Positions 1 through 64,000 of a stretch of 64,000 nt of DNA are shown piece after piece. The first letter of the stretch is position 1. Each line of letters opens with the position of its first letter. The translations under genes were made by a program, and so were the position numbers. The notes beneath the pieces are model-generated. The model was not told the origin of the DNA, did no database searches, and saw nothing but the letters and a program-made list of their open reading frames with translations. Source of the stretch: Agromyces tardus. GTDB lineage: Bacteria > Actinomycetota > Actinomycetes > Actinomycetales > Microbacteriaceae. Location: the NCBI RefSeq assembly GCF_003710805.1, contig NZ_RHHB01000001.1, positions 62,001 to 126,000 on the forward strand, given 5' to 3'.

Positions 1-312
1 AACGTCGACGGTGATCCGATCGGGGCACTGGACCGACTCTCCGAGGAAGACGCCGTGCGAATCCTCACGGTGCATAAGTGCAAAGGGCTGGAGTTCGAGA
101 AGGTCATCGTCCTGGGCGTTGAACCGCAGTTCTTCTGGGGCGATGACGATGCCGATGTGAAGGCGGAGTTCTTCGTGGCTATCTCCCGCGCCAAAGACGA
201 ACTAGTACTGACGACGGCGCAGAGCCGTCTGAAGCCCGCAGGGGCGGGATACCGCTGGAAGGTCGACTCGCCTCCGCACGAAGAGCTACTCGGGTATGCC
301 GATGGATCCTGA
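1..312 (+). CDS. C-terminal end of a UvrD/Rep-like SF1 helicase (partial)
   Basis: The reading frame is open from base 1 to a TGA at 310-312, so only the last 103 codons are in the window. VHKCKGLEF (visible residues 24-32) matches helicase motif V of the UvrD/Rep group (usually VHKsKGLEF), and VAISRA (59-64) matches motif VI, which holds the arginine finger. Proteins of this group are ATP-driven 3'-5' DNA translocases. After motif VI there is only a short tail. A second start codon (296 or 302) overlaps the stop, so the gene was translationally coupled to a downstream partner that is now truncated. Whether this was a repair helicase or part of a defence or mobile module cannot be told without the N-terminus. 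Confidence 0.85.
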   Translation, partial: NVDGDPIGALDRLSEEDAVRILTVHKCKGLEFEKVIVLGVEPQFFWGDDDADVKAEFFVAISRAKDELVLTTAQSRLKPAGAGYRWKVDSPPHEELLGYADGS

Positions 313-489
313 ATTGCGTCCAGGAGCCAGCCCGTACGATCCGGCGATGCTCCCAGAGCTTTACGTCGTCAACTTCGCCGAGCTTGAGCACACCACGAAA
401 GAGGATCCCTTCGTGCGTGAAGCCTTCGAGTTGCTGAAGAAAGCGTCGGTGCTATTGATCGCGGTGGCCGGTATTCGTACGGAAGGGCC
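296..489 (+). pseudogene. 5' remnant of an unknown gene coupled to the helicase
   Basis: A start at 296 or 302 overlaps the helicase stop and opens a frame whose first 62 or so codons resemble no family I recognise (acidic, with an FVREAFELLKKA helix). At about 489-490 the frame runs directly into methyltransferase sequence homologous to tmsB at 45280-46665. The unknown protein therefore lost everything downstream of this junction. Its overlap with the helicase gene suggests that the two once worked together. No function is assigned. Confidence 0.55.
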
Positions 490-1216
490 ACGGCTCGTCT
501 TCGAGAAGCTGCGGCTGAGCCCGGGAGACCGGCTGCTCGACGTGGGCTGCGGCTGGGGCGGCAGGGTGCGTCATGCGGCGCGCCGTGGCATCCGGGTCAC
601 GGGCGTGACGCTGTCGGAGGAGCAGGCGACGTGGGCGCAGCGCGCCACCGCCGACGAGGGCCTGGGCGAGCTCGCCGAGGTGCGTAACGGCGACACCGCG
701 ACATCCGCGACATCGGGTTCGACGCCACGTCGTCGATCGGGCTGCTCGAGCACATCGGGGTGCGCAACTACGCGAAGTACTTCCGCTTTCCTGCAGTCGC
801 GGCTGCGCACCGGCGGGCTGCTGCTGAACCACTGCATCACCCGGCCCGACAACACGTCCGAGCCCTCGACGCACGGGTTCATCGACCGCTACGTCTTCCC
901 CGACGGGGAGCTCACCGGGTCCGGCCGCATCATTAGCGAAGCGCAGGATGCCGGCCTCGAGGTGCTGCGCGAGGAGAACCTGCGCCCGCGCTACGCGATG
1001 ACGCTGCGCGACTGGTGCGCCAACCTCGTCGAGCACTGGGACGAGGCGGTCGACGAGGTCGGCCTTCCGACCGCGAAGGTATGGGGGCTCTACATGGCCG
1101 GCCCGCGGGTCCGGTCCGAGCGCGGCGGCATCCAGCTGCACCAGGTCCTCGCGGTGGAGCCGGACGACCGCGGCGGCGTCGGCGACCTGCCGCTGCGGCC
1201 GTGGTGGACGCCGTAG
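490..1216 (+). pseudogene. 3' fragment of a tmsB-like (CFA-synthase-type) methyltransferase gene, frameshifted
   Basis: This segment is a close copy of the 3' half of the intact methyltransferase at 45280-46665, starting at the LVFEKLRL block, keeping the SAM-binding LLDVGCGWGG and ending with the same LPLRPWWTP tail. The N-terminal half is missing. One base is lost near 695-696, where the intact gene reads GDYRDI, and one T is gained in the run at 787-789. Between them the correct protein (SSIGLLEHIGVRNY) lies in another frame. A 9-bp tandem repeat (cgcgacatc) at about 697-714 lies within the altered stretch. The frame is open throughout, but about 30 residues including the catalytic region are scrambled. 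The product should be inactive. Confidence 0.85.
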
Positions 1217-1243
1217 CCGGTCGGCCGGGGCCGCGGACGCAGG

Positions 1244-1669
1244 TCAGCTCCCGACGGCCGATTCCGTCGCCGCGGGCTCCCGCGGCGGGTTGAACATGAA
1301 CTCGAGGCGGATGCCGTTGTCGTCCTCGACGAAGGCGGCGTAGTAGCGGTCGTTGAAGCGCGGGAACGGCTTCGGGCCGCTCACCGCCGTCCAGCCGGCA
1401 TCCAGCGCGATTTGGTGCAGGCGGTCGACGTCGGCGCGCGAGTCGACGGGGAAGGCGAGGTGCTGCCATCCGACCTGGCCGTGTCGGTGCGGGCCAGTGC
1501 CGGGCTCGCGGGCGGGGAAGAGGATCAACTCCTCCTCACCGAGGTACCAGGAGACGCCGTTGTCGGCGTCCTGGCGGGTGCAGCCGAGCGCCTGCATCAC
1601 CGGGTCGAACTGGGCGATCGAACGGGGGAGGTCATCGACGGTGATGCCGATGTGGTCGAAGAGAGGCAC
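1244..1669 (-). CDS. VOC-family (glyoxalase/bleomycin-resistance fold) protein
   Basis: The 141-residue product is a single vicinal-oxygen-chelate domain. Its likely metal ligands are H6 in DHIGITVDD, H70 in GWQHLAF and E123 in RLEFMF, the usual His/His/Glu pattern. Such small proteins act as lyases, isomerases or dioxygenases, or bind antibiotics; the sequence does not decide between these. The start at 1669 faces the deaminase pseudogene, with a very short divergent spacer. The C-terminal extension is short and alanine-rich. It stands alone and looks intact although it lies between two damaged genes. Confidence 0.8.
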   Translation of the reverse strand: MPLFDHIGITVDDLPRSIAQFDPVMQALGCTRQDADNGVSWYLGEEELILFPAREPGTGPHRHGQVGWQHLAFPVDSRADVDRLHQIALDAGWTAVSGPKPFPRFNDRYYAAFVEDDNGIRLEFMFNPPREPAATESAVGS

Positions 1670-1725
1670 CGAGACATCCTATGGAAGAGGTGCCATCTCC
1701 AAGAGCACGCGCCAAGCTTGAAGGC

Positions 1726-2212
1726 ATGTCGATTTGCGAGACCGACCTCATCCATCTGCGCCGGGCGGTCGAGCTCGCGCGTGAAGCGGTCGCCGCCGGC
1801 GACGGCCCGTTCGGGTCGGTGCTCGTCGACGCGTCGGGCACGGTGCGGTTCGCCGACCGCAATCGGGAGGAGACGATGGGGGGATGCCACGCGGCATCCG
1901 GAGTTCGAGATCGCCCGCTGGGCGGCGACGAACCTGACCGCCGACGAGCGGGCGGCGGCCACGGTGTACACCTCGGGGGAGCACTGCCCGATGTGCTCGG
2001 CGGCGCACGCGTGGGTGGGGCTCGGGCGGATCGTCTACGTGGCGTCGGCGGAACAGATCAGCGGATGGCGCGCGGCGGCCGGCGCCGTGGCATCCGCTGT
2101 CGCTGTGTTGCCGATCACGGCCGTCGTGCCGGGGCTGCCGGTCGAGGGGCCGGTCGACGAACTCGTGCCCGAGGTGCGGGCGCTCATCGAACGCGCAGTT
2201 GGCTCCATCTAG
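1726..2212 (+). pseudogene. Nucleoside deaminase gene with a +1 frameshift
   Basis: The N-terminal part reads from ATG 1726 (MSICETDLIHLRRAVELA, then GDGPFGSVLVD). The C-terminal part continues in the next frame with ATRHPEFEIARWA and a zinc-ligand motif, GEHCPMC. The break is at a run of six Gs (1878-1883); the partial copy at 3630-3829 has five Gs there and reads through. Joined, the two parts give about 160 residues, the normal size of cytidine/guanine-deaminase-fold enzymes, with His of HPE and two Cys of HCPMC as zinc ligands and Glu as proton shuttle. Either the gene is dead, or the extra G is a sequencing error in a homopolymer. Confidence 0.8.
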
Positions 2213-2707
2213 CCGCCTGCGTTCGGCGGCCAGACCGAATCGAACCGCGATAGTCGGGTGCGCATCCGAGTCCATGGGGAGGCTGGATATCGGCCGAACG
2301 ACCGGCCTTCCTGCTCGTCGGCCACGCCGCGCGCGTGCCGCTCATCCACCACGGGCCGAACCCGCACATCCAGGCCCACATCGCCGCCTGGCCGGGCCGC
2401 GGCTCAAGTTCGAGCGCGGCGGCATCCAGCTGCACGAGGTCCTCGCGGTGACTGAATTCGGGGATACGTCGGGGTGAAGTCTCTGAAGCGGGGTAGCGGT
2501 GTGTCCTTCGATCGGAGATGGTGGTTATCTGCAGAAATCAAGTACCCGTTGGCAACCGAAGACGGCGCCACGGGCGCGACGCGCGGAGGCGCCGAAAGGA
2601 TCGGGACCCGCAACCGTTGCGTCGAACATGCCTCGCCGACCTGGCGCAGCATCCAACGCAAGATGGCCGGGCAGAGCCTCGGCTGAAGAGGAAACTGGAG
2701 GTCGGTC
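2213..2707. other. Gene-poor stretch with coding relics
   Basis: No intact gene is visible in these 495 bases. From 2254 to about 2388 one forward frame reads like coding sequence without a start (GHAARVPLIHHGPNPHIQA), from no family I can name. It runs into a third piece of methyltransferase sequence at 2389. From about 2455 to 2690 I see nothing recognisable. The ribosome-binding site of the next gene (GGAGG at about 2697) ends the stretch. Confidence 0.5.
2389..2454 (+). pseudogene. Short relic of the tmsB 3' end
   Basis: About 65 bases encode GPRLKFERGGIQLHEVLAV in the forward frame that starts at 2199. This matches the near-C-terminal segment of the intact methyltransferase (SRLAFETNGIQLHQVLAV) and the corresponding part of the larger fragment ending at 1216. 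Similarity stops after the valine codon, at an EcoRI-like gaattc, and does not reach the LPLRPWWTP tail. It is too short to function and shows that tmsB-type DNA was copied or rearranged here more than once. Confidence 0.65.
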
Positions 2708-3544
2708 ATGTCCTTTGTGACCACGGACGACGGTGCGGAGATCTACTTCAAGGACTGGGGCGACCGCGACGCCCAGCCCATCATGTTCCACCACGGGTGG
2801 CCCCTGTCTTCGGACGACTGGGACGCCCAAATGCTCTACTTCCTCGGAAAGGGGTACCGCGTCATCGCCAGCGACCGTCGCGGTCACGGCCGTTCGTCGC
2901 AGATCAGCACCGGCCACGACATGGACCACTACGCCAGCGATGCGTCCGCCGTCGTGGAGCACCTGGACCTGCGCAACGCGATCCACGTCGGCCACTCGAC
3001 CGGCGGAGGCCAGGTCGCCCGCTACGTCGCGAAACACGGCGAACCCCAGGGCCGCGTCGCCAAGGCCGTGCTCGTCGCGGCGGTTCCCCCGCTCATGGTC
3101 CAGACCGACGCGAACCCCGGAGGGCTGCCGATCTCGGTCTTCGACGGGTTCCGCAGCGCGCTGGCCGCCAACCGAGCCGAGTTCTTCCAGGCCGTCGCGT
3201 CGGGCCCGTTCTACGGCTTCAACCGTGAGGGGGCGACCGTATCGGAGCCGGTCGTCGCCAACTGGTGGCGTCAGGGCATGATGGGCAGCGCCCTCGCGCA
3301 CTACGAGGGCATCAAGGCATTCTCGGAGACCGACCAGACCGAGGACCTCAAGGCGATCTCGGTGCCTGTCCTCGTCCTCCAGGGCGACGATGACCAGATC
3401 GTGCCCTACCAGCAGGCCGCTCTCAAGCAGGACGAGCTCCTCAGCAACTCGACCCTCAAGATCTACGAGGGCTTCCCGCACGGGATGCTCACCACCCACG
3501 CGGACGTCCTCAACTCCGACATCCTCGCCTTCATCCAGCAGTAG
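2708..3544 (+). CDS. Alpha/beta hydrolase, cofactor-free haloperoxidase/perhydrolase type
   Basis: The 278-residue protein has the alpha/beta-hydrolase fold of the non-heme chloroperoxidase group, esterases that can also form peracids. Visible elements are the oxyanion strand MFHHGWPLSSDDW, the nucleophile elbow GHSTGGG with S97, the acid strand LVLQGDDDQI and the catalytic histidine in GFPHGM. The length is typical. The start is fixed by GGAGG about 6 bases upstream of ATG 2708. A strong hairpin follows the stop, so the gene is monocistronic. Codon use is typical of the region, and the gene looks intact between degraded neighbours. There is no signal peptide, so it should be cytosolic. The natural substrate is unknown. 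Confidence 0.88.
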   Translation: MSFVTTDDGAEIYFKDWGDRDAQPIMFHHGWPLSSDDWDAQMLYFLGKGYRVIASDRRGHGRSSQISTGHDMDHYASDASAVVEHLDLRNAIHVGHSTGGGQVARYVAKHGEPQGRVAKAVLVAAVPPLMVQTDANPGGLPISVFDGFRSALAANRAEFFQAVASGPFYGFNREGATVSEPVVANWWRQGMMGSALAHYEGIKAFSETDQTEDLKAISVPVLVLQGDDDQIVPYQQAALKQDELLSNSTLKIYEGFPHGMLTTHADVLNSDILAFIQQ

Positions 3545-3563
3545 CTCAGCTGCCGCGCGAGGA

Positions 3564-3607
3564 GGAGACGGCGTGCGCACGGGACAGCCCGTGTGCACGC
3601 CGTCTCC
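3564..3607 (+). terminator. Strong stem-loop after the haloperoxidase-type hydrolase gene
   Basis: Bases 3564-3583 pair with 3588-3607 to form a 20-bp stem with one G-T pair and a 4-base loop (acag). It lies 20 bases after the stop at 3544. There is no clear T-run, which is common in high-GC actinobacterial terminators. Confidence 0.75.
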
Positions 3608-3629
3608 GGTCTGTGGCGTGGGCGTATCG

Positions 3630-3829
3630 GCCGGGCGGTCGAGCTCGCGCGTGAAGCGCTCGCCGCCGGCGACGGCCCGTTCGGGTCGGTGCTCGTGGAT
3701 GCGGCCGGGGTCGAGCGGTTCGAGGACCGCAATCGAGAGGAGACGACGGGGGATGCCACGCGGCATCCGGAGTTCGAGATCGCCCGCTGGGCGGCGGCCA
3801 ACCTGACCGCCGACGAGCGGGCGGCGGCG
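3630..3829 (+). pseudogene. Truncated second copy of the nucleoside deaminase gene
   Basis: This stretch is nearly identical at DNA level to 1761-1960 of the frameshifted deaminase, sharing for example the 20 bases from GGGCGGTCGAGC onward. It encodes GRAVELAREALAAGDGPF to ANLTADERAAA in one frame, with the G-run intact. It has no start of its own, and it ends before the HCPMC zinc motif, at the 3' end of the SOUL gene. It cannot make an active enzyme. It records a partial duplication across about 1.9 kb. Confidence 0.85.
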
Positions 3830-3834
3830 CCGGA

Positions 3835-4392
3835 TCAGGCGGCGCGTTCCACCTCCACCTGCGCCTCGTTGTGGCGCAGGAACCAGGGCGTGAAGGGCGG
3901 GTCGAAACGCGCGAAACGCGGTTCGCCGCGGACCGGGAGCCCCGCGGAGGTCACCTTGGCGAGCAGTTCGTCGCGGTGCCGCTCCCACGACTCCCGCGTC
4001 CAGCGACCGCTGAACCGGAGTACGGCCACCAACTGCTCCGGCACCGTCCGCAACCTCACTTCGGGACGAGTGGGGATCGGCGCCTCGGCCTCAGTGATCC
4101 CCGCCGGCAGCACGAAGGCCACGGCATGCCCCTCACTGGTGCGCTCCTGCAGCACGGGCGCCGTCATCGCGATCTTCTCCGACGACTGCACCACCGGCGC
4201 CGTCATCTCGATCGACCGACGGGCGGCGTTCTCACCGCCGATGTACCCGACGAGCAGGCGAAAGGCCCGATTGCCGGCATCCTCGAACGGCACGCCCCGC
4301 ACAACGGTCTCGGCCACGACGTGTGACGGATAGCGGCGCACCTCCCACCCGTCATGCTCCTGGACGACGTCGAACGGCTGCTGCTCTGTCAC
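3835..4392 (-). CDS. SOUL-family heme-binding protein
   Basis: The 185-residue product matches the SOUL/HBP family along its whole length: VRRYPSHVVAETVV near the start, GNRAFRLLVGYIGGEN, the duplicated EMTAPV and AMTAPVL blocks that are the family hallmark, and a C-terminal FDPPFTPWFLRHNE. SOUL proteins bind heme or other tetrapyrroles through a hydrophobic cleft; bacterial roles are poorly defined. There is no signal peptide or membrane segment, so it is probably cytosolic. The stop lies a few bases from the truncated deaminase copy, suggesting that a rearrangement breakpoint fell just outside the gene. The upstream 4393-4648 holds no gene. Confidence 0.88.
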   Translation of the reverse strand: MTEQQPFDVVQEHDGWEVRRYPSHVVAETVVRGVPFEDAGNRAFRLLVGYIGGENAARRSIEMTAPVVQSSEKIAMTAPVLQERTSEGHAVAFVLPAGITEAEAPIPTRPEVRLRTVPEQLVAVLRFSGRWTRESWERHRDELLAKVTSAGLPVRGEPRFARFDPPFTPWFLRHNEAQVEVERAA

Positions 4393-4648
4393 CTTCCGAG
4401 GCTACGCCCGCTTTCGAGGTCATGGCCCCATGAAGGGATGCGGTCGCCCCATCCGCTCGCACATGTGGCGGAGGCCGAGGTACGTGTTGCGACGTTCCGT
4501 CGACATCTGAAGCAGCCGCCGGGTGGAGTCGGCAGGCGGCTCAGAGCCCCCAGCAGTAAGCGGCAGCCGACACGGTCGGCCCGACCGCGACGAGCGGACT
4601 CACGGCCCGTCCAGGCATCCGCTTCTGCCTCGCCTGTTGCGAGTCGGC

Positions 4649-4739
4649 GCCAAAATTCTTTGGCACGCCCGACGTCTTGACGGCCGCCATCCGTGTCGGC
4701 TAGCTTCCTGCCAAGACGATTTGGCAAAACGTATTGGCA
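4649..4739 (+). promoter_or_regulatory. Promoter and LacI-type operators of the fructan operon
   Basis: A -35 TTGACG (4677-4682), a 17-base spacer and a -10-like CTAGCT (4700-4705) precede the binding-protein gene. GCCAAAATTCTTTGGC (4649-4664) is an inverted repeat upstream of the -35. TGCCAAGACGATTTGGCA (4709-4726) is a second one at the expected transcription start, with a further TTGGCA half-site at 4734-4739. The placement suits repression by the LacI-family regulator encoded at 9384-10445, with release by a sugar. Both palindromes have the same TGCCAAA half-site. Confidence 0.75.
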
Positions 4740-4795
4740 CTTCGTCCCCAGAGGGTCTGCGTTCCTGTCACACATCAATGAATGGAGTCGAAGTG

Positions 4796-6118
4796 ATGAA
4801 GCTTCGCACACAACAGCCGACGAGGCGCGGACGCCGCCTGCTCGTCGCCGCGGCCACGGTCACCGTCGCCGCGCTCGCCCTCAGCGGTTGCGGCGTGGGC
4901 GCCTCGGGAGAGGCCGCATCCGAGAGCGACGAGCTCACCGTCGTCGTCGAAGGCGGCGGAAAGGCCGAACTGCAGCCGATCGCCGACCTGTACCAGGAGA
5001 AGACGGGCACGAAGGTCACGCTCGTCGAGCTTCCCTACGCGGGGCTCTACGACCGGATCTCCTCGGAGCTCCAGGCCGGCAAGCCGTCGTTCGACATCGC
5101 GGCACTCGATGCGATCTGGCTCCCGGCATTCGCACCCGCGCTCGCCCCGCTCGATGACCTGTTCACCGCCGACGTTCAGGACGACCTCTTCGGCGGCCTC
5201 GTGAGCGAGTCGCAGGTCGACGGCACGTTCGTCGGGATGCCCGTCTGGACCAACTCGGAGATCCTGTTCTACCGCACCGACCTCTTCGAGGACCCGAAGA
5301 ACATGGCCGACTTCGAGGCGAAGTACGGGTACCCGCTCGCCGCGCCGACGACGTGGGAGGAGTACCGTGACGTCGCCGAGTTCTTCACGCGCGACACCGA
5401 CGGCGACGGCACCGTCGACCTCTACGGAACCGATGTGAAGGGCGCCGTCGAGACCGAGTGGCTCGCAACCGTCTCGCAGGCCGGTGCAGAGGCGATGGTG
5501 CTGGATGCCGCGACCGGCGACGTGACCGTCGACAGCCCCGAGCACCAGAAGGCACTCGACTTCTACGTGAGCCTGCTGCCCTATGCGCCGTCGGGTGCGG
5601 CGCAGCTGGACTGGGCCGGAGCCCAGAACCTCTTCTACCAGGGCAAGCTCGCCATGATGCGCTTCTGGGGTCACGCCTACCGGCAGACGCCTGACGACTC
5701 GCCGGTGAAGGACTCGATCGGCGTGGCCCCGATGATCGCCGGACCCGGCGGCGTCGCGGGAGTGCCGGGAGCCTGGTACCTGTCGGTTCCCGCGTCGGGT
5801 GAGCACCAGGATGCCGCGAAGGACTTCGTCGCGTTCGCGTACGAGCACAACGACCTCGCCGCCGACACCTCGCTCGGTCTCGTCGCCCGCAAGAGCGCCT
5901 TCGAGAGCAAGGCAGGCGAGCCCGGATTCGAGAACTACCCTGCGCTCGTCTCCACCCTCGAGGCGGCGCAGTCGCTGCCCCGGCCCGCGACGCCGCAGTG
6001 GCAGGAGATCGTCGACTCGGTGCTCATCCCCATGATGCAGAAGGCCGTCGAACCGGGAGCCGACACCGCGCAGCTCCTCACCGACGCCAAGTCCCAGATC
6101 GAAGCGATCGTCGAGTAG
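4796..6118 (+). CDS. Sugar ABC transporter solute-binding lipoprotein (CUT1)
   Basis: The 440-residue protein starts with a positively charged leader and a lipobox, LALSGC, placing the lipidated cysteine at C32, so it should be anchored outside the membrane. The rest is a type 1 extracellular solute-binding protein of the MalE/UgpB group (opening LTVVVEGGGKAEL, then QAGKPSFDIAALDAIW). ATG 4796 is preferred over the in-frame ATG 4778 because GGAG at 4784-4787 is well spaced from it. It is the first gene of an operon with two permeases, a GH91 enzyme, a LacI regulator and a GH32 enzyme, so the ligand is probably a difructose anhydride or short fructan. LacI-type operators lie directly upstream. 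Confidence 0.9.
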   Translation: MKLRTQQPTRRGRRLLVAAATVTVAALALSGCGVGASGEAASESDELTVVVEGGGKAELQPIADLYQEKTGTKVTLVELPYAGLYDRISSELQAGKPSFDIAALDAIWLPAFAPALAPLDDLFTADVQDDLFGGLVSESQVDGTFVGMPVWTNSEILFYRTDLFEDPKNMADFEAKYGYPLAAPTTWEEYRDVAEFFTRDTDGDGTVDLYGTDVKGAVETEWLATVSQAGAEAMVLDAATGDVTVDSPEHQKALDFYVSLLPYAPSGAAQLDWAGAQNLFYQGKLAMMRFWGHAYRQTPDDSPVKDSIGVAPMIAGPGGVAGVPGAWYLSVPASGEHQDAAKDFVAFAYEHNDLAADTSLGLVARKSAFESKAGEPGFENYPALVSTLEAAQSLPRPATPQWQEIVDSVLIPMMQKAVEPGADTAQLLTDAKSQIEAIVE

Positions 6119-6141
6119 ACGGTCCGGACCAGAAGGTGATC

Positions 6142-7137
6142 GTGGAGACACTCGCTCCCCAGACCCGGGTGGAGGCGGCTCCGGCCGCCCCCACCCGGGG
6201 CCCCGGAGCCCCCACCCGGGGCCCCCACCGGCCGCGCCGGCACCTCAGCAAAGACCGGGGCGATCGTCGCTTCGCCCTGATGCTCCTGGCGCCGGCGGCC
6301 CTGTTCCTCGCGGCATTCGTGCTGTGGCCGCTCGTACGGTTCGTCTACGACAGCTTCTTCGAGATCTCCCCGTTCGCGGGAGCTCCGCGCACCTTCGTCG
6401 GGTTCGCGAACTACGCGACCGCGTTCGCGTCAGAAGCCTTCCAATCGGCGTCCGTGCGCACCGTCGTGTACACGGTCATCGTGGTGACGGCGGAGTTCGT
6501 GCTCGGACTGGCGGTCGCGCTGCTGTTCACGGCGCTCGGCCGGCGATCCACGTTCTTCCGCACGATGTTCATGTACCCGCTGATGATCGCGCCGGTGGTC
6601 GCAGGCCTCCTGTGGCGGTTCCTGCTGATCGACAACTTCGGCATCGTCAACCAGCTGCTTTTCGAGGCGGGCATCCTCTCCAGCCCCGACCAGATCCAGT
6701 GGCTGAGCGACCCCGACATCGCCCTGTTCTCGGTGGCGATCCCCGACATCTGGCTCACCACCTCGTTCATCACGCTCGTGCTCTTCGCCGGCCTGCAGAA
6801 CATCCCGGGCGACGTCATCGAGGCGGCACGCATCGACGGCGCGCGCTACCCGCGCATCCTGTTCAGCATCATCATCCCGCTGCTGCGACCGGTCATCGCC
6901 GTCGCGCTGATCGTGCGCGGCATCGACGCGGCCCGAGCGTTCGACATCATCCTGATCCAGACGGATGGCGGCCCGCAGGGCAGCACCACCACCCTCAGCC
7001 TGCTCATCTACCGCACCATGACGCGATTCGGCGATCCCGGACTCGCGAGCGCCATGGGCACCGTCTACCTCATCGTCATGCTGGCCGTGGCGATCTCCGC
7101 GATCCTGCTGATCTGGCGACCCGGGAGTGCACGATGA
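6142..7137 (+). CDS. ABC sugar permease, MalF/UgpA type
   Basis: This is an inner-membrane subunit of about 331 residues with six predicted segments, beginning ALMLLAPAALFLAAFVLWPL. The EAA loop, EAARIDGARYPRILFSIIIP, contacts the ATPase. GTG 6142 is chosen because AGAAGG lies 5 bases upstream and the frame continues straight from there; GTG 6136 is possible. The hydrophilic N-terminus holds a short repeat, PTRGPGAPTRGPH, from near-duplicate CACCCGGGGCCC DNA. It starts 23 bases after the binding-protein stop and overlaps the next permease by ATGA. No ATPase gene is in the operon; CUT1 systems of actinobacteria usually borrow a shared MsiK-type ATPase. Confidence 0.9.
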   Translation: METLAPQTRVEAAPAAPTRGPGAPTRGPHRPRRHLSKDRGDRRFALMLLAPAALFLAAFVLWPLVRFVYDSFFEISPFAGAPRTFVGFANYATAFASEAFQSASVRTVVYTVIVVTAEFVLGLAVALLFTALGRRSTFFRTMFMYPLMIAPVVAGLLWRFLLIDNFGIVNQLLFEAGILSSPDQIQWLSDPDIALFSVAIPDIWLTTSFITLVLFAGLQNIPGDVIEAARIDGARYPRILFSIIIPLLRPVIAVALIVRGIDAARAFDIILIQTDGGPQGSTTTLSLLIYRTMTRFGDPGLASAMGTVYLIVMLAVAISAILLIWRPGSAR

Positions 7138-7970
7138 ACCCGCTCGAAACCCGAGGCACGAGCCGCATCCTGCTGTGGGTGCTGCTGGCCGCCGCCATCG
7201 TCCTGTACGGATTCCCGTTCGTGTACCTCCTGCTGACGTCGTTCAAGACGCCCCTCGATGCCATCGCGGTGCCGCCGACGGTGCTGCCCGAGACGTGGAC
7301 GATCGACAACTACGTCGCCGCGCTCAGCCGCGAAGGCGTGCCCGCCGCGCTGGTCAACAGCGTCGTCACCGCCGTCACCTCGACGCTGCTGTCGCTGGTG
7401 CTCGCGGTGCCGGCCGCGTATGCGATCACGCGCTTCCGCACGCCGAGCGGGCGGGTCTTCATCGTCGCCGCCCTGGTGACGCGCATGGTGCCGACGATCG
7501 CCGTCGGCGCACCGCTCATCGCAGTCATGCGCACGCTCGGACTCACGGACACGTCGTTCGGGCTCGCGCTCGCGCACACCACGATCTCGCTCCCGCTCTC
7601 GATCTGGCTGATGGCGAGCTTCTTCGAAGCCGTTCCCGATGAACTGAGCGAAGCCGCTGAGGTCGACGGATGCAGCCGACTGCAGGCCATGTGGCGTGTG
7701 GTGCTCCCGGTCGTCTCCGGCGGCCTGGCGGTGACCGCGATCTTCGCGTTCCTCGCCTCGTGGAACGAGTTCCTCTTCGCGTTGCTGCTCACCTCGGTGC
7801 GGGCGCAGACCACCCCGGTCGTGATCGCGAACTTCCAGAGCCAGTTCGGCCTGGACTGGGGCGGCATGACCGCGCTCGCAGCGGTCTACTCGGTGCCGGT
7901 CATCCTCCTCACCCTCTTCCTCCAGCGGCACATCGTCGCCGGCCTCACCCTCGGCGCCGTCAAGGGCTGA
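7134..7970 (+). CDS. ABC sugar permease, MalG type
   Basis: The 278-residue second permease has six hydrophobic segments, the typical opening FPFVYLLLTSFKTPLDAIA, and the EAA loop EAAEVDGCSRLQAMWRVVLP at about residues 177-196. The start ATG overlaps the stop of the preceding permease (ATGA), so translation is coupled and stoichiometry is probably 1:1. With the upstream subunit it forms the channel of a CUT1 importer. The GH91 gene begins 23 bases after its stop, tying uptake to intracellular hydrolysis. Confidence 0.92.
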   Translation: MNPLETRGTSRILLWVLLAAAIVLYGFPFVYLLLTSFKTPLDAIAVPPTVLPETWTIDNYVAALSREGVPAALVNSVVTAVTSTLLSLVLAVPAAYAITRFRTPSGRVFIVAALVTRMVPTIAVGAPLIAVMRTLGLTDTSFGLALAHTTISLPLSIWLMASFFEAVPDELSEAAEVDGCSRLQAMWRVVLPVVSGGLAVTAIFAFLASWNEFLFALLLTSVRAQTTPVVIANFQSQFGLDWGGMTALAAVYSVPVILLTLFLQRHIVAGLTLGAVKG

Positions 7971-7993
7971 GCCGAAGACCCGAACGGAACGCA

Positions 7994-9373
7994 ATGTCGA
8001 CCAGCAACCAGTACGACGTCACGACCTGGCCCGATGGCAACCCCTACGACGACGTCGGGGCGGTGATCAACAGCATCATCGCCGACGTGAAGCGGCGCCA
8101 AGCGGTGTCGGATGTCGCAGACGGAGGCAGGCCGGGCGCCGTCATCTCCATTCCGCCGGGGGACTACCGCCTGCGCACGCAGGTGGTGGTCGACGTCAGT
8201 TTCCTCAGGATCGAGGGCGCCGGGCACGGCTTCACGTCGTCGAGCATCCGGTTCAACCTGCCGGAGGACGAGCGATCGGGTCTCCACGAGCTGTGGCCGG
8301 GCGGCAGCCGCATCCTCGTCGACCTCCCGGCCGCCGGCGTCGAGGAGGAGGCGGATGGTGCCGCGTTCCTGATCGCGCGCAGCGGCAGCCCCCGGATCAG
8401 CTCGGTCGAATTCTCGGGATTCTGCATCGACGGCCTCCACTTCACGGGCGACGGCCCGGGCGGCAATCCCGAGAACTCGTACGTCAACGGCAAGACCGGC
8501 ATCTACGTCGCCGATGCGAACGACTCGTTCCGCATCACCGGAATGGGATTCGTCTACCTGGAGAACGCGGTCACGATCTACAACGCCGACGCGCTTTCGA
8601 TCCACGACAACTTCATCGCCGAGTGCGGCAGCTGCATCGAGCTCCGCGGGTGGGGGCAGGCGTCGAAGATCACCGACAACCTCATCGGCGCGGGCTTCGC
8701 CGGCAGGTCGATCTACGCCGAGCACCACGGCGGTCTGCTGATCACCGCGAACAACGTGTTCCCGCGCGGTGCGAGCAGCATCCACCTCCACGGCGTCACG
8801 CGCTCGAGTGTCACCAACAACCGGCTGCATTCGTTCTACCCGGGGATGGTGATCCTCGCCGCGAACAGCTCCGAGAACCTCGTGGGGTCCAACCACTTCC
8901 TGCGCGACCACGAGCCGTGGACGCCGTTCCTCGGCGTCGACAACGGTCTCGACGATCGCTACGGGCTGCTCGCGATCAGCGGCAGCGACAACTCGGTGAT
9001 CGGGAACCACTTCTCCGAGATCGTCGAGGCGCGCAGCGTCCGGCCCGAGGGATCGGTTCCGGTCATCATCCGGCTCGTCGAGGGCACCGGCAACTTCGTC
9101 TCCGGCAACCACATCGTCGCGAAGGACGTCAGCACGACCTCCGGCGACTCGTGCTTCGCGGCGCAGGTCGACGCGCTCCTGACGACCGACAGCGCGCTCG
9201 GCCTCGACGTGACGACCGTCGCCGTCGATGCCGCGGCCACCGGCAACACGATCCTCGACTCCGGGACCGATGACCAGGTTCGGGCGGACCGCGCGGTGAA
9301 TGCCGTCAGGCCGCTGCCGACGCTCCCGGCGCCGTCGCCCGGGGCATCCGACCGAGACGTGGTACGAACGTGA
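7994..9373 (+). CDS. GH91 difructose-anhydride-active enzyme (DFA hydrolase or inulin fructotransferase)
   Basis: The 459-residue protein resembles GH91 inulin fructotransferases over its length: YDVTTWPDGNPYDDVGAVIN at the start, RPGAVISIPPGDYRLRTQVV, HELWPGGSRILVDL, then a right-handed beta-helix rich in N and G turns. D205 (in IHDNFIAE) and E216 (in GSCIELRGW) are 11 apart, the same spacing as the D233/E244 catalytic pair I recall for the Bacillus enzyme. Secreted fructotransferases carry a leader. Here the protein begins MSTSNQYDV with no signal peptide and follows an importer, so an intracellular role such as hydrolysis of imported difructose anhydride to inulobiose (DFA-IIIase type) fits better. 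The product is inferred, not proven. Confidence 0.82.
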   Translation: MSTSNQYDVTTWPDGNPYDDVGAVINSIIADVKRRQAVSDVADGGRPGAVISIPPGDYRLRTQVVVDVSFLRIEGAGHGFTSSSIRFNLPEDERSGLHELWPGGSRILVDLPAAGVEEEADGAAFLIARSGSPRISSVEFSGFCIDGLHFTGDGPGGNPENSYVNGKTGIYVADANDSFRITGMGFVYLENAVTIYNADALSIHDNFIAECGSCIELRGWGQASKITDNLIGAGFAGRSIYAEHHGGLLITANNVFPRGASSIHLHGVTRSSVTNNRLHSFYPGMVILAANSSENLVGSNHFLRDHEPWTPFLGVDNGLDDRYGLLAISGSDNSVIGNHFSEIVEARSVRPEGSVPVIIRLVEGTGNFVSGNHIVAKDVSTTSGDSCFAAQVDALLTTDSALGLDVTTVAVDAAATGNTILDSGTDDQVRADRAVNAVRPLPTLPAPSPGASDRDVVRT

Positions 9374-9383
9374 GGGGCCGACG

Positions 9384-10445
9384 ATGACGGGGAGCCGGGT
9401 GTCCGAGAAGACGAACGGGATCAGGGATGTCGCCGCGCGCGCCGGAGTTTCGCAGACCACGGTGTCGCACGTGCTCAACGAGACACCGCACACCCGGGTC
9501 AGCGAGGAGACCGCGGCGCGTGTCCGGGCCGCTGCCGAGGAGCTGGGATACCGGCCGAACCGCCTCGCCCGCGGCCTGCGCACGCACGCCTCGGACATGA
9601 TCGGCCTGCTGACCGAGGAGATCGCGACGACCCCGCACGCCGGTCGGATCATCCTGGGTGCGCAGGAGGAGGCCAGCCGCCGCAACCTGACGCTCGCGAT
9701 CATCAACTCCGAGCTGAACCCCGACCCCGAGGTGGACTCGACGCAGATCCAGGCGTTCCTCGACCGGCAGGCCGACGGCATCATCTACGCCACCGTGTAC
9801 CACGACGTGATCTCGCCGCCCGAGAACCTGCGGGTGCGCCCCGCGGTACTGATCGGCGCGCGAGACGAGGCCGGGTTGATCCCCGCCGTTTTGCCGGATG
9901 AACGTGGCGGCGCGGCATCCGTCGTGGACATGCTCGTCGCACGCGGCCACCGCCGCATCGCGTTCGCGGCCAGCGCCGACGACGTTCCGGCCACACGAGG
10001 GCGCCTGCGAGGCTACGTCGATGCGATGACCCGCGCCGGGCTCTCGACCGACGGGCTGATCGCCTCGGGCGGATCGGATGCCCGTGGCGGCTATACCGCG
10101 ACGCTCGAACTGCTCGATCGCGAACCCACGGCGGTGTTCTGCTACAACGACCGCATGGCCATGGGGGCCTATCGCGCAGCGGCCGACCGCGGCCTGCGGA
10201 TCCCCACCGACCTGTCGGTCGTGGGCTTCGACGACCAGGCTCCCCTTCCCGAGAGCCTGTTCCCCGCGTTGACGACGGTGGCGCTGCCGCACTACGAGAT
10301 GGGTGCCTGGGCGGTCGCGGCGCTCGCCGAGTCGATCCAGGGCAAGCAGGACGGATCGCTGCTCGCCGCGCATCCCACCGTGTTGAACTGCCCGCTGGTC
10401 GAGCGGGAATCCGTTGCGCCGCCTCGTGAGCGAGCCGGCGCCTGA
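9384..10445 (+). CDS. LacI-family transcriptional regulator of the fructan operon
   Basis: The 353-residue protein has an N-terminal LacI helix-turn-helix (IRDVAARAGVSQTTVSHVLN, about residues 13-32), a hinge helix region (RPNRLARGLRT) and a periplasmic-binding-protein-like effector domain ending DLSVVGFDDQAPLPESLFPA. ATG 9384 follows GAGG at 9372-9375. The gene lies inside the operon it most likely controls, 10 bases after the GH91 stop, so it would be autoregulated. Matching TGCCAAA-type palindromes sit at the operon promoter (4649-4726). The effector is probably fructose, a phosphorylated fructose or a difructose product. Confidence 0.9.
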   Translation: MTGSRVSEKTNGIRDVAARAGVSQTTVSHVLNETPHTRVSEETAARVRAAAEELGYRPNRLARGLRTHASDMIGLLTEEIATTPHAGRIILGAQEEASRRNLTLAIINSELNPDPEVDSTQIQAFLDRQADGIIYATVYHDVISPPENLRVRPAVLIGARDEAGLIPAVLPDERGGAASVVDMLVARGHRRIAFAASADDVPATRGRLRGYVDAMTRAGLSTDGLIASGGSDARGGYTATLELLDREPTAVFCYNDRMAMGAYRAAADRGLRIPTDLSVVGFDDQAPLPESLFPALTTVALPHYEMGAWAVAALAESIQGKQDGSLLAAHPTVLNCPLVERESVAPPRERAGA

Positions 10446-10453
10446 AGACACGG

Positions 10454-10493
10454 AGAGGTTCGGGCGGTCCCGCAGACCCTCGCCCGAACCTCT
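10454..10493 (+). terminator. Stem-loop between the lacI and GH32 genes
   Basis: AGAGGTTCGGGCG (10454-10466) pairs perfectly with CGCCCGAACCTCT (10481-10493) around a 14-base loop. It may partly terminate transcription, or stabilise the upstream message. No promoter is obvious between it and the GH32 start at 10517, so some read-through is likely. Confidence 0.6.
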
Positions 10494-10516
10494 TCGTCCC
10501 ACCAAGAGGACACCAC

Positions 10517-11749
10517 ATGAGACCGACCCTGCATTTCACCGCGCGCAGCGGGTGGATCAACGACCCCCACGGAATCACCTACCGTGACGGCCGGTACCAC
10601 GCGTTCTTCCAGTACGTGCCCGACCGCACGACGTGGGCACCCAACTGCCACTGGGGCCACGCGACCGGACCCGACCTCCTCTCGTTGACGGAGCACTCGG
10701 TGGCAATCGCACCGGGCGATGGCGATGACGGCATCTGGACCGGATGCCTCGTCGAGGACGGCGACGACGCCGTCATCTTCTACACCGCCACCACGGTTCC
10801 GGACTTCGGGATCGGCCGCATCCGTTCCGCTCGCCCGGTCGACGGGGAGTGGCGGGAATGGCGGAAGGGGGAGGTCGTGGTCGAGGCGCCCAGTGACCTC
10901 GACCTCATCGCGTTCCGTGACCCGTTCGTGCGCCGTGAGGGGTCGGGCTGGCGCATGTTCGTCGGTGCGGCCCACCGGGACGGCACCGCGATGGCACTGT
11001 CCTGGACGTCATCGGACCTGCGTTCCTGGAGCTACGACGGCGTGGCCTTGTCGCGTTCCACCTCCGAGCGCGAGCCGGTCTGGATGGGCGCCCTGTGGGA
11101 GTGCCCGCAGTTCTTCGAGGTCGACGGGGTCGACGTGATGGTCTCGTCGGTGTGGGATGCCGACGTGCTCCACTACGCCGGCTACGCGACCGGTGCGTAC
11201 CGGGAGGGCCGGTTCGACGCCGTCGGATGGGGCCGGCTGACCTATGGAGACGGCTACTACGCGCCCTCGTTCTTCTTCGACGCGGAGGGCCGCCCGTGCC
11301 TCTCGTTCTGGATCCGCGGCGTCGTCGACGAGCAGGCCGGCTGGGCGGGAGCGCACAGCGTGCCCTTCCGGCTCTCGATCGTCGACGGAGAGCTCGTCGC
11401 GACACCCCACCCGGATGTCGCCGCCCACCGGGGCGAACTCGCTGCCGACGGTCGCATCCCGGGTCTGACCGCCGACATCGAATGGGATGCCACGTCCGGC
11501 GAGCTGACCGTCGACTCCGGCGGGGAGCAGGTGGTCCGCGTCCTGCGGGCCTCCGAGACCGCGGTCGTCACGATCGGTGACGACGAGTCGATCGTGCCGG
11601 CATCCGGACCGCTGCGGATGATCGTCGACGGGCCCGTGTTCGAGCTCGCCTCCACCGCGGGCCTGTTCAGTGCAGCGCTCCGTCCGACGGGTGCGGATCT
11701 CCACGTGCGCGCCACCGCGGGAACGCTCGAGGTCTTCCCGATGCGGTAG
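10517..11749 (+). CDS. GH32 beta-fructosidase, intracellular
   Basis: The 410-residue protein shows the GH32 five-bladed propeller motifs. WINDPHG carries the nucleophile D16 (the common form is WINDPNG), FRDP carries the transition-state stabiliser D135, and WECP carries the acid/base E195. A shorter C-terminal beta-sandwich follows from about residue 290. There is no signal peptide, so it should act in the cytosol on imported fructo-oligosaccharides, releasing fructose from inulobiose, sucrose or similar sugars. It ends the fructan operon after a hairpin. AAGAGGA upstream of ATG 10517 is the ribosome-binding site. The Asn-to-His change in WINDPHG is the one notable departure from the family. 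Confidence 0.9.
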   Translation: MRPTLHFTARSGWINDPHGITYRDGRYHAFFQYVPDRTTWAPNCHWGHATGPDLLSLTEHSVAIAPGDGDDGIWTGCLVEDGDDAVIFYTATTVPDFGIGRIRSARPVDGEWREWRKGEVVVEAPSDLDLIAFRDPFVRREGSGWRMFVGAAHRDGTAMALSWTSSDLRSWSYDGVALSRSTSEREPVWMGALWECPQFFEVDGVDVMVSSVWDADVLHYAGYATGAYREGRFDAVGWGRLTYGDGYYAPSFFFDAEGRPCLSFWIRGVVDEQAGWAGAHSVPFRLSIVDGELVATPHPDVAAHRGELAADGRIPGLTADIEWDATSGELTVDSGGEQVVRVLRASETAVVTIGDDESIVPASGPLRMIVDGPVFELASTAGLFSAALRPTGADLHVRATAGTLEVFPMR

Positions 11750-11789
11750 GCCGCGATCACCCCCTCGTGCCGACCGCTTCAGCCCTCGA

Positions 11790-12815
11790 TTACCGCCACC
11801 CCAGCGCCGGCGCCACGTGCGTGAGGATCGACTCGAGCACGTGCGCGTTGTAGTCGACGCCCAACTGGTTGGGCACGGTGAGCAGCAGGGTGTCGGCGGC
11901 GGCGATCGCCTCGTCTTCGCGCAATTGCTCGATGAGCACGTCGGGTTCGGCGGCGTAGCTGCGGCCGAAGACGGCGCGGAAGTCGTCGATCACGCCGAAC
12001 TGGTCGGACTCGTCGCGCTGTCCGCCGCCGAAGTAGGCGCGGTCCAGGTCGTTCACGATGGCGAAGATCGACCTGCTCACCGAGACGCGCGGCTCCCGCT
12101 CGTGCCCTGCCTCGGCCCAGGCCGCGCGGAACGCTTCGATCTGCTTGCGCTGCTGCACGTGGAAGGGCTCGCCCGACTCATCCTCCTTGAGCGTCGAGCT
12201 CATGAGGTTCATGCCCTGCTCGGCCGCCCACACGGCGGTCGAGTCGGAGCCGGCGCCCCACCAGATGCGGTCGCGGAGGCCGGGCGACTGCGGCTGGATG
12301 CCGAGCGGCCCCGGATGCGGATTCGCGAACATCGGGCGTGGATTCGGCTCGGCGAACCGCGCCCCGTCGATGACCTTGAGGAACACCGTCGCGTTGTTCC
12401 GGGCGACGTCGGCCATGGTCGATCCCTCGGGTGCCTCGTAGCCGAAGTAGCGGTAGCCGTCGACGACCTGCTCGGGTGACCCGCGCGAGATGCCGAGCTG
12501 CAGTCGGCCGCCCGCGATGAGGTCGGCGGCGGCGGCATCCTCGGCCATGTACAGCGGGTTCTCGTAGCGCATGTCGATCACGCCCGTGCCGAGCTCGATG
12601 CGACTCGTCTTCGCGCCCGCCGCCGCGAGGAGCGGGAACGGGCTCGCGAGCTGGTTCGCGTAGTGGTGCACGCGGAAGTAAGCGCCGTCGGCACCGACCT
12701 CCTCGGCGGCGACCGCGAGGTCGATCGACTGCAGCAGCACGTCCGACGCCGATCGCGTCTGCGAGCCGGGGGAGTTCGACCAATGTCCGAACGAGAGGAA
12801 ACCGATGCGCTTCAT
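11790..12815 (-). CDS. LLM-class flavin-dependent oxidoreductase
   Basis: The 341-residue protein is a luciferase-like TIM barrel: MKRIGFLSFGHW at the start, then AEEVGADGAYFRVHHYANQ, TSRIELGTGVIDMRYENPLY, GRLQLGISRGSPEQVVDGYR and a substrate-side insertion, as in F420- or FMN-dependent LLM proteins. ATG 12815 is chosen because GGAGAAGG precedes it; an in-frame TTG lies 12 bases further out. The family includes monooxygenases and F420-dependent reductases, and the sequence alone does not show which. It is a single gene converging on the fructan operon. Confidence 0.88.
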   Translation of the reverse strand: MKRIGFLSFGHWSNSPGSQTRSASDVLLQSIDLAVAAEEVGADGAYFRVHHYANQLASPFPLLAAAGAKTSRIELGTGVIDMRYENPLYMAEDAAAADLIAGGRLQLGISRGSPEQVVDGYRYFGYEAPEGSTMADVARNNATVFLKVIDGARFAEPNPRPMFANPHPGPLGIQPQSPGLRDRIWWGAGSDSTAVWAAEQGMNLMSSTLKEDESGEPFHVQQRKQIEAFRAAWAEAGHEREPRVSVSRSIFAIVNDLDRAYFGGGQRDESDQFGVIDDFRAVFGRSYAAEPDVLIEQLREDEAIAAADTLLLTVPNQLGVDYNAHVLESILTHVAPALGWR

Positions 12816-12970
12816 ACCCTTCTCCAACGTCTGGCGCGGCGGGGCATTCCGGGGACGGGGCCGGATGCCCCGACAGCCCGATGGGGCGGGGGCGACCTGC
12901 CGGTGGTTGCCGGTCGAGCGTCAATCATCCGGACGATTCGCGGTCGATCGCGCGCGGTTAGCGTTGCGGC

Positions 12971-13879
12971 ATGGAATCGCGGATCGCCCGGTCGGAGTTG
13001 CGACGGTTCATCGGCAGCACGGAGCACTCCATCTCGCCGAAGGGCGTCGCCGCGCTGTACGGACGAGCCGAGATGCTCGCACGGTTGCCGCTGCGGGTAC
13101 AGCGCTGGATCGTGTCGAAGGCCCGCGGTCCGGAGTACATGGGGTTCGTCGTGGAGCCGTACTGCACCTTCCTGGCGTACGAGATCCGCGACGAGGCCGC
13201 CGCGGATCGGATGCTGCCGCCGGGCTATCGCCTCGTCGCGACCTCGATGTTCGAGGGCGAGGCGCCGCGCACCTCTGCGATCCTCGGCGCATTCAACGTC
13301 CACGCCTCGGTCTTCTGGGGCGCTCGCGTCGAGCTGTACCTGATCGCGGAGAACCTGCGGACCGGGATGCTGACCTGGGTGATCTGCGATGTCGAATCCA
13401 ACACCATCAACTACGACCCCGGTCAGGGCTTCTCCGCCTCGACCACGGACCGGGCGGTCATCACGACCTCGCACGCCGGCGAGGTGATCGTCGACGTCCG
13501 AAGTCGCGAACGTCCGAACGACCTGGCGCTCACCGTCAGCCTGGCGGACGGCACCATGCGGCCGCTCGACCAGCGACTGTGGGTCGAGGGCAACATGTCC
13601 GTCGACTACGGCGGTCGGCTCGCCCATGCACGGTCGCAGCCGTTCGGCCTGGTGTTCGACCCCGGCGAGATGAGCCAGGCGCTGCACCTGCCGCTGGACT
13701 CGGTCGAGGTCGAACGGAACACCTTCGGCACGGAGTTCCTCGCCGAGTCCCCCTTCTCGGTGGCGTGCTTCCCCTTCGCGCAGCACTTCCTGACGACGAG
13801 CTACCCGCGGTCGAGCCCGATCCGCGACCAGCGGTCCTTGGAGGAGATGGTCCGGGCCCATGCGGGTCCGGCGCGCTGA
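12971..13879 (+). CDS. Conserved protein of unknown function, possibly acetoacetate-decarboxylase-like fold
   Basis: The 302-residue soluble protein has no signal peptide or membrane segment. The centre (LPPGYRLVATSMFEGEAPRT, then AILGAFNVHASVFWGARVEL) recalls acetoacetate-decarboxylase-like beta-barrel proteins, where an LPxGY-type segment precedes the barrel, but I see no clear catalytic lysine motif and would not assign activity. It starts at ATG 12971 and ends 11 bases before the convergent alpha/beta-hydrolase stop. It may be a substrate-binding or lipid-related protein. The family resemblance is a guess. Confidence 0.6.
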   Translation: MESRIARSELRRFIGSTEHSISPKGVAALYGRAEMLARLPLRVQRWIVSKARGPEYMGFVVEPYCTFLAYEIRDEAAADRMLPPGYRLVATSMFEGEAPRTSAILGAFNVHASVFWGARVELYLIAENLRTGMLTWVICDVESNTINYDPGQGFSASTTDRAVITTSHAGEVIVDVRSRERPNDLALTVSLADGTMRPLDQRLWVEGNMSVDYGGRLAHARSQPFGLVFDPGEMSQALHLPLDSVEVERNTFGTEFLAESPFSVACFPFAQHFLTTSYPRSSPIRDQRSLEEMVRAHAGPAR

Positions 13880-13890
13880 CGAGGGCGTCG

Positions 13891-14745
13891 TCACTCGGTG
13901 GGTACGGTCCAGTCCATGAGGAGGTAGAGGAACGCTTGCGGCTTCTCGAGCGACGGGAGGTGCGCGACATCCGGCCAGTCGATGCGCCGGGCACCCGTGA
14001 CGCCTGCGATCAGTCGAGCTGCTGCGTCATCCGTCGTCTCGAGATCGTGGCCGCCGACCAGGACCAGCGTGCGTGCGGTGATCTGCGACAGGCGCTCGAG
14101 CGCCGGCGGGTCGAGCTCCAGCTCGGGTGCGTTGCCCTGCCAGGATGCGGCGACCTCGAACGCGCGGCGCTGCATCGTGCGCACGGCTGCGACGGCGGAC
14201 GGGTCGACCTCGTTCGCGCTGCGCCGCGGGCCCACCACCCAGGCGTCGATGTTCGCCTCGACCGCTGCGTCGAGGTCGTCGCGGGCGAGGGCGCGCTTCT
14301 CAGCGTCGAAGAAGTCCTTCAGGTCGGGGGTCAGCGTCGCGAGCAGGCTCCCGCCGGGCGGGCACAGCAGCAGCGACTCGACGCGCTCGGGCGCAGTCAG
14401 CGCCACCTCGACCGCGACGCCCGCCCCGAACGACGCCCCGACGAGGTGGCATCGCTCGATGCCGAGGTGACGCAGCGTCTCGACGACGTCGGCGGCGTGC
14501 GACCACTCGCCCTCGGGCTCGGTCGCGGACTCCCCGAACCCGCGCAGGTCGAGCCGCACCGCGGAGCGAGCCGCGGTGAGCTGCGACCACTGCGGATCCC
14601 ACATGCGCCGATCGGCGATGCCCGCGTGGATCAGCACGACGGGTGTGCCGGATGCCGCGACCGAATCGAACGCGATGCCGGAGGGGGTCACGCCGGTGAC
14701 GCGGGAGCTGTCGAGCGAGGGGTTGAGGTCTGCGCGAGCGTTCAC
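13891..14745 (-). CDS. Alpha/beta hydrolase
   Basis: The protein is about 284 residues from a GTG start at 14745 (VNARADLNPSLDSSRVTG). The longer open frame to 14862 begins with low-complexity arginine-rich sequence and is unlikely to be used. Fold elements are VVLIHAGIADRRMWDPQW (oxyanion region), VRLDLRGFGES, the nucleophile elbow LVGASFGAG, TLVLVGGHDLETT with the acid, and VAHLPSLEKP with the catalytic histidine. It resembles small-molecule esterases and 3-oxoadipate-enol-lactonase-type hydrolases, but no pathway partner is adjacent. It converges with the gene ending at 13879. Confidence 0.82.
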   Translation of the reverse strand: MNARADLNPSLDSSRVTGVTPSGIAFDSVAASGTPVVLIHAGIADRRMWDPQWSQLTAARSAVRLDLRGFGESATEPEGEWSHAADVVETLRHLGIERCHLVGASFGAGVAVEVALTAPERVESLLLCPPGGSLLATLTPDLKDFFDAEKRALARDDLDAAVEANIDAWVVGPRRSANEVDPSAVAAVRTMQRRAFEVAASWQGNAPELELDPPALERLSQITARTLVLVGGHDLETTDDAAARLIAGVTGARRIDWPDVAHLPSLEKPQAFLYLLMDWTVPTE

Positions 14746-14945
14746 GTCGCCCAATGGTAGTGGCGCGCGCCTGCGCGCCTGGCCCGAGTGCTCGCGACCC
14801 ACGGCTCGCGGGGTTTGGAGCTCTTCCACAATGGACGGCGCCCTCGCCCGAGGTTTCCTCAATAATTGCGCCAGACTTCGGACTGTCGCGGGACGGCGGG
14901 TGCTACAACTTCCCCAACCCGAATTGCATCGAACTGGGGGGTCTC

Positions 14946-15737
14946 ATGCGTTGGGTATGGTTCAGGGTCGCCGCCGCGACCGCGGCAGGTTCGGGTGTGG
15001 TCGCCGGACTGCTGGTCAACATCGATCGCGGGTTGCGCGAGGAGCAGATCCTCGGCGACGTGCTGGCGAACTACTTCAGCCTGTTCACGATCGTGTCGTC
15101 GATCCTCAGCATCGGCGTGCTGACGGTGGCGGCGCGATGGATGCTGCGGCATCCGGGCACGTCGCCCGAGCCGCTCGGCATCGCCATGGCGATCGCCGCG
15201 GTCACCGGGCCCGTGATCCTGCTCGGCATCGTGTTCAACGTGCTGCTCCGCGGCGATCCGGCGCCGATCGCGGCCACCGATCCCGCCTGGGTCAAGTTCA
15301 TGGACTCGTGGGCCACCGAGACGCTGCACGTCGTGTTGCCGATCTACTTCCTCCTCGACCTGCTGTTCGCGGGCAGGCGCCGTGGGCTCCCGTGGTGGTC
15401 GCTCGCGGTCATCGTCAGCTACCCGCTCGTCTGGACGGCCTACACGATGTCGCGCGGCGAACGCGTGCCGAACCCCGACGGCAGCACGCCGTGGTGGTAC
15501 CCGTACGGGTTCCTCGACCCGCACATCGCCGGGTACGGGTCGGCGTTCACGTACATCGGCGGCATCCTGCTCGCGTTCGTGCTGCTCGGCATCGCCATCA
15601 TCGGCATCGGCCGATCCCGCGAGCGGCACGCCGTCGCTCGCGACGTGACGGCGTGGCTGCAGACCGGTGAACTTCCCGACCTGACCGTCGCGCGCCGTCG
15701 GTGGCGTCGTCGCCGGTCGGGGTCGTCGAGGGGCTGA
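14946..15737 (+). CDS. Pr6Pr-like six-helix membrane protein
   Basis: The 263-residue integral membrane protein has about six hydrophobic segments, starting FRVAAATAAGSGVVAGLLVN. YPLVWTAYTMSRGE followed by WWYPYGFLDPHIAGYGS is the signature of actinobacterial FAR-17a/AIG1-like (Pr6Pr) proteins, whose function is unknown. The start ATG 14946 follows a run of Gs (GGGGGG) that can serve as ribosome-binding site. The C-terminal tail is arginine-rich and cytoplasmic. It appears monocistronic. Confidence 0.75.
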   Translation: MRWVWFRVAAATAAGSGVVAGLLVNIDRGLREEQILGDVLANYFSLFTIVSSILSIGVLTVAARWMLRHPGTSPEPLGIAMAIAAVTGPVILLGIVFNVLLRGDPAPIAATDPAWVKFMDSWATETLHVVLPIYFLLDLLFAGRRRGLPWWSLAVIVSYPLVWTAYTMSRGERVPNPDGSTPWWYPYGFLDPHIAGYGSAFTYIGGILLAFVLLGIAIIGIGRSRERHAVARDVTAWLQTGELPDLTVARRRWRRRRSGSSRG

Positions 15738-15752
15738 ACGCGAACGGCGGCC

Positions 15753-16016
15753 TCAGGCAGTGTCGTCGGTCGCTTCGAGCGGCGCGTTGACGCTCAATCG
15801 CCGTCGAAGTCCACGGATCTCGTCTTCGAGCTCGTCCACGTACGCGAGCAGGTCGGCCTTCGCGGACAGGGCGCGCAGCGAGAGTTCCGAGATCTCCATG
15901 GCCCGCGCATCCGTCGCACGCAGCGCGCCGCTCAGCGCGTCATCGGCGTGGGGCTTGGCGCCTGGCGATCCGCCCCCTTGGTCGTCCCGTGCAGTTCCGT
16001 TCCCCCAACGGTCCAT
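15753..16016 (-). CDS. Small coiled-coil protein of unknown function
   Basis: The 87-residue protein from ATG 16016 has GGGGGAAG directly upstream. The first 35 residues are glycine- and aspartate-rich. The remainder (AMEISELSLRALSAKADLLA, then YVDELEDEIRGLRRRL) has heptad-like leucine spacing and should form a helix or coiled coil. I do not recognise a family. The longer frame starting at 16217 is arginine-rich and judged an artefact. It lies between two membrane-protein genes; the spacing to the next minus-strand gene does not suggest tight coupling. Confidence 0.6.
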   Translation of the reverse strand: MDRWGNGTARDDQGGGSPGAKPHADDALSGALRATDARAMEISELSLRALSAKADLLAYVDELEDEIRGLRRRLSVNAPLEATDDTA

Positions 16017-16122
16017 GCTTCCCCCACTCAATCGCGTGATCCCGGGCGCCGCACTCGAAGGATACGTGCGGAACGCGGGGAAGCCAACGCTTCCATCGGC
16101 CCGTCGAGGCCTCGCGGTGGCC

Positions 16123-16731
16123 TCATTCCGGGGGATTCGGCACCGTGAGGTCGGATGTCGCTTCACCCTCGGCCGGCGCATCGCCCGCCGTGGCGGACGG
16201 GCCTGTCTGCGTGTCATCCGGGCCGCGCAGATCGAAGAAGGCGCGCGCTGACCGGGTGAAGGTGAGGACGGTCGCTATGAGCATCGCGGTCGCGAGGAGC
16301 GCACTGAGGGCGAGTTGGCCGTACGCGGCCCCAGGACCCTCCTGTGCGGAGATGACGGTGCCGGAGCCGGGCAGGCGCATGAGGACCTGGAAGACCGCCG
16401 ACCAGATCGCAAGTGCGGTTGATCCGACGGCGAGGATGGCCAGCACCGTTCGCGCGCGACGACTGCCGCTGCGCAGACGGAACAGGAGCCACACCTCGAG
16501 CGCCGTCACGGCGGCAACAGGAAGGCCTAGAGGCAGGGCGGCGAAGATGACGACGTCCAACGCAGGTCCCCCGACCACCAGCGCCCCGACGGAGGCAACC
16601 ACGGCGCCGATCACGGTCAAGGCCTGAGAGATGATCTGCGGCCACCAGAGCCAGAATGCCCACGTCACCGGTCGTGGGCGAGAGCGGACGCCCTCCTGCA
16701 CCCCAGTCGGAAGCGCACCATCCTCTGCCAT
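16123..16731 (-). CDS. Four-helix membrane protein of unknown function
   Basis: The 202-residue protein starts at ATG 16731 with AAGGAG upstream. Four hydrophobic segments are visible: VTWAFWLWWPQIISQALTVI, ALDVVIFAALPLGLPVAAVT, ARTVLAILAVGSTALAIW, and LALSALLATAMLIATVL. Both ends are hydrophilic, the C-terminal one acidic and rich in A, T and P. I know no named family. The length and layout resemble actinobacterial integral membrane proteins kept near regulatory genes, without assigned role. Neither neighbour suggests a job. Confidence 0.65.
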   Translation of the reverse strand: MAEDGALPTGVQEGVRSRPRPVTWAFWLWWPQIISQALTVIGAVVASVGALVVGGPALDVVIFAALPLGLPVAAVTALEVWLLFRLRSGSRRARTVLAILAVGSTALAIWSAVFQVLMRLPGSGTVISAQEGPGAAYGQLALSALLATAMLIATVLTFTRSARAFFDLRGPDDTQTGPSATAGDAPAEGEATSDLTVPNPPE

Positions 16732-17094
16732 CGACGACTCCTTCGCTCGATCTCGCAGCATGCATGCGTTTCATCCGGGTGTCGGCGAGTCCCGCCGGCG
16801 CGGGTTCGGCCGTGATGCCACGTTGAGCGCATCCGGCCGAAGGCTAGCCCTCACCGCCCTTCCTCGCTGGCCCCCGTCGGAGGGCGTTCCGAGCTCGACG
16901 TCACTCGAGATGCCGGACCGCTCCGGAGTGCTCGGTCACGGTGTTGCGGTGCGCGCGCTCCCCGGCCCCCGGGTTCGCCGCGCACCCGCTCCACTCGCAG
17001 CGTCGGAGGACGGGTAGCCCAGAACGGAGGGGTGCGGGCGGACGGCATTTCCGGTACACCGAACACAGATGGCCGACGATCGAAAGGTGCTCGC
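16732..17094. other. 363-base gap without a recognisable gene
   Basis: No start with a plausible ribosome-binding site opens a convincing frame here. A 331-residue reverse frame crosses the gap but is the antisense shadow of the SDR gene. The segment must hold the promoters for the SDR gene and for the divergent membrane-protein gene. I see no clear operator. Confidence 0.5.
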
Positions 17095-17856
17095 ATGACC
17101 TCACCATTCAGCCTCGAGGGCAAGACCGCGCTGGTCACCGGGGGCAACCAGGGTCTCGGGAAGGCGTTCGCATTCGGGCTCGCCGAAGCGGGCGCACGCG
17201 TCGCCATCGCCGGACGCAGCGAGGAGCGCAATGCGGCAGTCGTCGCCGAAGCCGAGGGCGCGGGCCATGAGTTCCTCGCGATCACCGCCGACATCACCGA
17301 TGACGCGCAGGTCGCGGCGATGATGGGCGCGGCGATCGACGGCCTCGGCCGGGTCGATGTGCTGGTCAACAACGCCGGAACCTGCATCCACAACCCGTCG
17401 TTCGAGGTGACCGACGAGGAGTGGGACGCCGTGTGGGACCTGAACCTGCGGGCCCTGTGGAAGACCAGCATCGCCGCGGGAACCCACATGCGTGAGCTCG
17501 GCGGCGGCTCGATCGTGAACATCGGAAGCATGTCGGGGTTGATCGTCAACCGGCCCCAATGGCAGCCGGCGTACAACGCCTCGAAGGCGGCGGTGCACCA
17601 CCTCACGAAGTCGCTCGCCGTCGAGTGGGCGCCGTACAACATCCGCGTGAACGCCGTCGCTCCCGGGTACGTCAAGACCGAGATGGCGCCCGTCGACCGG
17701 CCCGAGTTCCAGCGGTACTGGGTTGAAGATGCGCCCCAGCAGCGCTTCGCGCTCCCGGAGGAGATCGCACCGAGCGTCGTGTTCCTCGCCAGCGGCGCAT
17801 CCTTGTTCGTGACCGGCTCGATCCTCGTCGTCGACGGCGGGTACACCGCCGTCTGA
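17095..17856 (+). CDS. Short-chain dehydrogenase/reductase (SDR)
   Basis: The 253-residue classical SDR has the nucleotide motif TGGNQGLG (about residues 16-23), NNAG at about 90, the catalytic serine in NIGSMSG, the YNASK catalytic tyrosine and lysine, and the VAPGYVKTEM segment after the active site. An alanine/glycine-rich ending (VTGSILVVDGGYTAV) is typical of tetrameric sugar or keto-acyl reductases. A basic residue pattern after beta-2 (AGRSEER) suggests NADP(H). The start ATG 17095 follows GAAAGGTG. No partner genes are adjacent, so the substrate is open; gluconate-5-dehydrogenase-like enzymes are one possibility. Confidence 0.88.
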   Translation: MTSPFSLEGKTALVTGGNQGLGKAFAFGLAEAGARVAIAGRSEERNAAVVAEAEGAGHEFLAITADITDDAQVAAMMGAAIDGLGRVDVLVNNAGTCIHNPSFEVTDEEWDAVWDLNLRALWKTSIAAGTHMRELGGGSIVNIGSMSGLIVNRPQWQPAYNASKAAVHHLTKSLAVEWAPYNIRVNAVAPGYVKTEMAPVDRPEFQRYWVEDAPQQRFALPEEIAPSVVFLASGASLFVTGSILVVDGGYTAV

Positions 17857-17878
17857 CGGCGCCGCGATCCCGTGGTGC

Positions 17879-18352
17879 CTACAGTTCGAGGGAGTAGTAG
17901 AACGCGCGCTCTCCGGTGTCGGGGTCCACGCCGCTGAACCCCTGGCGCTCGTAGAAGCGCTGCGCGTCCACGTCTCCGGCGTCGACGTTGATCTCGATCG
18001 CAGAGACGCCCTGCGCCTCGGCGTCGGCGATCAGCATGCGGATCATCGCCGCACCGAGGCCCTGGCCCCGACGGTCCGGCTCGACGTAGAGTTCGTCGAG
18101 CAGGGCCACGGGTCCGTCGTACCAGACGTTGCGCCGCAGCGTAACGAGGGCCACGCCCACCGCCGGCTCGCCGGCCAGGTAGGCGATCGTGTCGGGTCCC
18201 GCGAGCAGCGACTGCAGGCGTCGAGTCAGGATCGCCGCGCCGGGGGACGGGGTGTCGAACTCGGTGTTGAAGTCGTGCAACAAGCGCGCGACCGCCTCGG
18301 CATCGTCCGGGCCGGCCCGGCGAGCGCCGACAGCCGGGGAGCGCTCGGTCAT
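17879..18352 (-). CDS. GNAT-family N-acetyltransferase
   Basis: The 157-residue protein from ATG 18352 carries the GNAT core: an N-terminal VGARRAGPDDAEAVARLLHD, the beta-4 strand LDELYVEPDRRGQGLGAAM with the acetyl-CoA P-loop RRGQGLGAA, and the late motif AQRFYERQGF. It acetylates an unknown amine. The gene lies a short distance downstream of the SdhA-like flavoprotein gene on the same strand (43 bases), so the two may be cotranscribed. Confidence 0.88.
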   Translation of the reverse strand: MTERSPAVGARRAGPDDAEAVARLLHDFNTEFDTPSPGAAILTRRLQSLLAGPDTIAYLAGEPAVGVALVTLRRNVWYDGPVALLDELYVEPDRRGQGLGAAMIRMLIADAEAQGVSAIEINVDAGDVDAQRFYERQGFSGVDPDTGERAFYYSLEL

Positions 18353-18395
18353 GGCCGACAGACTATCCGCGCGAGCGCCACCGCCCAAGGCCCGG

Positions 18396-20147
18396 CTACT
18401 CGAGCAGCTTGCCCGCCACCGACACCTCGCGGCCCATGAGCGCCGCGATCTCCTCGGGGATCGGCGGGATCTCCTCGCGGGTGACGCCCGTCGAGGGCGA
18501 CCAGACGAGGTTGACCTGCAGCGCGGCATCCGTCTCGGGGTAGTCGCTGCGGTTGTGGCATCCGCGGGTCTCACGCCGTTCGAGCGCGGCTTCGAGGGTC
18601 GCGCGGGCGGCGAGGGCGGCCGACTTGAGGTCGAAGGCGTGGGCGAGGTCCTGGTAGCCGGCGATGTCGGGGTGCACGCCGATGTCGGCGATGCGCGCCT
18701 CGATCGCGTCGAGCTCGGCGAGCCCGGCGAGGAGGCCGGCCTCGTCGCGCACGACGCCGGCGTGCTCGGTCATGGTGTTGCGGATGGCGCGCTGCAGGGC
18801 GCGCACGTTCTCGGAACCGTCCGAGGCGAGCAGCCCGGCGATCTCGTCGCGCGCGGTCTGCACCGCGGCCGCCGAGCGCTGCTGCGCCGTCAGCGAGGCC
18901 GAATAGGATGCCGCGGCCTGTCCCACGATCCGCCCGAAGACGAGCAGTTCGATGAGCGAGTTGCCGCCGAGCCGGTTGGCGCCGTGCAGGCCCGAGGATG
19001 CCTCGCCGATGGCGTAGAGGCCCGGGACATCCGTGCCGTGGTCGTCGGGGCGCACCCACACGCCACCCATCGAGTAGTGCGCGGTGGGCGCGATCTCGAT
19101 CGGCTGCTTCGTGATGTCGAGCATCTGCAGCTCGAGCATCGTCTGGTAGACGCGGGGGAGGCGCTGCATGATCGTCTCGCGCGGTAGGTGCGAGACGTCC
19201 AGCCAGACACCGCCGTTGGGGGTGCCGCGGCCCTCCTTGATCTCGGTGTAGGCCGCGAGGGCCACGCGGTCGCGCGTCGAGAGCTCCATGCGCTCGGGGT
19301 CGTACTTCGCCATGAAGCGCTCGCCGAGGCCATTGGTGAGGATGCCGCCCTCGCCGCGGGCCGCCTCGCTGATGAGGGTGCCGGCCGCGTTCTCGGGCTC
19401 GATGATGCCCGACGGGTGGAACTGCACGAGCTCGGGGTCGCGCACGCGGCCGCCCGCCTCGACGGCGAGACGCCACGAGTCGCCCGTGTTCTCATCGCGA
19501 CGCGACGAGGTGCGACGCCAGATGCGGTTGTGGCCGCCGGCGGCGAGGATGACCGCGTCGGCGTGGATGAGGTAGCGCGTGCCGTCGTCGAGGTCGAAGC
19601 CGTAGGCGCCGAACACCGCGCCGTCGTCGTTCACGAGGATGCGCGTGACGTAGACCGTGTCGAGGATCGGCACGCCGAGCTGGGCGGCCCGGTTGACGAG
19701 CGTGCGCTGGATCTCGAGCCCCGTGTAGTCGCCCGCGAACGCGGTGCGGCGGTAGGTGTGGGCGCCGAAGAAGCGCTGCGAGATGCGGCCGTCGTGCTCG
19801 CGCGCGAACGGCATGCCGTAGCGCTCGAGGTCCTCGATGCCGCGCGCCGCGCCCTTCGTCACGATCTCGACGGTGTGCGGGTTCGCGAGGAGGTAGCTCT
19901 CCTTGAGCGTGTCGGCGGCGTGCTGCTGCCAGCTGTCGTCGGGGTCCATCGTGGCGAGGGCGGCGTTGATGCCGCCGGCCGCGAGGGAGGTGTGCGCGTC
20001 GGACTTGGCGCGCTTGCCCAGGGCGAGCACGTCGACGCCCGCCTCGGCGAGCTCGATGGCGGCGCGCAGGCCCGATCCGCCGGTGCCGATCACGAGCACC
20101 GTCGTGGAGATCTGCCGCTCGGAAGCGGTGCCGGCTGAAGCTGTCAT
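18396..20147 (-). CDS. SdhA/FrdA-type FAD-binding flavoprotein (solitary)
   Basis: The 583-residue protein from ATG 20147 has the FAD dinucleotide fold VLVIGTGGSGLRAAIELA, then DAHTSLAAGGINAAL. H52 sits where the covalent FAD histidine lies in succinate dehydrogenase and fumarate reductase; aspartate oxidase lacks it. QFHPSGI, SEAARGEGGIL, TAHYSMGGV and GEASSGLHGANRLGGNSL are further family motifs. It should oxidise or reduce a C4-dicarboxylate. No iron-sulfur or membrane-anchor subunit is nearby, so its electron partner is unknown. The divergent LysR gene at 20225 probably controls it. Confidence 0.85.
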   Translation of the reverse strand: MTASAGTASERQISTTVLVIGTGGSGLRAAIELAEAGVDVLALGKRAKSDAHTSLAAGGINAALATMDPDDSWQQHAADTLKESYLLANPHTVEIVTKGAARGIEDLERYGMPFAREHDGRISQRFFGAHTYRRTAFAGDYTGLEIQRTLVNRAAQLGVPILDTVYVTRILVNDDGAVFGAYGFDLDDGTRYLIHADAVILAAGGHNRIWRRTSSRRDENTGDSWRLAVEAGGRVRDPELVQFHPSGIIEPENAAGTLISEAARGEGGILTNGLGERFMAKYDPERMELSTRDRVALAAYTEIKEGRGTPNGGVWLDVSHLPRETIMQRLPRVYQTMLELQMLDITKQPIEIAPTAHYSMGGVWVRPDDHGTDVPGLYAIGEASSGLHGANRLGGNSLIELLVFGRIVGQAAASYSASLTAQQRSAAAVQTARDEIAGLLASDGSENVRALQRAIRNTMTEHAGVVRDEAGLLAGLAELDAIEARIADIGVHPDIAGYQDLAHAFDLKSAALAARATLEAALERRETRGCHNRSDYPETDAALQVNLVWSPSTGVTREEIPPIPEEIAALMGREVSVAGKLLE

Positions 20148-20224
20148 GCGTTCCACGGTAGGTTCGACGTACCGATGCGTCCAATGCATCTTTGACGTCG
20201 ACACGATGCGCATAGGCTATCGAC
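20148..20224. promoter_or_regulatory. Divergent control region with LysR-type palindrome
   Basis: Between the flavoprotein and LysR starts lies GATGC-N7-GCATC (20174-20190), a T-N11-A-like interrupted palindrome, and an ATGCGCAT palindrome at about 20206-20213. TTGACG at 20192-20197 could be a -35 element. The geometry fits a LysR regulator binding between two divergent promoters and repressing its own gene. Confidence 0.5.
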
Positions 20225-21193
20225 ATGAACCTCGAGCAACTGCGATCGTTCGTGGAGGTGGCCCGCTTCGGCAACTTCACCCGTGCTGCCGAGGAGCTCT
20301 ACCTCGCCCAGCCCTCGCTGAGCCGCCAGATCGCCGCGCTCGAGCAGGACCTCGGCGCCGAGCTGTTCCACCGCGCCCGCGGCGGCAGCACGCTCACGGT
20401 CGCGGGCGAGTCGCTGCTGCCCCTCGCGCGGCGCATGCTCGCCGACGCCGAATCGGTGCGGCGCGAGCTGGCCGAACTCGCCGGACTCGAGCGCGGCCGG
20501 GTGCGGCTCGGCGCCACGCCCACCCTCTGCATCAGCCTCGTCGCCGAGGTGCTCAGCGCGTTCCACGCGCAGCATCCGGCCATCGAACTGCACCTCTCGG
20601 AGCAGGGGTCGCGCCGGCTGCTCGACGAACTCGCGAGCGGTGAGCTCGACCTCGCCCTGATCACGACGTCGGATGCCGCGACCGTCGAACGGTTCACCGT
20701 GACCCCGCTGCTCGTCGAGGAGCTCGTGGTCGTGTCATCCGCCGCCCTGCCGCCCGTCACCACCAGCGAGGCCATCGGGCTCGCGGAGGTCGCGGGGCTG
20801 CCGCAGATCGTGTTCAGCTCGAGCTACGACCTGCGCAGTGCGACGGATGCCGCGTTCCGCACGGCCGGGCTCGCGCCCGACGTGGTGCTCGAGGGCGCCG
20901 AGATGGATGCGGTCCTGCGGTTCGTGGAACGCGGGCTCGGGGTCGCGATCGTGCCGGCCATGGTGCTCATCGACCGGCCGGGGCTCCGGTCGGTGCGGCT
21001 CGACGGGCCGACGCTCGAGCGCACGATCAGCCTCGCCCGACCAGCGGATGTCGCGCCCACCGCCGCCGTCGACGTGATGCAGCACACCATCGCCGCCACC
21101 GCCACGGCGTTCGCGGCTCGGGCGGGGGCGACGATGCGAGTCGCGGGTGGGAGCGCGGCCGCGACTCCTGTCGGCGCGGTGGAGCGGTCGTGA
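20225..21193 (+). CDS. LysR-family transcriptional regulator
   Basis: The 322-residue protein has the N-terminal LysR winged helix (MNLEQLRSFVEVARFGNFTR, then AAEELYLAQPSLSRQIAALE) followed by a coiled linker and an effector domain (RVRLGATPTLCISLVAEVLS, ELDLALITTSDAATVERF, GLGVAIVPAMVL). It resembles CysB/CbbR/CatR-type regulators in length and layout. It is divergent from the SdhA-type gene with only 77 bases between starts, making that gene its likely target. The inducer is probably a dicarboxylate or related acid, by inference from the target. Confidence 0.92.
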   Translation: MNLEQLRSFVEVARFGNFTRAAEELYLAQPSLSRQIAALEQDLGAELFHRARGGSTLTVAGESLLPLARRMLADAESVRRELAELAGLERGRVRLGATPTLCISLVAEVLSAFHAQHPAIELHLSEQGSRRLLDELASGELDLALITTSDAATVERFTVTPLLVEELVVVSSAALPPVTTSEAIGLAEVAGLPQIVFSSSYDLRSATDAAFRTAGLAPDVVLEGAEMDAVLRFVERGLGVAIVPAMVLIDRPGLRSVRLDGPTLERTISLARPADVAPTAAVDVMQHTIAATATAFAARAGATMRVAGGSAAATPVGAVERS

Positions 21194-21226
21194 GCCCGCG
21201 CGTGGGTTCCGCGCTGCCGCGCCGCG

Positions 21227-22204
21227 CTACGGGCGCAGCAGCACCTTGCCGACGCGCCCCGGAGTGCCGCTCGCGCTGACGGCCTCGCTGATGTCGTCGA
21301 AGGCGTAGATGCCGGCCACGGGCAGCGTCAGCTCCCCGGAGAGCACGTGGTGCATGAGCTGGCCGAAGAGCATCGACCGCGTCGCGGCATCCATGTCGCG
21401 GCTCACGCGGCTGCCCCAGAATCCCCGGATGGTCAGCTGCTTGAAGATGACATCGGAGGAGTCAAGCTGCATGGTCGGGGACTGCATCGCGCCGAACACG
21501 ACGAGGGTGCCGTTCTCGGCGAGCAGCGACAGCACCTCGCCCGACGAGGTGCCGCCGACCGAGTCGACCCCGGCGACGATGCGAGCGCCGCCGGTGAGCG
21601 CGGCGACCTCGTCGCGCCAGCCCTCGGCATCGGTCGCGACGACGTTCGCGATGCCCTGGTCGCGGAGTTCCTCGACGCCCTCGGCCCGGCGAACGAGCCC
21701 GATGACGTTCAGGCCGCGTGCGGCGCCGATCTGCGCGACCATCCGGCCGACCGCGCCGTTGGCGGCGTTCTGCACGAGCCAGTCGCCCTGCTTCAGGTCG
21801 AGCGAGTGCAGTAGGCTCACCGCGCTGAACGGCATCGACACGAGCTGGGCGGCGGACTCGTCGGCGACGCCGTCGGGCACCGGGATGAGCCCCGCGGCAT
21901 CCGCGACGAAGTACTCGGCCCAGACGCCGAACGTGCCACCGGTGACGACGCGCTGGCCGACCTGCACGTCCGTCACGTCGGCGCCGACGGCGTCGACGAT
22001 GCCGACGGCCTCCGTTCCCGCTGGGGCCGGCAGCTCGGGCTTGAACCCGTAGGTGCCTCGCACGGTCCACAGGTCGTGGTTGTGGATCGTCGCGAGCAGG
22101 GTGCGCACACGGGCCTGGGTCGGGCCCGGCTCGGGCAGCGGGAGATCCGCGACCTCGAGCACCGTGCCGGGCTCGCCGAAGGTGGAGTGGATGAGGGCGC
22201 GCAT
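21227..22204 (-). CDS. Quinone oxidoreductase-like MDR-family protein
   Basis: The 325-residue medium-chain dehydrogenase lacks zinc ligands. It has PAGTEAVGIVDAVGADVTDV, the nucleotide segment QNAANGAVGRMVAQIGAARG (AxxGxxG form, NADPH type), and the ending SASGTPGRVGKVLLRP. It resembles NADPH:quinone reductases and mitochondrial-type trans-2-enoyl reductases. The start ATG 22204 was taken because the longer frame runs into arginine-rich antisense. It follows the OhrR-like gene by 62 bases on the same strand, so it is likely induced by the same oxidative or electrophile signal. Confidence 0.87.
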   Translation of the reverse strand: MRALIHSTFGEPGTVLEVADLPLPEPGPTQARVRTLLATIHNHDLWTVRGTYGFKPELPAPAGTEAVGIVDAVGADVTDVQVGQRVVTGGTFGVWAEYFVADAAGLIPVPDGVADESAAQLVSMPFSAVSLLHSLDLKQGDWLVQNAANGAVGRMVAQIGAARGLNVIGLVRRAEGVEELRDQGIANVVATDAEGWRDEVAALTGGARIVAGVDSVGGTSSGEVLSLLAENGTLVVFGAMQSPTMQLDSSDVIFKQLTIRGFWGSRVSRDMDAATRSMLFGQLMHHVLSGELTLPVAGIYAFDDISEAVSASGTPGRVGKVLLRP

Positions 22205-22266
22205 GAGGGGGCTCCGTTCGTTCGTGTTCGAGTGCCCGGGCCGCGGTCGGCGGCCGGCGGGCGGGA

Positions 22267-22737
22267 TCAATGGGGCGACGCTGCTGTCGCGTCGGGTGCG
22301 TGGGCGGATGCCGCAGCCGCGTGCATCGACGCCGTGACCTGCTGCAGCGTGCGGATCAGCGCCTCGCCGTCGCCGGCCTGCACGCCGGTCGCCGCGGCGA
22401 TCCGCGACGGGACGTGCGCCAGCTCGGCGCGCAGTGCCGCGCCGCGCGGCCCGATGGCCACGGTGACGACGCGCTCGTCGTGCGACCGCCGCTCCTTGAC
22501 GACGAGGCCGCCCTGCTCCATGCGGCGCAGCAGCGGCGACAGGGTGCCCGAGTCGAGCTGCAGGAGCTCGCCGAGCGATGAGACGGTCTGCTCGCCCTCG
22601 CGCCAGAGCGCCACCAGCACGAGGTACTGCGGATAGGTCAGTCCCCAAGGGTCGAGCAGCGTGCGATACAGCTGCGTCGTGGCCCGGGATGCGGCGTACA
22701 GCGAGAAGCACACCATCTCATCCGTCACGACTGCCAT
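22267..22737 (-). CDS. MarR/OhrR-type redox-sensing repressor
   Basis: The 156-residue protein has the OhrR signature: MVCFSLYAASRATTQLYRTL, then LDPWGLTYPQYLVLVALW, with the sensing cysteine at C10. The winged helix follows (TVSSLGELLQLDSGTLSPLL, RRMEQGGLV, SHDERVV). In one-cysteine OhrR proteins, oxidation of this residue by organic peroxide or hypochlorite releases the DNA. A perfect 31-bp palindrome lies 8 bases upstream of its start, so it is autoregulated. The downstream quinone oxidoreductase replaces the usual ohr peroxidase gene. ATG 22737 is the first credible start. Confidence 0.9.
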   Translation of the reverse strand: MAVVTDEMVCFSLYAASRATTQLYRTLLDPWGLTYPQYLVLVALWREGEQTVSSLGELLQLDSGTLSPLLRRMEQGGLVVKERRSHDERVVTVAIGPRGAALRAELAHVPSRIAAATGVQAGDGEALIRTLQQVTASMHAAAASAHAPDATAASPH

Positions 22738-22745
22738 AGGGAAAA

Positions 22746-22776
22746 GAATTGCACACAACTTGGTTGTGTGCAATTC
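22746..22776 (-). promoter_or_regulatory. Perfect 31-bp palindrome, operator of the OhrR-like regulator
   Basis: GAATTGCACACAAC (22746-22759), a TTG spacer and GTTGTGTGCAATTC (22763-22776) form a perfect inverted repeat with 14-bp arms. It sits immediately upstream of the regulator start on the minus strand. AT-rich outer halves (GAATTG/CAATTC) resemble known OhrR/MarR boxes. Confidence 0.85.
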
Positions 22777-22989
22777 AAACGGGTGGCCCCCTCGACTCGC
22801 ATGCCGTTCGCCGCGCGGGAGGTGGCGCGCCCGGAGCCTCAGTGCGGGCGGTGACCGGAACGATGGAATCGTGCACTCCATGAAGCACTTGCGCAATGAA
22901 CCGGCGCATCATGGCGTTTCCGTGAGGATGATTTGCGTATGCAGCGCCGCTCGCGCACACTGATCCGAGCGCCCATCGATCGGAGGAAC

Positions 22990-24384
22990 ATGTCCACGCC
23001 AGTCGCCCCGTCGTCCGCGGCATCCATGCACGAGGTGTCGGACCGCACCTCGGAGCTCGTCGAGCTCGTGCTGAGGTATGCCAGGGGCCGGATCCTCTCG
23101 AGCGACACCCCGCTCGACAAGCCCATCGCCCCGCTCGACCTCGCCCTCAGGGCGGGGCGGAGCATCGACGAGCACGGAATCGGCGCCGAACGCGCACTCG
23201 CCCTCTTCGAAGACGTGCTCGCGCCGGCGTGCATCACGACCGACCACCCCCAGTACCTCTCCTTCATCCCGACCGCGCCGACGAAGGCCTCCGTCGCGTT
23301 CGACCTCGTCGTCTCGGCGAGCGCGCTGTACGGCGGGTCCTGGCTCGAGGGCGCCGGGGCGGTGCACGCCGAGAACGAGGTGCTCTCGTGGCTCGCCGCG
23401 GAGTTCGGCCTGCCTGCGTCGGCTGGAGGCGTGTTCGTGCAGGGCGGCACGCTCGGCAACCTCTCCGCCCTCGTGGCCGCGCGGGAGCATGCTCGCGCCG
23501 TCGCGACGCGATCCGGTGCCGAACTCCCGTCGAGGTGGAAGGTGGTCTGCAGCGCCGAGGCGCACTCGTCGATCGCGTCCGCCGCGCGGGTGATGGACGT
23601 CGACGTCGTGGCCGTCGAGCCGGGCGACGATGGCGTGCTGCGCGGCGATGCCGTGCGGGCCGCGCTCGAGGAGCACGCGGCATCCGTCTTCGCCGTCGTC
23701 GCGACCGCCGGCTCGACGAACTTCGGGATCGTCGACGACCTCGCCTCGATCGCCGCCGTCACGGATGAGTTCGACGTGTGGCTGCACGTCGACGGCGCCT
23801 ACGGCCTGGCCGGCATGCTCTCGCCCATGGCGCGGCACCGATTCGCCGGCGTCGAGCGCGCCGACTCCGTGATCGTCGATCCGCACAAGTGGCTGTTCGC
23901 GCCGTTCGACGCCTGCGCACTGATCTACCGCGACCCGGAGGCCGGCCGCCGCGCGCACACGCAGCACGCCGAGTACCTCGACACGCTCACCGAGACGAGC
24001 GAATGGAGTCCGTCGGACTACGCCGCCCACCTGACCCGCCGGGCGCGTGGCCTGCCGCTCTGGTTCTCGCTCGCGACGCACGGCGCCGCCGCCTACCGCG
24101 ACGCGGTCACCGCCTCGATCCGGCTCGCACACGACATCGCCCGCGAGATCGATCGGCGCGACGGGTTCCGGCTCGTCCGGGAGCCGCAGCTCTCGGTCGT
24201 GGTGTTCGAACGCGAGGGCTGGTCGAAGGCCGACTACGCCGAGTGGTCGGCGCGCCTGCTCGACGAGCAGCACGCCTTCGTCACGCCGAGCTCGCACGCG
24301 GGCCGGCCGAACACGCGCTTTGCGATCATCAACCCGCTCACGACGTACGAGCACCTGACGGCCATCCTCGACACGATGGCGTGA
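22990..24384 (+). CDS. PLP-dependent group II (aromatic-type) amino-acid decarboxylase
   Basis: The 464-residue fold-type I enzyme contains SFIPTAPTKASVAFDLVV, the HAENEVLSWLAAEFGLP helix, FVQGGTLGNLSALVAAREHA, HVDGAYG (with the PLP-ring Asp) and VDPHKWLF with the Schiff-base lysine at K300. This is the order of aromatic-L-amino-acid, glutamate and diaminobutyrate decarboxylases. GGAGGAAC places the start at ATG 22990; the frame also extends to 22933. The substrate cannot be read from sequence. A biogenic-amine product, or aspartate-type decarboxylation, is possible. A bidirectional terminator follows. Confidence 0.88.
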   Translation: MSTPVAPSSAASMHEVSDRTSELVELVLRYARGRILSSDTPLDKPIAPLDLALRAGRSIDEHGIGAERALALFEDVLAPACITTDHPQYLSFIPTAPTKASVAFDLVVSASALYGGSWLEGAGAVHAENEVLSWLAAEFGLPASAGGVFVQGGTLGNLSALVAAREHARAVATRSGAELPSRWKVVCSAEAHSSIASAARVMDVDVVAVEPGDDGVLRGDAVRAALEEHAASVFAVVATAGSTNFGIVDDLASIAAVTDEFDVWLHVDGAYGLAGMLSPMARHRFAGVERADSVIVDPHKWLFAPFDACALIYRDPEAGRRAHTQHAEYLDTLTETSEWSPSDYAAHLTRRARGLPLWFSLATHGAAAYRDAVTASIRLAHDIAREIDRRDGFRLVREPQLSVVVFEREGWSKADYAEWSARLLDEQHAFVTPSSHAGRPNTRFAIINPLTTYEHLTAILDTMA

Positions 24385-24397
24385 GCCGGTCGACAAT

Positions 24398-24442
24398 GCG
24401 ACGATGGGCCGCCGCCCGAACGGGACGGCGGCCCATCGTCGC
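24398..24442. terminator. Bidirectional stem-loop between convergent genes
   Basis: GCGACGATGGGCCGCCG (24398-24414) pairs perfectly with CGGCGGCCCATCGTCGC (24426-24442) around an 11-base loop. It lies between the decarboxylase stop (24384) and the cyanophycinase stop (24452), serving both. Confidence 0.85.
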
Positions 24443-24451
24443 GCAGGCGGA

Positions 24452-25729
24452 CTACTCGGGGATGAACGAGACCTCGAGCGACTCGAAGCCGCCCGTCGTC
24501 CACCATCGCGTCGCGCTCACGCGGTCGAGGTGGGTGCGGTAGCGCGGGTTCCGCTCGAACGTCGTTCCCTGGGCGACGTTCGCCGAACTCTTCACGAGCG
24601 CCTTCGCCTGGGTGACCATCGAGTACGTGCCGCCGGAACCCGACGGCGAGTCCCAGATGTCGCGCTTCACGTTGGGGCCGCTGCCGGTGCCGACCCCGGA
24701 CCGCTCGGCAGCCCCCGCGGTCACCGCGAGCGTGGCGAAGTCGATGCGGTCGCCGTTCACGAGGTAGTGCCAGCGCACCCCCTCGGCGCGGTCGCCGCTG
24801 ATGGTCGCGCCGTAGAGGTCGAGAACCGAGACCCCGTTGACGCCGATCACCTCCCCGCGACGCGTGGCGCGGTCGTAGACGAGCGCCGTCGTCTCGTCGA
24901 CGCCGACGACGAGGTCGTGTGCCGTGGCATCCGCCAGCGCGACCATGCGGGCCTGACGGCCCCACGTGCCGAAGTGGCTGTCGAGCAGGCCCTCCGTGAA
25001 GAAGCCGAACCCGCCGAAGGGCGAGTACGTGAGATCGTTCGACCCGATCCCCGTGCCCGCGTACGCGCCGTACCGCCACGACTCGTACGACTCTCCGGCG
25101 GTGACCATGTCGCTGCCGTTCTGGATCGTGAGCCCGGCGCTCGAACCGGCGACGACGCCGCCGGCGTCGAGCACCGCCCGCACCGCGGCCAGCACTGCGG
25201 TGTCTGCGCAGTCCGTGAAGGCGTCCCCGGGTGCGGGGGCGCAGTCGAGGAGCGTCTGCACGTAGCGCGACTGGTCGCCGCCGGAGAAGAACACCCCGGT
25301 GGAGGCGCGCACCTGGTCGGCCACCGTCGTGCTGTCGGCGTTGCCCGGAACGTACGGATCGCCTGCGTAGTTCGTCTCGATGTCGATCGGGACGAGGTAC
25401 GTGTCGGCGCCGTACCGGGCGAAGAGGTCGGCGTAGTAGAGCCCGTTCGCCGCGGCGTTGCTCTGCGTCGGGTCGGATGCCTCCGTGGGCGAGGCGGCGG
25501 GGACCGAGGCGGCGGTGACCACCGCGATCCGGGCGCGCGCGGGGCCCGCGCCGTCGGGGTCGGCGTCGGCGACGATCCGCTGCAGGATCTGCGCGTTCTC
25601 GTTGAGTGCGCCGCCGATGAGGACCAGGTTGCCGTCGAGACCCGACGCGTACGCGGTTCCGGTGCCGAACATGAGGGGGAGCAGGATGGTGCCTGCGGCG
25701 AGGGTCGCCGCCGTCCGTGGTGTGCGCAT
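24452..25729 (-). CDS. Secreted cyanophycinase-like S51-family peptidase
   Basis: The 425-residue protein has a signal peptide ending near AYASG (about residue 29), so it acts outside the cell. LDGNLVLIGGAL opens the domain, TGVFFSGGDQSRY and VVAGSSAGLTIQNGSD follow (nucleophile serine in GSSAG), and LLDSHFGTWGRQARM carries a further conserved block. This is the S51 order seen in cyanophycinase and dipeptidase E. A 130-residue C-terminal extension follows the peptidase domain. It may release Asp-Arg dipeptides from cyanophycin, but the extension and missing partners leave that open. GAGAGGAGT upstream of ATG 25729 is the ribosome-binding site. Confidence 0.85.
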   Translation of the reverse strand: MRTPRTAATLAAGTILLPLMFGTGTAYASGLDGNLVLIGGALNENAQILQRIVADADPDGAGPARARIAVVTAASVPAASPTEASDPTQSNAAANGLYYADLFARYGADTYLVPIDIETNYAGDPYVPGNADSTTVADQVRASTGVFFSGGDQSRYVQTLLDCAPAPGDAFTDCADTAVLAAVRAVLDAGGVVAGSSAGLTIQNGSDMVTAGESYESWRYGAYAGTGIGSNDLTYSPFGGFGFFTEGLLDSHFGTWGRQARMVALADATAHDLVVGVDETTALVYDRATRRGEVIGVNGVSVLDLYGATISGDRAEGVRWHYLVNGDRIDFATLAVTAGAAERSGVGTGSGPNVKRDIWDSPSGSGGTYSMVTQAKALVKSSANVAQGTTFERNPRYRTHLDRVSATRWWTTGGFESLEVSFIPE

Positions 25730-25936
25730 GGCACTCCTCTCTTCATTGAGTGGAGGTCACGTTACAAGAACCGTTACAGCACGTCTATAAGGAACAAGCA
25801 TTACGGACGATTCCGCGGAGCGCGACCCGCGCTCGCACCGGATCCAGTAGTTTGAACGTACCTCTCCCCACCGATGCTGGAAGGTCGCGATGACGTGGTT
25901 CACGTGCGCACTCCCTGAACCGATCCGAGGTCGCTG

Positions 25937-26779
25937 ATGGCGTTCGTACTCCCCGCCCGGGGCGTCGTGCTCGGCGTGGCATCCCTCGTGCTCAAGGAGG
26001 GCGCCACGATCGAGAGCGCGCTCGCCGTGGTGCGCGCCGCCGTCGACGCCGGCGTGCTCGCGATCGACACCGCGCGTGCCTATGCCACGGTCGACGACGA
26101 CGCCGCGGGGGAACGCATCGCGCAGGCGGCCCGCACCCAGCGGCCAGACATCCCGATCATCACGAAGGCCGGCCACTTCCGGCTGGGCCGTGCCGCGTGG
26201 GATGTCGACGGCAGCGCGGAGCGGGTGCGCGCCGACGCGCTGCGCAGCCGCGAGGTGCTCGGCGCCCCGCCCTCTCTGCTGTTGCTGCACCGCGCCGATC
26301 GCGTCGACGACCTCGACGCCTCGGTGCGCGAGCTCGCCGCGCTGCGCGACGAAGGCGTCGTCGAGGCGATCGGCCTGTCGAACGCCTCGGTCGAGCTGCT
26401 CGATCGGGCGCGCGCGATCACCACGCTCGATGCCGTCGAGAACCGCTTCGCGTTCGGGTTCGACACCGCGTCGGAGTATCGCTACTGCGTCCAGGCCGGT
26501 ATTCCGTTCCTCGCATATGCGCCGTTCGGCGGCCCCAAGTCGACACCGTTGGCGACACACGTGCCCCGGGTGGCCGCCGTCGCCATGCGGCGCGGGATCT
26601 CGGTGCACCGCTCGGTGCTCGCCGCCATGTTCGAGGCGATGCCCGGCGCCTGGCCCGTCATCGGCTCGACGCGCGTGGAGTCCGTGCTCGACTCGATCGC
26701 CGCGGCCGACCTCGTCGTCGACGAGGAGCTGCGCCAGGCGTTCGCCGACGACCTGCGCTCGCGCGGCGTCGGGCTCTAG
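25937..26779 (+). CDS. Aldo/keto reductase
   Basis: The 280-residue TIM-barrel protein carries the tetrad D44 and Y49 (AIDTARAYA), K77 (IITKAGH) and H118 (LLLHRAD). The ending has GSTRVESVLDSI, the usual phosphate-binding loop. The family reduces aldehydes or ketones with NADPH. The start ATG 25937 follows GAGGTCGCTG. The 207 bases upstream hold two GTTACA copies 12 bases apart (25761 and 25773), perhaps a regulator site serving this or the divergent peptidase gene. The substrate is unknown. Confidence 0.88.
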   Translation: MAFVLPARGVVLGVASLVLKEGATIESALAVVRAAVDAGVLAIDTARAYATVDDDAAGERIAQAARTQRPDIPIITKAGHFRLGRAAWDVDGSAERVRADALRSREVLGAPPSLLLLHRADRVDDLDASVRELAALRDEGVVEAIGLSNASVELLDRARAITTLDAVENRFAFGFDTASEYRYCVQAGIPFLAYAPFGGPKSTPLATHVPRVAAVAMRRGISVHRSVLAAMFEAMPGAWPVIGSTRVESVLDSIAAADLVVDEELRQAFADDLRSRGVGL

Positions 26780-26968
26780 GCGTTCGTCGGAGCGGGATCG
26801 CTCGGTTCGCGGCATCCGCTGCCCTCGTTGCGGCGGCGCGCGTCACTTCGCGACTTCGCGGGGCGCCATCCGCACCGAATGCGGCGCGAAGTGACGAGTT
26901 CGGCGGCGGGCTGGTCGCCATCGCGAATCCGTCGCCGGGCGGCGGTCTCGAGGCGGGAGAATCGAACG

Positions 26969-27445
26969 GTGACGCTGCCGGCCGCCGAGTTCATCGACTC
27001 CACGCTCCGCGCCGAGGGGTCGGAGGCGCGGGCCGAGGCCGACGCCGAGCGGATCGGCGGAGGCCTGCGCTTCTACGGCGCCTCGGTGGGCGCGGTGCGG
27101 GGTACGGTGCGCGATGCCGATCGGCGGCATCCGATCTCGACGCATGACGAGGCCACCGCGCTCGCCGCCGAGCTCTGGTCGGTGCCCGTGTACGAGCGGC
27201 GGTTCGCCGCGATCGTGGTGCTGCAGCGGCACGCGGCGATGCTGGTCGGCAACGACCTCACGCGCCTCGAGCAGTTCCTCCGCGACGCGCGCGTGCGCGA
27301 GCTCGTCGATCCGTTGGTCGGCGACGTGGTTCGGCCGCTGCTCGAGCGGTTGCAGGGCCCCGAGGCATCCCGGGCCCGCCGGATCACCGACAGGTGGGCG
27401 AGCGAGGCCGATCCGCACCTGCGATGGGCGGCCTCGCTGCTCTGA
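26969..27445 (+). CDS. AlkD-like HEAT-repeat DNA alkylation repair protein, shortened
   Basis: From GTG 26969 the 158-residue product contains the alkylation-repair HEAT pattern: FYGASVGAVRGTVRDADR, AAELWSVPVYERRFAAIVVL, VRELVDPLVGDVV and RITDRWASEADPHLRWAASL. Family members normally run past 210 residues and contain further helices after the WVRR-type segment that corresponds to LRWAASL here. This gene stops at that point and the next frame shows no continuation, so it is probably C-terminally truncated. AlkD-type proteins remove cationic alkylated bases. Activity is doubtful. GTG was chosen since the longer frame (from 26828) is arginine-rich. Confidence 0.6.
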   Translation: MTLPAAEFIDSTLRAEGSEARAEADAERIGGGLRFYGASVGAVRGTVRDADRRHPISTHDEATALAAELWSVPVYERRFAAIVVLQRHAAMLVGNDLTRLEQFLRDARVRELVDPLVGDVVRPLLERLQGPEASRARRITDRWASEADPHLRWAASLL

Positions 27446-27485
27446 CGGCGGGCGAGCCGGCCGAGGCTGCCGCCGTGGAACGGGT

Positions 27486-27521
27486 GAGGCGCCGCCCGGA
27501 CCCCATTCCGGACGGCGCCTC
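27486..27521. terminator. Bidirectional stem-loop
   Basis: GAGGCGCCG-C-CCGG (27486-27499) pairs with CCGG-A-CGGCGCCTC (27508-27521), with one internal mismatch and an 8-base loop. It lies between the AlkD-like stop and the stop of the convergent permease gene (27533). Confidence 0.75.
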
Positions 27522-27532
27522 GGGAGCGCGGG

Positions 27533-28963
27533 CTACTCCCCAGCGGCCAGGCGCTCCCGGTCCTCCTCGAGCAGTGCGTCGGGGCCCTCGTCGCCCTCGG
27601 CGATGACCTCGTCCTCCTCGAGCGACATGTGCAGGCGGCGCCGGAACAGGCGGGTCATCACGAGCAGCGCGATGAAGCCGATCGACAGCCAGATGAGGCC
27701 GTAGGTCATCGCCTGGCTGCTCACGTTGAGCCAGAGCACCACGGTGAGCACGACGCCGATCGTGGGGAGCACGACGTTCCGCACGACCTGCCACGCGCTC
27801 TTCACCTCGCGGCGACGGACGGCGAAGTGCAGGATGACCGCGAGGTTCACCACGGTGAACGCGATGAGCGCGCCGAAGTTGATCATCGAGAAGACGAAGT
27901 CGAGGTCGGCCACGGCGGCGCCGAGCGACACGATTCCGACGAGCACGACCGCGACGGCCGGGGTGCGGAAGCGCGGGTGCACGTAGGACAGGCGCCGTGC
28001 GATCGGGCCGGAGCCGTTGCGGCCCATCACGTAGATCATGCGCGACACGCTCGCGTGCGAGGCGAGGCTCGATGCGGCCGCGGCGGCGATCGCCGCCGAG
28101 ACGAAGAAGATCTGGAAGATCATGCCGCCGACCGAGTAGGCGATCTCGGGGAGAGCGGTGCCCTCGGTGAAGCCCTCGGTGACCGGGAAGAGCGACTGGG
28201 CGAACCAGGCGGCGGTGAAGAAGATGACGCCGCCGAGCACGAGCGCGAGCACGATCGCCTTGGGCACGGTGTGCGCGTCCTTCGCCTCCTCGGTGTACAT
28301 CGTGATCGCGTCGAATCCGATGAACGAGAAGCACACGATGGTCGCCGCGCTGATGACCGTCGCGATCTGCACGTTCGCGTGGTACAGCGGTTCGATGCTG
28401 AATGCAGTGCCATTGCCGGCGCCCTGCTGCAGTGCGCCCCACGCGAGGATCACGAAGACGGCGATGAGCACGACCTGGAAGACGAGCAGGGTCGCGTTCA
28501 CCCGCGACGTCGACGAGATGCTCCACAGGTTGAGAAGCGTGATGACCGCGACGTAGCCGAGCACCCAGATCCATCCGGGCACCTCGGGGAAGAACGCCTC
28601 GAAGTACTGGCGCACGAGGAGCGCGTTCACGAGCGGGAGGAGCAGGTAGTCGAGGAGCGCCGTCCAGCCGACGAGGAAGCCGACGTTCGGGTGGATCGTC
28701 TCGGACGCGTAGGTGTACGCCGATCCGGCCGAGGGGTAGATGCGCGTCATCCGCCCGTAGCTGATCGCGGTGAACAGCATCACCACGAGCGCGAAGAGGT
28801 ACGCGAGCGGCACGACCCCGCCGCTCTCCTCCGAGACGTAGCCGAAGGTGTCGAACACCGTCATGGGGGTCATGTAGCCGAGGCCGAGACCCACGATGGC
28901 CCAGAGGCCGAGCGAGCGCTTGAGCTTCGTGGGGTGCGCGGTGAGCGTGGAAGGTGCAGTCAT
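27533..28963 (-). CDS. APC-superfamily amino-acid permease
   Basis: The 476-residue protein has about 12 hydrophobic segments. LGLWAIVGLGLGYMTPMTVF is the unwound first helix with its G-rich substrate contacts, SYGRMTRIYPSAGSAYTYAS the second/third helix region, and CFSFIGFDAITMYTEEAKDA the conserved sixth helix. The C-terminus (EEDEVIAEGDEGPDALLEED) is acidic and cytoplasmic. ATG 28963 has AGGAT upstream. Substrates of this branch are amino acids or polyamines. The FGE-like gene is divergent. Nothing else nearby indicates the substrate, although the PLP decarboxylase upstream would pair logically with it. Confidence 0.9.
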   Translation of the reverse strand: MTAPSTLTAHPTKLKRSLGLWAIVGLGLGYMTPMTVFDTFGYVSEESGGVVPLAYLFALVVMLFTAISYGRMTRIYPSAGSAYTYASETIHPNVGFLVGWTALLDYLLLPLVNALLVRQYFEAFFPEVPGWIWVLGYVAVITLLNLWSISSTSRVNATLLVFQVVLIAVFVILAWGALQQGAGNGTAFSIEPLYHANVQIATVISAATIVCFSFIGFDAITMYTEEAKDAHTVPKAIVLALVLGGVIFFTAAWFAQSLFPVTEGFTEGTALPEIAYSVGGMIFQIFFVSAAIAAAAASSLASHASVSRMIYVMGRNGSGPIARRLSYVHPRFRTPAVAVVLVGIVSLGAAVADLDFVFSMINFGALIAFTVVNLAVILHFAVRRREVKSAWQVVRNVVLPTIGVVLTVVLWLNVSSQAMTYGLIWLSIGFIALLVMTRLFRRRLHMSLEEDEVIAEGDEGPDALLEEDRERLAAGE

Positions 28964-29066
28964 GGTGGATCCTGTCGTCGCCATTGTCGAGCGGGGTGAC
29001 ACTACGTGATCCGCCCCGGCGCCTGCGTCGCCACGGTGTCGATCACCGAGCCGATCGTTCGCCGTC

Positions 29067-29870
29067 ATGTCGACGCTGCCGATGGAGGCGACGTTGCTCG
29101 GCGTCGCGACCTGCGAGACTTCCCCGGTGACCGACATCGAACTGGCGCGCATCGCGGGCGGCACCGTCGCGCTGCACGACGCGCGCCGGAACGTGCGGTG
29201 GAGCGTCGAGCTCGAGCCGTTCGAGATCGGCGTGTATCCGGTCACGCAGGAGCAGCTGGCGGAACTGCTCGGCGAGTCGGCGTCGCACCCGCGCCGGCCG
29301 GCAACCGACGTGAGCTGGCTCCGCGCCGTCCGGTTCTGCAATGCGGCATCCGAGTGGGAGGGGCTCGACCCCGCGTACACCTACGACGGCGAGGAGGTCA
29401 CGTGGCACGTCGACGCCGACGGGTACCGCCTGCCGACCGAGGCGGAGTGGGAGTTCGCGTGCCGCGCCGGCTCGACCGGTCCGCACTACGGACCGCTCGC
29501 CGAGGTCGCGTGGACGAGCGCCGACGGCGTCGCGACGCCGCAGCAGGTCGGCGCCAAGCTGCCGAACCTCAACGGCCTGTTCGACACCCTCGGGAACGTG
29601 TGGGAGTGGTGCTGGGACCTGCTCGACCCGGCCCGCTACGACGACTACCGCGTGTTCCGCGGGGGCGCCTTCGCGGATGACGCGTGGAGCGTTCGGGCAT
29701 CGACCCGACGCGGTGGCGCACCGCGCATGCACCACGAGGACGTCGGGTTCCGCGTCGCGCGTGGCGGCTTCGACTCGACGGATGCCGCGCAAGGCTGGTC
29801 GGCCGAGGCGGACCTGGAGCGCGCGGCGATCGACGGGCCGCTGCCGCCGGGGTGGACGCCGCGACGCTGA
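29067..29870 (+). CDS. Formylglycine-generating-enzyme-like (SUMF1 fold) protein without the active-site cysteines
   Basis: The 267-residue protein follows the SUMF1/EgtB-type fold: PFEIGVYPVTQEQLAELLG, PATDVSWLRAVRFCNAAS, YRLPTEAEWEFACRAGS, DTLGNVWEWCWD, FRGGAFADD and GFRVARGGF. In true aerobic formylglycine-generating enzymes two copper-binding cysteines lie between RGGSW and GFR. Here that segment (WSVRASTRRGGAPRMHH) has none, and no sulfatase gene is near. It is unlikely to convert Cys to formylglycine and more likely binds, or hydroxylates, something else. A start at GTG 29127 (VTDIELARIAGG) is an alternative to ATG 29067. Confidence 0.82.
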   Translation: MSTLPMEATLLGVATCETSPVTDIELARIAGGTVALHDARRNVRWSVELEPFEIGVYPVTQEQLAELLGESASHPRRPATDVSWLRAVRFCNAASEWEGLDPAYTYDGEEVTWHVDADGYRLPTEAEWEFACRAGSTGPHYGPLAEVAWTSADGVATPQQVGAKLPNLNGLFDTLGNVWEWCWDLLDPARYDDYRVFRGGAFADDAWSVRASTRRGGAPRMHHEDVGFRVARGGFDSTDAAQGWSAEADLERAAIDGPLPPGWTPRR

Positions 29871-29897
29871 CCGAAGCGGCTGGACCGCGCCGGGAAC

Positions 29898-30680
29898 TCA
29901 GCCCGAGACGCTGCCGACGCGGATCGACCGGTCGATCCGCTCGGCCGCGCCGAGCAGCGCCGGCAGGAACTCCTCACGGAGGCGCTCGGCGCTCGCCGCG
30001 CTCGCCGAACTCGCGACGTTGACCGCCGCGATCACGGTGTCGTCGCGGGAGTGCACCGGAGCGGCGATGCTGCGCAGGCCCACCTCGAGCTCCTCGTCGA
30101 CGAGCGCCCATCCCTGTTGACGCACCTCGTCGAGCACGCGGCGGAGGGCGATCGGGTCGGTGACGGTGCGGTCGGTGCGGTGCTCGGCGTGCAGGTTCGC
30201 GAGGTAGGCGTCGAGTCGTGTCGCCGGCAGGTGAGCGAGGAGCACGCGGCCCATCGACGTCGCGTGGGCGGGGAACCGCGTGCCGATCGTGATCGTGACG
30301 TTCATGATGCGCCGGGTGGGCACGCGCGCGACGTAGACGATGTCGGCGCCGTCGAGCACCGACGCCGAGGTGGACTCGCCGAGCTCCCGTGACAGCGCCT
30401 CGAGGTGGGGCTGCGCGAGCTCGGGGAACGAGAGCCCCGAGAGGTAGCTGTAGCCGAGCTCGAGCACCTGCGGGGTGAGCTGGAACGCCCTGCCGTCGCC
30501 GGTCAGGTAGCCCATCGTCACGAGGGTGAGCAGGAATCGACGTGCTGCGGCGCGGGTGAGGCCGGTGCGCTCGGCGACCTCGCTGAGCGTCATCCGCGGG
30601 TGATCGGCGTCGAACGCGCGGATGACGGCGAGCCCTCGTGCGAACGACTGGACGAACTCGTCGCTCGGTTCCGGGGCCAT
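29898..30680 (-). CDS. IclR-family regulator, PcaR/PobR type
   Basis: The 260-residue protein has FVQSFARGLAVIRAFDADHP, then LSEVAERTGLTRAAARRFLL, the usual opening and winged helix of PcaR, PcaU and PobR regulators. A GAF-like effector domain follows (HATSMGRVLLAHLP, SIAAPVHSRDDTVIAAVN). It lies next to a pcaF-type thiolase on the same strand with 9 bases between them, so it probably governs beta-ketoadipate catabolism. A GTTCGC-GAA-GCGAAC palindrome upstream of the thiolase (31951-31965) is a candidate site. Beta-ketoadipate or protocatechuate is the likely effector by family. Confidence 0.9.
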   Translation of the reverse strand: MAPEPSDEFVQSFARGLAVIRAFDADHPRMTLSEVAERTGLTRAAARRFLLTLVTMGYLTGDGRAFQLTPQVLELGYSYLSGLSFPELAQPHLEALSRELGESTSASVLDGADIVYVARVPTRRIMNVTITIGTRFPAHATSMGRVLLAHLPATRLDAYLANLHAEHRTDRTVTDPIALRRVLDEVRQQGWALVDEELEVGLRSIAAPVHSRDDTVIAAVNVASSASAASAERLREEFLPALLGAAERIDRSIRVGSVSG

Positions 30681-30689
30681 GCGACCACG

Positions 30690-31859
<1,170 letters not shown>

Positions 31860-31950
31860 CGGATCTCCCTCAGGTCGAGCTGCAGCAGTTCGCGCACGCG
31901 CAGGCCGACGGTCGCGCCGGATGCCTCGCACACGGCGGAACCGTCGCCAT

Positions 31951-31965
31951 GTTCGCGAAGCGAAC
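31951..31965 (-). promoter_or_regulatory. Candidate IclR operator upstream of the thiolase gene
   Basis: GTTCGC-GAA-GCGAAC is a perfect palindrome about 90 bases before the thiolase start. A second AT-richer block (TACGCATAGCGAAGAGTATACG, 31971 on) follows. TTCG/CGAA half-sites recall PcaR/PobR-type boxes. Which regulator binds is inferred. Confidence 0.5.
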
Positions 31966-32069
31966 GAGTGTACGCATAGCGAAGAGTATACGCGCGCGGG
32001 GCGGCGCGGGCGTGCGGCACCCGTCGTCGAGCGCTACATTGACCCCCCCGAGACAACGGAGGAACGGCC

Positions 32070-32351
32070 TTGTCGGATGCCGAACTGGAGGACCTGCGAG
32101 AGCGCGCGGAGCGCGGCGATGAGGAGGCAGCAGCGCGACTGGTGGAGCTGGCCGGCGATCGCGCGGACTCCTACGAACTGCGGCTGCTCGCCCAGAGCGG
32201 CAGGACTGCGGCGTTGAGCGAGCTGGTGCAGCTCGCGGCACAGCGGGGCGACATCGTGGAGATCCAGCGGCTCGCGGCATCCGGAGATCGGGATGCCGCG
32301 GCCGTGCTCGACGCGCTCTACGCCGATGACCCCACCGACGACGGCACCTGA
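32070..32351 (+). CDS. Small helical-repeat protein of unknown function
   Basis: The 93-residue protein starts at TTG 32070 with GGAGGAACGG upstream (MSDAELEDLRERAERGDEEA). It consists of three related helical units of about 25 residues (ELVELAGDRADSYELRLLAQ-like), with regular A, L and R spacing that recalls Sel1/TPR-type repeats, and an acidic tail. I know no named family. It stands alone between the thiolase operon and a small membrane protein. It may bind a partner through the repeat face; this is only a structural guess. Confidence 0.65.
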   Translation: MSDAELEDLRERAERGDEEAAARLVELAGDRADSYELRLLAQSGRTAALSELVQLAAQRGDIVEIQRLAASGDRDAAAVLDALYADDPTDDGT

Positions 32352-32423
32352 CGCACCTGGCCGCCGCGATGGGATCGGGAGGTCACCGGGCCCGCCGGCG
32401 GCGGGTCATCCGACCCGGCCGGA

Positions 32424-32597
32424 TCACTCCGGCAGCACGAGCGCGGTGTCGCCCAGGGCGACGGCCGCGACGATGAGTACCAGTGCGCTGGCGATCACGA
32501 TCAATCCCATGCCCAGCATGAGCGCGGCGCCGAACAGCGCGAGCTTCGTTTCACCCTCTGCGGGCCGTTCGTCGTGAATCGGTCGGTTCGGCGTCAT
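32424..32597 (-). CDS. Small single-pass membrane protein
   Basis: The 57-residue protein from ATG 32597 has AAGGA upstream, a charged N-terminus (PNRPIHDERPAEGETK) and one long hydrophobic segment, LALFGAALMLGMGLIVIASA to about residue 50. The longer frame from 32795 is arginine-rich and rejected. I know no family. Cells often carry such proteins unannotated. It converges with the small repeat protein gene. Confidence 0.55.
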   Translation of the reverse strand: MTPNRPIHDERPAEGETKLALFGAALMLGMGLIVIASALVLIVAAVALGDTALVLPE

Positions 32598-32870
32598 CGC
32601 TGGTCCTTCGGCTCGGCGGCGGGCGGATGGTTCGCTCTCCGATTGTCGCAGACGAGGTCGAGCGCGTGTCGGTCGAGCGTCGGCACCGCGGCATCCGAGG
32701 TCGACCCGGGGATGCCGCGGGGCCCGGGACGGGTGGCTTCCGCCCGTGCGGGATTCGCGGGGCGCGAGTAGCCTGAATGGACGGGTCGGCGACACCGCTC
32801 GCTGATGGGATGGCGGCAGTCGGCCCGGCGGGCGACCTCGGTACCGATGCCCGAACGGAACGGCTCAGCG

Positions 32871-33785
32871 ATGTCTTGGGATGACGATTCGACCTCCGAC
32901 GAGTTCGGTGAGCACCGCCGAGCCCGGGCGACGGGCTGGGAGGTCGTGCGTCGCGTGCTCGGCTACGTCGGCCTCGTGGCCGGGGTGGTCGCGCTGGCGG
33001 TCGGCGCGATCTACGCGGTGAGCACGGCGGGCGTTGCGTTCAAGCCCTCCGGATTCGCGGCGCCCGCGCTGGGAGGGGGCCCGGCGTTGCCGCGCACGGC
33101 GTTGCCGCCCGCGACGCTGCCGGACGACCGCCCTGCAGCGTCCGACGAACCGCTCCCCACCGACGAGGACTCGTCGCCGGTGTCGGACTCGATGGCGGTG
33201 CTGCTGCCGCGCGTCGATCCCGAATGGACGGCGCGGATCGCCGCGGCGACGGGCATCCCCGAGCGCGCGCTCTCGGCGTACGCGTCGGCCCACGTCTCGA
33301 TCGCCGACGAGCAGCCGGAGTGCGGCGTCGACTGGGCCACGATCGCCGCGATCGGCTCGATCGAGTCGAACCACGGACGCTACGCCGGTGCGGTGCTCGA
33401 CGAGAGCGGGCACTCCGACCCGGCCATCGTCGGCCGCGCGCTCGACGGCGTCGGCGTGGTCAAGATCGCGGATACCGACCAGGGGCTCCTCGACGGCGAC
33501 CCCACGTGGGACCGGGCGGTCGGGCCGATGCAGTTCATCCCGTCGACGTGGGTCGAATGGGGGAGCGACGCGAACGGCGACGACGTGGCCGACCCGAACC
33601 AGATCGACGACGCCGCCCTGGCCACGGCGCGCTACCTCTGCGCGTCGGGGCCGATGACCAGCGACGGTGCGTGGCGCGCGGCGATCTACTCCTACAACCA
33701 CGACAGCGACTACGTCGACAAGGTCGCGAGGGTCGCGAACGAGTACGCGGCGGCGGCCGAGCAGGCGCTGAGCGGCGGGGAGTAG
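32871..33785 (+). CDS. Membrane-anchored lytic transglycosylase
   Basis: The 304-residue protein from ATG 32871 has an acidic N-terminus, one membrane segment (VLGYVGLVAGVVALAVGAIY, about residues 27-46), a proline/serine-rich extracytoplasmic linker and a C-terminal SLT domain. IAAIGSIESNHGRY contains the catalytic glutamate; VGPMQFIPSTWVEWGSDANG is the family's second block, and ATARYLCASG and AIYSYNHDSDYVDKV follow. It cleaves the glycan strands of peptidoglycan outside the membrane. An alternative start at 32847 would add 8 residues. It converges with the GH25-like gene. Confidence 0.88.
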   Translation: MSWDDDSTSDEFGEHRRARATGWEVVRRVLGYVGLVAGVVALAVGAIYAVSTAGVAFKPSGFAAPALGGGPALPRTALPPATLPDDRPAASDEPLPTDEDSSPVSDSMAVLLPRVDPEWTARIAAATGIPERALSAYASAHVSIADEQPECGVDWATIAAIGSIESNHGRYAGAVLDESGHSDPAIVGRALDGVGVVKIADTDQGLLDGDPTWDRAVGPMQFIPSTWVEWGSDANGDDVADPNQIDDAALATARYLCASGPMTSDGAWRAAIYSYNHDSDYVDKVARVANEYAAAAEQALSGGE

Positions 33786-33816
33786 CCCTCGACCGCACCG
33801 CGCCGGTTCGGCGAGT

Positions 33817-34836
33817 TCAGACCGCGCGGTTGAGGTAGCGGGCGACGCCCTTGAAGGTCTCGGCGCCGGGCCGACCGTCGATCGGGCCGGCGTAGCCGTT
33901 CTTCTGCGCCAGCAGTTGGAGTCGCTCGTTGAAGACGCGGCCGGGGATGCCGTCGATGTCGGTGTTGGTCTTCGCTTGTCCCGGAAGATCGAGGGCGTTG
34001 AGGAATCGCGCGAACCCCCGGTGCGTGTTGCGGCCCGGGTCGCCGTCGATCGGTCCGGTGTAGCCGAATCGCGAGGCCACGACCTGGTACCGCTTCCAGT
34101 AGTTCAGCCCCGGGACGCCGTCGTCCTCGGTGCTGGTGCGGGGGATGCCCGCTCCGCGCAGCGGCGACGCCGCCATCGCCGCGACTCCCGCGACCGCCGG
34201 CGTCGCGAACAGGTCGGCGACCGAGAGGTCGGTGTGGTTGCCGTCGAGGGCGAACCCGGCGCAGTTCGAGTTGCTGGAGAACTGGTGCACATGTGCGGTC
34301 GGGATCGACCCCTGCAGGTCGGGGATGTGGTCGGGCCGATGGCCGGTCGGCCCGTCTCCGTATGCCGCCCACCAGAATCGGACACCGAGATCGGCCACCG
34401 CGCCCCACGGGGTGTGACCGCGATAGTCGGATGCTCCGGCGTAATGCCACAGGCGATTCCAGGCGATGCCCGTCAGCGCCTGGACGCGCGCGAGGAACCG
34501 GACCGCATCTCCTTGGTTCCAGAACGTGCCGTTGCGATCGAGGCGCTCGTTGTCCAGGGCGAGCACGTCGTGCGATGCGTCGAACCCGTGCAGGTGTTGC
34601 ACGAAGTAGTCCGCCTGGGATTCGGGCCCCAGCACACCGCCGACGAGCCAGTAGTGTCCGCGCGGAAGGCCGGCCGCCATCGCCCCCTCGATCTGCGCCT
34701 GGTAGAAGGGCGCCACGTAGAGCTCGCCGGTGTTGAACCCGCCGGCCTTCACGATCACGAACTCCGCGCCGTCGTCGCGCGCCCTGCGGAGGTCGATCTC
34801 CCGTTGGGATGTGCCCACATCGATGCCGTACGTCAT
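33817..34836 (-). CDS. GH25-like endolysin with two C-terminal peptidoglycan-binding repeats
   Basis: The 339-residue protein has no signal peptide. The first 200 residues follow the GH25 barrel: MTYGIDVGTSQREIDLRRAR, EFVIVKAGGFNTG, VLALDNERLDRNG (catalytic D/E pair likely in LDNE), RFWWAAYGD and VHQFSSN. Two related repeats end the protein: GYTGPIDGDPGRNTHRGFAR and GYAGPIDGRPGAETFKGVAR, about 45 residues apart. This architecture is like lysins of actinobacteriophages, which leave the cell through a holin. No other phage gene is nearby, so it is a lone acquired lysin or a non-lytic wall enzyme. GAGGCGGTC lies upstream of ATG 34836. Confidence 0.8.
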   Translation of the reverse strand: MTYGIDVGTSQREIDLRRARDDGAEFVIVKAGGFNTGELYVAPFYQAQIEGAMAAGLPRGHYWLVGGVLGPESQADYFVQHLHGFDASHDVLALDNERLDRNGTFWNQGDAVRFLARVQALTGIAWNRLWHYAGASDYRGHTPWGAVADLGVRFWWAAYGDGPTGHRPDHIPDLQGSIPTAHVHQFSSNSNCAGFALDGNHTDLSVADLFATPAVAGVAAMAASPLRGAGIPRTSTEDDGVPGLNYWKRYQVVASRFGYTGPIDGDPGRNTHRGFARFLNALDLPGQAKTNTDIDGIPGRVFNERLQLLAQKNGYAGPIDGRPGAETFKGVARYLNRAV

Positions 34837-34989
34837 GGTGACCGCCTCCTCGAGGGTCGTACCGACGCTGACGAGGGCAACGTACGCCCGTCGGGCGTCC
34901 GCGGCCAGGGGGGCAGCACTGAGATCGGCGTCGCGTTGCGCGTCGGGGGCGGTGTGCGTATCATCGGGTGAGCGATATGTGAATGTGAC

Positions 34990-35004
34990 GTTCGATTATC
35001 GAAC
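34990..35004 (+). promoter_or_regulatory. Candidate IclR operator before the monooxygenase gene
   Basis: GTTCGAT-T-ATCGAAC is a perfect palindrome about 65 bases before the GTG start at 35068. Its 16-base extension (GTTCGATTATCGAACA) matches 14 of 16 bases of 38901-38916, upstream of the second IclR gene. This is good circumstantial evidence that this regulator binds both places. Confidence 0.65.
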
Positions 35005-35067
35005 AGCAAGGATGCATCGAACCGCTCGAATCGCGAAGCCAAGCCACAACGATGTGAAGGAGAACCC

Positions 35068-36975
35068 GTGCAGTTCCACCACCACGGATACGTCTCGGGC
35101 GACCCCCGGGTGCAGCCGGCCGCCGGCGTCGGCATCGACCGCCCCGAGGAGCTCCCCGACGAGGTCGACGTGCTCATCGTCGGCACGGGGCCTGCGGGCA
35201 TGATCGCGGCGGCGCAGCTCTCGCAGTTCCCGAACGTCGTGACCCGCATCGTCGAGCGTCGGCCCGGCCGCCTCGAGATCGGTCAGGCCGACGGCATCCA
35301 GGCGCGCAGCGTCGAGACCTTCCAGGCGTTCGGATTCGCCGAGCGCATCATCGCCGAGGCGTTCCGCATCACCGAGATGGCGTTCTGGAAGCCCGACCAC
35401 GAGGACCCCACGCGCATCGTGCGGGCTGCGCGCACGATCGACGACGAGACCGGCATCAGCGAGTTCCCGCACCTGCTCGTCAACCAGGCCCGGGTGCTCG
35501 ACTACTTCGCCGAGTTCGCTGCGAACGCTCCGACCCGCATGCAGCCCGACTACGGCTACGAGTTCGTCGGCCTCGAGATCGCCGGCGACAGCGCGGGCGC
35601 CGAGTACCCCGTCGCCGTCACGCTCGCGCGCACCACTGGGGAGCGCGTGGGCGAGCAGCGCGTCGTGCGCGCGAAGTACGTGATGGGCGCCGACGGCGCG
35701 CGCAGCAAGGTGCGGGCGGCGATCGGATGCCACATGGCCGGCGACCAGGCCAACCACGCATGGGGCGTCATGGACGTGCTCGCCGTCACCGACTTCCCCG
35801 ACATCCGCACGAAGTGCTCGATCCAGTCCGAGGCGGGCAACATCCTGCTCATCCCGCGCGAGGGCGGCTACCTGTTCCGCATGTACGTCGACCTCGGCGA
35901 GGTCGCGCCCGACGACCACGGCAAGGTGCGCGAGACCTCGATCGAGCAGATCATCGCGAAGGCCAACGACATCCTGCACCCGTACACGCTCGACGTGCGC
36001 AACGTCGCGTGGCACAGCGTGTACGAGGTGGGCCACCGCCTCACCGACCGCTTCGACGACGTGCTCGCGGATGCCGCGGGCTCGCGCACCCCGCGGGTGT
36101 TCATCGCCGGCGACGCGTGCCACACGCACAGCGCGAAGGCCGGCCAGGGCATGAACGTGTCGATGCAGGACGGGTGGAACCTCGGCTGGAAGCTCGGCCA
36201 CGTGCTCGAGGGGCGCAGCCCCGAGAGCCTGCTCGCCACGTACTCCGCCGAGCGGCAGGTGGTGGCGCAGAACCTCATCGACTTCGACAAGCAGTGGTCG
36301 ACGCTCATGGCCAAGAAGCCCGAGGAGTTCGAGAGCCCCTCGGAGCTCGAGGACTTCTACGTGCGCACCGCCGAGTTCCCCGCCGGGTTCATGACCCAGT
36401 ACGCGCCGTCGCTCATCGTCGGCGAGGCCGCGCACCAGGAGCTCGCGACCGGGTTCCCGATCGGCAAGCGCTTCAAGTCCGCGGTCGTCACCCGGGTGTG
36501 CGACGCGAACGACGTGCACCTCGGCCACCACGCGACGGCCGACGGCCGCTGGCGCATCTACGTGTTCGCCGACGCGGCGCGCGCGGGCGCGGCATCCGCC
36601 GTGACCGACCTCGCGGAGTGGATCGCGAACGCGCCCGACTCGCCCCTCGCGGCGACGCCCGCCGGCGCGGATCCCGACGCATGGTTCGACGTCAAGGTGG
36701 TCTACCAGCAGCCGCACACCGAGGTCGACCTCGGCGCCGTGCCCGCGGTCTTCAAGCCCCGGGTCGGTCCGTTCGAGCTCATCGACCTCGAGAAGGTCTT
36801 CGCGACCGACCCCGAGCAGGACGTCTTCGAGCTGCGCGGCATCGACCGCGGCGGCGCCGTGGTGGTGGTGCGCCCCGACCAGTACGTCGCGAACGTGCTG
36901 CCGCTCACGGCGACGGCCGAGCTCGCGGCGTTCTTCGCCCCGATCCTGGGTGCGAACCTGCCCGTGACGGCCTGA
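35068..36975 (+). CDS. mobA: FAD-dependent aromatic hydroxylase, 3-hydroxybenzoate 4-monooxygenase type
   Basis: The 635-residue protein has the FAD fold (VDVLIVGTGPAGMIAAAQLS), the DGARSKVR motif, and GDACHTHSAKAGQGMNVSMQ at 348-367, which binds the FAD ribityl chain and pyrophosphate. A C-terminal thioredoxin-like domain (about residue 450 on) is the hallmark of the phenol/3-hydroxybenzoate hydroxylase group. The product of 3-hydroxybenzoate would be protocatechuate, which fits the pcaF gene nearby. GAAGGAG places the GTG start at 35068. An IclR palindrome lies upstream. Phenol 2-monooxygenase is the main alternative. A strong terminator follows. Confidence 0.83.
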   Translation: MQFHHHGYVSGDPRVQPAAGVGIDRPEELPDEVDVLIVGTGPAGMIAAAQLSQFPNVVTRIVERRPGRLEIGQADGIQARSVETFQAFGFAERIIAEAFRITEMAFWKPDHEDPTRIVRAARTIDDETGISEFPHLLVNQARVLDYFAEFAANAPTRMQPDYGYEFVGLEIAGDSAGAEYPVAVTLARTTGERVGEQRVVRAKYVMGADGARSKVRAAIGCHMAGDQANHAWGVMDVLAVTDFPDIRTKCSIQSEAGNILLIPREGGYLFRMYVDLGEVAPDDHGKVRETSIEQIIAKANDILHPYTLDVRNVAWHSVYEVGHRLTDRFDDVLADAAGSRTPRVFIAGDACHTHSAKAGQGMNVSMQDGWNLGWKLGHVLEGRSPESLLATYSAERQVVAQNLIDFDKQWSTLMAKKPEEFESPSELEDFYVRTAEFPAGFMTQYAPSLIVGEAAHQELATGFPIGKRFKSAVVTRVCDANDVHLGHHATADGRWRIYVFADAARAGAASAVTDLAEWIANAPDSPLAATPAGADPDAWFDVKVVYQQPHTEVDLGAVPAVFKPRVGPFELIDLEKVFATDPEQDVFELRGIDRGGAVVVVRPDQYVANVLPLTATAELAAFFAPILGANLPVTA

Positions 36976-36990
36976 CCACGACACGGCGAC

Positions 36991-37020
36991 GGCGACGGAT
37001 GCCGCGTGGCATCCGTCGCC
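36991..37020. terminator. Perfect stem-loop built on GGATGCC/GGCATCC
   Basis: GGCGACGGATGCC (36991-37003) pairs perfectly with GGCATCCGTCGCC (37008-37020) around a 4-base loop (gcgt). It lies between the monooxygenase stop and the stop of the convergent membrane-protein gene, so it can end transcription in both directions. The stem is the same GGATGCC heptamer that is over-represented in the window. Confidence 0.85.
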
Positions 37021-37021
37021 C

Positions 37022-38029
37022 TCAGCCGCCGATCGTCGTGCCTGTCTCGCCGGCCCGTCCGCGTCGGCGGATGACGGCGCGAGCGAGCAGTCCCGCGGCA
37101 GCCACCACGACCGCGACGACGATGGGGGGCAGCGCGAGCTCGGGCAGGAAGAGCGCCATGCGGGTGACCTGCACGGCGTAGTCGACCATGTCGGCGGGCG
37201 AGCTCGCGAGCACGCGGCTTCCGGCGGCGTTCGAGACCCCCGTGATGACCGCGGGCGCGGCCCAGAGCAGGAGGAGGCTCGCGAGCGCGGCGATGACGCG
37301 ACCGACGGTGTCGACGCCGCACCACGCGATCGCCACGCCGACGAGGATCGCCGGGACCCACCGGGTCCACCCGAACAGCGCGGTGACCCACTCGGCCGGG
37401 ATCGTGCCGAACGGCACGATCAGGCCGTTGAGCCACGGACCGACGGCGATCGCGGCGACGGCGAGCCCGAGGAGCGCGCCCGCTCGGCGTGCCGTCGCGA
37501 TGAGCCAGAACGCCAGCGTGCCGACGAGGATCGCCAGCACCACGACGGCGAGCACGGCGCTGAGGTACAGGGTCGACTCGCCGCGGTCCTCGAGCCCGGC
37601 TCGCACGACCGTCGTGGTCTGCGCGGCCGCGATCACCTGCGTCGCGAGGAGCCCGGCGAAGATCGCGGTCACGCCGCCGCCGGGCAGGCGCGGGCGCGTC
37701 GCGCGGGCGGCGAGGCCGGCGGTGGCAGCGCCGATGATGAGGAGCGCAGCGATGAGCATGAGCGCGTACTGGCTGAACGGCAGCAGCACGACCGGCATGC
37801 GGTCGGGCAGGGTCTCGGTGGCCCACAGGTTCTGCAGCGGCAGCCGCATGCCCGTGACGAGCCAAGGCAGCAGGCCGAGGATCGCGCCGGCGACGCCGAT
37901 GAGCGGCGGGATCCAGGGGCTCAGCCGGCGCGGCGCACCGGCGTGGGGTCCGACCTCGGCGGGGTGGTCGGCGGCTGCGGTTCGGTCGGTTCGGTCGTCG
38001 TGCTCGGACTGGTCGGTAGGGATCGACAT
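37022..38029 (-). CDS. Multi-pass membrane protein of unknown function
   Basis: The 335-residue protein has a hydrophilic N-terminus of about 36 residues and then about eight hydrophobic segments, beginning WIPPLIGVAGAILGLLPWLV, and a short basic C-terminus. There is no recognisable transporter or enzyme motif. It begins with MSIPTDQSEHDDRTDR. It lies 71 bases downstream of the second IclR gene on the same strand and may be cotranscribed with it. Uptake of an aromatic acid is a conceivable role, but I see no support beyond position. Confidence 0.65.
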   Translation of the reverse strand: MSIPTDQSEHDDRTDRTAAADHPAEVGPHAGAPRRLSPWIPPLIGVAGAILGLLPWLVTGMRLPLQNLWATETLPDRMPVVLLPFSQYALMLIAALLIIGAATAGLAARATRPRLPGGGVTAIFAGLLATQVIAAAQTTTVVRAGLEDRGESTLYLSAVLAVVVLAILVGTLAFWLIATARRAGALLGLAVAAIAVGPWLNGLIVPFGTIPAEWVTALFGWTRWVPAILVGVAIAWCGVDTVGRVIAALASLLLLWAAPAVITGVSNAAGSRVLASSPADMVDYAVQVTRMALFLPELALPPIVVAVVVAAAGLLARAVIRRRGRAGETGTTIGG

Positions 38030-38100
38030 CCCGGCACCCTATCGGCCGGGCTCCGTCGCACCCGCGCGATCCGGCCCGCGGCGTGGCATCCGCTCGCCCC

Positions 38101-38838
38101 TCAGCCGCCGAGCGCGCTGCGGATCGACCGCGATGCGGTCGCGAGCCGCTCGGCGATCTCGGCGTCGGAGCGCGTGCTCGAGACGTAGACGACCGCGAGG
38201 GCGGCGGGCTGCCCGTTCGGCAGCTTGAGCGGCACCGCCGTGGACCGCAGCCCCGGGATGACCTCGTCGTGGCTGATCGCGTAGCCGCGGGCGCGCACCT
38301 CGTCGAGCTCGGCGCGGTGCGGGGCATCGACGTCGGCGGGCCAGACGTGCTGGGGGAGCGACGCGAGGATGACCTTGCCCGGTGCGCCGAGGCCGATGGA
38401 ATGGCGCGTGCCGGGTCGTTGCGCGACCGACGCGATCGCGTGCCGCGGCTCGACGCTCGTGAGCGTGACGATCTCGTCGGCGTCGAGCACCGCGAGGAAG
38501 CACGTCATGGCCAGTTCGTTCGCCGCGCTCGTGAGCTCGGGCAGCGCCTCGGCCTGCACGTCGTGGGCGACCCCCGCGGCGAGCGCCGCGAGGCGCGCGC
38601 CGAGGATGATGCGCCCGCCGGGGTCGCGCACCGTGAGGCGGTGGTGCTCGAGGGTGCGCAGCAGGCGGTACGCGACCGAGCGGTGCACGCCCAGGCGCTG
38701 GGCGAGCTCGTCGATCGTGAGCGGCTCGCGCGCGTCGGCGAGGATCTCGAGGATGCGGATGCCGCGCGAGAGCGTCTGCGACTGCGGTGCGGCGGTGGTC
38801 GTGTCGGTGCCGGCTGCTCCGGCATCTGCGGCGGCCAT
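38101..38838 (-). CDS. IclR-family regulator
   Basis: The 245-residue protein from ATG 38838 (GAGGACCC upstream) has the IclR winged helix (TLSRGIRILEILADAREPLT, then IDELAQRLGVHRSVAYRLLR) and the effector domain (HSIGLGAPGKVILASLP, LRSTAVPLKLPNGQPAALAV). It is more distant from PcaR than the other IclR in the window. A TGTTC-N7-GAACA palindrome sits upstream of its start, with 14 of 16 bases shared with the site before mobA. It probably regulates itself and the monooxygenase. The extra 16 residues of the frame from 38886 are low-complexity and left out. Confidence 0.88.
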   Translation of the reverse strand: MAAADAGAAGTDTTTAAPQSQTLSRGIRILEILADAREPLTIDELAQRLGVHRSVAYRLLRTLEHHRLTVRDPGGRIILGARLAALAAGVAHDVQAEALPELTSAANELAMTCFLAVLDADEIVTLTSVEPRHAIASVAQRPGTRHSIGLGAPGKVILASLPQHVWPADVDAPHRAELDEVRARGYAISHDEVIPGLRSTAVPLKLPNGQPAALAVVYVSSTRSDAEIAERLATASRSIRSALGG

Positions 38839-38899
38839 GGGTCCTCTTCGGTGGTCGGCGGCGCGTGCCCGCACGCGATCGCCCACGAGGTGAACGATG

Positions 38900-38916
38900 T
38901 GTTCGACTATAGAACA
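38900..38916 (-). promoter_or_regulatory. Candidate autoregulatory IclR site
   Basis: TGTTC-GACTATA-GAACA forms an interrupted palindrome about 60 bases before the IclR start. Its core GTTCGACTATAGAACA matches GTTCGATTATCGAACA at 34990-35005. It overlaps the last codons of the convergent-direction YdeI-like gene. Confidence 0.6.
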
Positions 38917-39581
38917 TCACCGTCTGCGGCACGCGCCGCCGCGGCAGCCCGCTCGACCCACTTCGGGATCTCGCCGTAGCGCTGGAACGGCACCACACGC
39001 CCCGCGGCGCTGTCGTCGATGACCTGTTGCAGCCGCCGTTCCCGTGTGGCCTCCTGCTTGGCGGTGAGCACCCAGTGCACGACCTGGCGGCGGTAGCTCG
39101 GGGTGGCCAGCTCCCAGAAGGCGGATGCCGCGGCATCCGCTGCGAGCCGTGCCGCCGCCTCGGGCGGCAGCTCCTTGGGCGGGTTCTCGTGCGAGTACAC
39201 GCCCGACCGGTCGTCGCGTCGCCGCTCGAACGCGGCGAGGCCCGCCTCGCGCATGCGCCCCTCGGCAGTGAGCTGCTCGACGAGCGCGATGTTCACGCTC
39301 GACCAGTTGCTCGAGGGCTTGCGCGGCGTCCAGCGCTGGCGCACGGCATCGTCGTCGATGCGCTGGGCGACCGAGTCGATCCAGCCGAAGCACAGCGCCT
39401 CGGGCACCGCCGTCTCCCACGTGAGCGCGCGGTCGGGCACGTGCTTCTTGTAGAGGCCCATCCACAGCTCCGTCGCCGTGGCGTGGTTGGCCTCGAGCCA
39501 CGCGCGGAACTCCTCGGGCCCCGAGAAGAAGAGGGCGGGCCGCTCGGGCGTGCCGCCCGGAGTGCCGATCTGCGCGGTCAT
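38907..39581 (-). CDS. YdeI/OmdA-family protein
   Basis: The 224-residue protein matches YdeI-like (OmpD-associated/bacteriocin-protection) proteins: FFSGPEEFRAWLEANHATAT, ELWMGLYKK, ALCFGWIDSVAQRIDDDA, RWTPRKPSSNWSSVNIALVE and AFWELATPSYRRQVVHWVL. The family is widespread in soil bacteria; roles in peptide resistance have been proposed and remain unproven. No signal peptide. It is likely monocistronic, reading toward the IclR gene. The end of the gene overlaps a possible IclR operator. Confidence 0.85.
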   Translation of the reverse strand: MTAQIGTPGGTPERPALFFSGPEEFRAWLEANHATATELWMGLYKKHVPDRALTWETAVPEALCFGWIDSVAQRIDDDAVRQRWTPRKPSSNWSSVNIALVEQLTAEGRMREAGLAAFERRRDDRSGVYSHENPPKELPPEAAARLAADAAASAFWELATPSYRRQVVHWVLTAKQEATRERRLQQVIDDSAAGRVVPFQRYGEIPKWVERAAAAARAADGDVL

Positions 39582-39708
39582 GCGTCGAGTCTGCCAGCCG
39601 CCACCGACGGCGGCATCCGCCCGGCTCGTCTGCCGCCCGCGGGGGTCGCGCCGACGGCGGTGCGACGTAGCATGGCAGTGTCACGCCCATCGTCCGGCGG
39701 GAGGCGCC

Positions 39709-40209
39709 ATGGTCCAGGTTCGCGTCCTCGGGGTTGCCCTCGACGCTGCGGGGCAGCACATCATCCTGCTGAAACCCATCGGCGAGGAGCCGAGCGTGGG
39801 CCGGGTGCTGCCGATCTGGATCGGCGAGCAGGAGGCCACCTCGATTCTCATCGCCCTCGGCGGCGACCACGCGCCGAGGCCGCTCACGCACGACCTCATG
39901 AAGACGCTGCTCGACACCGTGGGCGCCGAGGTCGAGCGCATCGAGGTGACCCGCATCGACGACGGCACGTTCTACGCCGAGATCAGCCTCGCCACCCCCT
40001 CCGGCCCGACGGTGCTCGACGCGCGCCCGTCGGACTCGGTCGCCCTCGCGGTGCGCACCGAGGCGCCGCTCTTCGTCGCCGACGACGTGCTCGACGAGGC
40101 CGGCATCCCCGCCGAGATGGTCGAACCGCACCCGGAATCCGAGGAGGAAGCGCTCGACGAGTTCAAGAAGTTCCTCGAGGAAGTGGATCCCGAGGACTTC
40201 CAGGGCTGA
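39709..40209 (+). CDS. Bifunctional-nuclease (BFN, DUF151) family protein
   Basis: The 166-residue protein starts at ATG 39709 with GGGAGGCGCC upstream. VRVLGVALDAAGQHIILLKP, LPIWIGEQEATSILIALGG, RPLTHDLMKTLLDTVGAEVE, TFYAEISLATPSGPTVLDAR and PSDSVALAVRTEAPLFVADD are the consecutive BFN blocks. A short acidic tail follows. The plant members have RNase and DNase activity; in actinobacteria the gene is common and its role open. It often sits near regulators and transporters, here before a potassium-channel-like gene. Confidence 0.9.
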   Translation: MVQVRVLGVALDAAGQHIILLKPIGEEPSVGRVLPIWIGEQEATSILIALGGDHAPRPLTHDLMKTLLDTVGAEVERIEVTRIDDGTFYAEISLATPSGPTVLDARPSDSVALAVRTEAPLFVADDVLDEAGIPAEMVEPHPESEEEALDEFKKFLEEVDPEDFQG

Positions 40210-40289
40210 AGTGCCCACTCGCCTCGTCCGGTCGGCTGCGAGACTGGGCGCATGGCCGAGATGAAGCGCAGCGGGATCGCGGTGGGCTC

Positions 40290-41198
40290 GTGATCTGGGT
40301 GTGGACGGCAGCCGGACTCGTCATCATCGCGATCGGCCTCAACGAGGTCTTCCACTCGGTGCTCCACCCCACCGGGCGCGGTCGCCTTACGCACCTCGTC
40401 GCGAACACGACCTGGCGCCTGTCGTCGGCGGCGGGCCGGCGGGGCCGCTCTGTGGCGGGACCTCTCGCGACGGTCGCCGCCGTCACGCTGTGGGCGGCGC
40501 TGCAGGTGGTGGGCTGGGCGCTCGTGTACCTGCCGCACGTGCCGTCGGGATTCGGCTACGCGTCGGAGGTGCATCCCGAGCAACATCCGCCGATCGTCGA
40601 GGCCTTCTACTTCTCGGTCGTCAGCATGTCGACGCTGGGCCTCGGCGACGTGTACCCGATCGAGCCGTGGCTGCGGGTCGTCGCCCCACTGCAGGCGCTC
40701 ACGGGATTCGCGCTGCTCACCGCCGCGGTCGCCTGGTTCATCGAGCTCTATCCCGCGCTCGGCCGACGTCGCGCCCTCGCGTTGCGGCTCGCCCTGATGG
40801 ACCGGGCCGACGTGGCGCAGCACCTTCCGGAGATGGATCCGCAGACGGCCAGCGCCATGCTCGACTCCATCGGCGTCGACGTCGTCGAGGCGCGGGTCGA
40901 CCTGTCGCAGAACGCCGAGTCGTACTACTTCACCGAGGACGACCCCGCCACCTCCCTCGCGGCGCAGCTCCCGTACGGCCTGCGCCTTGCGAGGATCGCC
41001 CGGCGTTCGCCCGATCGCACCGTGCGCAACAGCGGCCACATGCTCGAGGCGGGCATCGACGACTTCGCTCGCGTGCTGCGCGATCGGTTCATCCCCGCCG
41101 ACGACGACACCGATGCGACCCTGCAGGAGTACGCGCGGCAGCACCGGCAGGCTTCGTCGCCGCCCCGCACCGCGGAGTCGGAGTCGCCGGCGGAGTGA
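40290..41198 (+). CDS. Ion-channel protein (two-helix potassium-channel type)
   Basis: The 302-residue protein from GTG 40290 starts with a hydrophobic helix (VIWVWTAAGLVIIAIGLNEV), has a second around AAVTLWAALQVVGWALVYLP, then a pore loop STLGLGDVYPIEPW, in which TLGLGD stands where K+ channels carry TxGYGD, and a final helix LTGFALLTAAVAWFIELYP. A 120-residue cytoplasmic domain follows without RCK glycine motif. Selectivity is uncertain because the filter Tyr is Leu. The GTG is the first in-frame start after a poor Shine-Dalgarno; a little earlier or later start is possible. Confidence 0.8.
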   Translation: MIWVWTAAGLVIIAIGLNEVFHSVLHPTGRGRLTHLVANTTWRLSSAAGRRGRSVAGPLATVAAVTLWAALQVVGWALVYLPHVPSGFGYASEVHPEQHPPIVEAFYFSVVSMSTLGLGDVYPIEPWLRVVAPLQALTGFALLTAAVAWFIELYPALGRRRALALRLALMDRADVAQHLPEMDPQTASAMLDSIGVDVVEARVDLSQNAESYYFTEDDPATSLAAQLPYGLRLARIARRSPDRTVRNSGHMLEAGIDDFARVLRDRFIPADDDTDATLQEYARQHRQASSPPRTAESESPAE

Positions 41199-41232
41199 GC
41201 GCGCGGCGCGCGCGGATGCCTCGACATCCGCC

Positions 41233-41286
41233 GACGCCGCGGCATCCGCCCGCCACGCGGCATCCGCCCGCCACGCGGCATCCGCT
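41233..41286. repeat. 18-bp tandem repeat with GGCATCC cores
   Basis: Three units of CGCCACGCGGCATCCGCC-type sequence (41233-41250 variant, 41251-41268, 41269-41286) lie in the 502-base gap 41199-41700. The same unit in reverse complement forms the tandem at 52926 inside the GH13 gene. The rest of the gap holds the 84-bp repeats and nothing else recognisable. Confidence 0.8.
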
Positions 41287-41353
41287 GACCATGCTGCATG
41301 AGATGGCCTGGCCGGGGGCTCGCGGTGGCCGGGTTGGGGGCGGAGGGCGCCAT

Positions 41354-41437
41354 GAGAACAGGAAGGCCAGCTGCCCCACGCGGCGCGTCTTCCTGTTTTC
41401 GAGGCGCGGTCGGCGTGTCGTCCTGTTCTGGTGACGG
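41354..41437. repeat. 84-bp direct repeat, copy A
   Basis: This copy matches 41515-41598 at all but five bases, all within the first 21. Each copy contains GAGAACAGGAAG near its start and CTTCCTGTTTTC in the middle (an imperfect hairpin), and ends CGTCCTGTTCTGGTGACGG. It lies in an intergenic gap and encodes no plausible protein. It looks like a small palindromic intergenic element. Confidence 0.85.
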
Positions 41438-41514
41438 CAGTATCGGAGCTGCGATGGGGAGAGGCCTGCTTGGCGCGGGGGCGCGGGTGCCGGGCTGAGC
41501 GCCGCAAGCGTCAC

Positions 41515-41598
41515 GAGAACAGGTAGGCCCGCCTGCCCACGCGGCGCGTCTTCCTGTTTTCGAGGCGCGGTCGGCGTGTCGTCCTGTTCTGGTGACGG
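41515..41598. repeat. 84-bp direct repeat, copy B
   Basis: Second copy, 161 bases downstream of copy A. Same hairpin halves (GAGAACAGG early, CTTCCTGTTTTC in the middle). The start differs by GTAGGCCCGCCTG against GAAGGCCAGCTGC. The spacing between copies is unlike a CRISPR array, and no transposase is near. Confidence 0.85.
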
Positions 41599-41700
41599 GG
41601 GCGGCCGCGTCATCGACAGCAGGTCGAGCGCGCTGTCGAGCCCGCTGAACAATACGACCGGATGCAGCGCGCGGCCCGCCCGACCGGGAGAATGGGCGGC

Positions 41701-42498
41701 ATGACCGCCGCGATCCCCGCCCTGACCGAGATGCCGTCGCCGCAGTACGTGATGTCGGCCGACGGGCGACGCATCGCCACCTACACGTGGGGCGACGAGG
41801 ACGCGCCGACCGTGCTGTGCGTGCACGGGTTCGCGTCGAGCTGCCGCGACAACTGGGTCATGACAGGGTGGGTGCGCGACCTCACGCGCGCGGGATTCCG
41901 CGTGCTCGGCGTCGACCAGCGCGGCCACGGCGCGAGCGACAAGCCGCACGAGGCATCCGCCTTCGGCATGGACGCGCTCGTCGACGACCTCGTGACCGTG
42001 CTCGACACGTACCTGCTCGACACCGTGCACTACGCCGGGTACTCGCTCGGCGCGCGCGTGGGCTGGCAGGTCGCGGTGCAGGTGCCCGACCGCATCGACC
42101 GGGCGGTGCTCGGCGGCATCCCCGACGGCCGGCCGCTCGCCCGGCTGCAGATCGAGCAGGCCCGCGCGTACGCGGAGCACGGCACTCCGGTCGAGGACAA
42201 GGTCACGTGGAACTACTGCACGCTCGCCGAGCGGGTGCCCGGCAACGACCTGCGGGCGCTCGTCGCGCTCGCCGAGGGCATGCGGCTCGGCGATTCCGAC
42301 CCCGATCCGGCCAACCCGCCGCTGCAGCCGATCCTCTTCGCCACCGGCAGCGAGGACGCCATCCTCGAGCGGTCGAAGTTGCTGGCGGATGCCACGCCGA
42401 ACGGCACGTTCGTCGAGCTGCCCGATCGGCACCACTTCAACGCGCCGGGGTCGCGCGTGTTCCGCCAGGCGGCGGTGGAGTTCTTCGGCGCCGTCTAG
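41701..42498 (+). CDS. Alpha/beta hydrolase
   Basis: The 265-residue protein has TVLCVHGFASSCRDNW, FRVLGVDQRGHGASDKP, the nucleophile elbow GYSLGARVG (S115), PILFATGSEDAI and the histidine in DRHHFNAPGSR. It belongs to the large esterase/lactonase group and has no signal peptide. The start at ATG 41701 is taken because the frame from 41662 is arginine-rich. It overlaps the end of the convergent ectB-like gene by 4 bases. Substrate unknown. Confidence 0.87.
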   Translation: MTAAIPALTEMPSPQYVMSADGRRIATYTWGDEDAPTVLCVHGFASSCRDNWVMTGWVRDLTRAGFRVLGVDQRGHGASDKPHEASAFGMDALVDDLVTVLDTYLLDTVHYAGYSLGARVGWQVAVQVPDRIDRAVLGGIPDGRPLARLQIEQARAYAEHGTPVEDKVTWNYCTLAERVPGNDLRALVALAEGMRLGDSDPDPANPPLQPILFATGSEDAILERSKLLADATPNGTFVELPDRHHFNAPGSRVFRQAAVEFFGAV

Positions 42499-43769
42499 CC
42501 GGCGAGCGCCGCGTCGAGGCTCTCGCGCACGATGCCGAGGCCGCGCCGGAGCTCGTCGTCGGTGATCGTGAGGGCCGGCAGGAACTTGAGCACCTCGTCG
42601 AAGGCGCCGGAGGTCTCGATCACGAGGCCGCGCGCGAAGGCGGCCTTCGAGATGCGCCCGGCGAGCCCGCGGTCGCGGTCGCAGGCGAGGCCGTACATGA
42701 GGCCGCGCCCGCGCACGACGAAGCCGAGGTCGGGGTACTCGGCCGCGATCTGCTCGAGCTCGCCGCGCAGCAGTTCGGACTTGGCGGCGATCGCGTCGGT
42801 GAACGCCGAGTCGGCCCAGTACGTCTCGAGGGCGACACGGGCCGAGGCGAAGGCGAGGTTGTTGCCGCGGAACGTGCCGGTGTGCGCTCCCGGCTTCCAC
42901 ACGTCGACCTCGGGGCGCAGCAGCACGAGCGACATGGGCAGGCCGGAGCCGGAGATCGACTTCGACACCGTCACGATGTCGGGCACGATGCCGGCGGCCT
43001 CGAACGCGAAGAACCAGCCGGTGCGGCCGACGCCGGCCTGGATCTCGTCGAGGATGAGCAGGATGCCGCGGGCGGCCGTGAGCTCGCGCAGTCGCTGCAG
43101 CCACGGCACGCTGGCGACGTTGATGCCGCCCTCGCCCTGCACGGCCTCGACGATCACGGCGGCGGGCAGGTCGAGTCCCGATCCCGGGTCGTCGAGCATC
43201 TTCTCGAACAGGTCGAGCGTGTCGACGTCCGGCCCGAGGTAGCCGTCGTAGGGGAGACGCGCGATGTCGTCGAGGCCGACGCCCGCCGCGGCGCGGTAGT
43301 GGCTGTTGCCCGTCGCGGCGAGCGCGCCGAGGCTCAGCCCGTGGAAGCCGTTGGTGAAGGCCACGACGTTCGACCGGCCCGTGGCCTGTCGGGCGACCTT
43401 GAGCGCCGCCTCGACCGCGTTGGCCCCGGTCGGGCCCGTGAACTGGAGCTTGTGGTCGAGCCCCCGCGGTTCGAGCACGAACCGCTCGAACGCCTCGATG
43501 AACGCCTTCTTGGCCGAGGTGGCCATATCGAGGCCGTGCAGGATGCCGCCGCGCTCGAGGTACTCGACGAGCGCGCGAACGAGCACGGGGTTGTTGTGCC
43601 CGTAGTTGAGCACGCCCGCGCCGGCGAAGAAGTCGAGGTACTCGCGGCCGTCGGCGTCGATGAGGGTCGACCCGACCGCACGGTCGAAGACCGTCGGGAA
43701 GGCGCGGATGTACCCGCGCACCTCGGACTCGCGGCGGTCGAAGACGTCCAGGGCTGCGGGGTCGCTCAT
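42495..43769 (-). CDS. ectB: Diaminobutyrate-2-oxoglutarate transaminase, orphan EctB
   Basis: The 424-residue fold-type I PLP enzyme is EctB-like end to end: VFDRRESEVRGYIRAFPTVF, YLDFFAGAGVLNYGHNNPVL, HGLDMATSAKKAFIEAFERF, FTGPTGANAVEAALKVARQ, AFTNGFHGLSLGALAATGN and VSKSISGSGLPMSLVLL (PLP lysine). It interconverts aspartate-semialdehyde and 2,4-diaminobutyrate. The usual partners ectA, ectC and ectD are not beside it, so it could supply diaminobutyrate to something else (siderophore, peptide, or the PLP decarboxylase at 22990) or the partners may be elsewhere. It starts at ATG 43769, divergent from tmsA. Confidence 0.88.
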   Translation of the reverse strand: MSDPAALDVFDRRESEVRGYIRAFPTVFDRAVGSTLIDADGREYLDFFAGAGVLNYGHNNPVLVRALVEYLERGGILHGLDMATSAKKAFIEAFERFVLEPRGLDHKLQFTGPTGANAVEAALKVARQATGRSNVVAFTNGFHGLSLGALAATGNSHYRAAAGVGLDDIARLPYDGYLGPDVDTLDLFEKMLDDPGSGLDLPAAVIVEAVQGEGGINVASVPWLQRLRELTAARGILLILDEIQAGVGRTGWFFAFEAAGIVPDIVTVSKSISGSGLPMSLVLLRPEVDVWKPGAHTGTFRGNNLAFASARVALETYWADSAFTDAIAAKSELLRGELEQIAAEYPDLGFVVRGRGLMYGLACDRDRGLAGRISKAAFARGLVIETSGAFDEVLKFLPALTITDDELRRGLGIVRESLDAALAG

Positions 43770-43903
43770 GGCAGGCGGGCTCCTCATCGGATCGGGTGGG
43801 GTCCTTCGAGCGTACGTGGTCGCGGCGGCGAATGCGCTGGGGGCGGAGGGGCAGGCGGCGCAACCCCTCGCTTCCGGTGCTGCGCCGGGACTACCGTGGA
43901 GGC

Positions 43904-45283
43904 GTGTCCGCACCCGCGACCGACGCACCGGCCGCTCACGCCGACGGCGTGGAGCGCCTGCTCGCGAGCTATCGGGCGGTGCCGCCGTCGGCCCCGGTGC
44001 GGCTCGCCAAGCGCACCTCGAACCTGTTCCGCACGCGCGCGAAGGCCGAGGCGCCCGGCCTCGACACGTCGGGCCTCACGGGCGTCATCTCGGTCGACCC
44101 CGATGCGCGCACCGCCGACGTCGCCGGGATGTGCACCTACGAGGACCTCGTCGCGGCGACGCTGCCGCACGGCCTGGCGCCACTCGTGGTGCCGCAGCTG
44201 AAGACCATCACGCTCGGCGGCGCGGTCACCGGGCTGGGCATCGAGTCCACCTCGTTCCGGAACGGGCTGCCGCACGAGTCGGTGCTCGAGATGGACATCC
44301 TCACGGGCGCCGGCGAGGCGGTCACCGCGTCGCGCAGCGAGCACGCCGACCTGTTCCGCGCCTTCCCCAACTCGTACGGCACGCTCGGCTACGCGGTGCG
44401 CCTGCGCATCGAGCTCGAGCCGGTGCAGCCCGTCGTCGCGCTCACGCACCTGCGGTTCCACACGCTCCGCGAGCTGGTGGCGACGATGGACGGCATCGTC
44501 GAGACCGGCGCACTCGACGGAGTTCCCGTCGACTACCTCGACGGCGTGGTGTTCAGCGCCGACGAGAGCTACCTCTGCGTGGGCGTGCAGACCGCGGCAT
44601 CCGGCCCGGTCAGCGACTACACCCGCCAGCGGATCTACTACCGCTCGATCCAGCACGACGACGGCGCGACCCACGACCGGCTCACGATCCACGATTACCT
44701 CTGGCGGTGGGATGCCGACTGGTTCTGGTGCTCGGCGGCGTTCGGGGCGCAGCATCCGGTCGTTCGCCGGCTCTGGCCGCGGCGCTACCGCAACAGCGCG
44801 GCCTACTGGAAGCTGATGAAGCTCGAACGCCGGTTCGACATCGGGGATCGCCTCGAGCAGCTCAAGCGCCGCCCGCCGCGCGAACGCGTCGTGCAGGACA
44901 TCGAGGTGCCGGTCGAGCGGTGCGCCGAGTTCGTCGACTGGTTCCTCGCGAACGTGCCGATCGAGCCGATCTGGCTGTGCCCGCTGCGGTTGCGCGACGA
45001 CGAGGGCTGGCCGCTCTACCCCCTGCGCCCGAACCGCACGTACGTCAACGTCGGCTTCTGGTCGACGGTGCCGGTCGGTGCGACCGAAGGGGCGACGAAC
45101 CGGCGGATCGAGCGGAAGGTGAGCGAGCTCGACGGGCACAAGTCGCTCTACTCCGACGCCTACTACGAGCCCGACGAGTTCGACGAGCTCTACGGCGGCA
45201 CGACGTATCGGGCGGTGAAGCGGCGGTACGACCCCGATGCGCGACTCCTCGACCTCTACGCGAAGGCGGTGCAACGACGATGA
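43904..45283 (+). CDS. tmsA: FAD-dependent reductase of 10-methyl fatty-acid synthesis
   Basis: The 459-residue FAD-binding (glycolate-oxidase/DIM-like) protein contains GVISVDPDARTADVAGMCTY, YEDLVAATLPHGLAPLVVPQ, KTITLGGAVTGLGIESTSF and GLPHESVLEMDILTGAGE, the PP-loop and following FAD contacts. Its stop overlaps the methyltransferase start (ATGA). In actinobacteria this pair makes 10-methyl branched fatty acids: TmsB methylates C10 of a membrane oleoyl chain to a methylene, and TmsA reduces it. GTG 43904 has GGAGGC close upstream. The call rests on the pairing; alone it could pass as a sterol-reductase-like protein. Confidence 0.85.
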   Translation: MSAPATDAPAAHADGVERLLASYRAVPPSAPVRLAKRTSNLFRTRAKAEAPGLDTSGLTGVISVDPDARTADVAGMCTYEDLVAATLPHGLAPLVVPQLKTITLGGAVTGLGIESTSFRNGLPHESVLEMDILTGAGEAVTASRSEHADLFRAFPNSYGTLGYAVRLRIELEPVQPVVALTHLRFHTLRELVATMDGIVETGALDGVPVDYLDGVVFSADESYLCVGVQTAASGPVSDYTRQRIYYRSIQHDDGATHDRLTIHDYLWRWDADWFWCSAAFGAQHPVVRRLWPRRYRNSAAYWKLMKLERRFDIGDRLEQLKRRPPRERVVQDIEVPVERCAEFVDWFLANVPIEPIWLCPLRLRDDEGWPLYPLRPNRTYVNVGFWSTVPVGATEGATNRRIERKVSELDGHKSLYSDAYYEPDEFDELYGGTTYRAVKRRYDPDARLLDLYAKAVQRR

Positions 45284-46665
45284 CCTCGTTCAAGGAAGGC
45301 GCGCCCGAGACGGCGAAGCAGGCCGCGACGGCGGCGGCGCCGGTGGCGACGGCGGCGGTGCCGGATGCCACGGCGCGGGCGAACGCCGCCGGCAGGCTCA
45401 ACCTCGCCGAGATCCTGGAGATCTTCGCCGGCGGCAGGCTCCCGCTGCGATTCACCGCCTACGACGGGAGCTCGGCCGGACCACCCGACGCGCCGCTCGG
45501 GCTGGAACTGAAGTCGCCCCGCGGCACGACCTACCTCGCCACGGGCCGCGGCGATCTCGGGCTCGGCCGCGCCTACATCGCCGGCGACCTCGAGGTCCAC
45601 GGCGTGCATCCCGGCGACCCGTACGAGCTGCTCAAGGCGCTCACCGAGAGCCTCGAGTTCAAGCTGCCCTCGCCGAAGGTCATGGTCGAGGTGCTCCGTT
45701 CGATCGGACTCGAGCACCTGCGGCCGATCGCGCCGCCGCCGGAGGAGGCCCCGCCGCGGTGGCGACGGGTGGCTGCGGGGCTCCGGCACAGCAAGTCCCG
45801 CGACGCCGAGGCGATCCACCACCACTACGACGTGTCGAACACCTTCTACGAGTGGGTGCTCGGGCCGTCGATGACCTACACCTGCGCGTGCTACCCGCGC
45901 CCCGACGCATCCCTCGACGAAGCGCAGGAGAACAAGTACCGGCTCGTGTTCGAGAAGCTGCGCCTGAAGCGGGGCGACCAGCTGCTCGACGTCGGATGCG
46001 GCTGGGGCGGCATGGTGCGCTACGCCGCCCGGCACGGGGTGCGGGCCATCGGCGTGACGCTGTCGCGCGAACAGTCGACGTGGGCGCAGCAGGCGATCGT
46101 CGACGAGGGCCTGGCCGACCTCGCCGAGGTGCGCTACGGCGACTATCGCGACATCACCGAGTCGGGCTTCGACGCGGTGTCGTCGATCGGGCTGCTCGAG
46201 CACATCGGCGTGCGCAACTACGCCTCGTACTTCACGTTCCTGCAGTCCCGGCTGCGGCCCGGCGGGCTCCTGCTCAACCACTGCATCACCCGACCGGACA
46301 ACAAGCACGAAGCGTCGACCCGCGGCTTCATCGACCGCTACGTCTTCCCCGACGGCGAGATCACCGGCTCGGGCCGCATCATCACGGAGGCGCAGGACGT
46401 GGGCCTCGAGGTGCTGCACGAGGAGAACCTGCGCCTGCACTACGCGATGACGCTGCGCGACTGGTGCGCCAACCTCGTCGCGCACTGGGACGAGGCGGTC
46501 GCCGAGGTCGGCCTGCCGACCGCGAAGATCTGGGGCCTCTACATGGCCGGGTCGCGGCTCGCGTTCGAGACGAACGGCATCCAGCTGCACCAGGTGCTCG
46601 CGGTGCGGCCCGACGACCGCGGCGGCAACGGCGACCTGCCGTTGCGGCCGTGGTGGACGCCGTAG
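45280..46665 (+). CDS. tmsB: SAM-dependent lipid methyltransferase, TmsB/CFA-synthase type
   Basis: The 461-residue protein has an N-terminal domain (RLPLRFTAYDGSSAGPPD, AYIAGDLEVHGVHPGDPYEL), a HHHYDVSNTFYEWVLGPSMT segment with the family tyrosine, TCACYPRPDASLDEAQENK, the SAM site LLDVGCGWGGMVRYAARHG, and EHIGVRNYASYFTFLQSRL with the conserved catalytic block, ending in LPLRPWWTP. It should transfer methyl from SAM to phospholipid-bound oleate. The operon link to tmsA and the lack of a cyclopropane context favour 10-methyl over cyclopropane chemistry. Copies of its 3' part lie at 490-1216 and 2389-2454. Start ATG 45280 overlaps tmsA. Confidence 0.88.
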   Translation: MTSFKEGAPETAKQAATAAAPVATAAVPDATARANAAGRLNLAEILEIFAGGRLPLRFTAYDGSSAGPPDAPLGLELKSPRGTTYLATGRGDLGLGRAYIAGDLEVHGVHPGDPYELLKALTESLEFKLPSPKVMVEVLRSIGLEHLRPIAPPPEEAPPRWRRVAAGLRHSKSRDAEAIHHHYDVSNTFYEWVLGPSMTYTCACYPRPDASLDEAQENKYRLVFEKLRLKRGDQLLDVGCGWGGMVRYAARHGVRAIGVTLSREQSTWAQQAIVDEGLADLAEVRYGDYRDITESGFDAVSSIGLLEHIGVRNYASYFTFLQSRLRPGGLLLNHCITRPDNKHEASTRGFIDRYVFPDGEITGSGRIITEAQDVGLEVLHEENLRLHYAMTLRDWCANLVAHWDEAVAEVGLPTAKIWGLYMAGSRLAFETNGIQLHQVLAVRPDDRGGNGDLPLRPWWTP

Positions 46666-46705
46666 CCCCGAGGAACCTCGAACCTGCTTCGACCGAGGAG
46701 GCGCG

Positions 46706-47119
46706 ATGAACATCGTGATGGAGAAGCTGATCGGGGCCATGAACGCCCACGACCTCGATGGGATGCTGGCGCTCTTCCATCCCGACTACGACAGCCGGCA
46801 GCCCGCCCACCCGGGGCGAGCGTTCGTGGGCAGCTCGCAGGTTCGGGCCAACTGGGCGGCGATGTTCGCCGGGGTGCCCGACCTGCGGGTCGAGGTGCAC
46901 CGGTCGGTGGAGGACGGGGACACCACGTGGTGCGAATGGTCGTGGACCGGGGCGCGCGTCGACGGGCGCCCGTTCGAGGTGCACGGGGTGGCGTTGTTCC
47001 GGATCCGGGACGGCCTCATCGTCGCCGGAACGCTGTACGTGGAGGACGTCGAGGCTGAGGAGGCCGGGATCGAGCAGGCCGTGCAGGGGCTGTCGGGGGA
47101 GCGTCCGGAGTCGGCGTGA
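46706..47119 (+). CDS. SnoaL/NTF2-like protein
   Basis: The 137-residue protein has the NTF2-like cone: IGAMNAHDLDGMLALFHPDY, GSSQVRANWAAMFAGVPDL, VEDGDTTWCEWSWTGARVDG and FRIRDGLIVAGTLYVEDVEA. Such proteins bind small ligands or act as isomerases, cyclases or hydrolases. It begins 40 bases after tmsB and may be cotranscribed with it, though no role in lipid methylation is evident. GAGGAGGCGCG provides the ribosome-binding site for ATG 46706. Confidence 0.85.
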   Translation: MNIVMEKLIGAMNAHDLDGMLALFHPDYDSRQPAHPGRAFVGSSQVRANWAAMFAGVPDLRVEVHRSVEDGDTTWCEWSWTGARVDGRPFEVHGVALFRIRDGLIVAGTLYVEDVEAEEAGIEQAVQGLSGERPESA

Positions 47120-47168
47120 GCGCGGGCCGGTCTGGCGGTCCCCGGCAGGCGGGGGAGTCGCGCGGGAG

Positions 47169-48500
47169 CTAGCCCAGCGACTCGATCATGCTGTCGGCCT
47201 CTTCCTGGTGCGCCTCGAGCACCGTGGAGCTGGGCGCGTCGTAGATGACGAACGCCCGGTTGCCCGTCTCGGTGTCGAACAGCTCGGTGTACGTGCCGAC
47301 CTTGGGCCCCTCGCACGTGGTGCTGTCGGCCGGACACTCGAACGTCACGCTCAGCACCTGGTCGAAGGTGTCGCCCTGCCATGCCGACGGCGAGCCTGCC
47401 GGGGCGACCGTGGCGCCCGTCCTGCCCCAGAGCTGGATGTCGGCGGCGAGCGCCTCCTCGATCGTCGCCGGCGGGGCGGCGCTCACCGTGACGTCGAGTC
47501 CCGCGTAGTCGACGAGGTCGTCGCTGTAGAGCAGCACGTAGTCGTCGCCCTGTGCGAAGGCCGACCAGTTCTCGGCCGGGGTGATCGTGACTCCCATTCC
47601 CACGGCGACGGGGCCCTCGGGAATGAGCGAGTCGGTCGGCTGGGTGCCGCCGGCATCGGACGGCGTCGTGGGCCGGGTGAGCAGCACGCCGGCCGTGACC
47701 GCTCCCGCGACCAGCAGGAGCAGGAGGACCCCGCCGGCGATGAGCGCGCACGGGAGTCCGGGCCGGAGCCTGCGGGCAGTCGGGGCGGCGGCGACGATGG
47801 GAGCCGGCACGGCCGGCATGGGCGCGGACTGCGGCACCGGCGGCAGCGGTGGGGGTGGCGGTTGTGCGCCGACCGGCTGCGGCGGAGGCGGCGGAGGTCG
47901 GAGCGGCCCGGCGGCGCTCGCCGCCGCGGCATCCGAGGGTTCGGGCGCGCTCGCCGCCGCGGCATCCGAGGGTCCGGGCGCGCTCGCCGCCGCGGCATCC
48001 GAGGGTTCGGGCGCGCTCGCCGGCGCGGCATCCGTCGCCCCCTGCCGCCGCGCCGCCACCGGCGCGGTCGCGAGGATGTCGCGGACCACCGTCGCCAGCT
48101 GCGCGACGTGCGACTCGATGGGCGGCGTGACCGCGTCGAGCCAGTGCTCGGTCGACAGGTAGTACGACATCGCGCCCGTCAGCTCCGTCGCGTCGACGCG
48201 GAAGGGCACGACGATGACGTTGTTCGCGACCGCGGCCCCCACCTCGCGCACGACGTGGTGCGACCGGTTCGACGTGTCGGAGACCACGACCACCATCACC
48301 CGGCTCGACTCGATCGCACGCACGATCTCGTCGCCGAAGATCATGCCGGGCATGACGTCTCGGGGTGCGACCCAGCAGCGGATGCCGGTCTCCTCGAGCC
48401 CGTGCACGATGGCGTCGGCGATCGGCTTGTCGTCGGTCGAGTAGCTGACGAACACGTCGCGGTCGTGCGGCGGTCGCTGACCCGCGCCCGCCTCCGCCAT
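47169..48500 (-). CDS. TIR-domain protein with a membrane segment and extracytoplasmic C-terminal domain
   Basis: The 443-residue protein begins with a TIR domain (residues 15-145): DVFVSYSTDDKPIADAIVHG, IRCWVAPRDVMPGMIFGDEI, MVVVVSDTSNRSHHVVREVG. E86 in VREVGAAV is the likely NADase glutamate of the TIR fold. Residues 155-199 are a repeated Ala/Ser/Pro linker (DNA repeat 47914-48035), 200-240 are proline-rich, and 250-274 form one membrane helix (CALIAGGVLLLLLVAGAVTA). The remaining 169 residues lie outside the cell and resemble no enzyme I know. The layout suggests a sensor outside coupled to a TIR effector or adaptor inside. Start ATG 48500; 151 bases divide it from the divergent GNAT gene. 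Confidence 0.8.
   Translation of the reverse strand: MAEAGAGQRPPHDRDVFVSYSTDDKPIADAIVHGLEETGIRCWVAPRDVMPGMIFGDEIVRAIESSRVMVVVVSDTSNRSHHVVREVGAAVANNVIVVPFRVDATELTGAMSYYLSTEHWLDAVTPPIESHVAQLATVVRDILATAPVAARRQGATDAAPASAPEPSDAAAASAPGPSDAAAASAPEPSDAAAASAAGPLRPPPPPPQPVGAQPPPPPLPPVPQSAPMPAVPAPIVAAAPTARRLRPGLPCALIAGGVLLLLLVAGAVTAGVLLTRPTTPSDAGGTQPTDSLIPEGPVAVGMGVTITPAENWSAFAQGDDYVLLYSDDLVDYAGLDVTVSAAPPATIEEALAADIQLWGRTGATVAPAGSPSAWQGDTFDQVLSVTFECPADSTTCEGPKVGTYTELFDTETGNRAFVIYDAPSSTVLEAHQEEADSMIESLG
47914..48035. repeat. 33-bp in-frame tandem repeat in the TIR gene
   Basis: About 3.7 units of GCGCTCGCCGCCGCGGCATC plus 13 more bases (starts at 47914, 47947, 47980, 48013) encode the ASAPEPSDAAA linker. 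Units differ by single bases. Each contains a GGCATCC heptamer. Such arrays vary in copy number by slippage, changing linker length. Confidence 0.85.
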
Positions 48501-48601
48501 CACGACCACCCCATCGCGGCGCGCCCGTTCCGCTCGCCTGGTCCGACTCCACCAGTGGCGGTGCGCGTGCATCAGGGTCGGAGGTCCCTCCGGGATCGAA
48601 G

Positions 48602-48641
48602 GCGGCTCGCGCGGTGTGAGAGCGGCTCGCGCGGTGTGAGA
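48602..48641 (+). repeat. Exact 20-bp tandem duplication upstream of a GNAT gene
   Basis: GCGGCTCGCGCGGTGTGAGA occurs twice, at 48602-48621 and 48622-48641, ending about 10 bases before the GTG at 48652. It could be a regulator site or a slippage product. It lies in the divergent region with the TIR gene. Confidence 0.8.
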
Positions 48642-48651
48642 GGTTGGCTGG

Positions 48652-49140
48652 GTGACCCTCGCGACGATCGATTCCGGAACCTCCACCTTCACCCTCCGAC
48701 GGGCACGGCGAGCGGATGTCGCTGCGCTCGTCGAGCTCATCGCGGCCGACTCGCTGCGCGCCGGCCAGGACAGCGCCGACCCCGAGCACCTCGCCCGATA
48801 CGAGCGGGCGTTCGAGGCCATCGACGCCGACCCGGCGCACACGCTGGTGGCGCTCGAGGCGCCCGACGCGGCGGTCGTCGGCACGATGCAGCTCACCCTG
48901 ATCCCCGGGCTGGCGCGCGCCGGGGCGACGCGCCTGCAGGTCGAGGCGGTGCGGGTGGCGGAATCGACGCGCGGGCTCGGCCTCGGCACGGCGATGCTCG
49001 AGTGGGCGATCGGGCATGCTCGCGAGCGGGGCGCTGCGCTCGTGCAGCTCACCTCGGACGCGCGTCGCGTGGACGCACGACGGTTCTACGAGCGGCTCGG
49101 CTTCGCGGCCTCGCACGTGGGGTTCAAGCTGTTCCTCTGA
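48652..49140 (+). CDS. GNAT-family N-acetyltransferase
   Basis: The 162-residue protein has TFTLRRARRADVAALVELIA, an acetyl-CoA-binding block VEAVRVAESTRGLGLGTAML (R/Q-x-x-G-x-G form RGLGLG), and RRVDARRFYERLGFAASHVG. This layout is like aminoglycoside- and peptide-type acetyltransferases of actinobacteria, but the acceptor is unknown. The GTG 48652 start follows GAGAGG. The gene is divergent from the TIR gene, and an exact 20-bp tandem duplication lies just upstream. Confidence 0.88.
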   Translation: MTLATIDSGTSTFTLRRARRADVAALVELIAADSLRAGQDSADPEHLARYERAFEAIDADPAHTLVALEAPDAAVVGTMQLTLIPGLARAGATRLQVEAVRVAESTRGLGLGTAMLEWAIGHARERGAALVQLTSDARRVDARRFYERLGFAASHVGFKLFL

Positions 49141-49215
49141 GCGCTGGAGGCCGCGGGCGCCGGTTCGCAGCAGATCCGCAGCCGTGCACGGGCCGACGCG
49201 ACGTACGGTCGAGAG

Positions 49216-50151
49216 ATGGGCGATGTGCGTGAGCGGGAGTCGGCCGGCGTCCGCTGGCGACCGGGTCGAAGCGGTCGGCGCGAGCCGCCCGGGTGGACGT
49301 TCGCGCTCGCCGAGGGCGAGGACGCCGGATTCTTCGGACCCGGCAGCGCCGTGTGGGCGGTCAACGGGGCGTTGCCCACGCTCGTCGCCGGCATCCGCGC
49401 GCTGCTGCTGCAGACGCTGCATCCGGGTGCCATGGCGGGCGTGCACGACCACTCGCGCTACCACGAGGATCCGCTCGGGCGGCTCGACGGCACCGTGCGG
49501 TGGGTCGCCACGACGACCTTCGGCGACACGCGGGCGGCCACCGCGGCATCCGCCTTCGTCTCGCGGCTGCACGAACGCGTCACCGGCACCTACGTCGACG
49601 CCCGCGGGATCGAACGCGACTACGCGGCGAACGACGAGGAGCTGCTGCGGTGGGTGCACGACGCGTTCACCGAGGCGTTCCTCGGCGCGCACGCACTGTG
49701 GGGCGGGCCCATTCCGGGTGGGCCCGACGCCTACGTGCGCGAGTGGGCGCAGGCGGGGCGGCTCATGGGGGTGCCGCACCCGCCCGAGTCGGTCGCCGCG
49801 CTGCACGAGGAGATGACCGCGTTCCTGGTCGACGCGAAGCCCGACGATCGGGTCGCCGAGGCCGTGCGCTTCCTGCGACGCCCCGGGCTGCCGGGGCTGA
49901 CCGGCCGGCTGTACCCGATCCTGTTCGGCGGGGCCGTCGCCTCCCTCGACCCCCGCTACCGCGAACTCCTCGGCCTGCGGCGGCCGTGGTGGCCCGCGGT
50001 GACGCTCACGCGGCTGCTGCTGGTGACGGCGAACCGCGTGCTCGGCGGGGTGTCGCCCAGTGAGCGGAACGCGCGGGCCCGCATCGCGCGGCTCGAGCAC
50101 GGCGCGGTGCGCGCCGAGGAAGCGCGGCACCCGGCTGACGAACAGAGATGA
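49216..50151 (+). CDS. MpaB/latex-clearing-type (DUF2236) oxygenase
   Basis: The 311-residue protein has GPGSAVWAVNGALPTLVAGI, LLLQTLHPGAMAGVHDHSRY with the conserved LHP/H-ligand segment, VHDAFTEAFLGAHALWG and TRLLLVTANRVLGG. These are the blocks of the oxygenase MpaB family, which holds a b-type heme, as in rubber oxygenase Lcp. There is no signal peptide or Tat motif. Rubber-type polyisoprene is a long shot; actinobacterial members are common and mostly uncharacterised. ATG 49216 is preceded by GGTCGAGAG. Confidence 0.82.
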   Translation: MGDVRERESAGVRWRPGRSGRREPPGWTFALAEGEDAGFFGPGSAVWAVNGALPTLVAGIRALLLQTLHPGAMAGVHDHSRYHEDPLGRLDGTVRWVATTTFGDTRAATAASAFVSRLHERVTGTYVDARGIERDYAANDEELLRWVHDAFTEAFLGAHALWGGPIPGGPDAYVREWAQAGRLMGVPHPPESVAALHEEMTAFLVDAKPDDRVAEAVRFLRRPGLPGLTGRLYPILFGGAVASLDPRYRELLGLRRPWWPAVTLTRLLLVTANRVLGGVSPSERNARARIARLEHGAVRAEEARHPADEQR

Positions 50152-50280
50152 GAACTGCTCATTGACCTTCCCATGAGGACCTGCTAGACCGACAGATGAC
50201 CCGTTCGGATGTCCCGGAACGGCGAGGTCACCGAACCCCTCATCACCTGCCCCGCCGCCCCGCTTCTGAAGGGGTGCATC

Positions 50281-51861
50281 GTGAGATCAGTTCGTGCAGT
50301 CGTCGCCGTCGTCGCCGTGACGATCACCGCCGTGATGCTGGCGTCGCCGGCCGCATACGGGGCCAAGGACGGGGCGTGGCGGTCGTGGGGCTTCGACGCG
50401 TCCAACACCCGGCACAACTCCACGGAATCGACGATCGGCGTCGGCAACGTCAGCCGTCTCGTGCCGAAGTGGCGGCTCGCCACCGCCGGCGACGTGTCGG
50501 CCACCCCGGCCGTGGAGGACGGGGTCGTGTACGTGCCCGACTACGCGGGCAACCTGTACGCCGTCGACGCGGCGAACGGGACGATCAAGTGGCAGGCGAG
50601 CATCGCCGCGATGACCGGGATCGCAGGCGACTTCGCCCGCTCCACCCCCGCGATCTGGGGCGACGTGCTCGTACTCGGCGACCAGGCGGGCAAGCTGCTC
50701 AGCCCGGACGGCTACGTGATGGGCATCGACAAGCGAACCGGCCAATTGCTGTGGCGCACCACGGTCGAGGGCGGATACCCGCTCATGACGCAATCGCCGA
50801 CGATCGTGAACGGTGTCGCCTACATCGGGGCGGCCTCGTTCGAGGAGGCGCTCGCCCTGTTCGGCTACCCCCTCGACTTCCGTGGCTTCCTGATGGCGGT
50901 GGACGTCGCGACCGGCTCGGTGAAGTGGAAGACGTACACGGTGCCGGACGGCTACACCGGCGGGGCGGTCTGGGGCAGCTCCCCGGCCGTGGACGCCAAG
51001 CGCGGCTCGGTCTACATCGCGACGGGCAACAACTACTCCGTTCCCGATGCGGTCGTCACGTGCGTCTCGGAGGCGACGGATGACGCCGGCCGGGCCGCCT
51101 GCATGGACCCTGCCAACCTCTTCGATTCGATCGTGTCGCTGAACCTGGCCACCGGTGCGGTGAAGTGGAGCACGCGGGCGCTGCCGACGGACTTCTGGAA
51201 CCTGAACTGCGGCGTCCCCGGCTTCCCGCCGTTCGACCAGCCCAACGCGGACTGCCCGCCCGGTGCCGGGCCCGACCACGACTTCGCCCAGGCCCCAGCG
51301 CTCTACAAGGTCCGCGGCGTGGAGTTCCTCGGCGCGGGTCAGAAGAGCGGCACGTACTGGGCGCTCGACCCGGCGACGGGCGCCGTGCGCTGGCAGACCC
51401 AGGTGGGACCCGGCGGGTACAACGGCGGCCTCCAATGGGGCTCCGCGATCGACGCCACCCGGATCTACACCGCCGAAGCGAACAGCGATTCGAAGCCCTG
51501 GGAGCTGCAGGACGGAAGCACGGTCGAGTACGGCGGCTGGTCGGCCCTCGACCCCGGCACCGGTCGCATCCTCTGGCAGCGTCCGAACCCGGCCGAAGGC
51601 ATCGCGTCGGGCCCCGTGTCCGTCGCCAACGGCGTGATGTACGCGTGCTCCGCTGACGCCGACGGGCACATGTACGCCCTGAAGACCACCGACGGCACGG
51701 TGCTGTGGGACTTCGCCTCGGGCGACCGGTGCTACGCCGGCGCGGCGATCTCCGACGGAACCGTCTACTGGGGCACCGGTTACACCATCGCCGGCTATCC
51801 CGACACCGACCCCGACCAGGCGCTCTACGCGTTCGGGCTGCCCTCGAAGCCGGCGCGCTGA
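50281..51861 (+). CDS. Secreted PQQ-type beta-propeller protein
   Basis: The 526-residue protein from GTG 50281 (AAGGGG upstream) has a signal peptide (VAVTITAVMLASPAAYGA) and then WRSWGFDASNTRHNSTESTI, typical of polyvinyl-alcohol dehydrogenase-like and PQQ proteins. Repeated blades end in GxxxW or AxDAxxG motifs (NLYAVDAANGTIKWQ, GTYWALDPATGAVRWQ, HMYALKTTDGTVLWDF). Cysteines in the DFWNLNCGVPGFPPFD and GDRCYAGAA regions may form disulfides. No cytochrome domain is attached. Whether PQQ is bound is not visible. Confidence 0.82.
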   Translation: MRSVRAVVAVVAVTITAVMLASPAAYGAKDGAWRSWGFDASNTRHNSTESTIGVGNVSRLVPKWRLATAGDVSATPAVEDGVVYVPDYAGNLYAVDAANGTIKWQASIAAMTGIAGDFARSTPAIWGDVLVLGDQAGKLLSPDGYVMGIDKRTGQLLWRTTVEGGYPLMTQSPTIVNGVAYIGAASFEEALALFGYPLDFRGFLMAVDVATGSVKWKTYTVPDGYTGGAVWGSSPAVDAKRGSVYIATGNNYSVPDAVVTCVSEATDDAGRAACMDPANLFDSIVSLNLATGAVKWSTRALPTDFWNLNCGVPGFPPFDQPNADCPPGAGPDHDFAQAPALYKVRGVEFLGAGQKSGTYWALDPATGAVRWQTQVGPGGYNGGLQWGSAIDATRIYTAEANSDSKPWELQDGSTVEYGGWSALDPGTGRILWQRPNPAEGIASGPVSVANGVMYACSADADGHMYALKTTDGTVLWDFASGDRCYAGAAISDGTVYWGTGYTIAGYPDTDPDQALYAFGLPSKPAR

Positions 51862-51873
51862 GCCGCGGCGGGC

Positions 51874-52800
51874 CTACGACTCGACCCAGCGCAGCACCCG
51901 CAGGGCCCGCAGGGTGTTCCACCGGCTCGGCTCGCCCGCCGGCGCGTCGACCGCGAAGTGCACCTCGCCGTGCCAGGGCGTTCCGGCTGCCCACCGCCCG
52001 TCGCCGCCGCGCTGGGCGAGCACGAGGTCGACCGCGTCGGCGATGCGCGGATCGGGCCGTTCGCCGGTGCTGCGGAAGTAGTCGAGCGAGCGCAGCACGT
52101 CGTAGAGCCAGTAGGGCGGGAACATGAGGTTCGCGTAGCGGGGCAGCACGATCTGCCCGCTCGAGCGCCGCCGGAACAGGTCGCGCTCGAGCAGGTACTC
52201 CTCGCCGCGACGGCGTGCGTCGATCACGGCGGCGCCGGCCCGGGCGTCGCCGACCGCGCGCTCGTACTCGAGCAGCCCCTCGAGCACGCACAGGGTGGTG
52301 TCGAAGGAGGAGCGCGTCGACTCGGGCGCATCGCAGTTCCAGCCGCCGTCGTCGAGCTGCTCCGCCAGGAGCCGCTCGACGATGCGATCGCTGCCGGCAC
52401 CGAGCACGCCGAAGTACGCCCCGAGTGCGAGCACGCCGCCGTTGATGCAGGGTTCGACCTCGCCGTGGAAGTACGGCAGGTCGTTCCAGTGGCGCCAGGT
52501 GACGCCGTCGCGCACGCGGGCGACCGCCGAACGCACCTGCGGGGCATCGGGGTCGATGCCGAACCGGCGCAGCAGGTGGAGCGTCCAGGTGACGCTCGTG
52601 CGCGCTCCCTGCTCGCCGTACTCGTCGCCGCCCCAGTAGCCGTCGTGGGCCTGCAACGCGAGCAGCCGCGCGCCCCACCCCTCGGCGGCGACCCGCGCCC
52701 GTTCGGCCGCGACGGCCTCGCCGGGCCGGTCGAACAGGTCGGCCATGACCTGCCAGCGGATCGACGGATCGGAATCGAGCAACCAGTCGATGACATCCAT
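51874..52800 (-). CDS. Alpha/alpha-toroid (terpene-cyclase-like) protein
   Basis: The 308-residue protein from ATG 52800 consists of helical repeats with QW-like motifs: ALQAHDGYWGGDEYG, EQLDDGGWNCDAPESTRSSF, VLAQRGGDGRWAAGTPWHGE. These resemble squalene-hopene cyclase and prenyltransferase toroid domains. The DxDD motif of type II cyclases is absent (DDGG only), so cyclase activity is doubtful. It may bind a hydrophobic molecule. It converges with the PQQ-type gene and is divergent from the GH13 gene with a 52-base spacer. Confidence 0.75.
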   Translation of the reverse strand: MDVIDWLLDSDPSIRWQVMADLFDRPGEAVAAERARVAAEGWGARLLALQAHDGYWGGDEYGEQGARTSVTWTLHLLRRFGIDPDAPQVRSAVARVRDGVTWRHWNDLPYFHGEVEPCINGGVLALGAYFGVLGAGSDRIVERLLAEQLDDGGWNCDAPESTRSSFDTTLCVLEGLLEYERAVGDARAGAAVIDARRRGEEYLLERDLFRRRSSGQIVLPRYANLMFPPYWLYDVLRSLDYFRSTGERPDPRIADAVDLVLAQRGGDGRWAAGTPWHGEVHFAVDAPAGEPSRWNTLRALRVLRWVES

Positions 52801-52852
52801 GTGCCCATGCTCGCGGACGCCGCCGACGGCGGGAAGGGTGTTGACTCGACCC

Positions 52853-54238
52853 ATGGCGTCGTGGACCGAGCACGTGATGTGGTGGCATCTGTACCCGCTG
52901 GGGTTCGTCGGCGCCCCGGTGCGTCCGGATGCCGCGGGGCGGACGGATGCCGCGGGGCGGACGGATGCCGCGGGGGCCGGCGGCGACGTCGTGCACCGCC
53001 TCGGTCGCATCGAGGCCTGGCTCGACCACGTGATCGAGCTCGGACTCAACGGCATCGCCCTCGGCCCGGTCTTCGCTTCGTCGACGCACGGCTACGACAC
53101 GATCGACCACTTCCGCATCGACCCGCGGCTCGGCGACGACGCCGACTTCGACCGGCTGGTCGCCGAGGCGCATCGCCGCGGCATCCGCGTCATGCTCGAT
53201 GGCGTGTTCAATCACGTCGGGCGGGCGCACCCGGCGTTCCGCGCGGTCGAGGCGGACGGGCCGGATGCCGCGACGGCCGGGCTGTTCCGGGCGCGTTGGG
53301 AGGGCTGGCGGCCGGGCGATCCCGTCGATGCCGAGGTCTTCGAGGGGCACGAGTCGCTCGTGGCGCTCGACCACTCGTCGCCGGCGGTCGAGGACCTCGT
53401 GGTCGCCGTGATGACCCACTGGCTCGATCGCGGCGCCGACGCGTGGCGGCTCGACGCCGCCTACGCGGTGCCGCCGGAGTTCTGGGCGCGCGTGCTGCCG
53501 CGGGTGCGTCGCGAGTACCCCGACGCCTGGTTCTCGGGCGAGGTGATCCACGGGGATGCCGCGGCGATCGTGCAGGCGTCGACCGTGGACTCGCTCACGC
53601 AGTACGAGCTGTGGCAGGGCATCTGGCACGGCATCGCCGACCGCAACCTCTTCGAGTTGCAGCACGCGCTGCAGCGCCACGACGCGCTGTTGCCGACGTT
53701 CGTGCCGTCGACCTTCCTCGGCAACCACGACGTGACCCGCATCGCGTCGGCCATCGGAGCGGAGTTCGTGCCGCACGCGCTCGCGGTGCTGCTCACGGTC
53801 GCCGGCGTGCCGTCGGTGTACGCGGGCGACGAGTATGCCTTCACCGGAATCAAGGAGCAGCGGTTCGGCGGCGACGACGCCGTGCGGCCCGAGTTCCCCG
53901 CCAGTCCGCCGGCGACGGAGGAGCTGGATGCCGCGGCGCGCGAGGTGCTCGAGGCGCATCACGCCCTGATCGCCCTGCGCCGTCGGATGCCGTGGCTGCA
54001 CCGGGCGCACGCGGAGGTGGTGGACGTGGCCAACACGTCGATCGCGATCCGGTCGGTGGCCGGCCCGACCGGGGGGACGGCGGGCGACGCGGAGGCAGCG
54101 GTGACCGTGCTCAACCTCGGTGTGACCGCGGTGGACCTTCCCGCTGCCGGCGCTCGCTCGGTCGCTGCCGGCCGCGCCGAGCTCCGTGGCGATCGCGTCA
54201 CGGTCCCTGCCGCCGGCTGGGCGGTGCTCACGGCGTGA
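52853..54238 (+). CDS. GH13 alpha-glucosidase/amylase-like enzyme
   Basis: The 461-residue cytosolic protein has the GH13 barrel: LGLNGIALGPVFASSTHGYD, VMLDGVFNHVGRAHP, WRLDAAYA with the nucleophile D201, FSGEVIHGD with the acid/base E230, and FLGNHDVTRIAS with D293. Residues 24-42 come from an 18-bp tandem repeat (52926 on, RTDAAG units) not seen in other members. A C-terminal beta-domain of 90 residues follows. The length fits an intracellular maltogenic-type or sucrose/trehalose-type enzyme; the substrate is not clear. Confidence 0.87.
   Translation: MASWTEHVMWWHLYPLGFVGAPVRPDAAGRTDAAGRTDAAGAGGDVVHRLGRIEAWLDHVIELGLNGIALGPVFASSTHGYDTIDHFRIDPRLGDDADFDRLVAEAHRRGIRVMLDGVFNHVGRAHPAFRAVEADGPDAATAGLFRARWEGWRPGDPVDAEVFEGHESLVALDHSSPAVEDLVVAVMTHWLDRGADAWRLDAAYAVPPEFWARVLPRVRREYPDAWFSGEVIHGDAAAIVQASTVDSLTQYELWQGIWHGIADRNLFELQHALQRHDALLPTFVPSTFLGNHDVTRIASAIGAEFVPHALAVLLTVAGVPSVYAGDEYAFTGIKEQRFGGDDAVRPEFPASPPATEELDAAAREVLEAHHALIALRRRMPWLHRAHAEVVDVANTSIAIRSVAGPTGGTAGDAEAAVTVLNLGVTAVDLPAAGARSVAAGRAELRGDRVTVPAAGWAVLTA
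52926..52976. repeat. 18-bp in-frame tandem repeat in the GH13 gene
   Basis: Two exact units of CGGATGCCGCGGGGCGGA (52926-52943, 52944-52961) and most of a third (52962-52976) encode the RTDAAG run. In reverse complement it matches the intergenic unit at 41233-41286. Confidence 0.85.
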
Positions 54239-54277
54239 GAACGTGCGCCGCGGCATCCGCCGGGCGCAGGCGCCGGA

Positions 54278-55231
54278 TCAGCCGGCGAGCCGCGCCGGTT
54301 CGCCGAACTGCTCCTCGCGTGCGATCTGCGAGAGCTCGTCGAAGAGCGGTCCGCTCGACGGGATGTCGATGTCGTGCACGACGCCGACCACCTGGGTCCA
54401 GGAGTAGACGAAGTAGTCCCACCCGTCGACGACGTCGACCGCCGCATCCGCCGGTTGGTTGCGGGCCTGCTCGAGGAAGCGGCGCTCGCCGCGGTAGTTC
54501 ATGTCCCACGCGATCGAGCCGTGTGGGAAGCGCACCGTGTCGGTCAGCGGGGACCCCGGACGGTCCTTTCCGAGGCCCGTCGCGTTCGCGACGACGCTGT
54601 ACGGCGCGACCCTCGCGACGACGCGATCGGCCTCCTCCGGTGTGCGCGTGACGTGGTGCACCACCTCGATGCGCATGCCGATGCGGTCGTGCAGGGAGCG
54701 CAGTTCCTCGAGCCGGTGCTCGGAGCGCGCCGTGACGTGGATGCGCGACGGCACGGCCACACCGAGCTCGGCCGCCCGGTGCATCCCGAGGGTCGTGGCG
54801 ATCGAGGCGCCGCCGGCGCCGAGCAGGAGCAGTTCGCCGCCGCGCTCGGCCCAGTACGACGGCGGCGCGAACCGGTCGATCGCCAGCCTGCTGGTGCGAT
54901 CGTCGAGCGCCGCGCCGAGCAGCCGACCGTCGCGCTTGTGGATGCAGCTGACCTCGCGCAGCAGCGCGGCGGAGCCGTCGAGGCCGCCGAAGAGGTCCGC
55001 GGATGCCGCGAGCACGTCGAGCTTGTGGGTGGTGATGAGCCCGCCGAGCGCGTCGGGGTCGGCCTTGATCCGCTCGACCGCTCGGCGGTAGTCGCGCGCG
55101 GGCGCGCCGATGGGGAAGTCGAGGCCGACGAGCCGCGCGTCGAGGTCGAGGAGCTCGACCCAGCGCGGGTAGATGCGCTGGATCGCGGACTGGCTCGTGG
55201 TGACGCCGAAGAACGAGAAGACGGCGGTCAT
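54278..55231 (-). CDS. Shikimate-dehydrogenase-like oxidoreductase, paralog 1
   Basis: The 317-residue protein has the AroE two-domain order: FSFFGVTTSQSAIQRIYPRW, GGLITTHK with K70 in the place of the catalytic lysine (canonical NVTxPxK), LLGAALDD with D110 at the place of the catalytic Asp (canonical NTD), then the NAD(P) loop LLLLGAGGASIATTLGM and NATGLGKDRPGSPLTD. The usual substrate carboxylate-binding serine pair (SxSP) is replaced, so the substrate is not shikimate. It is about 14 residues shorter than paralog 2 in the N-terminal region. It overlaps the metallo-hydrolase gene by 4 bases (start ATG 55231), and paralog 2 lies at 62964. Confidence 0.85.
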   Translation of the reverse strand: MTAVFSFFGVTTSQSAIQRIYPRWVELLDLDARLVGLDFPIGAPARDYRRAVERIKADPDALGGLITTHKLDVLAASADLFGGLDGSAALLREVSCIHKRDGRLLGAALDDRTSRLAIDRFAPPSYWAERGGELLLLGAGGASIATTLGMHRAAELGVAVPSRIHVTARSEHRLEELRSLHDRIGMRIEVVHHVTRTPEEADRVVARVAPYSVVANATGLGKDRPGSPLTDTVRFPHGSIAWDMNYRGERRFLEQARNQPADAAVDVVDGWDYFVYSWTQVVGVVHDIDIPSSGPLFDELSQIAREEQFGEPARLAG

Positions 55232-56073
55232 GCGAGCACACGTCCCACGGTGAACGGCGCGCCGAGCTCCGGGATGTGCCACTCGACGTCGTCGACGTCG
55301 GCGAGGCGGCGCCGGAGGTCATCGGGCTGCGCCGTGTTGAACGCGAAGAGGCCCCAGTGGTGGCAGACCAGCCGGGGGATGCCCGCGGCGCGGCAGAGCT
55401 CGACCGCCTCCTCGAGGTGGAAGTTACCGGGCACGCCGTTGCCCGCGCGGTGGGCGTCGCGGCCGTTGACGGGAAGAAGGGCGAGGTCGAGGTCGAGCGC
55501 GCGGAGGAGCTCGTGCTGGCCCGGGTACGGCGCGCAGTCGCCGGAGTGGTAGATGCGGTACCCCCCGAGGTCGAGCACGTAGCCCAGGAAGAGGTTCTGG
55601 CCGTGCTCGTCGACCGTGATCTCCTCGTGCGCGGCGGGCACCGCCGTGATCGTGACGCCCGCGCGAGTGCGGAACGACTCCCCCGCGTCGAGGCCCAGGA
55701 GTCGAGCGGGCGGGATGCCGCGGCCGATGCCCTTCACCGTCTCGGATCGGGGGATGACGAAGAGCGGGTCGCTCCGCGTCTGCAGCAGCGGGATGGCCCC
55801 GAGATCCATGTGGTCGGTGTGCCCGTGGGTGCAGAGCACGGTGGACAGGCCCTCGACCGCTGCGGGCGCGACCGGGGCATCGTGCAGGCGCCTGTGGGGG
55901 AAGAGCCGGCCGGCGTACTTGTCGGCCAGCACGTCGCTCAGGTACGGGTCGATGAAGAGGAGGTCGTCGCCGTGGCGGAGCGCGAACCCCGCCTGGCCGA
56001 GCCACCAGATGGTGACGTCGGCCCCGGACTCCAGGGGGAACGCCGGATCGATCGGCTGGGTCGAGATCGCCAC
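55228..56073 (-). CDS. UlaG-like metallo-beta-lactamase-fold hydrolase
   Basis: The 281-residue protein has the signature CTHGHTDHMDLGAIP (zinc- or manganese-binding HxHxDH), AVPAAHEEITVDEHGQNLFL, IYHSGDCAPYPGQHELL and CHHWGLFAFNTAQPDD. It resembles L-ascorbate-6-phosphate lactonase and related hydrolases that open lactone or phosphate-ester rings. It is the first gene of the leftward operon, with paralog 1 starting 4 bases inside its end. A lactonase step fits a catabolic pathway that makes a sugar lactone. The GGAG upstream and the divergent palindrome fit ATG 56073. Confidence 0.85.
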   Translation of the reverse strand: MAISTQPIDPAFPLESGADVTIWWLGQAGFALRHGDDLLFIDPYLSDVLADKYAGRLFPHRRLHDAPVAPAAVEGLSTVLCTHGHTDHMDLGAIPLLQTRSDPLFVIPRSETVKGIGRGIPPARLLGLDAGESFRTRAGVTITAVPAAHEEITVDEHGQNLFLGYVLDLGGYRIYHSGDCAPYPGQHELLRALDLDLALLPVNGRDAHRAGNGVPGNFHLEEAVELCRAAGIPRLVCHHWGLFAFNTAQPDDLRRRLADVDDVEWHIPELGAPFTVGRVLA

Positions 56074-56144
56074 AGTCTGCTCCTTCGCAATGATTTCTGT
56101 GAGCGTAACACGAGCGAAGAGAAAATTTCTGCTGCGGTGTGTAC

Positions 56145-56163
56145 AACCGAAATGATTTCGGTT
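56145..56163. promoter_or_regulatory. 19-bp IclR-like palindrome between the divergent operons
   Basis: AACCGAAA-TGA-TTTCGGTT is a perfect palindrome between the starts at 56073 and 56215. GAAATGATTTC is the core of IclR-type sites (E. coli consensus TGGAAATNATTTCCA). A related half-site TGCAATGATTTC lies at about 56086-56097. No regulator gene is next to it; it may lie beyond the right edge. One protein could control both operons from here. Confidence 0.75.
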
Positions 56164-56214
56164 ATCGTGTGACGTGAGCTGAAAACTTCCAGCGATTACC
56201 CGGAGGACACCCCC

Positions 56215-57255
56215 ATGCGTTCACGCACTCGCGCCATCGTTGCCGCGGCTGTACTCGGCATCACCGCACTCGCCGGACTGAGCGGCTGCGCCGCCACCGC
56301 CGGCGCCGAATCCGGCGAGCCGCTCGTCGGGCTCGTCGTCAAGACCCAGGACAACCCCTTCTACGTGAAGATGACCGAGGGGGCGAAGGCCGAGGCGGAG
56401 TCGCTCGGCCTCAACCTCCAGATCGCGAGCGGCGACGGGCAGAGCGACGTCGACTCCCAGATCACCTCGGTCGAGAACTTCGTGGCCCAGGGCGCGAAGG
56501 CCATCCTCATCACGCCGGCCGGCGACGGGGTCGTCCCCGCCCTCAAGAAGGCGCAGCAGGCTGGCATCCTCGTGCTCGCGCTCGACTCGCCCCTCGGCGA
56601 GGGCTCGGGCGTCGACGGCACCTTCGCCACCGACAACAAGCAGGCCGGCGTGCTCATCGGCGAGTGGGCGAAGGCCTACCTCGGCGACACCGAGGCGCGC
56701 ATCGCCACGCTCGACCTCAGCACCGACCAGATCCCCGTCGACGTGGCCCGCAACCAGGGCTTCCTCGAGGGCTTCGGCATCGACCTCGCCGACCCGTCGA
56801 AGATGTGGGACGAGACCGATCCCCGCCTCGCCGGCTACGAGGTGACCGACGCGAACGAGGCGGGCGGCCGCGCCGGCATGGAGAAGCTCCTGCAGAAGGA
56901 TCCGACGATCAACCTCGTCTACACGATCAACGAGCCCACCGCGGCCGGCGCGTACCAGGCGATCGCCGCGGCGGGCCTGCAGGACCAGGTGACCATCGTC
57001 TCGGTCGACGGCGGATGCCCCGGCGTCTCCAACGTGGAGGACGGCATCATCGCCGCCACCTCGATGCAGTTCCCGCTCGACATGGCGGCACAGGCGCTGC
57101 AGGCCGTCGACGCCTGGCTCGCCGACGGCACGAAGCCCGAGAACTCGCCCGGACTGGAGTTCACCAACACCGGCGTGACCCTCATCACCGACCAGCCCCA
57201 GGCCGGCATCGAGTCCGAGGACACGACCTTCGGCCTCGAGAAGTGCTGGGGCTGA
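56215..57255 (+). CDS. RbsB/FrcB-type sugar-binding lipoprotein
   Basis: The 346-residue protein has a short leader with lipobox LSGC (C25) and a type I periplasmic-binding fold: GLVVKTQDNPFYVKMTEGAK, GAKAILITPAGDGVVPAL, DLSTDQIPVDVARNQGFLEG, LVYTINEPTAAGAYQAIAAA and VDGGCPGVSNVEDG. It delivers a sugar or polyol to the permease and ATPase. It resembles FrcB-type (fructose/other monosaccharide) proteins. ATG 56215 follows GGAGGACACCC. It is the first gene of the rightward operon and is followed by a hairpin, which usually raises binding-protein output. Confidence 0.9.
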   Translation: MRSRTRAIVAAAVLGITALAGLSGCAATAGAESGEPLVGLVVKTQDNPFYVKMTEGAKAEAESLGLNLQIASGDGQSDVDSQITSVENFVAQGAKAILITPAGDGVVPALKKAQQAGILVLALDSPLGEGSGVDGTFATDNKQAGVLIGEWAKAYLGDTEARIATLDLSTDQIPVDVARNQGFLEGFGIDLADPSKMWDETDPRLAGYEVTDANEAGGRAGMEKLLQKDPTINLVYTINEPTAAGAYQAIAAAGLQDQVTIVSVDGGCPGVSNVEDGIIAATSMQFPLDMAAQALQAVDAWLADGTKPENSPGLEFTNTGVTLITDQPQAGIESEDTTFGLEKCWG

Positions 57256-57280
57256 TCCGAGGGCCGGCCCCTGACTCGGC

Positions 57281-57309
57281 GGGGGCGGCCGGCACCGGCT
57301 GCCGCCCCC
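57281..57309 (+). terminator. Attenuating stem-loop after the binding-protein gene
   Basis: GGGGGCGGC (57281-57289) pairs with GCCGCCCCC (57301-57309), with additional partial pairing in the 11-base loop. It lies between the binding-protein stop and the permease start (57358) and probably reduces but does not stop read-through. Confidence 0.6.
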
Positions 57310-57357
57310 ACCGCACACTCCACGCACATACGACGACGTTTGAAGGTGTGATCTCCC

Positions 57358-58443
57358 ATGAATGAACGCGCTCCCGAGCTGGCCGCCGCCGCTGCAGGCC
57401 CGGCCGGTGCGGCCCCGCCCGCGAACCCGTCCAAGACCGGTCTCGTCGAGATCGAGCAGGGCGGCCCGCTCACGCCGATCCAGTGGATCGAGCGGAAGAT
57501 GCTCTCGCGTCCGCTGATCGGTCCGCTCGCGGTGCTGGTCATCGCGACGATCGTGTTCTCGATCGTGTCGCCGAACTTCGGCACCCTGCAGAACTTCTCG
57601 CTCATCCTCCAGCAGGTCCAGGTCATCGCGATGCTCGGCATCGCCCAGACGCTCGTGATCCTCACCGCGGGCATCGACCTCTCCGTCGCAGCGGTGATGC
57701 TGCTGTCGCAGGTGGCGATGGGGAAGTTCGCGGTCTCGCTCGGCCTGCCCGTGGAGCTCGCACTCGTGCTCGGCATCCTCGTCGGCGTCGCGTGCGGCGC
57801 GATCAACGGACTGGTCGTCACGAGGCTGAACATCCCGCCGTTCATCGCGACGCTCGGCACGCTGAGCATCTTCTACGCCCTCAACATCTTCATCTCCGAC
57901 GGCGAGAGCGTGCCGTACGCCGACGTGCCGCCGCTCTTCAACTGGCTCGGCACCGGCTTCCAGGTGCTCGGCACCACCTTCACCTACGGGCAGGTGCTCA
58001 CCCTCGCGATGTTCCTCCTGTTCGCGTACATCCTCCGCAGCACCGCCTGGGGCACCCACATCTACGCGGTGGGCGACAACATCGAGGCGGCGCGGCTCAC
58101 CGGCATCCGGGTCGACCGCGTGCTCATGTCGGTGTACGTCGTCGCCGGGCTCATCATCGGCCTGACCGCGTGGCTCCTCATCGGCCGCATCGGCTCCATC
58201 TCGCCGACCGCCGGCGTGGGCTACAACCTCGCGTCGATCACCGCCGTCGTCATCGGCGGCACCTCGCTCTTCGGCGGTCGCGGACGCATCATGGGCACCC
58301 TGCTCGGCGCCCTCATCGTCGGCGTGTTCTCGAGCGGGCTCTCGCTCGCGGGCTTCGACAGCCTCTGGCAGGAGTTCACCATCGGCCTGCTCATCATCGG
58401 CGCCGTCGCGGTCGACCAGCGCCTTCGCAAGATCGGACGATAG
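57358..58443 (+). CDS. RbsC/FrcC-type sugar permease
   Basis: The 361-residue protein has a 50-residue hydrophilic N-terminus rich in A and P, then eight to ten hydrophobic segments. ILTAGIDLSVAAVMLLSQVA is the AGIDLSVG-type motif of CUT2 permeases, GAINGLVVTRLNIPPFIATL follows, and YAVGDNIEAARLTGIRVDRV carries the coupling loop. GGTSLFGGRGRIMGTLLGAL closes. It pairs with the binding protein and the ATPase at 58446. ATG 57358 follows a weak Shine-Dalgarno, GAAGGTG. Confidence 0.92.
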   Translation: MNERAPELAAAAAGPAGAAPPANPSKTGLVEIEQGGPLTPIQWIERKMLSRPLIGPLAVLVIATIVFSIVSPNFGTLQNFSLILQQVQVIAMLGIAQTLVILTAGIDLSVAAVMLLSQVAMGKFAVSLGLPVELALVLGILVGVACGAINGLVVTRLNIPPFIATLGTLSIFYALNIFISDGESVPYADVPPLFNWLGTGFQVLGTTFTYGQVLTLAMFLLFAYILRSTAWGTHIYAVGDNIEAARLTGIRVDRVLMSVYVVAGLIIGLTAWLLIGRIGSISPTAGVGYNLASITAVVIGGTSLFGGRGRIMGTLLGALIVGVFSSGLSLAGFDSLWQEFTIGLLIIGAVAVDQRLRKIGR

Positions 58444-58445
58444 CC

Positions 58446-59237
58446 ATGACCACCACGACCCCAGAACTCGTCCTCGAGGCCCGCGGACTCGTCAAGCGCT
58501 ACGGTCACGTGGTCGCCCTCGACGAGACCGACTTCGAGATCCGGCAGGGCGAGGTGCTCGCCGTGATCGGCGACAACGGCGCCGGCAAGTCGTCGCTCGT
58601 GCAGTGCCTCGCGGGCGCCGTCCAGCCCGACGAGGGGGAACTGCTCATCGGCGGTCAGCAGGTCACGCTCAAGTCGCCGGTCGAGGCGCGGCATCGCGGC
58701 ATCGAGACCGTCTTCCAGAGCCTCGCCGTGTCGCCGGCTCTCGACATCGCGAGCAACATCTTCCTCGGCCGCGAGCTCCGGATGCCCGGGATCGCCGGCA
58801 CCGTCTTCCGCAGGCTCGACAAGAAGCGCATGCGCGAGGAGTCCCTCGCGGTGATGTCGCAGCTCGGCCTGCAGACGCTCCAGAACATCGGGCAGTCGGT
58901 CGAGAGCCTCTCCGGCGGGCAGCGGCAGGGCGTCGCGGTCGCCCGGGCGGCCGCGTTCGGGTCGAAGGTCGTCATCCTCGACGAGCCGACCGCCGCGCTC
59001 GGGGTCAAGGAGTCGGGCCGGGTCGTGAAGCTGATCCAGGACATCAAGGCCAGGGGCATCCCCGTGATCCTCATCAGCCACAACATGCCGCAGATCTTCG
59101 AGGTCGCCGATCGGATCCACATCCAGCGGCTCGGCAAGCGCGTCGCGCTCGTCGACACGGCGGACATCGACATGGCCGACGCCGTCGCCGTGATGGTCGG
59201 GGCGAAGACCCCCGCCGAGCTGGGGCTCGCCCGATGA
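58446..59237 (+). CDS. Sugar ABC transporter ATPase (single domain, CUT2)
   Basis: The 263-residue ATPase has Walker A GDNGAGKSS, a Q-loop FQSLAVSPAL, the signature LSGGQRQGVAVA, Walker B VVILDEPTAALG and the switch histidine in LISHNMPQIFE. It holds one ATPase domain (FrcA type), not the two of RbsA. It begins 2 bases after the permease stop and overlaps the aldolase gene by ATGA, so all three transporter genes are coupled to catabolism. It acts at the inner face of the membrane. Confidence 0.93.
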   Translation: MTTTTPELVLEARGLVKRYGHVVALDETDFEIRQGEVLAVIGDNGAGKSSLVQCLAGAVQPDEGELLIGGQQVTLKSPVEARHRGIETVFQSLAVSPALDIASNIFLGRELRMPGIAGTVFRRLDKKRMREESLAVMSQLGLQTLQNIGQSVESLSGGQRQGVAVARAAAFGSKVVILDEPTAALGVKESGRVVKLIQDIKARGIPVILISHNMPQIFEVADRIHIQRLGKRVALVDTADIDMADAVAVMVGAKTPAELGLAR

Positions 59238-59983
59238 CCGCGGCAACCGCCGGAACCGCCGCATCCGCCCGAACCGCGGATGCCGCCGGCGCCACGAGCG
59301 CCGCCGGCACCCGCACCCCGCCCCTCCGCGAACTGCTCGCGAAGTTCGGCGTCGTGCCCGTCGTGGCCGTGTCGAGCGCCGACGAGGGGCTCCGGCTGGG
59401 GGAGGCGCTGCTCCGCGGCGGCCTGCCCGTGGTCGAGATCACCTTCCGAACGGATGCCGCGGCCGCCGCGATCCGCGCGGTAGCGGCCGAGCTGCCCGAA
59501 CTGCTCGTCGGTGCGGGCACACTGCTCAGCGAGGCATCCGTCGACGCAGCCGTCGACGCCGGAGCCGCGTTCGGCGTGGCCCCCGGTCTGCGCCCACCCG
59601 TCGTCGAGCGCGCAGCCGCCCTCGGCCTCCCGTTCGCACCCGGCATCGCCACGCCGAGCGAGCTCGAGCGCGGCCTCTCGCTGGGACTCGACTTCTTCAA
59701 GCTCTTCCCTGCGGAGCCGATCGGTGGGCTGCGGCTCATCGACGCGCTCGCCGGGCCCTACCCGTCCGCGGGGTTCATGCCGACCGGGGGCATCCGGCCG
59801 GAGCTCCTCGCCGACTACCTCGCCCGCCCCTCCGTCGCAGCCTGCGGCGGAACGTGGATCGCGCCGACCGCGCTCATCGCAGCCGGTGACTTCGACGAGA
59901 TCCGGCAGCGGGCGGCAGCATCCGTCGCTCGAATCGGAGCGATTCGTGAAACACACCGAAAGGAGCACCGCAATGGTGCCTGA
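59234..59983 (+). CDS. KDPG-aldolase-like (2-keto-3-deoxy sugar acid) aldolase
   Basis: The 249-residue class I aldolase has LRGGLPVVEITFRTDAAAAA with E68, LPELLVGAGTLLSEASVD, LFKLFPAE-type segment FFKLFPAEP with K156, and GFMPTGGIRPELLADYLA. E68 and K156 are 88 apart, as are the active-site residues E45 and K133 of the E. coli enzyme. The product is pyruvate plus an aldehyde from a 2-keto-3-deoxy acid. The N-terminal 30 residues are an Ala/Thr-rich extension. Gluconate metabolism is possible, but the neighbours point to a different sugar acid. Overlaps its neighbours on both sides. Confidence 0.88.
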   Translation: MTAATAGTAASARTADAAGATSAAGTRTPPLRELLAKFGVVPVVAVSSADEGLRLGEALLRGGLPVVEITFRTDAAAAAIRAVAAELPELLVGAGTLLSEASVDAAVDAGAAFGVAPGLRPPVVERAAALGLPFAPGIATPSELERGLSLGLDFFKLFPAEPIGGLRLIDALAGPYPSAGFMPTGGIRPELLADYLARPSVAACGGTWIAPTALIAAGDFDEIRQRAAASVARIGAIRETHRKEHRNGA

Positions 59984-60809
59984 CTACCTGCCCGAGCCCG
60001 GCTCGGCCCTCGTCGGCAAGGTCGCGATCATCACCGGGGCCGCGTCCGGCATCGGTGAGGCGGTCAGCCGGATCTACGCCGCCAACGGCGCGCGGGTCGC
60101 GATGATCGACCTCGACGCCGCCCGCCTCGCCGAGGTGGCCGCCGACATCCGCGAGCGCGGAGGCGACGTCGCCGAGACCGTCGCCGACGTCGTCAGCGAG
60201 GACCAGGTGCGCGCGTTCTTCGCCGAGACCCTCGAACGCTGGGGGCAGGTGGACCTGCTCATCAACAGCGCCGGTCGCGACTCCCTGTCGCCGCCCGTGA
60301 CCGAGGTGACGCTCGAGGAGTGGAACAAGACGATCGGCCCCAACCTCACGGGCGTGTTCCTGTGCTGCCGCGAGGCGTTCCTCGCCATGGAGCGCCAGGA
60401 GACCGGCGGGCGGATCATCAACATGGGCTCCTCGTCGACGCGGGTCGCGTCGGGTCCCGGCCACAGTCCGTACCGCGCCTCCAAGCACGGGATGCTCGGC
60501 TTCAGCAAGAACATCCTCCTCGAGGGCGTGAAGAAGAACATCGGCGTGACCGTGCTGAACCCCTCGCACGTGCGCACCCCGATGACCGAGATCATCGACA
60601 AGGGCCTCTACGACGGCGACCTCGTCGCCTACACCGACGGATGGCTCGACGAGAAGGAGATCGAGGAGGGCATCGCCGCCAGCTGCATCGACGTGTCGAA
60701 CGTCGCCGAGGCCGCCCTCTACATCGCCACCCGCACCGCGGATGTCACCATTCCCACCCTCTCGCTGTACCCGACGCACAAGGCGCACCGGTACGGCATG
60801 GAGGTGTGA
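59973..60809 (+). CDS. Short-chain dehydrogenase/reductase of the catabolic cluster
   Basis: The 278-residue SDR has TGAASGIGEAVSRIYAANGA, DLLINSAGRDSLSPPVTEVT, INMGSSSTRVASG, the catalytic SPYRASKHG (Tyr and Lys) and the ending YPTHKAHRYGMEV. An aspartate after beta-2 (MIDLDAA) favours NAD(H). It overlaps the aldolase gene by 11 bases and lies 2 bases before the first zinc-type dehydrogenase. It would oxidise a hydroxyl of the imported sugar or polyol. AAGGAGCACC places ATG 59973. Confidence 0.88.
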   Translation: MVPDYLPEPGSALVGKVAIITGAASGIGEAVSRIYAANGARVAMIDLDAARLAEVAADIRERGGDVAETVADVVSEDQVRAFFAETLERWGQVDLLINSAGRDSLSPPVTEVTLEEWNKTIGPNLTGVFLCCREAFLAMERQETGGRIINMGSSSTRVASGPGHSPYRASKHGMLGFSKNILLEGVKKNIGVTVLNPSHVRTPMTEIIDKGLYDGDLVAYTDGWLDEKEIEEGIAASCIDVSNVAEAALYIATRTADVTIPTLSLYPTHKAHRYGMEV

Positions 60810-60811
60810 CC

Positions 60812-61912
60812 GTGAGGGCAGCTGTGCTGCACGACATCCGCCGCATCGAGATCGCCGACGTGCCGATGCCCGAGCCGGTCGGCGACCGGCCGGTGCTCGT
60901 ACGCATCGGGGCCGTCGGGGTGTGCGGATCGGACGTGCTGCGGTTCGGCGTCGGCAAGGGCTACGGGTTCCCGCTCGTGCTCGGCCACGAGATGTCGGGC
61001 ACGGTCGTCGAGGACTCGCCGAGTGGCGCGTTCACGTCGGGCGACCGGGTGGCGATCTTCCCGTGCCTTCCCGACGCTGCCGACCCGATGACCGAGATCG
61101 GCGAATTCACCCTCGGCACCCACTACGACTACTTCGGCTCGCGCCGCGACGGCGGGCTCGAGGAGTACCTCTCGGTGCCCGAGCGCAACCTCGTGCGCCT
61201 GCCCGAAGGGGTATCGCTCGTCGAGGGCGCCCTGGTGGAACCGGCGGGTGTCGCGCTGCACGCGGTGCGCAAGGCCACCGTGCCCGCGAACGCGACCGCC
61301 CTCGTGATCGGCGCCGGGCCGATCGGGCTGCTGGCCGCGCAGTGGCTCCGGGTGCTCGGCGTCGTGCGGGTGCTCGTCTCCGACATCGACGAGCGCAAGC
61401 GCCGCGTCGCCGAGCACCTCGGGTTCGACACGATCGACCCGACCGGCTCGACGAGCGACGCGCGCGTCATGGAGGCGACGGGCGGGCGCGGCGTCGACAT
61501 CGCGGTCGAGGCGAGCGGCCTCGGCATCACCTTCCTGCAGGCCGTGCACGCGGCCGCGCATCGCGGGCAGGTCGTGCTGCTCGGCGACCTCAGCACCGAC
61601 GTGGACCTGCCCAAGGAGACCGTGTCCCGCATCCTCCGCCGCGAGCTCACGCTGCTGGGCACGTGGAACGCGCGCATCACGCCACGCGGCCAGAGCGAAT
61701 GGGACATGGTCGTCGCGTCCATCGGCCGCACCGTGAACGTCGCCGACCTCGTGAGCCACGTGTTCGAGCTCGAGCAGGCGCAGAGCGTGTTCGAGGACCT
61801 CGCCGACCGTTCCGTGTGGGCCAACAAGACCGTGTTCGCCGTGTCCGACGAGGCGAAGGCCGAAGCGGATGCCGCGCTCGCAGCGTCGTTCTCAGCGAAG
61901 CAGGTGCCATGA
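60812..61912 (+). CDS. Zinc-type medium-chain dehydrogenase 1 (no structural zinc)
   Basis: The 366-residue protein has the catalytic zinc ligands in GVCGSDVLRFGVGKGYGFPL and VLGHEMSG, then VEPAGVALHAVRKATVPANA with the nucleotide loop VIGAGPIGLLAAQWLRVLG. The lobe that carries four structural cysteines in most polyol dehydrogenases has a single Cys (FPCLP), so the structural zinc is missing. It resembles sorbitol- or galactitol-type dehydrogenases. GTG 60812 is chosen with GGAGG at 60800-60804; GTG 60806 is possible. It overlaps the next gene by ATGA. The C-terminus carries a 20-residue Ala-rich extension. Confidence 0.85.
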   Translation: MRAAVLHDIRRIEIADVPMPEPVGDRPVLVRIGAVGVCGSDVLRFGVGKGYGFPLVLGHEMSGTVVEDSPSGAFTSGDRVAIFPCLPDAADPMTEIGEFTLGTHYDYFGSRRDGGLEEYLSVPERNLVRLPEGVSLVEGALVEPAGVALHAVRKATVPANATALVIGAGPIGLLAAQWLRVLGVVRVLVSDIDERKRRVAEHLGFDTIDPTGSTSDARVMEATGGRGVDIAVEASGLGITFLQAVHAAAHRGQVVLLGDLSTDVDLPKETVSRILRRELTLLGTWNARITPRGQSEWDMVVASIGRTVNVADLVSHVFELEQAQSVFEDLADRSVWANKTVFAVSDEAKAEADAALAASFSAKQVP

Positions 61913-62964
61913 TGAAGGCCGCCGTCTTCCTCGAGCCAGGGCGCATCGAGGTGCAGGACATCCCCATCCCCGAGGTGGGACCCGACGACGTGCTCGTGCG
62001 CGTGCGCGCTGCGAGCATCTGCGGCACCGACCTGCGCATCTTCAAGCACGGCCACTTCAAGCTCCCCGCGGGCACGCCGCGCGTGCTCGGCCACGAGGTC
62101 GCCGGCGAGATCGCCGACGTCGGCTCGGGCGTCGCCGACTGGTTGGTCGGGGATCGCGTGAGCCTCACCCCCAACGTGGGCTGCGGCAGGTGCGAGATGT
62201 GCCGTCGCGGACTCAACCAGATGTGCCCCACCTACGAGGCGTTCGGCATCACGCTGAACGGCGGCTTCGAGGAGTACCTGCTCGTGCCCGGGTGGGCGAT
62301 CGAGCGGGGAAACCTCTTTCGGCTGCCCGACGGTGCCTCGTTCGAGGTCGGCGCGATCATGGAGCCGGCGTCGTGCTGCCTGCACGGGCAGCGCAAGGTG
62401 CGGGTCTCGAGCGAGGACTCGGTACTCGTCATCGGCGCTGGGCCCATCGGGTGCTTCCACACGCTGCTCGCGAAGCGGCACGGCGCCCGGCAGGTCATCG
62501 TCGCGAACCGGCGGCAGCCCCGGCTCGACATCGCCGGCCGCCTCGGCGCCGACGAGCTCGTCAACGTCGGCGAGCAGGACCTGCGCGACGAAGTCATGCG
62601 GCTCACCGACGGCCGAGGCGTCGACGTGGTGATCACGAGCGTCTCCGATCGGGACGTCATCGCCTCGGCCACGGACCTGCTCGCGCGGCTCGGACGCATC
62701 AACGTCTTCTCGGGCCTCGGCGACGCGGCCCGGCCGCCGATCGACGTCAACGCCCTGCACTACCGGGAGCTCGTGCTCACCGGCACGACGGGATCGAGCA
62801 ACGACGACTACCGGGACGTGCTCGGCATGCTCGGGACGGGCGATGTTGACCTGTCACCGATCATCTCCCGCCGGTTCGTCGTCGACGACATCCACGCCGC
62901 CATGGAGCACTCGGCCTCGGGCGCCGGCATGAAGCCCGTCATCGTCTTCGAAGGGACCGACTGA
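61909..62964 (+). CDS. Zinc-type medium-chain dehydrogenase 2 (with structural zinc)
   Basis: The 351-residue protein has SICGTDLRIFKHGHFKLPAG and VLGHEVAGEIADVGSGV, the catalytic zinc site, then the structural zinc cluster CGRCEMCRRGLNQMC, MEPASCCLHGQRKVRVSSED and VIGAGPIGCFHTLLAKRHGA for NAD(P). Together with the first dehydrogenase and the SDR it makes three oxidoreductases in one operon. The second of two adjacent ATGs (61912) may also serve. It overlaps the gene before and after it by ATGA or TGATG. Confidence 0.9.
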   Translation: MMKAAVFLEPGRIEVQDIPIPEVGPDDVLVRVRAASICGTDLRIFKHGHFKLPAGTPRVLGHEVAGEIADVGSGVADWLVGDRVSLTPNVGCGRCEMCRRGLNQMCPTYEAFGITLNGGFEEYLLVPGWAIERGNLFRLPDGASFEVGAIMEPASCCLHGQRKVRVSSEDSVLVIGAGPIGCFHTLLAKRHGARQVIVANRRQPRLDIAGRLGADELVNVGEQDLRDEVMRLTDGRGVDVVITSVSDRDVIASATDLLARLGRINVFSGLGDAARPPIDVNALHYRELVLTGTTGSSNDDYRDVLGMLGTGDVDLSPIISRRFVVDDIHAAMEHSASGAGMKPVIVFEGTD

Positions 62965-63911
62965 TGCCCCCAACCGTCCTCACTCCCGACACGCTCGTCG
63001 CGGCCGAGGAGCCGACGTTCTACTTCGTCGGCGTGACGACCGGCGCGTCGTCGATCATGACCGTCTTCCCGAGGTGGGCCGAGCACCTCGGCATCCCCCA
63101 GCGGATCGTCGGCATCGACGTGCCGCTGGATGCCGAACCGGAGGTGTACCGGCGCGTCGTCTCGTTCCTGAAGGAGGACGGGGACTCGCTCGGCGCCCTC
63201 GTCACGACGCACAAGCTCAACCTCTTCAAGGCCACTCGCGACCTGTTCGACGAGGTGGGGGAGTCGGCGCAGCAGCTCGACGAGATCAGCAGCATCTCCA
63301 AGCGCGGCGACCGGCTGCTCGGCCACGCGATGGACGATGTCACGAGCGGGCTCGCCTACGACGCGATCGTCGGCGACTTCGACGGCGAGGTGCTGCTGCT
63401 CGGGGCCGGCGGCTCGTCGCTCGCGCTGAGCCTGTACCTGCACCGGCGGCAGCGCACCGGCGCATCGGTGCCGTCGCGGATCGTCGTCACGAATCGACGA
63501 CCCGGCCGGCTCGAGGAGATGCGGGCGTTCCATCGCCGTATCGGGTTCGGCATCCCGATCGAGTACATCGAGGCGCCGCGGCCCATGCGCAACGATGCTG
63601 CGCTCGCCGGAATGGCGGGCGGATCGCTCGTGGTCAACGCCACGGGCCTCGGCAAGGACCGACCCGGTTCGCCGCTCACCGACGCCGCGGCGTTCCCCGA
63701 CGGGGCCGTCGCCTGGGACTTCAACTACCGCGGCGACCTCGTCTTCCTCGACCAGGCGCGTCGCGCCGCCGGCCACGGCGTGCGGGCCGTCGACGGCTGG
63801 TTCTACTTCCTGCACGGTTGGACCCGCGTGATGGCGCAGGTGTTCGACCTGCACATCCCGACCTCCGGGCCCGAGTTCGAAACCCTCTCCCGGATCGCCC
63901 GCGCGGCCTGA
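62964..63911 (+). CDS. Shikimate-dehydrogenase-like oxidoreductase, paralog 2
   Basis: The 315-residue protein is a paralog of the one at 54278-55231. Shared blocks are FVGVTTGASSIMTVFPRW, ALVTTHKLNLFKATRDLF with K84, HAMDDVTSGL with D124 (both pairs are 40 apart), LLLGAGGSSLALSLYL and NATGLGKDRPGSPLTDAAAF. The canonical shikimate residues are missing in the same way. The two paralogs stand at opposite ends of the cluster on different strands. They could form a heteromer or act on successive intermediates. TGATG overlap at 62962-62966 couples it to dehydrogenase 2. Confidence 0.85.
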   Translation: MPPTVLTPDTLVAAEEPTFYFVGVTTGASSIMTVFPRWAEHLGIPQRIVGIDVPLDAEPEVYRRVVSFLKEDGDSLGALVTTHKLNLFKATRDLFDEVGESAQQLDEISSISKRGDRLLGHAMDDVTSGLAYDAIVGDFDGEVLLLGAGGSSLALSLYLHRRQRTGASVPSRIVVTNRRPGRLEEMRAFHRRIGFGIPIEYIEAPRPMRNDAALAGMAGGSLVVNATGLGKDRPGSPLTDAAAFPDGAVAWDFNYRGDLVFLDQARRAAGHGVRAVDGWFYFLHGWTRVMAQVFDLHIPTSGPEFETLSRIARAA

Positions 63912-63964
63912 CCGAGCCCGGATCCCCACACCCCGACACCCCCGACACACGAGGAGCACCCCTG

Positions 63965-64000
63965 ATGACCGAATCCACCACCGTCGCCGAAGCCACGACC
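63965..64000 (+). CDS. Start of the next gene in the cluster (partial)
   Basis: Twelve codons are visible, MTESTTVAEATT, after GAGGAGCACCCC, an excellent ribosome-binding site. The gene follows the second shikimate-dehydrogenase-like gene by 53 bases on the same strand. Too little is visible to name a product. Confidence 0.65.
   Translation, partial: MTESTTVAEATT

Follow-up and report, generated by a model that had tools for sequence, protein, structure and literature searches.

The stretch of Agromyces tardus DNA analyzed here (the window: 64,000 nucleotides, bases 62001–126000 of contig C1 in a 4.06-Mb draft genome of 91 contigs) carries, near its left end, two pieces of the 3′ end of the methyltransferase gene tmsB, although an intact tmsB is present some 43 kb downstream. 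This raises the question where the pieces come from: they could have been copied from the resident gene, as a preliminary description of this DNA had proposed, they could be what an earlier tms locus left behind here, which it had offered as a second possibility, or they could have come from another genome. The features on which the answer depends are collected in Table 1.

Table 1. Features of the left end of the window and of the resident tmsAB locus. Positions are those of the window unless a locus (L) is named.
Feature	Position	Strand	Evidence and remarks
gajA, upstream of gajB	L009:14717-16657		PADLOC GajA 3.9e-240
gajB 3′ end (UvrD-type helicase of Gabija)	1..312	+	Gene L009:16654-18312; Pfam UvrD_C; PADLOC GajB 2.1e-189
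First 65 aa of a gene downstream of gajB, truncated at the joint and in frame with the tmsB remnant that follows	296..490	+	
tmsB remnant (3′ half), N type, pseudogene	491..1218	+	92.4% to G007, 85.5% to resident tmsB; gene tree
VOC/glyoxalase-family gene	1244..1669	-	Pfam Glyoxalase; 91.6% to G029
Deaminase-like gene, frameshifted by one additional G near 1877-1882	1684..2210	+	Weak Pfam deaminase match, best 0.00085
AraC-type regulator scrap (putative)	2295..2394	+	Open behind the deaminase in G022 (L157:7745-8629); name read from sequence
Second tmsB 3′ scrap	2389..2450	+	93.5% to G011, 90.3% to large relic, 83.9% to resident tmsB; collinear with the abhydrolase block, like tmsB of G007 and G011
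Spacer and alpha/beta-hydrolase (abhydrolase) gene (ORF 2708-3544)	2452..3615	+	95.7% to G007, 94.8% to G011
Deaminase scrap, flanked by the abhydrolase and SOUL blocks	3630..3829	+	
SOUL heme-binding-family gene	3835..4392	-	Pfam SOUL; 95.6% to G007
Resident tmsA (FAD-binding oxidoreductase)	43796..45283	+	Pfam FAD_binding_4; homology to other tmsA from ~43888
Resident intact tmsB (CMAS family), 461 aa	45280..46665	+	Pfam CMAS 1.5e-97; 4-base overlap with tmsA

Both pieces, which had been described as lying far from the intact gene, were recovered by blastn of window bases 1–4500 against the window. The larger piece (491–1218) aligns to resident tmsB at 45940–46667 with 85.1% identity over 730 columns (E = 0.0). 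The smaller piece (2389–2450) aligns to the larger one at 1095–1156 with 90.3% identity (E = 3.6e-18) and to resident tmsB at 46544–46605 with 83.9% (E = 1e-12). Both matches are far beyond chance, and the alignment of the three pieces at DNA level places the smaller piece nearer to the larger one than to the intact gene. The boundaries given in the preliminary description required slight correction: tmsB homology begins at 491 and not at 490, the position at which, among the matches listed, all congener tmsB matches that reach the joint begin, and the smaller piece ends at 2450 and not at 2454. Besides the gene, the larger piece (hereafter the relic) and the scrap, a search of the genome returned tmsB-like DNA only as matches of 33–48 bases.

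The relic lacks the 5′ half of tmsB. Compared with six related tmsB genes (see below), one base is missing after window base 694 and one is extra at 787, a central loss and gain that had been seen before; the two offset each other, so that ORF 296–1216 is still open while about 31 codons between them are out of frame and scrambled. The Pfam CMAS score is 169.8 bits for the relic versus 326.6 bits for the intact resident gene, and the match covers positions 52–273 of the 273 positions of the profile, the front of the domain being absent. The relic is a pseudogene of the CMAS/BfaB methyltransferase family. By codon position, its substitutions divide 20:19 versus 26:59 in the six genes pooled, a smaller bias toward position 3 (Fisher p = 0.03); on its own this bias says little, as the working gene of G007 stands at 10:11 and the resident gene at 40:40 against the same consensus, and the relic's 20 of 39 is not quite different from the neutral 2/3 (p = 0.06).

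A search with the relic region covered 60 genomes of the genus, among them that of the window. In 37 of these the match spans the whole 3′ half; in one more, G052, it is cut off by a contig end. The tmsB genes of six congeners (G007, G032, G011, G025, G012, and G029; hereafter N type) are each 90.9–92.4% identical to the relic, and those of the other 30 congeners, like the resident copy with its 85.5%, are 82–86% identical. In a tree of 35 rows made with IQ-TREE (G052 was left out; G026, G049, and G058 have tmsB but are not in the trees), the relic and the six N-type genes form one group with support of 100/99, within which a position of the relic as sister to all six has support of 89/72 only. 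The tree of the 3′ half joins the N type to the ordinary copies of G018, G031, and G056 (86/93). The nearest named matches of an N-type protein belong to Agromyces binzhouensis, A. luteolus, and A. kandeliae (94–96%), so that its carriers are most likely Agromyces species. Judged from these comparisons, the relic is debris of a sister version of tmsB and not a copy of the genome's own gene. The 3′ half of resident tmsB is 84–89% identical to the other intact tmsB genes compared, as core divergence predicts, and resident tmsAB, 43 kb from the relic, is probably the native copy. Since the resident gene has no well-supported position in the gene trees, the word native rests on its ordinary distance and is the weaker half of this claim.

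A species tree was built from two genes only, rpoB and gyrB (5292 columns, 30 genomes). In these genes the window's genome is 94.2% identical to G037, its nearest relative, and 90.5–92.0% identical to the six N-type genomes, and the tree places it outside a group of eight that holds the six (0.987), its own place being weakly supported (0.42). From 276 pairs of ordinary copies, a line was fitted that relates the identity of the tmsB 3′ half to that of the core genes (residual SD 1.50). Relative to this expectation the relic is too similar to the N type by 3.8–4.8 residual SD, the resident gene deviates by −0.2 to 1.2 SD, and none of the 153 ordinary pairs in the same core range lies above 89.8%. 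Compared with one another, the N-type genes likewise exceed the expected similarity, by 4.5–6.3 SD, so the N type probably spread within its own group too, or evolves slowly.

The neighboring genes point the same way in part. The abhydrolase and SOUL genes are 95–96% identical to those of G007, which exceeds nrdEF (91%) and rpoB and gyrB (92%). The abhydrolase is also 95% identical to that of G011, the next best match among the 60 genomes being 85%, and for SOUL there is no match of any length other than G007 among the matches listed. The VOC, deaminase, and AraC pieces (88–92%) do not exceed core identity. For nrdEF itself, the window's genome is 87–92% identical to its congeners, the exceptions being G017 (76–79%), a second copy in G021 (82–86%), and G052 (no match). 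Since the species lies outside the six by rpoB and gyrB, the relic and its abhydrolase–SOUL neighbors were most likely acquired by horizontal transfer, and since these three exceed core identity, it was most likely a block of the N-type group that entered the lineage. The converse, a native relic and a newcomer as the intact copy, was dropped, because rpoB and gyrB put the window's genome nearest to G037 and not to the six.

The DNA downstream of nrdF was mapped in 46 relatives. N-type tmsA and tmsB occupy this slot in six of them, that is, in all six N-type carriers, with the gene order nrdHIEF or nrdEF, variable slot, tmsA, tmsB. The reading frame of tmsB is open in all six; that of tmsA is open in G007 and G011, and the other four have a full-length match. 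In G011, tmsA and tmsB are ~4 kb apart, and directly ahead of tmsB stands a repeat of the final 38 bases of tmsA. In G007, ~50 bases after tmsB, follow an abhydrolase and a SOUL gene, the same genes as those at 2452–4426 in the window. The ordinary tmsB of the other 30 congeners lies on the nrdEF contig in 24 cases, on the same strand and ~12–110 kb downstream, and on a different contig in six. Inspection of the homologous locus in relatives has therefore yielded an intact tmsB downstream of nrdF in six congeners. The earlier suggestion that remnants of an older tms locus persist here is borne out to the extent that tmsAB of the relic's type occupies the slot in 6 of the 46 relatives; the remnant belongs to a different allele, however, most likely a transferred one, and the N-type locus is neither source nor ancestor of the gene at 45280.

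A genus ancestor with both tmsAB loci, followed by differential loss and vertical inheritance of the relic, might leave a similar distribution. Such a history would suit G018, which has an intact tmsAB ~49 kb from nrdF plus a 79-base tmsB tail 77 bases behind nrdF; this tail, a short stretch, is nearest to the relic and G011 (84%) and less like its own gene (78%). Together with G031 and G056, the other tree partners of the N type, G018 also lies near the N-type carriers in the core tree. Downstream of nrdF in G037, which is closest in the core genes, lie 165 bases from the start of tmsA, though this scrap is closer to G018, G031, and its own gene (83–85%) than to the N type (78–81%). If two copies were ancient, however, the divergence of the N type should equal core divergence, and it is too small by the 3.8–4.8 SD given above. 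Moreover, no genome with two whole tmsB copies is found among the 60 searched, and the near core relatives G053 and G045 have no tms scrap within 20 kb downstream of nrdF. We consider an ancient two-copy state unlikely.

Read as a transferred N-type gene, the relic abuts a defense island at its left border. Behind nrdF the window's genome carries a PDC-S59 candidate defense gene, an unknown 638-aa ORF, gajA, and gajB. The genes for GajA (OLD-like) and GajB (UvrD-like) are adjacent and are predicted from PADLOC and Pfam to form a Gabija system. ORF 296–1216, with 306 open codons, overlaps the end of gajB by 17 bases. Its 65-aa head has no match in Pfam, PHROG, or PADLOC (the latter searched with 64 aa) and no relative in the other 395 of the 396 genomes of the order. 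The preliminary description had the large piece fused to an unrelated 5′ gene; the fusion is real, and its 5′ part can now be specified as the last ORF of the Gabija-bearing island, with the joint at 491. The GC content lies at ~0.57–0.65 between nrd and the joint, where it climbs from ~0.63 to the 0.72 of the relic; as nrdEF itself is low (0.62–0.65), GC delimits the island on the right but not on the left.

With tmsB set aside, the 8 kb of island DNA has no match longer than ~255 bases in the 59 congeners, and neither a donor of the Gabija side nor a strain with an empty site was found among them. No transposase or integrase is present in the ORFs of the island and relic region scanned with Pfam and PHROGs, in agreement with the earlier remark that no transposase was left, and a transposon origin was rejected for want of a transposase in these ORFs. 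A tRNA-linked island was dropped as well, as the 39.5 kb of L009 and L010 contain no tRNA.

The long open frame that runs from gajB across the joint could suggest that the fusion encodes a new functional enzyme or a defense effector. Given the scrambling of ~31 codons of the methyltransferase core and the missing CMAS front, a fusion enzyme is unlikely, and the head is without a relative in 395 genomes; a functional product of either kind seems to us very improbable.

To the right of the joint the order is tmsB half, VOC, deaminase, AraC scrap, tmsB scrap, abhydrolase, deaminase scrap, SOUL. The deaminase gene is open in G007 (L041:18830–19315), and its coding stretch in the window shifts frame. 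Part of it (1760–1959) recurs as a 91.5% copy at 3630–3828 (blastn), a piece absent from the preliminary description, which lies between the abhydrolase and SOUL blocks; in G007 these two blocks touch each other. Counting this one and the AraC scrap, which that description likewise lacks, the 4 kb hold at least four gene scraps, of which tmsB accounts for two. The order VOC–deaminase–AraC matches G022 and the order tmsB–abhydrolase–SOUL matches G007, so that two arrangements that are apart elsewhere stand side by side here, and at least two joining events would be needed to produce the mosaic. The bases shared at the three inner joints are ~4 (AraC/tmsB), 0–1 (tmsB/abhydrolase), and 0 (deaminase/SOUL).

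The proposal that part of resident tmsB was duplicated within the genome and later diverged, the first choice of the preliminary description, had the 85% identity between two sequences of the same genome in its favor. It does not withstand the comparison with relatives: the genes of six other species are 5–7 points more identical to the relic, the neighbor genes match those species as well, tmsB of the relic's type sits at this very place in them, and a tree constrained to make relic and resident gene sisters has a lnL lower by 59 and is rejected (p-AU = 4.5e-5). On the identity to the six congeners, the tree, and the AU test, we rule out a duplication of resident tmsB. An assembly or sequencing artifact, conceivable in a draft of 91 contigs, is hardly credible either, as the joint lies deep inside a contig of 417,570 bases, the relic is identical to nothing else found in the genome and so leaves no repeat to misjoin, and the two tmsB pieces are 10% apart in sequence.

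The reading that we favor, and regard as likely, is that relic and scrap are debris of a second, foreign N-type tmsB that was transferred into the nrdF slot, cut at the edge of the Gabija island, and left to decay under the native tmsAB. DNA of the N-type group (tmsB, abhydrolase, and SOUL, perhaps with VOC and deaminase) would have entered the slot downstream of nrdHIEF. The Gabija-bearing defense island now ends inside the N-type tmsB at 491, tmsA and the first half of that tmsB being absent; it may either have cut off tmsA and the front of tmsB after their arrival or have come already joined to the remnant. With the function kept up by the native tmsAB 43 kb downstream, the remnant would have been free to decay, and illegitimate recombination may have made the joints, perhaps with the aid of homology at one end. 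We infer the direction of transfer, the order of events, the decay under cover of the native pair, and the mechanism of joining from the arrangement described above.

The slot behind nrdF is a more interesting lead than the relic itself. Eight ORFs from six other genomes, picked for their defense-like look, were run against PADLOC, and seven gave a match: PDC-S59, CBASS-type cyclases (in two genomes), ThsA, ThsB, NsnA, and a weak PDC-S66. A crude script called 38 first ORFs downstream of nrdF, of which the nine with GC < 0.63 were scanned; five matched (AbiU, PycC, LmuB, PDC-S59, and one weak PDC-S23). There is thus a strong lead that the slot is a defense hotspot, in which different species of one genus look to be keeping different phage-defense systems; it is a lead and not a measured enrichment.

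Of 20 nrdF regions, 5 contain direct repeats of 40–700 bases; among 20 randomly chosen regions from these genomes, 2 do (Fisher p = 0.41, Mann–Whitney p = 0.13). When the other 27 regions were added (14 of 27 with repeats; the window's own is included, the regions are not paired by genome, and some are shorter), the counts became 19 of 47 versus 2 of 20 (p = 0.02). By the matched-region test, a greater frequency of scraps downstream of nrdF than elsewhere is not established. Those tmsB tails that run to the end of the gene start 52–87 bases before it, and the nrdF tails of G045 and G058 begin ~42–318 bases before theirs; these positions fit a random and a fixed break point alike. Not every piece is a tail: those of nrdF in G027 and G038 come from inside the gene, as does the second tmsB piece of G012. 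The same SRPBCC–ArsR pair begins 3–18 bases behind the tmsB tail in G007, G012, G029, and G018, and the four tails therefore probably reflect one inherited joint and not four events.

One tentative and rather doubtful view is that the 3′ ends of nrdF, tmsA, and tmsB are recurring docking edges in this genus, at which defense and other cargo would be added without a recombinase, through one-sided homology and an illegitimate joint, leaving a tail of the anchor downstream. Fossils of such docking would be the relic in the window, the tmsB tails in G007, G012, G029, G018, and G045, the tmsA tail in G011, and the nrdF tails in G045 and G058. The scraps along the slot may record how defense cargo comes and goes without integrases. 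Our literature search found no paper on nrdF as a defense-island hotspot, on Gabija in Agromyces, or on short-patch double illegitimate recombination, and nothing on the tmsB tuberculostearic methyltransferase under that name, which is no proof of absence in print.

Our verdict on the relic is xenologous gene debris at a likely defense hotspot. It shows how a copy of a genome's own gene can be told from the wreck of a neighbor's gene, and turns a story of duplication into one of exchange. As now read, the event is of an ordinary kind and its record is clear: a tidy fossil of gene exchange.

The window's pair, as predicted from sequence, resembles the bfaAB/tms operon for 10-methylstearic (tuberculostearic) acid in having an FAD-binding oxidoreductase and a CMAS-family methyltransferase gene side by side (PMC5660069, PMC7791843). 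The FAD gene comes first in the window, whereas the second source describes cloned operons that begin with bfaB; the operon of Agromyces subbeticus is given there with 0% conversion in E. coli (PMC7791843). The Gabija genes resemble known defense islands in that those for GajA and GajB are adjacent and lie beside another candidate defense gene (PDC-S59). They show nothing unusual, and are relevant because the edge of their island is the joint at 491.

In the usual picture of xenologous gene displacement, the incoming version of a gene wins. The present case is alike in that the lineage holds two unlike versions, one of them broken and the intact one presumably supplying the function; it is unlike in that the broken version resembles that of another species group and the resident stayed. 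For the immunity genes of the Vibrio cholerae type VI secretion system (T6SS), displacement arrays formed by homology-facilitated illegitimate recombination have been proposed (PMC5361080). The present locus would share with these arrays the entry of new cargo beside a conserved anchor, old 3′ ends displaced downstream, an illegitimate joint on one side, and the lack of a known integrase. Different here are the anchor, which would be nrdF or tmsAB, the cargo, which is phage defense, and the homologous side, which is not visible in this genome. Joints with no or few shared bases, as belong to homology-facilitated illegitimate recombination, are found at all three inner joints of the mosaic (0–4 bases).

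In congener G011, approximately 4 kb separates tmsA (FAD-binding oxidoreductase) from tmsB (CMAS-family methyltransferase), and the final 38 bases of tmsA occur again immediately before tmsB. The arrangement is that of an insertion that parted two operon genes with overlapping ends and kept the tail of tmsA. A further tms scrap in the variable slot downstream of nrdF is the partial tmsA of congener G025, located approximately 4 kb upstream of a whole tmsAB pair. Pieces of nrdF are repeated as well: congener G045 has three tails of the gene, lying downstream of it at distances of approximately 5, 6, and 10 kb. G058 has a single nrdF tail, and G027 and G038 have inner pieces of the gene.

Coordinates of the features (C1, contig of the window's genome; L009, its locus reaching left of the window; other L numbers, loci in congeners)
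Feature	Location	Strand	Remarks
Gabija and PDC-S59 candidate defence gene island	C1:54450-62490 (= L009:10450-18490)		behind nrdHIEF, just left of window
tmsA, G011 (L045+L046)	L046:6144-7561	minus	
tmsB, G011 (L045+L046)	L046:802-2201	minus	
Second, partial tmsA, G025	L047:7610-8509		first 888 of 1396 bases
Three repeated nrdF 3' tails, G045	L162:5173-5486, 6629-6668, 10270-10554		88-92% to window's nrdF
Deaminase-like gene	window 1684-2210		frame broken by one extra G in G run near 1877-1882
~40-base repeat	L009:9291-9336		between nrdE and nrdF matches

The extra G in the deaminase-like gene could reflect decay or a sequencing error. The stretch of approximately 40 bases is a dispersed repeat family: it recurs many times, often at 94-100%, both in the window's genome and elsewhere in the genus, and several copies are clustered at C1:300018-300213 and C1:306975-307134. 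Separately, a stretch of approximately 210 bases (L009:13977-14188) lies between gajA and an ORF of unknown function; it has 71-74% matches in six congeners (G049, G036, G010, G006, G007, and G031), and neither a tRNA (ARAGORN) nor an Rfam match (up to E 1) was found in it.

In the slot equivalent to that of the Gabija-bearing island, other congeners show matches to CBASS-type cyclases, Thoeris, a Pycsar cyclase, AbiU, LmuB or NsnA. Judged by these sequence matches, the slot behind nrdHIEF is likely a genus-wide defence hotspot.
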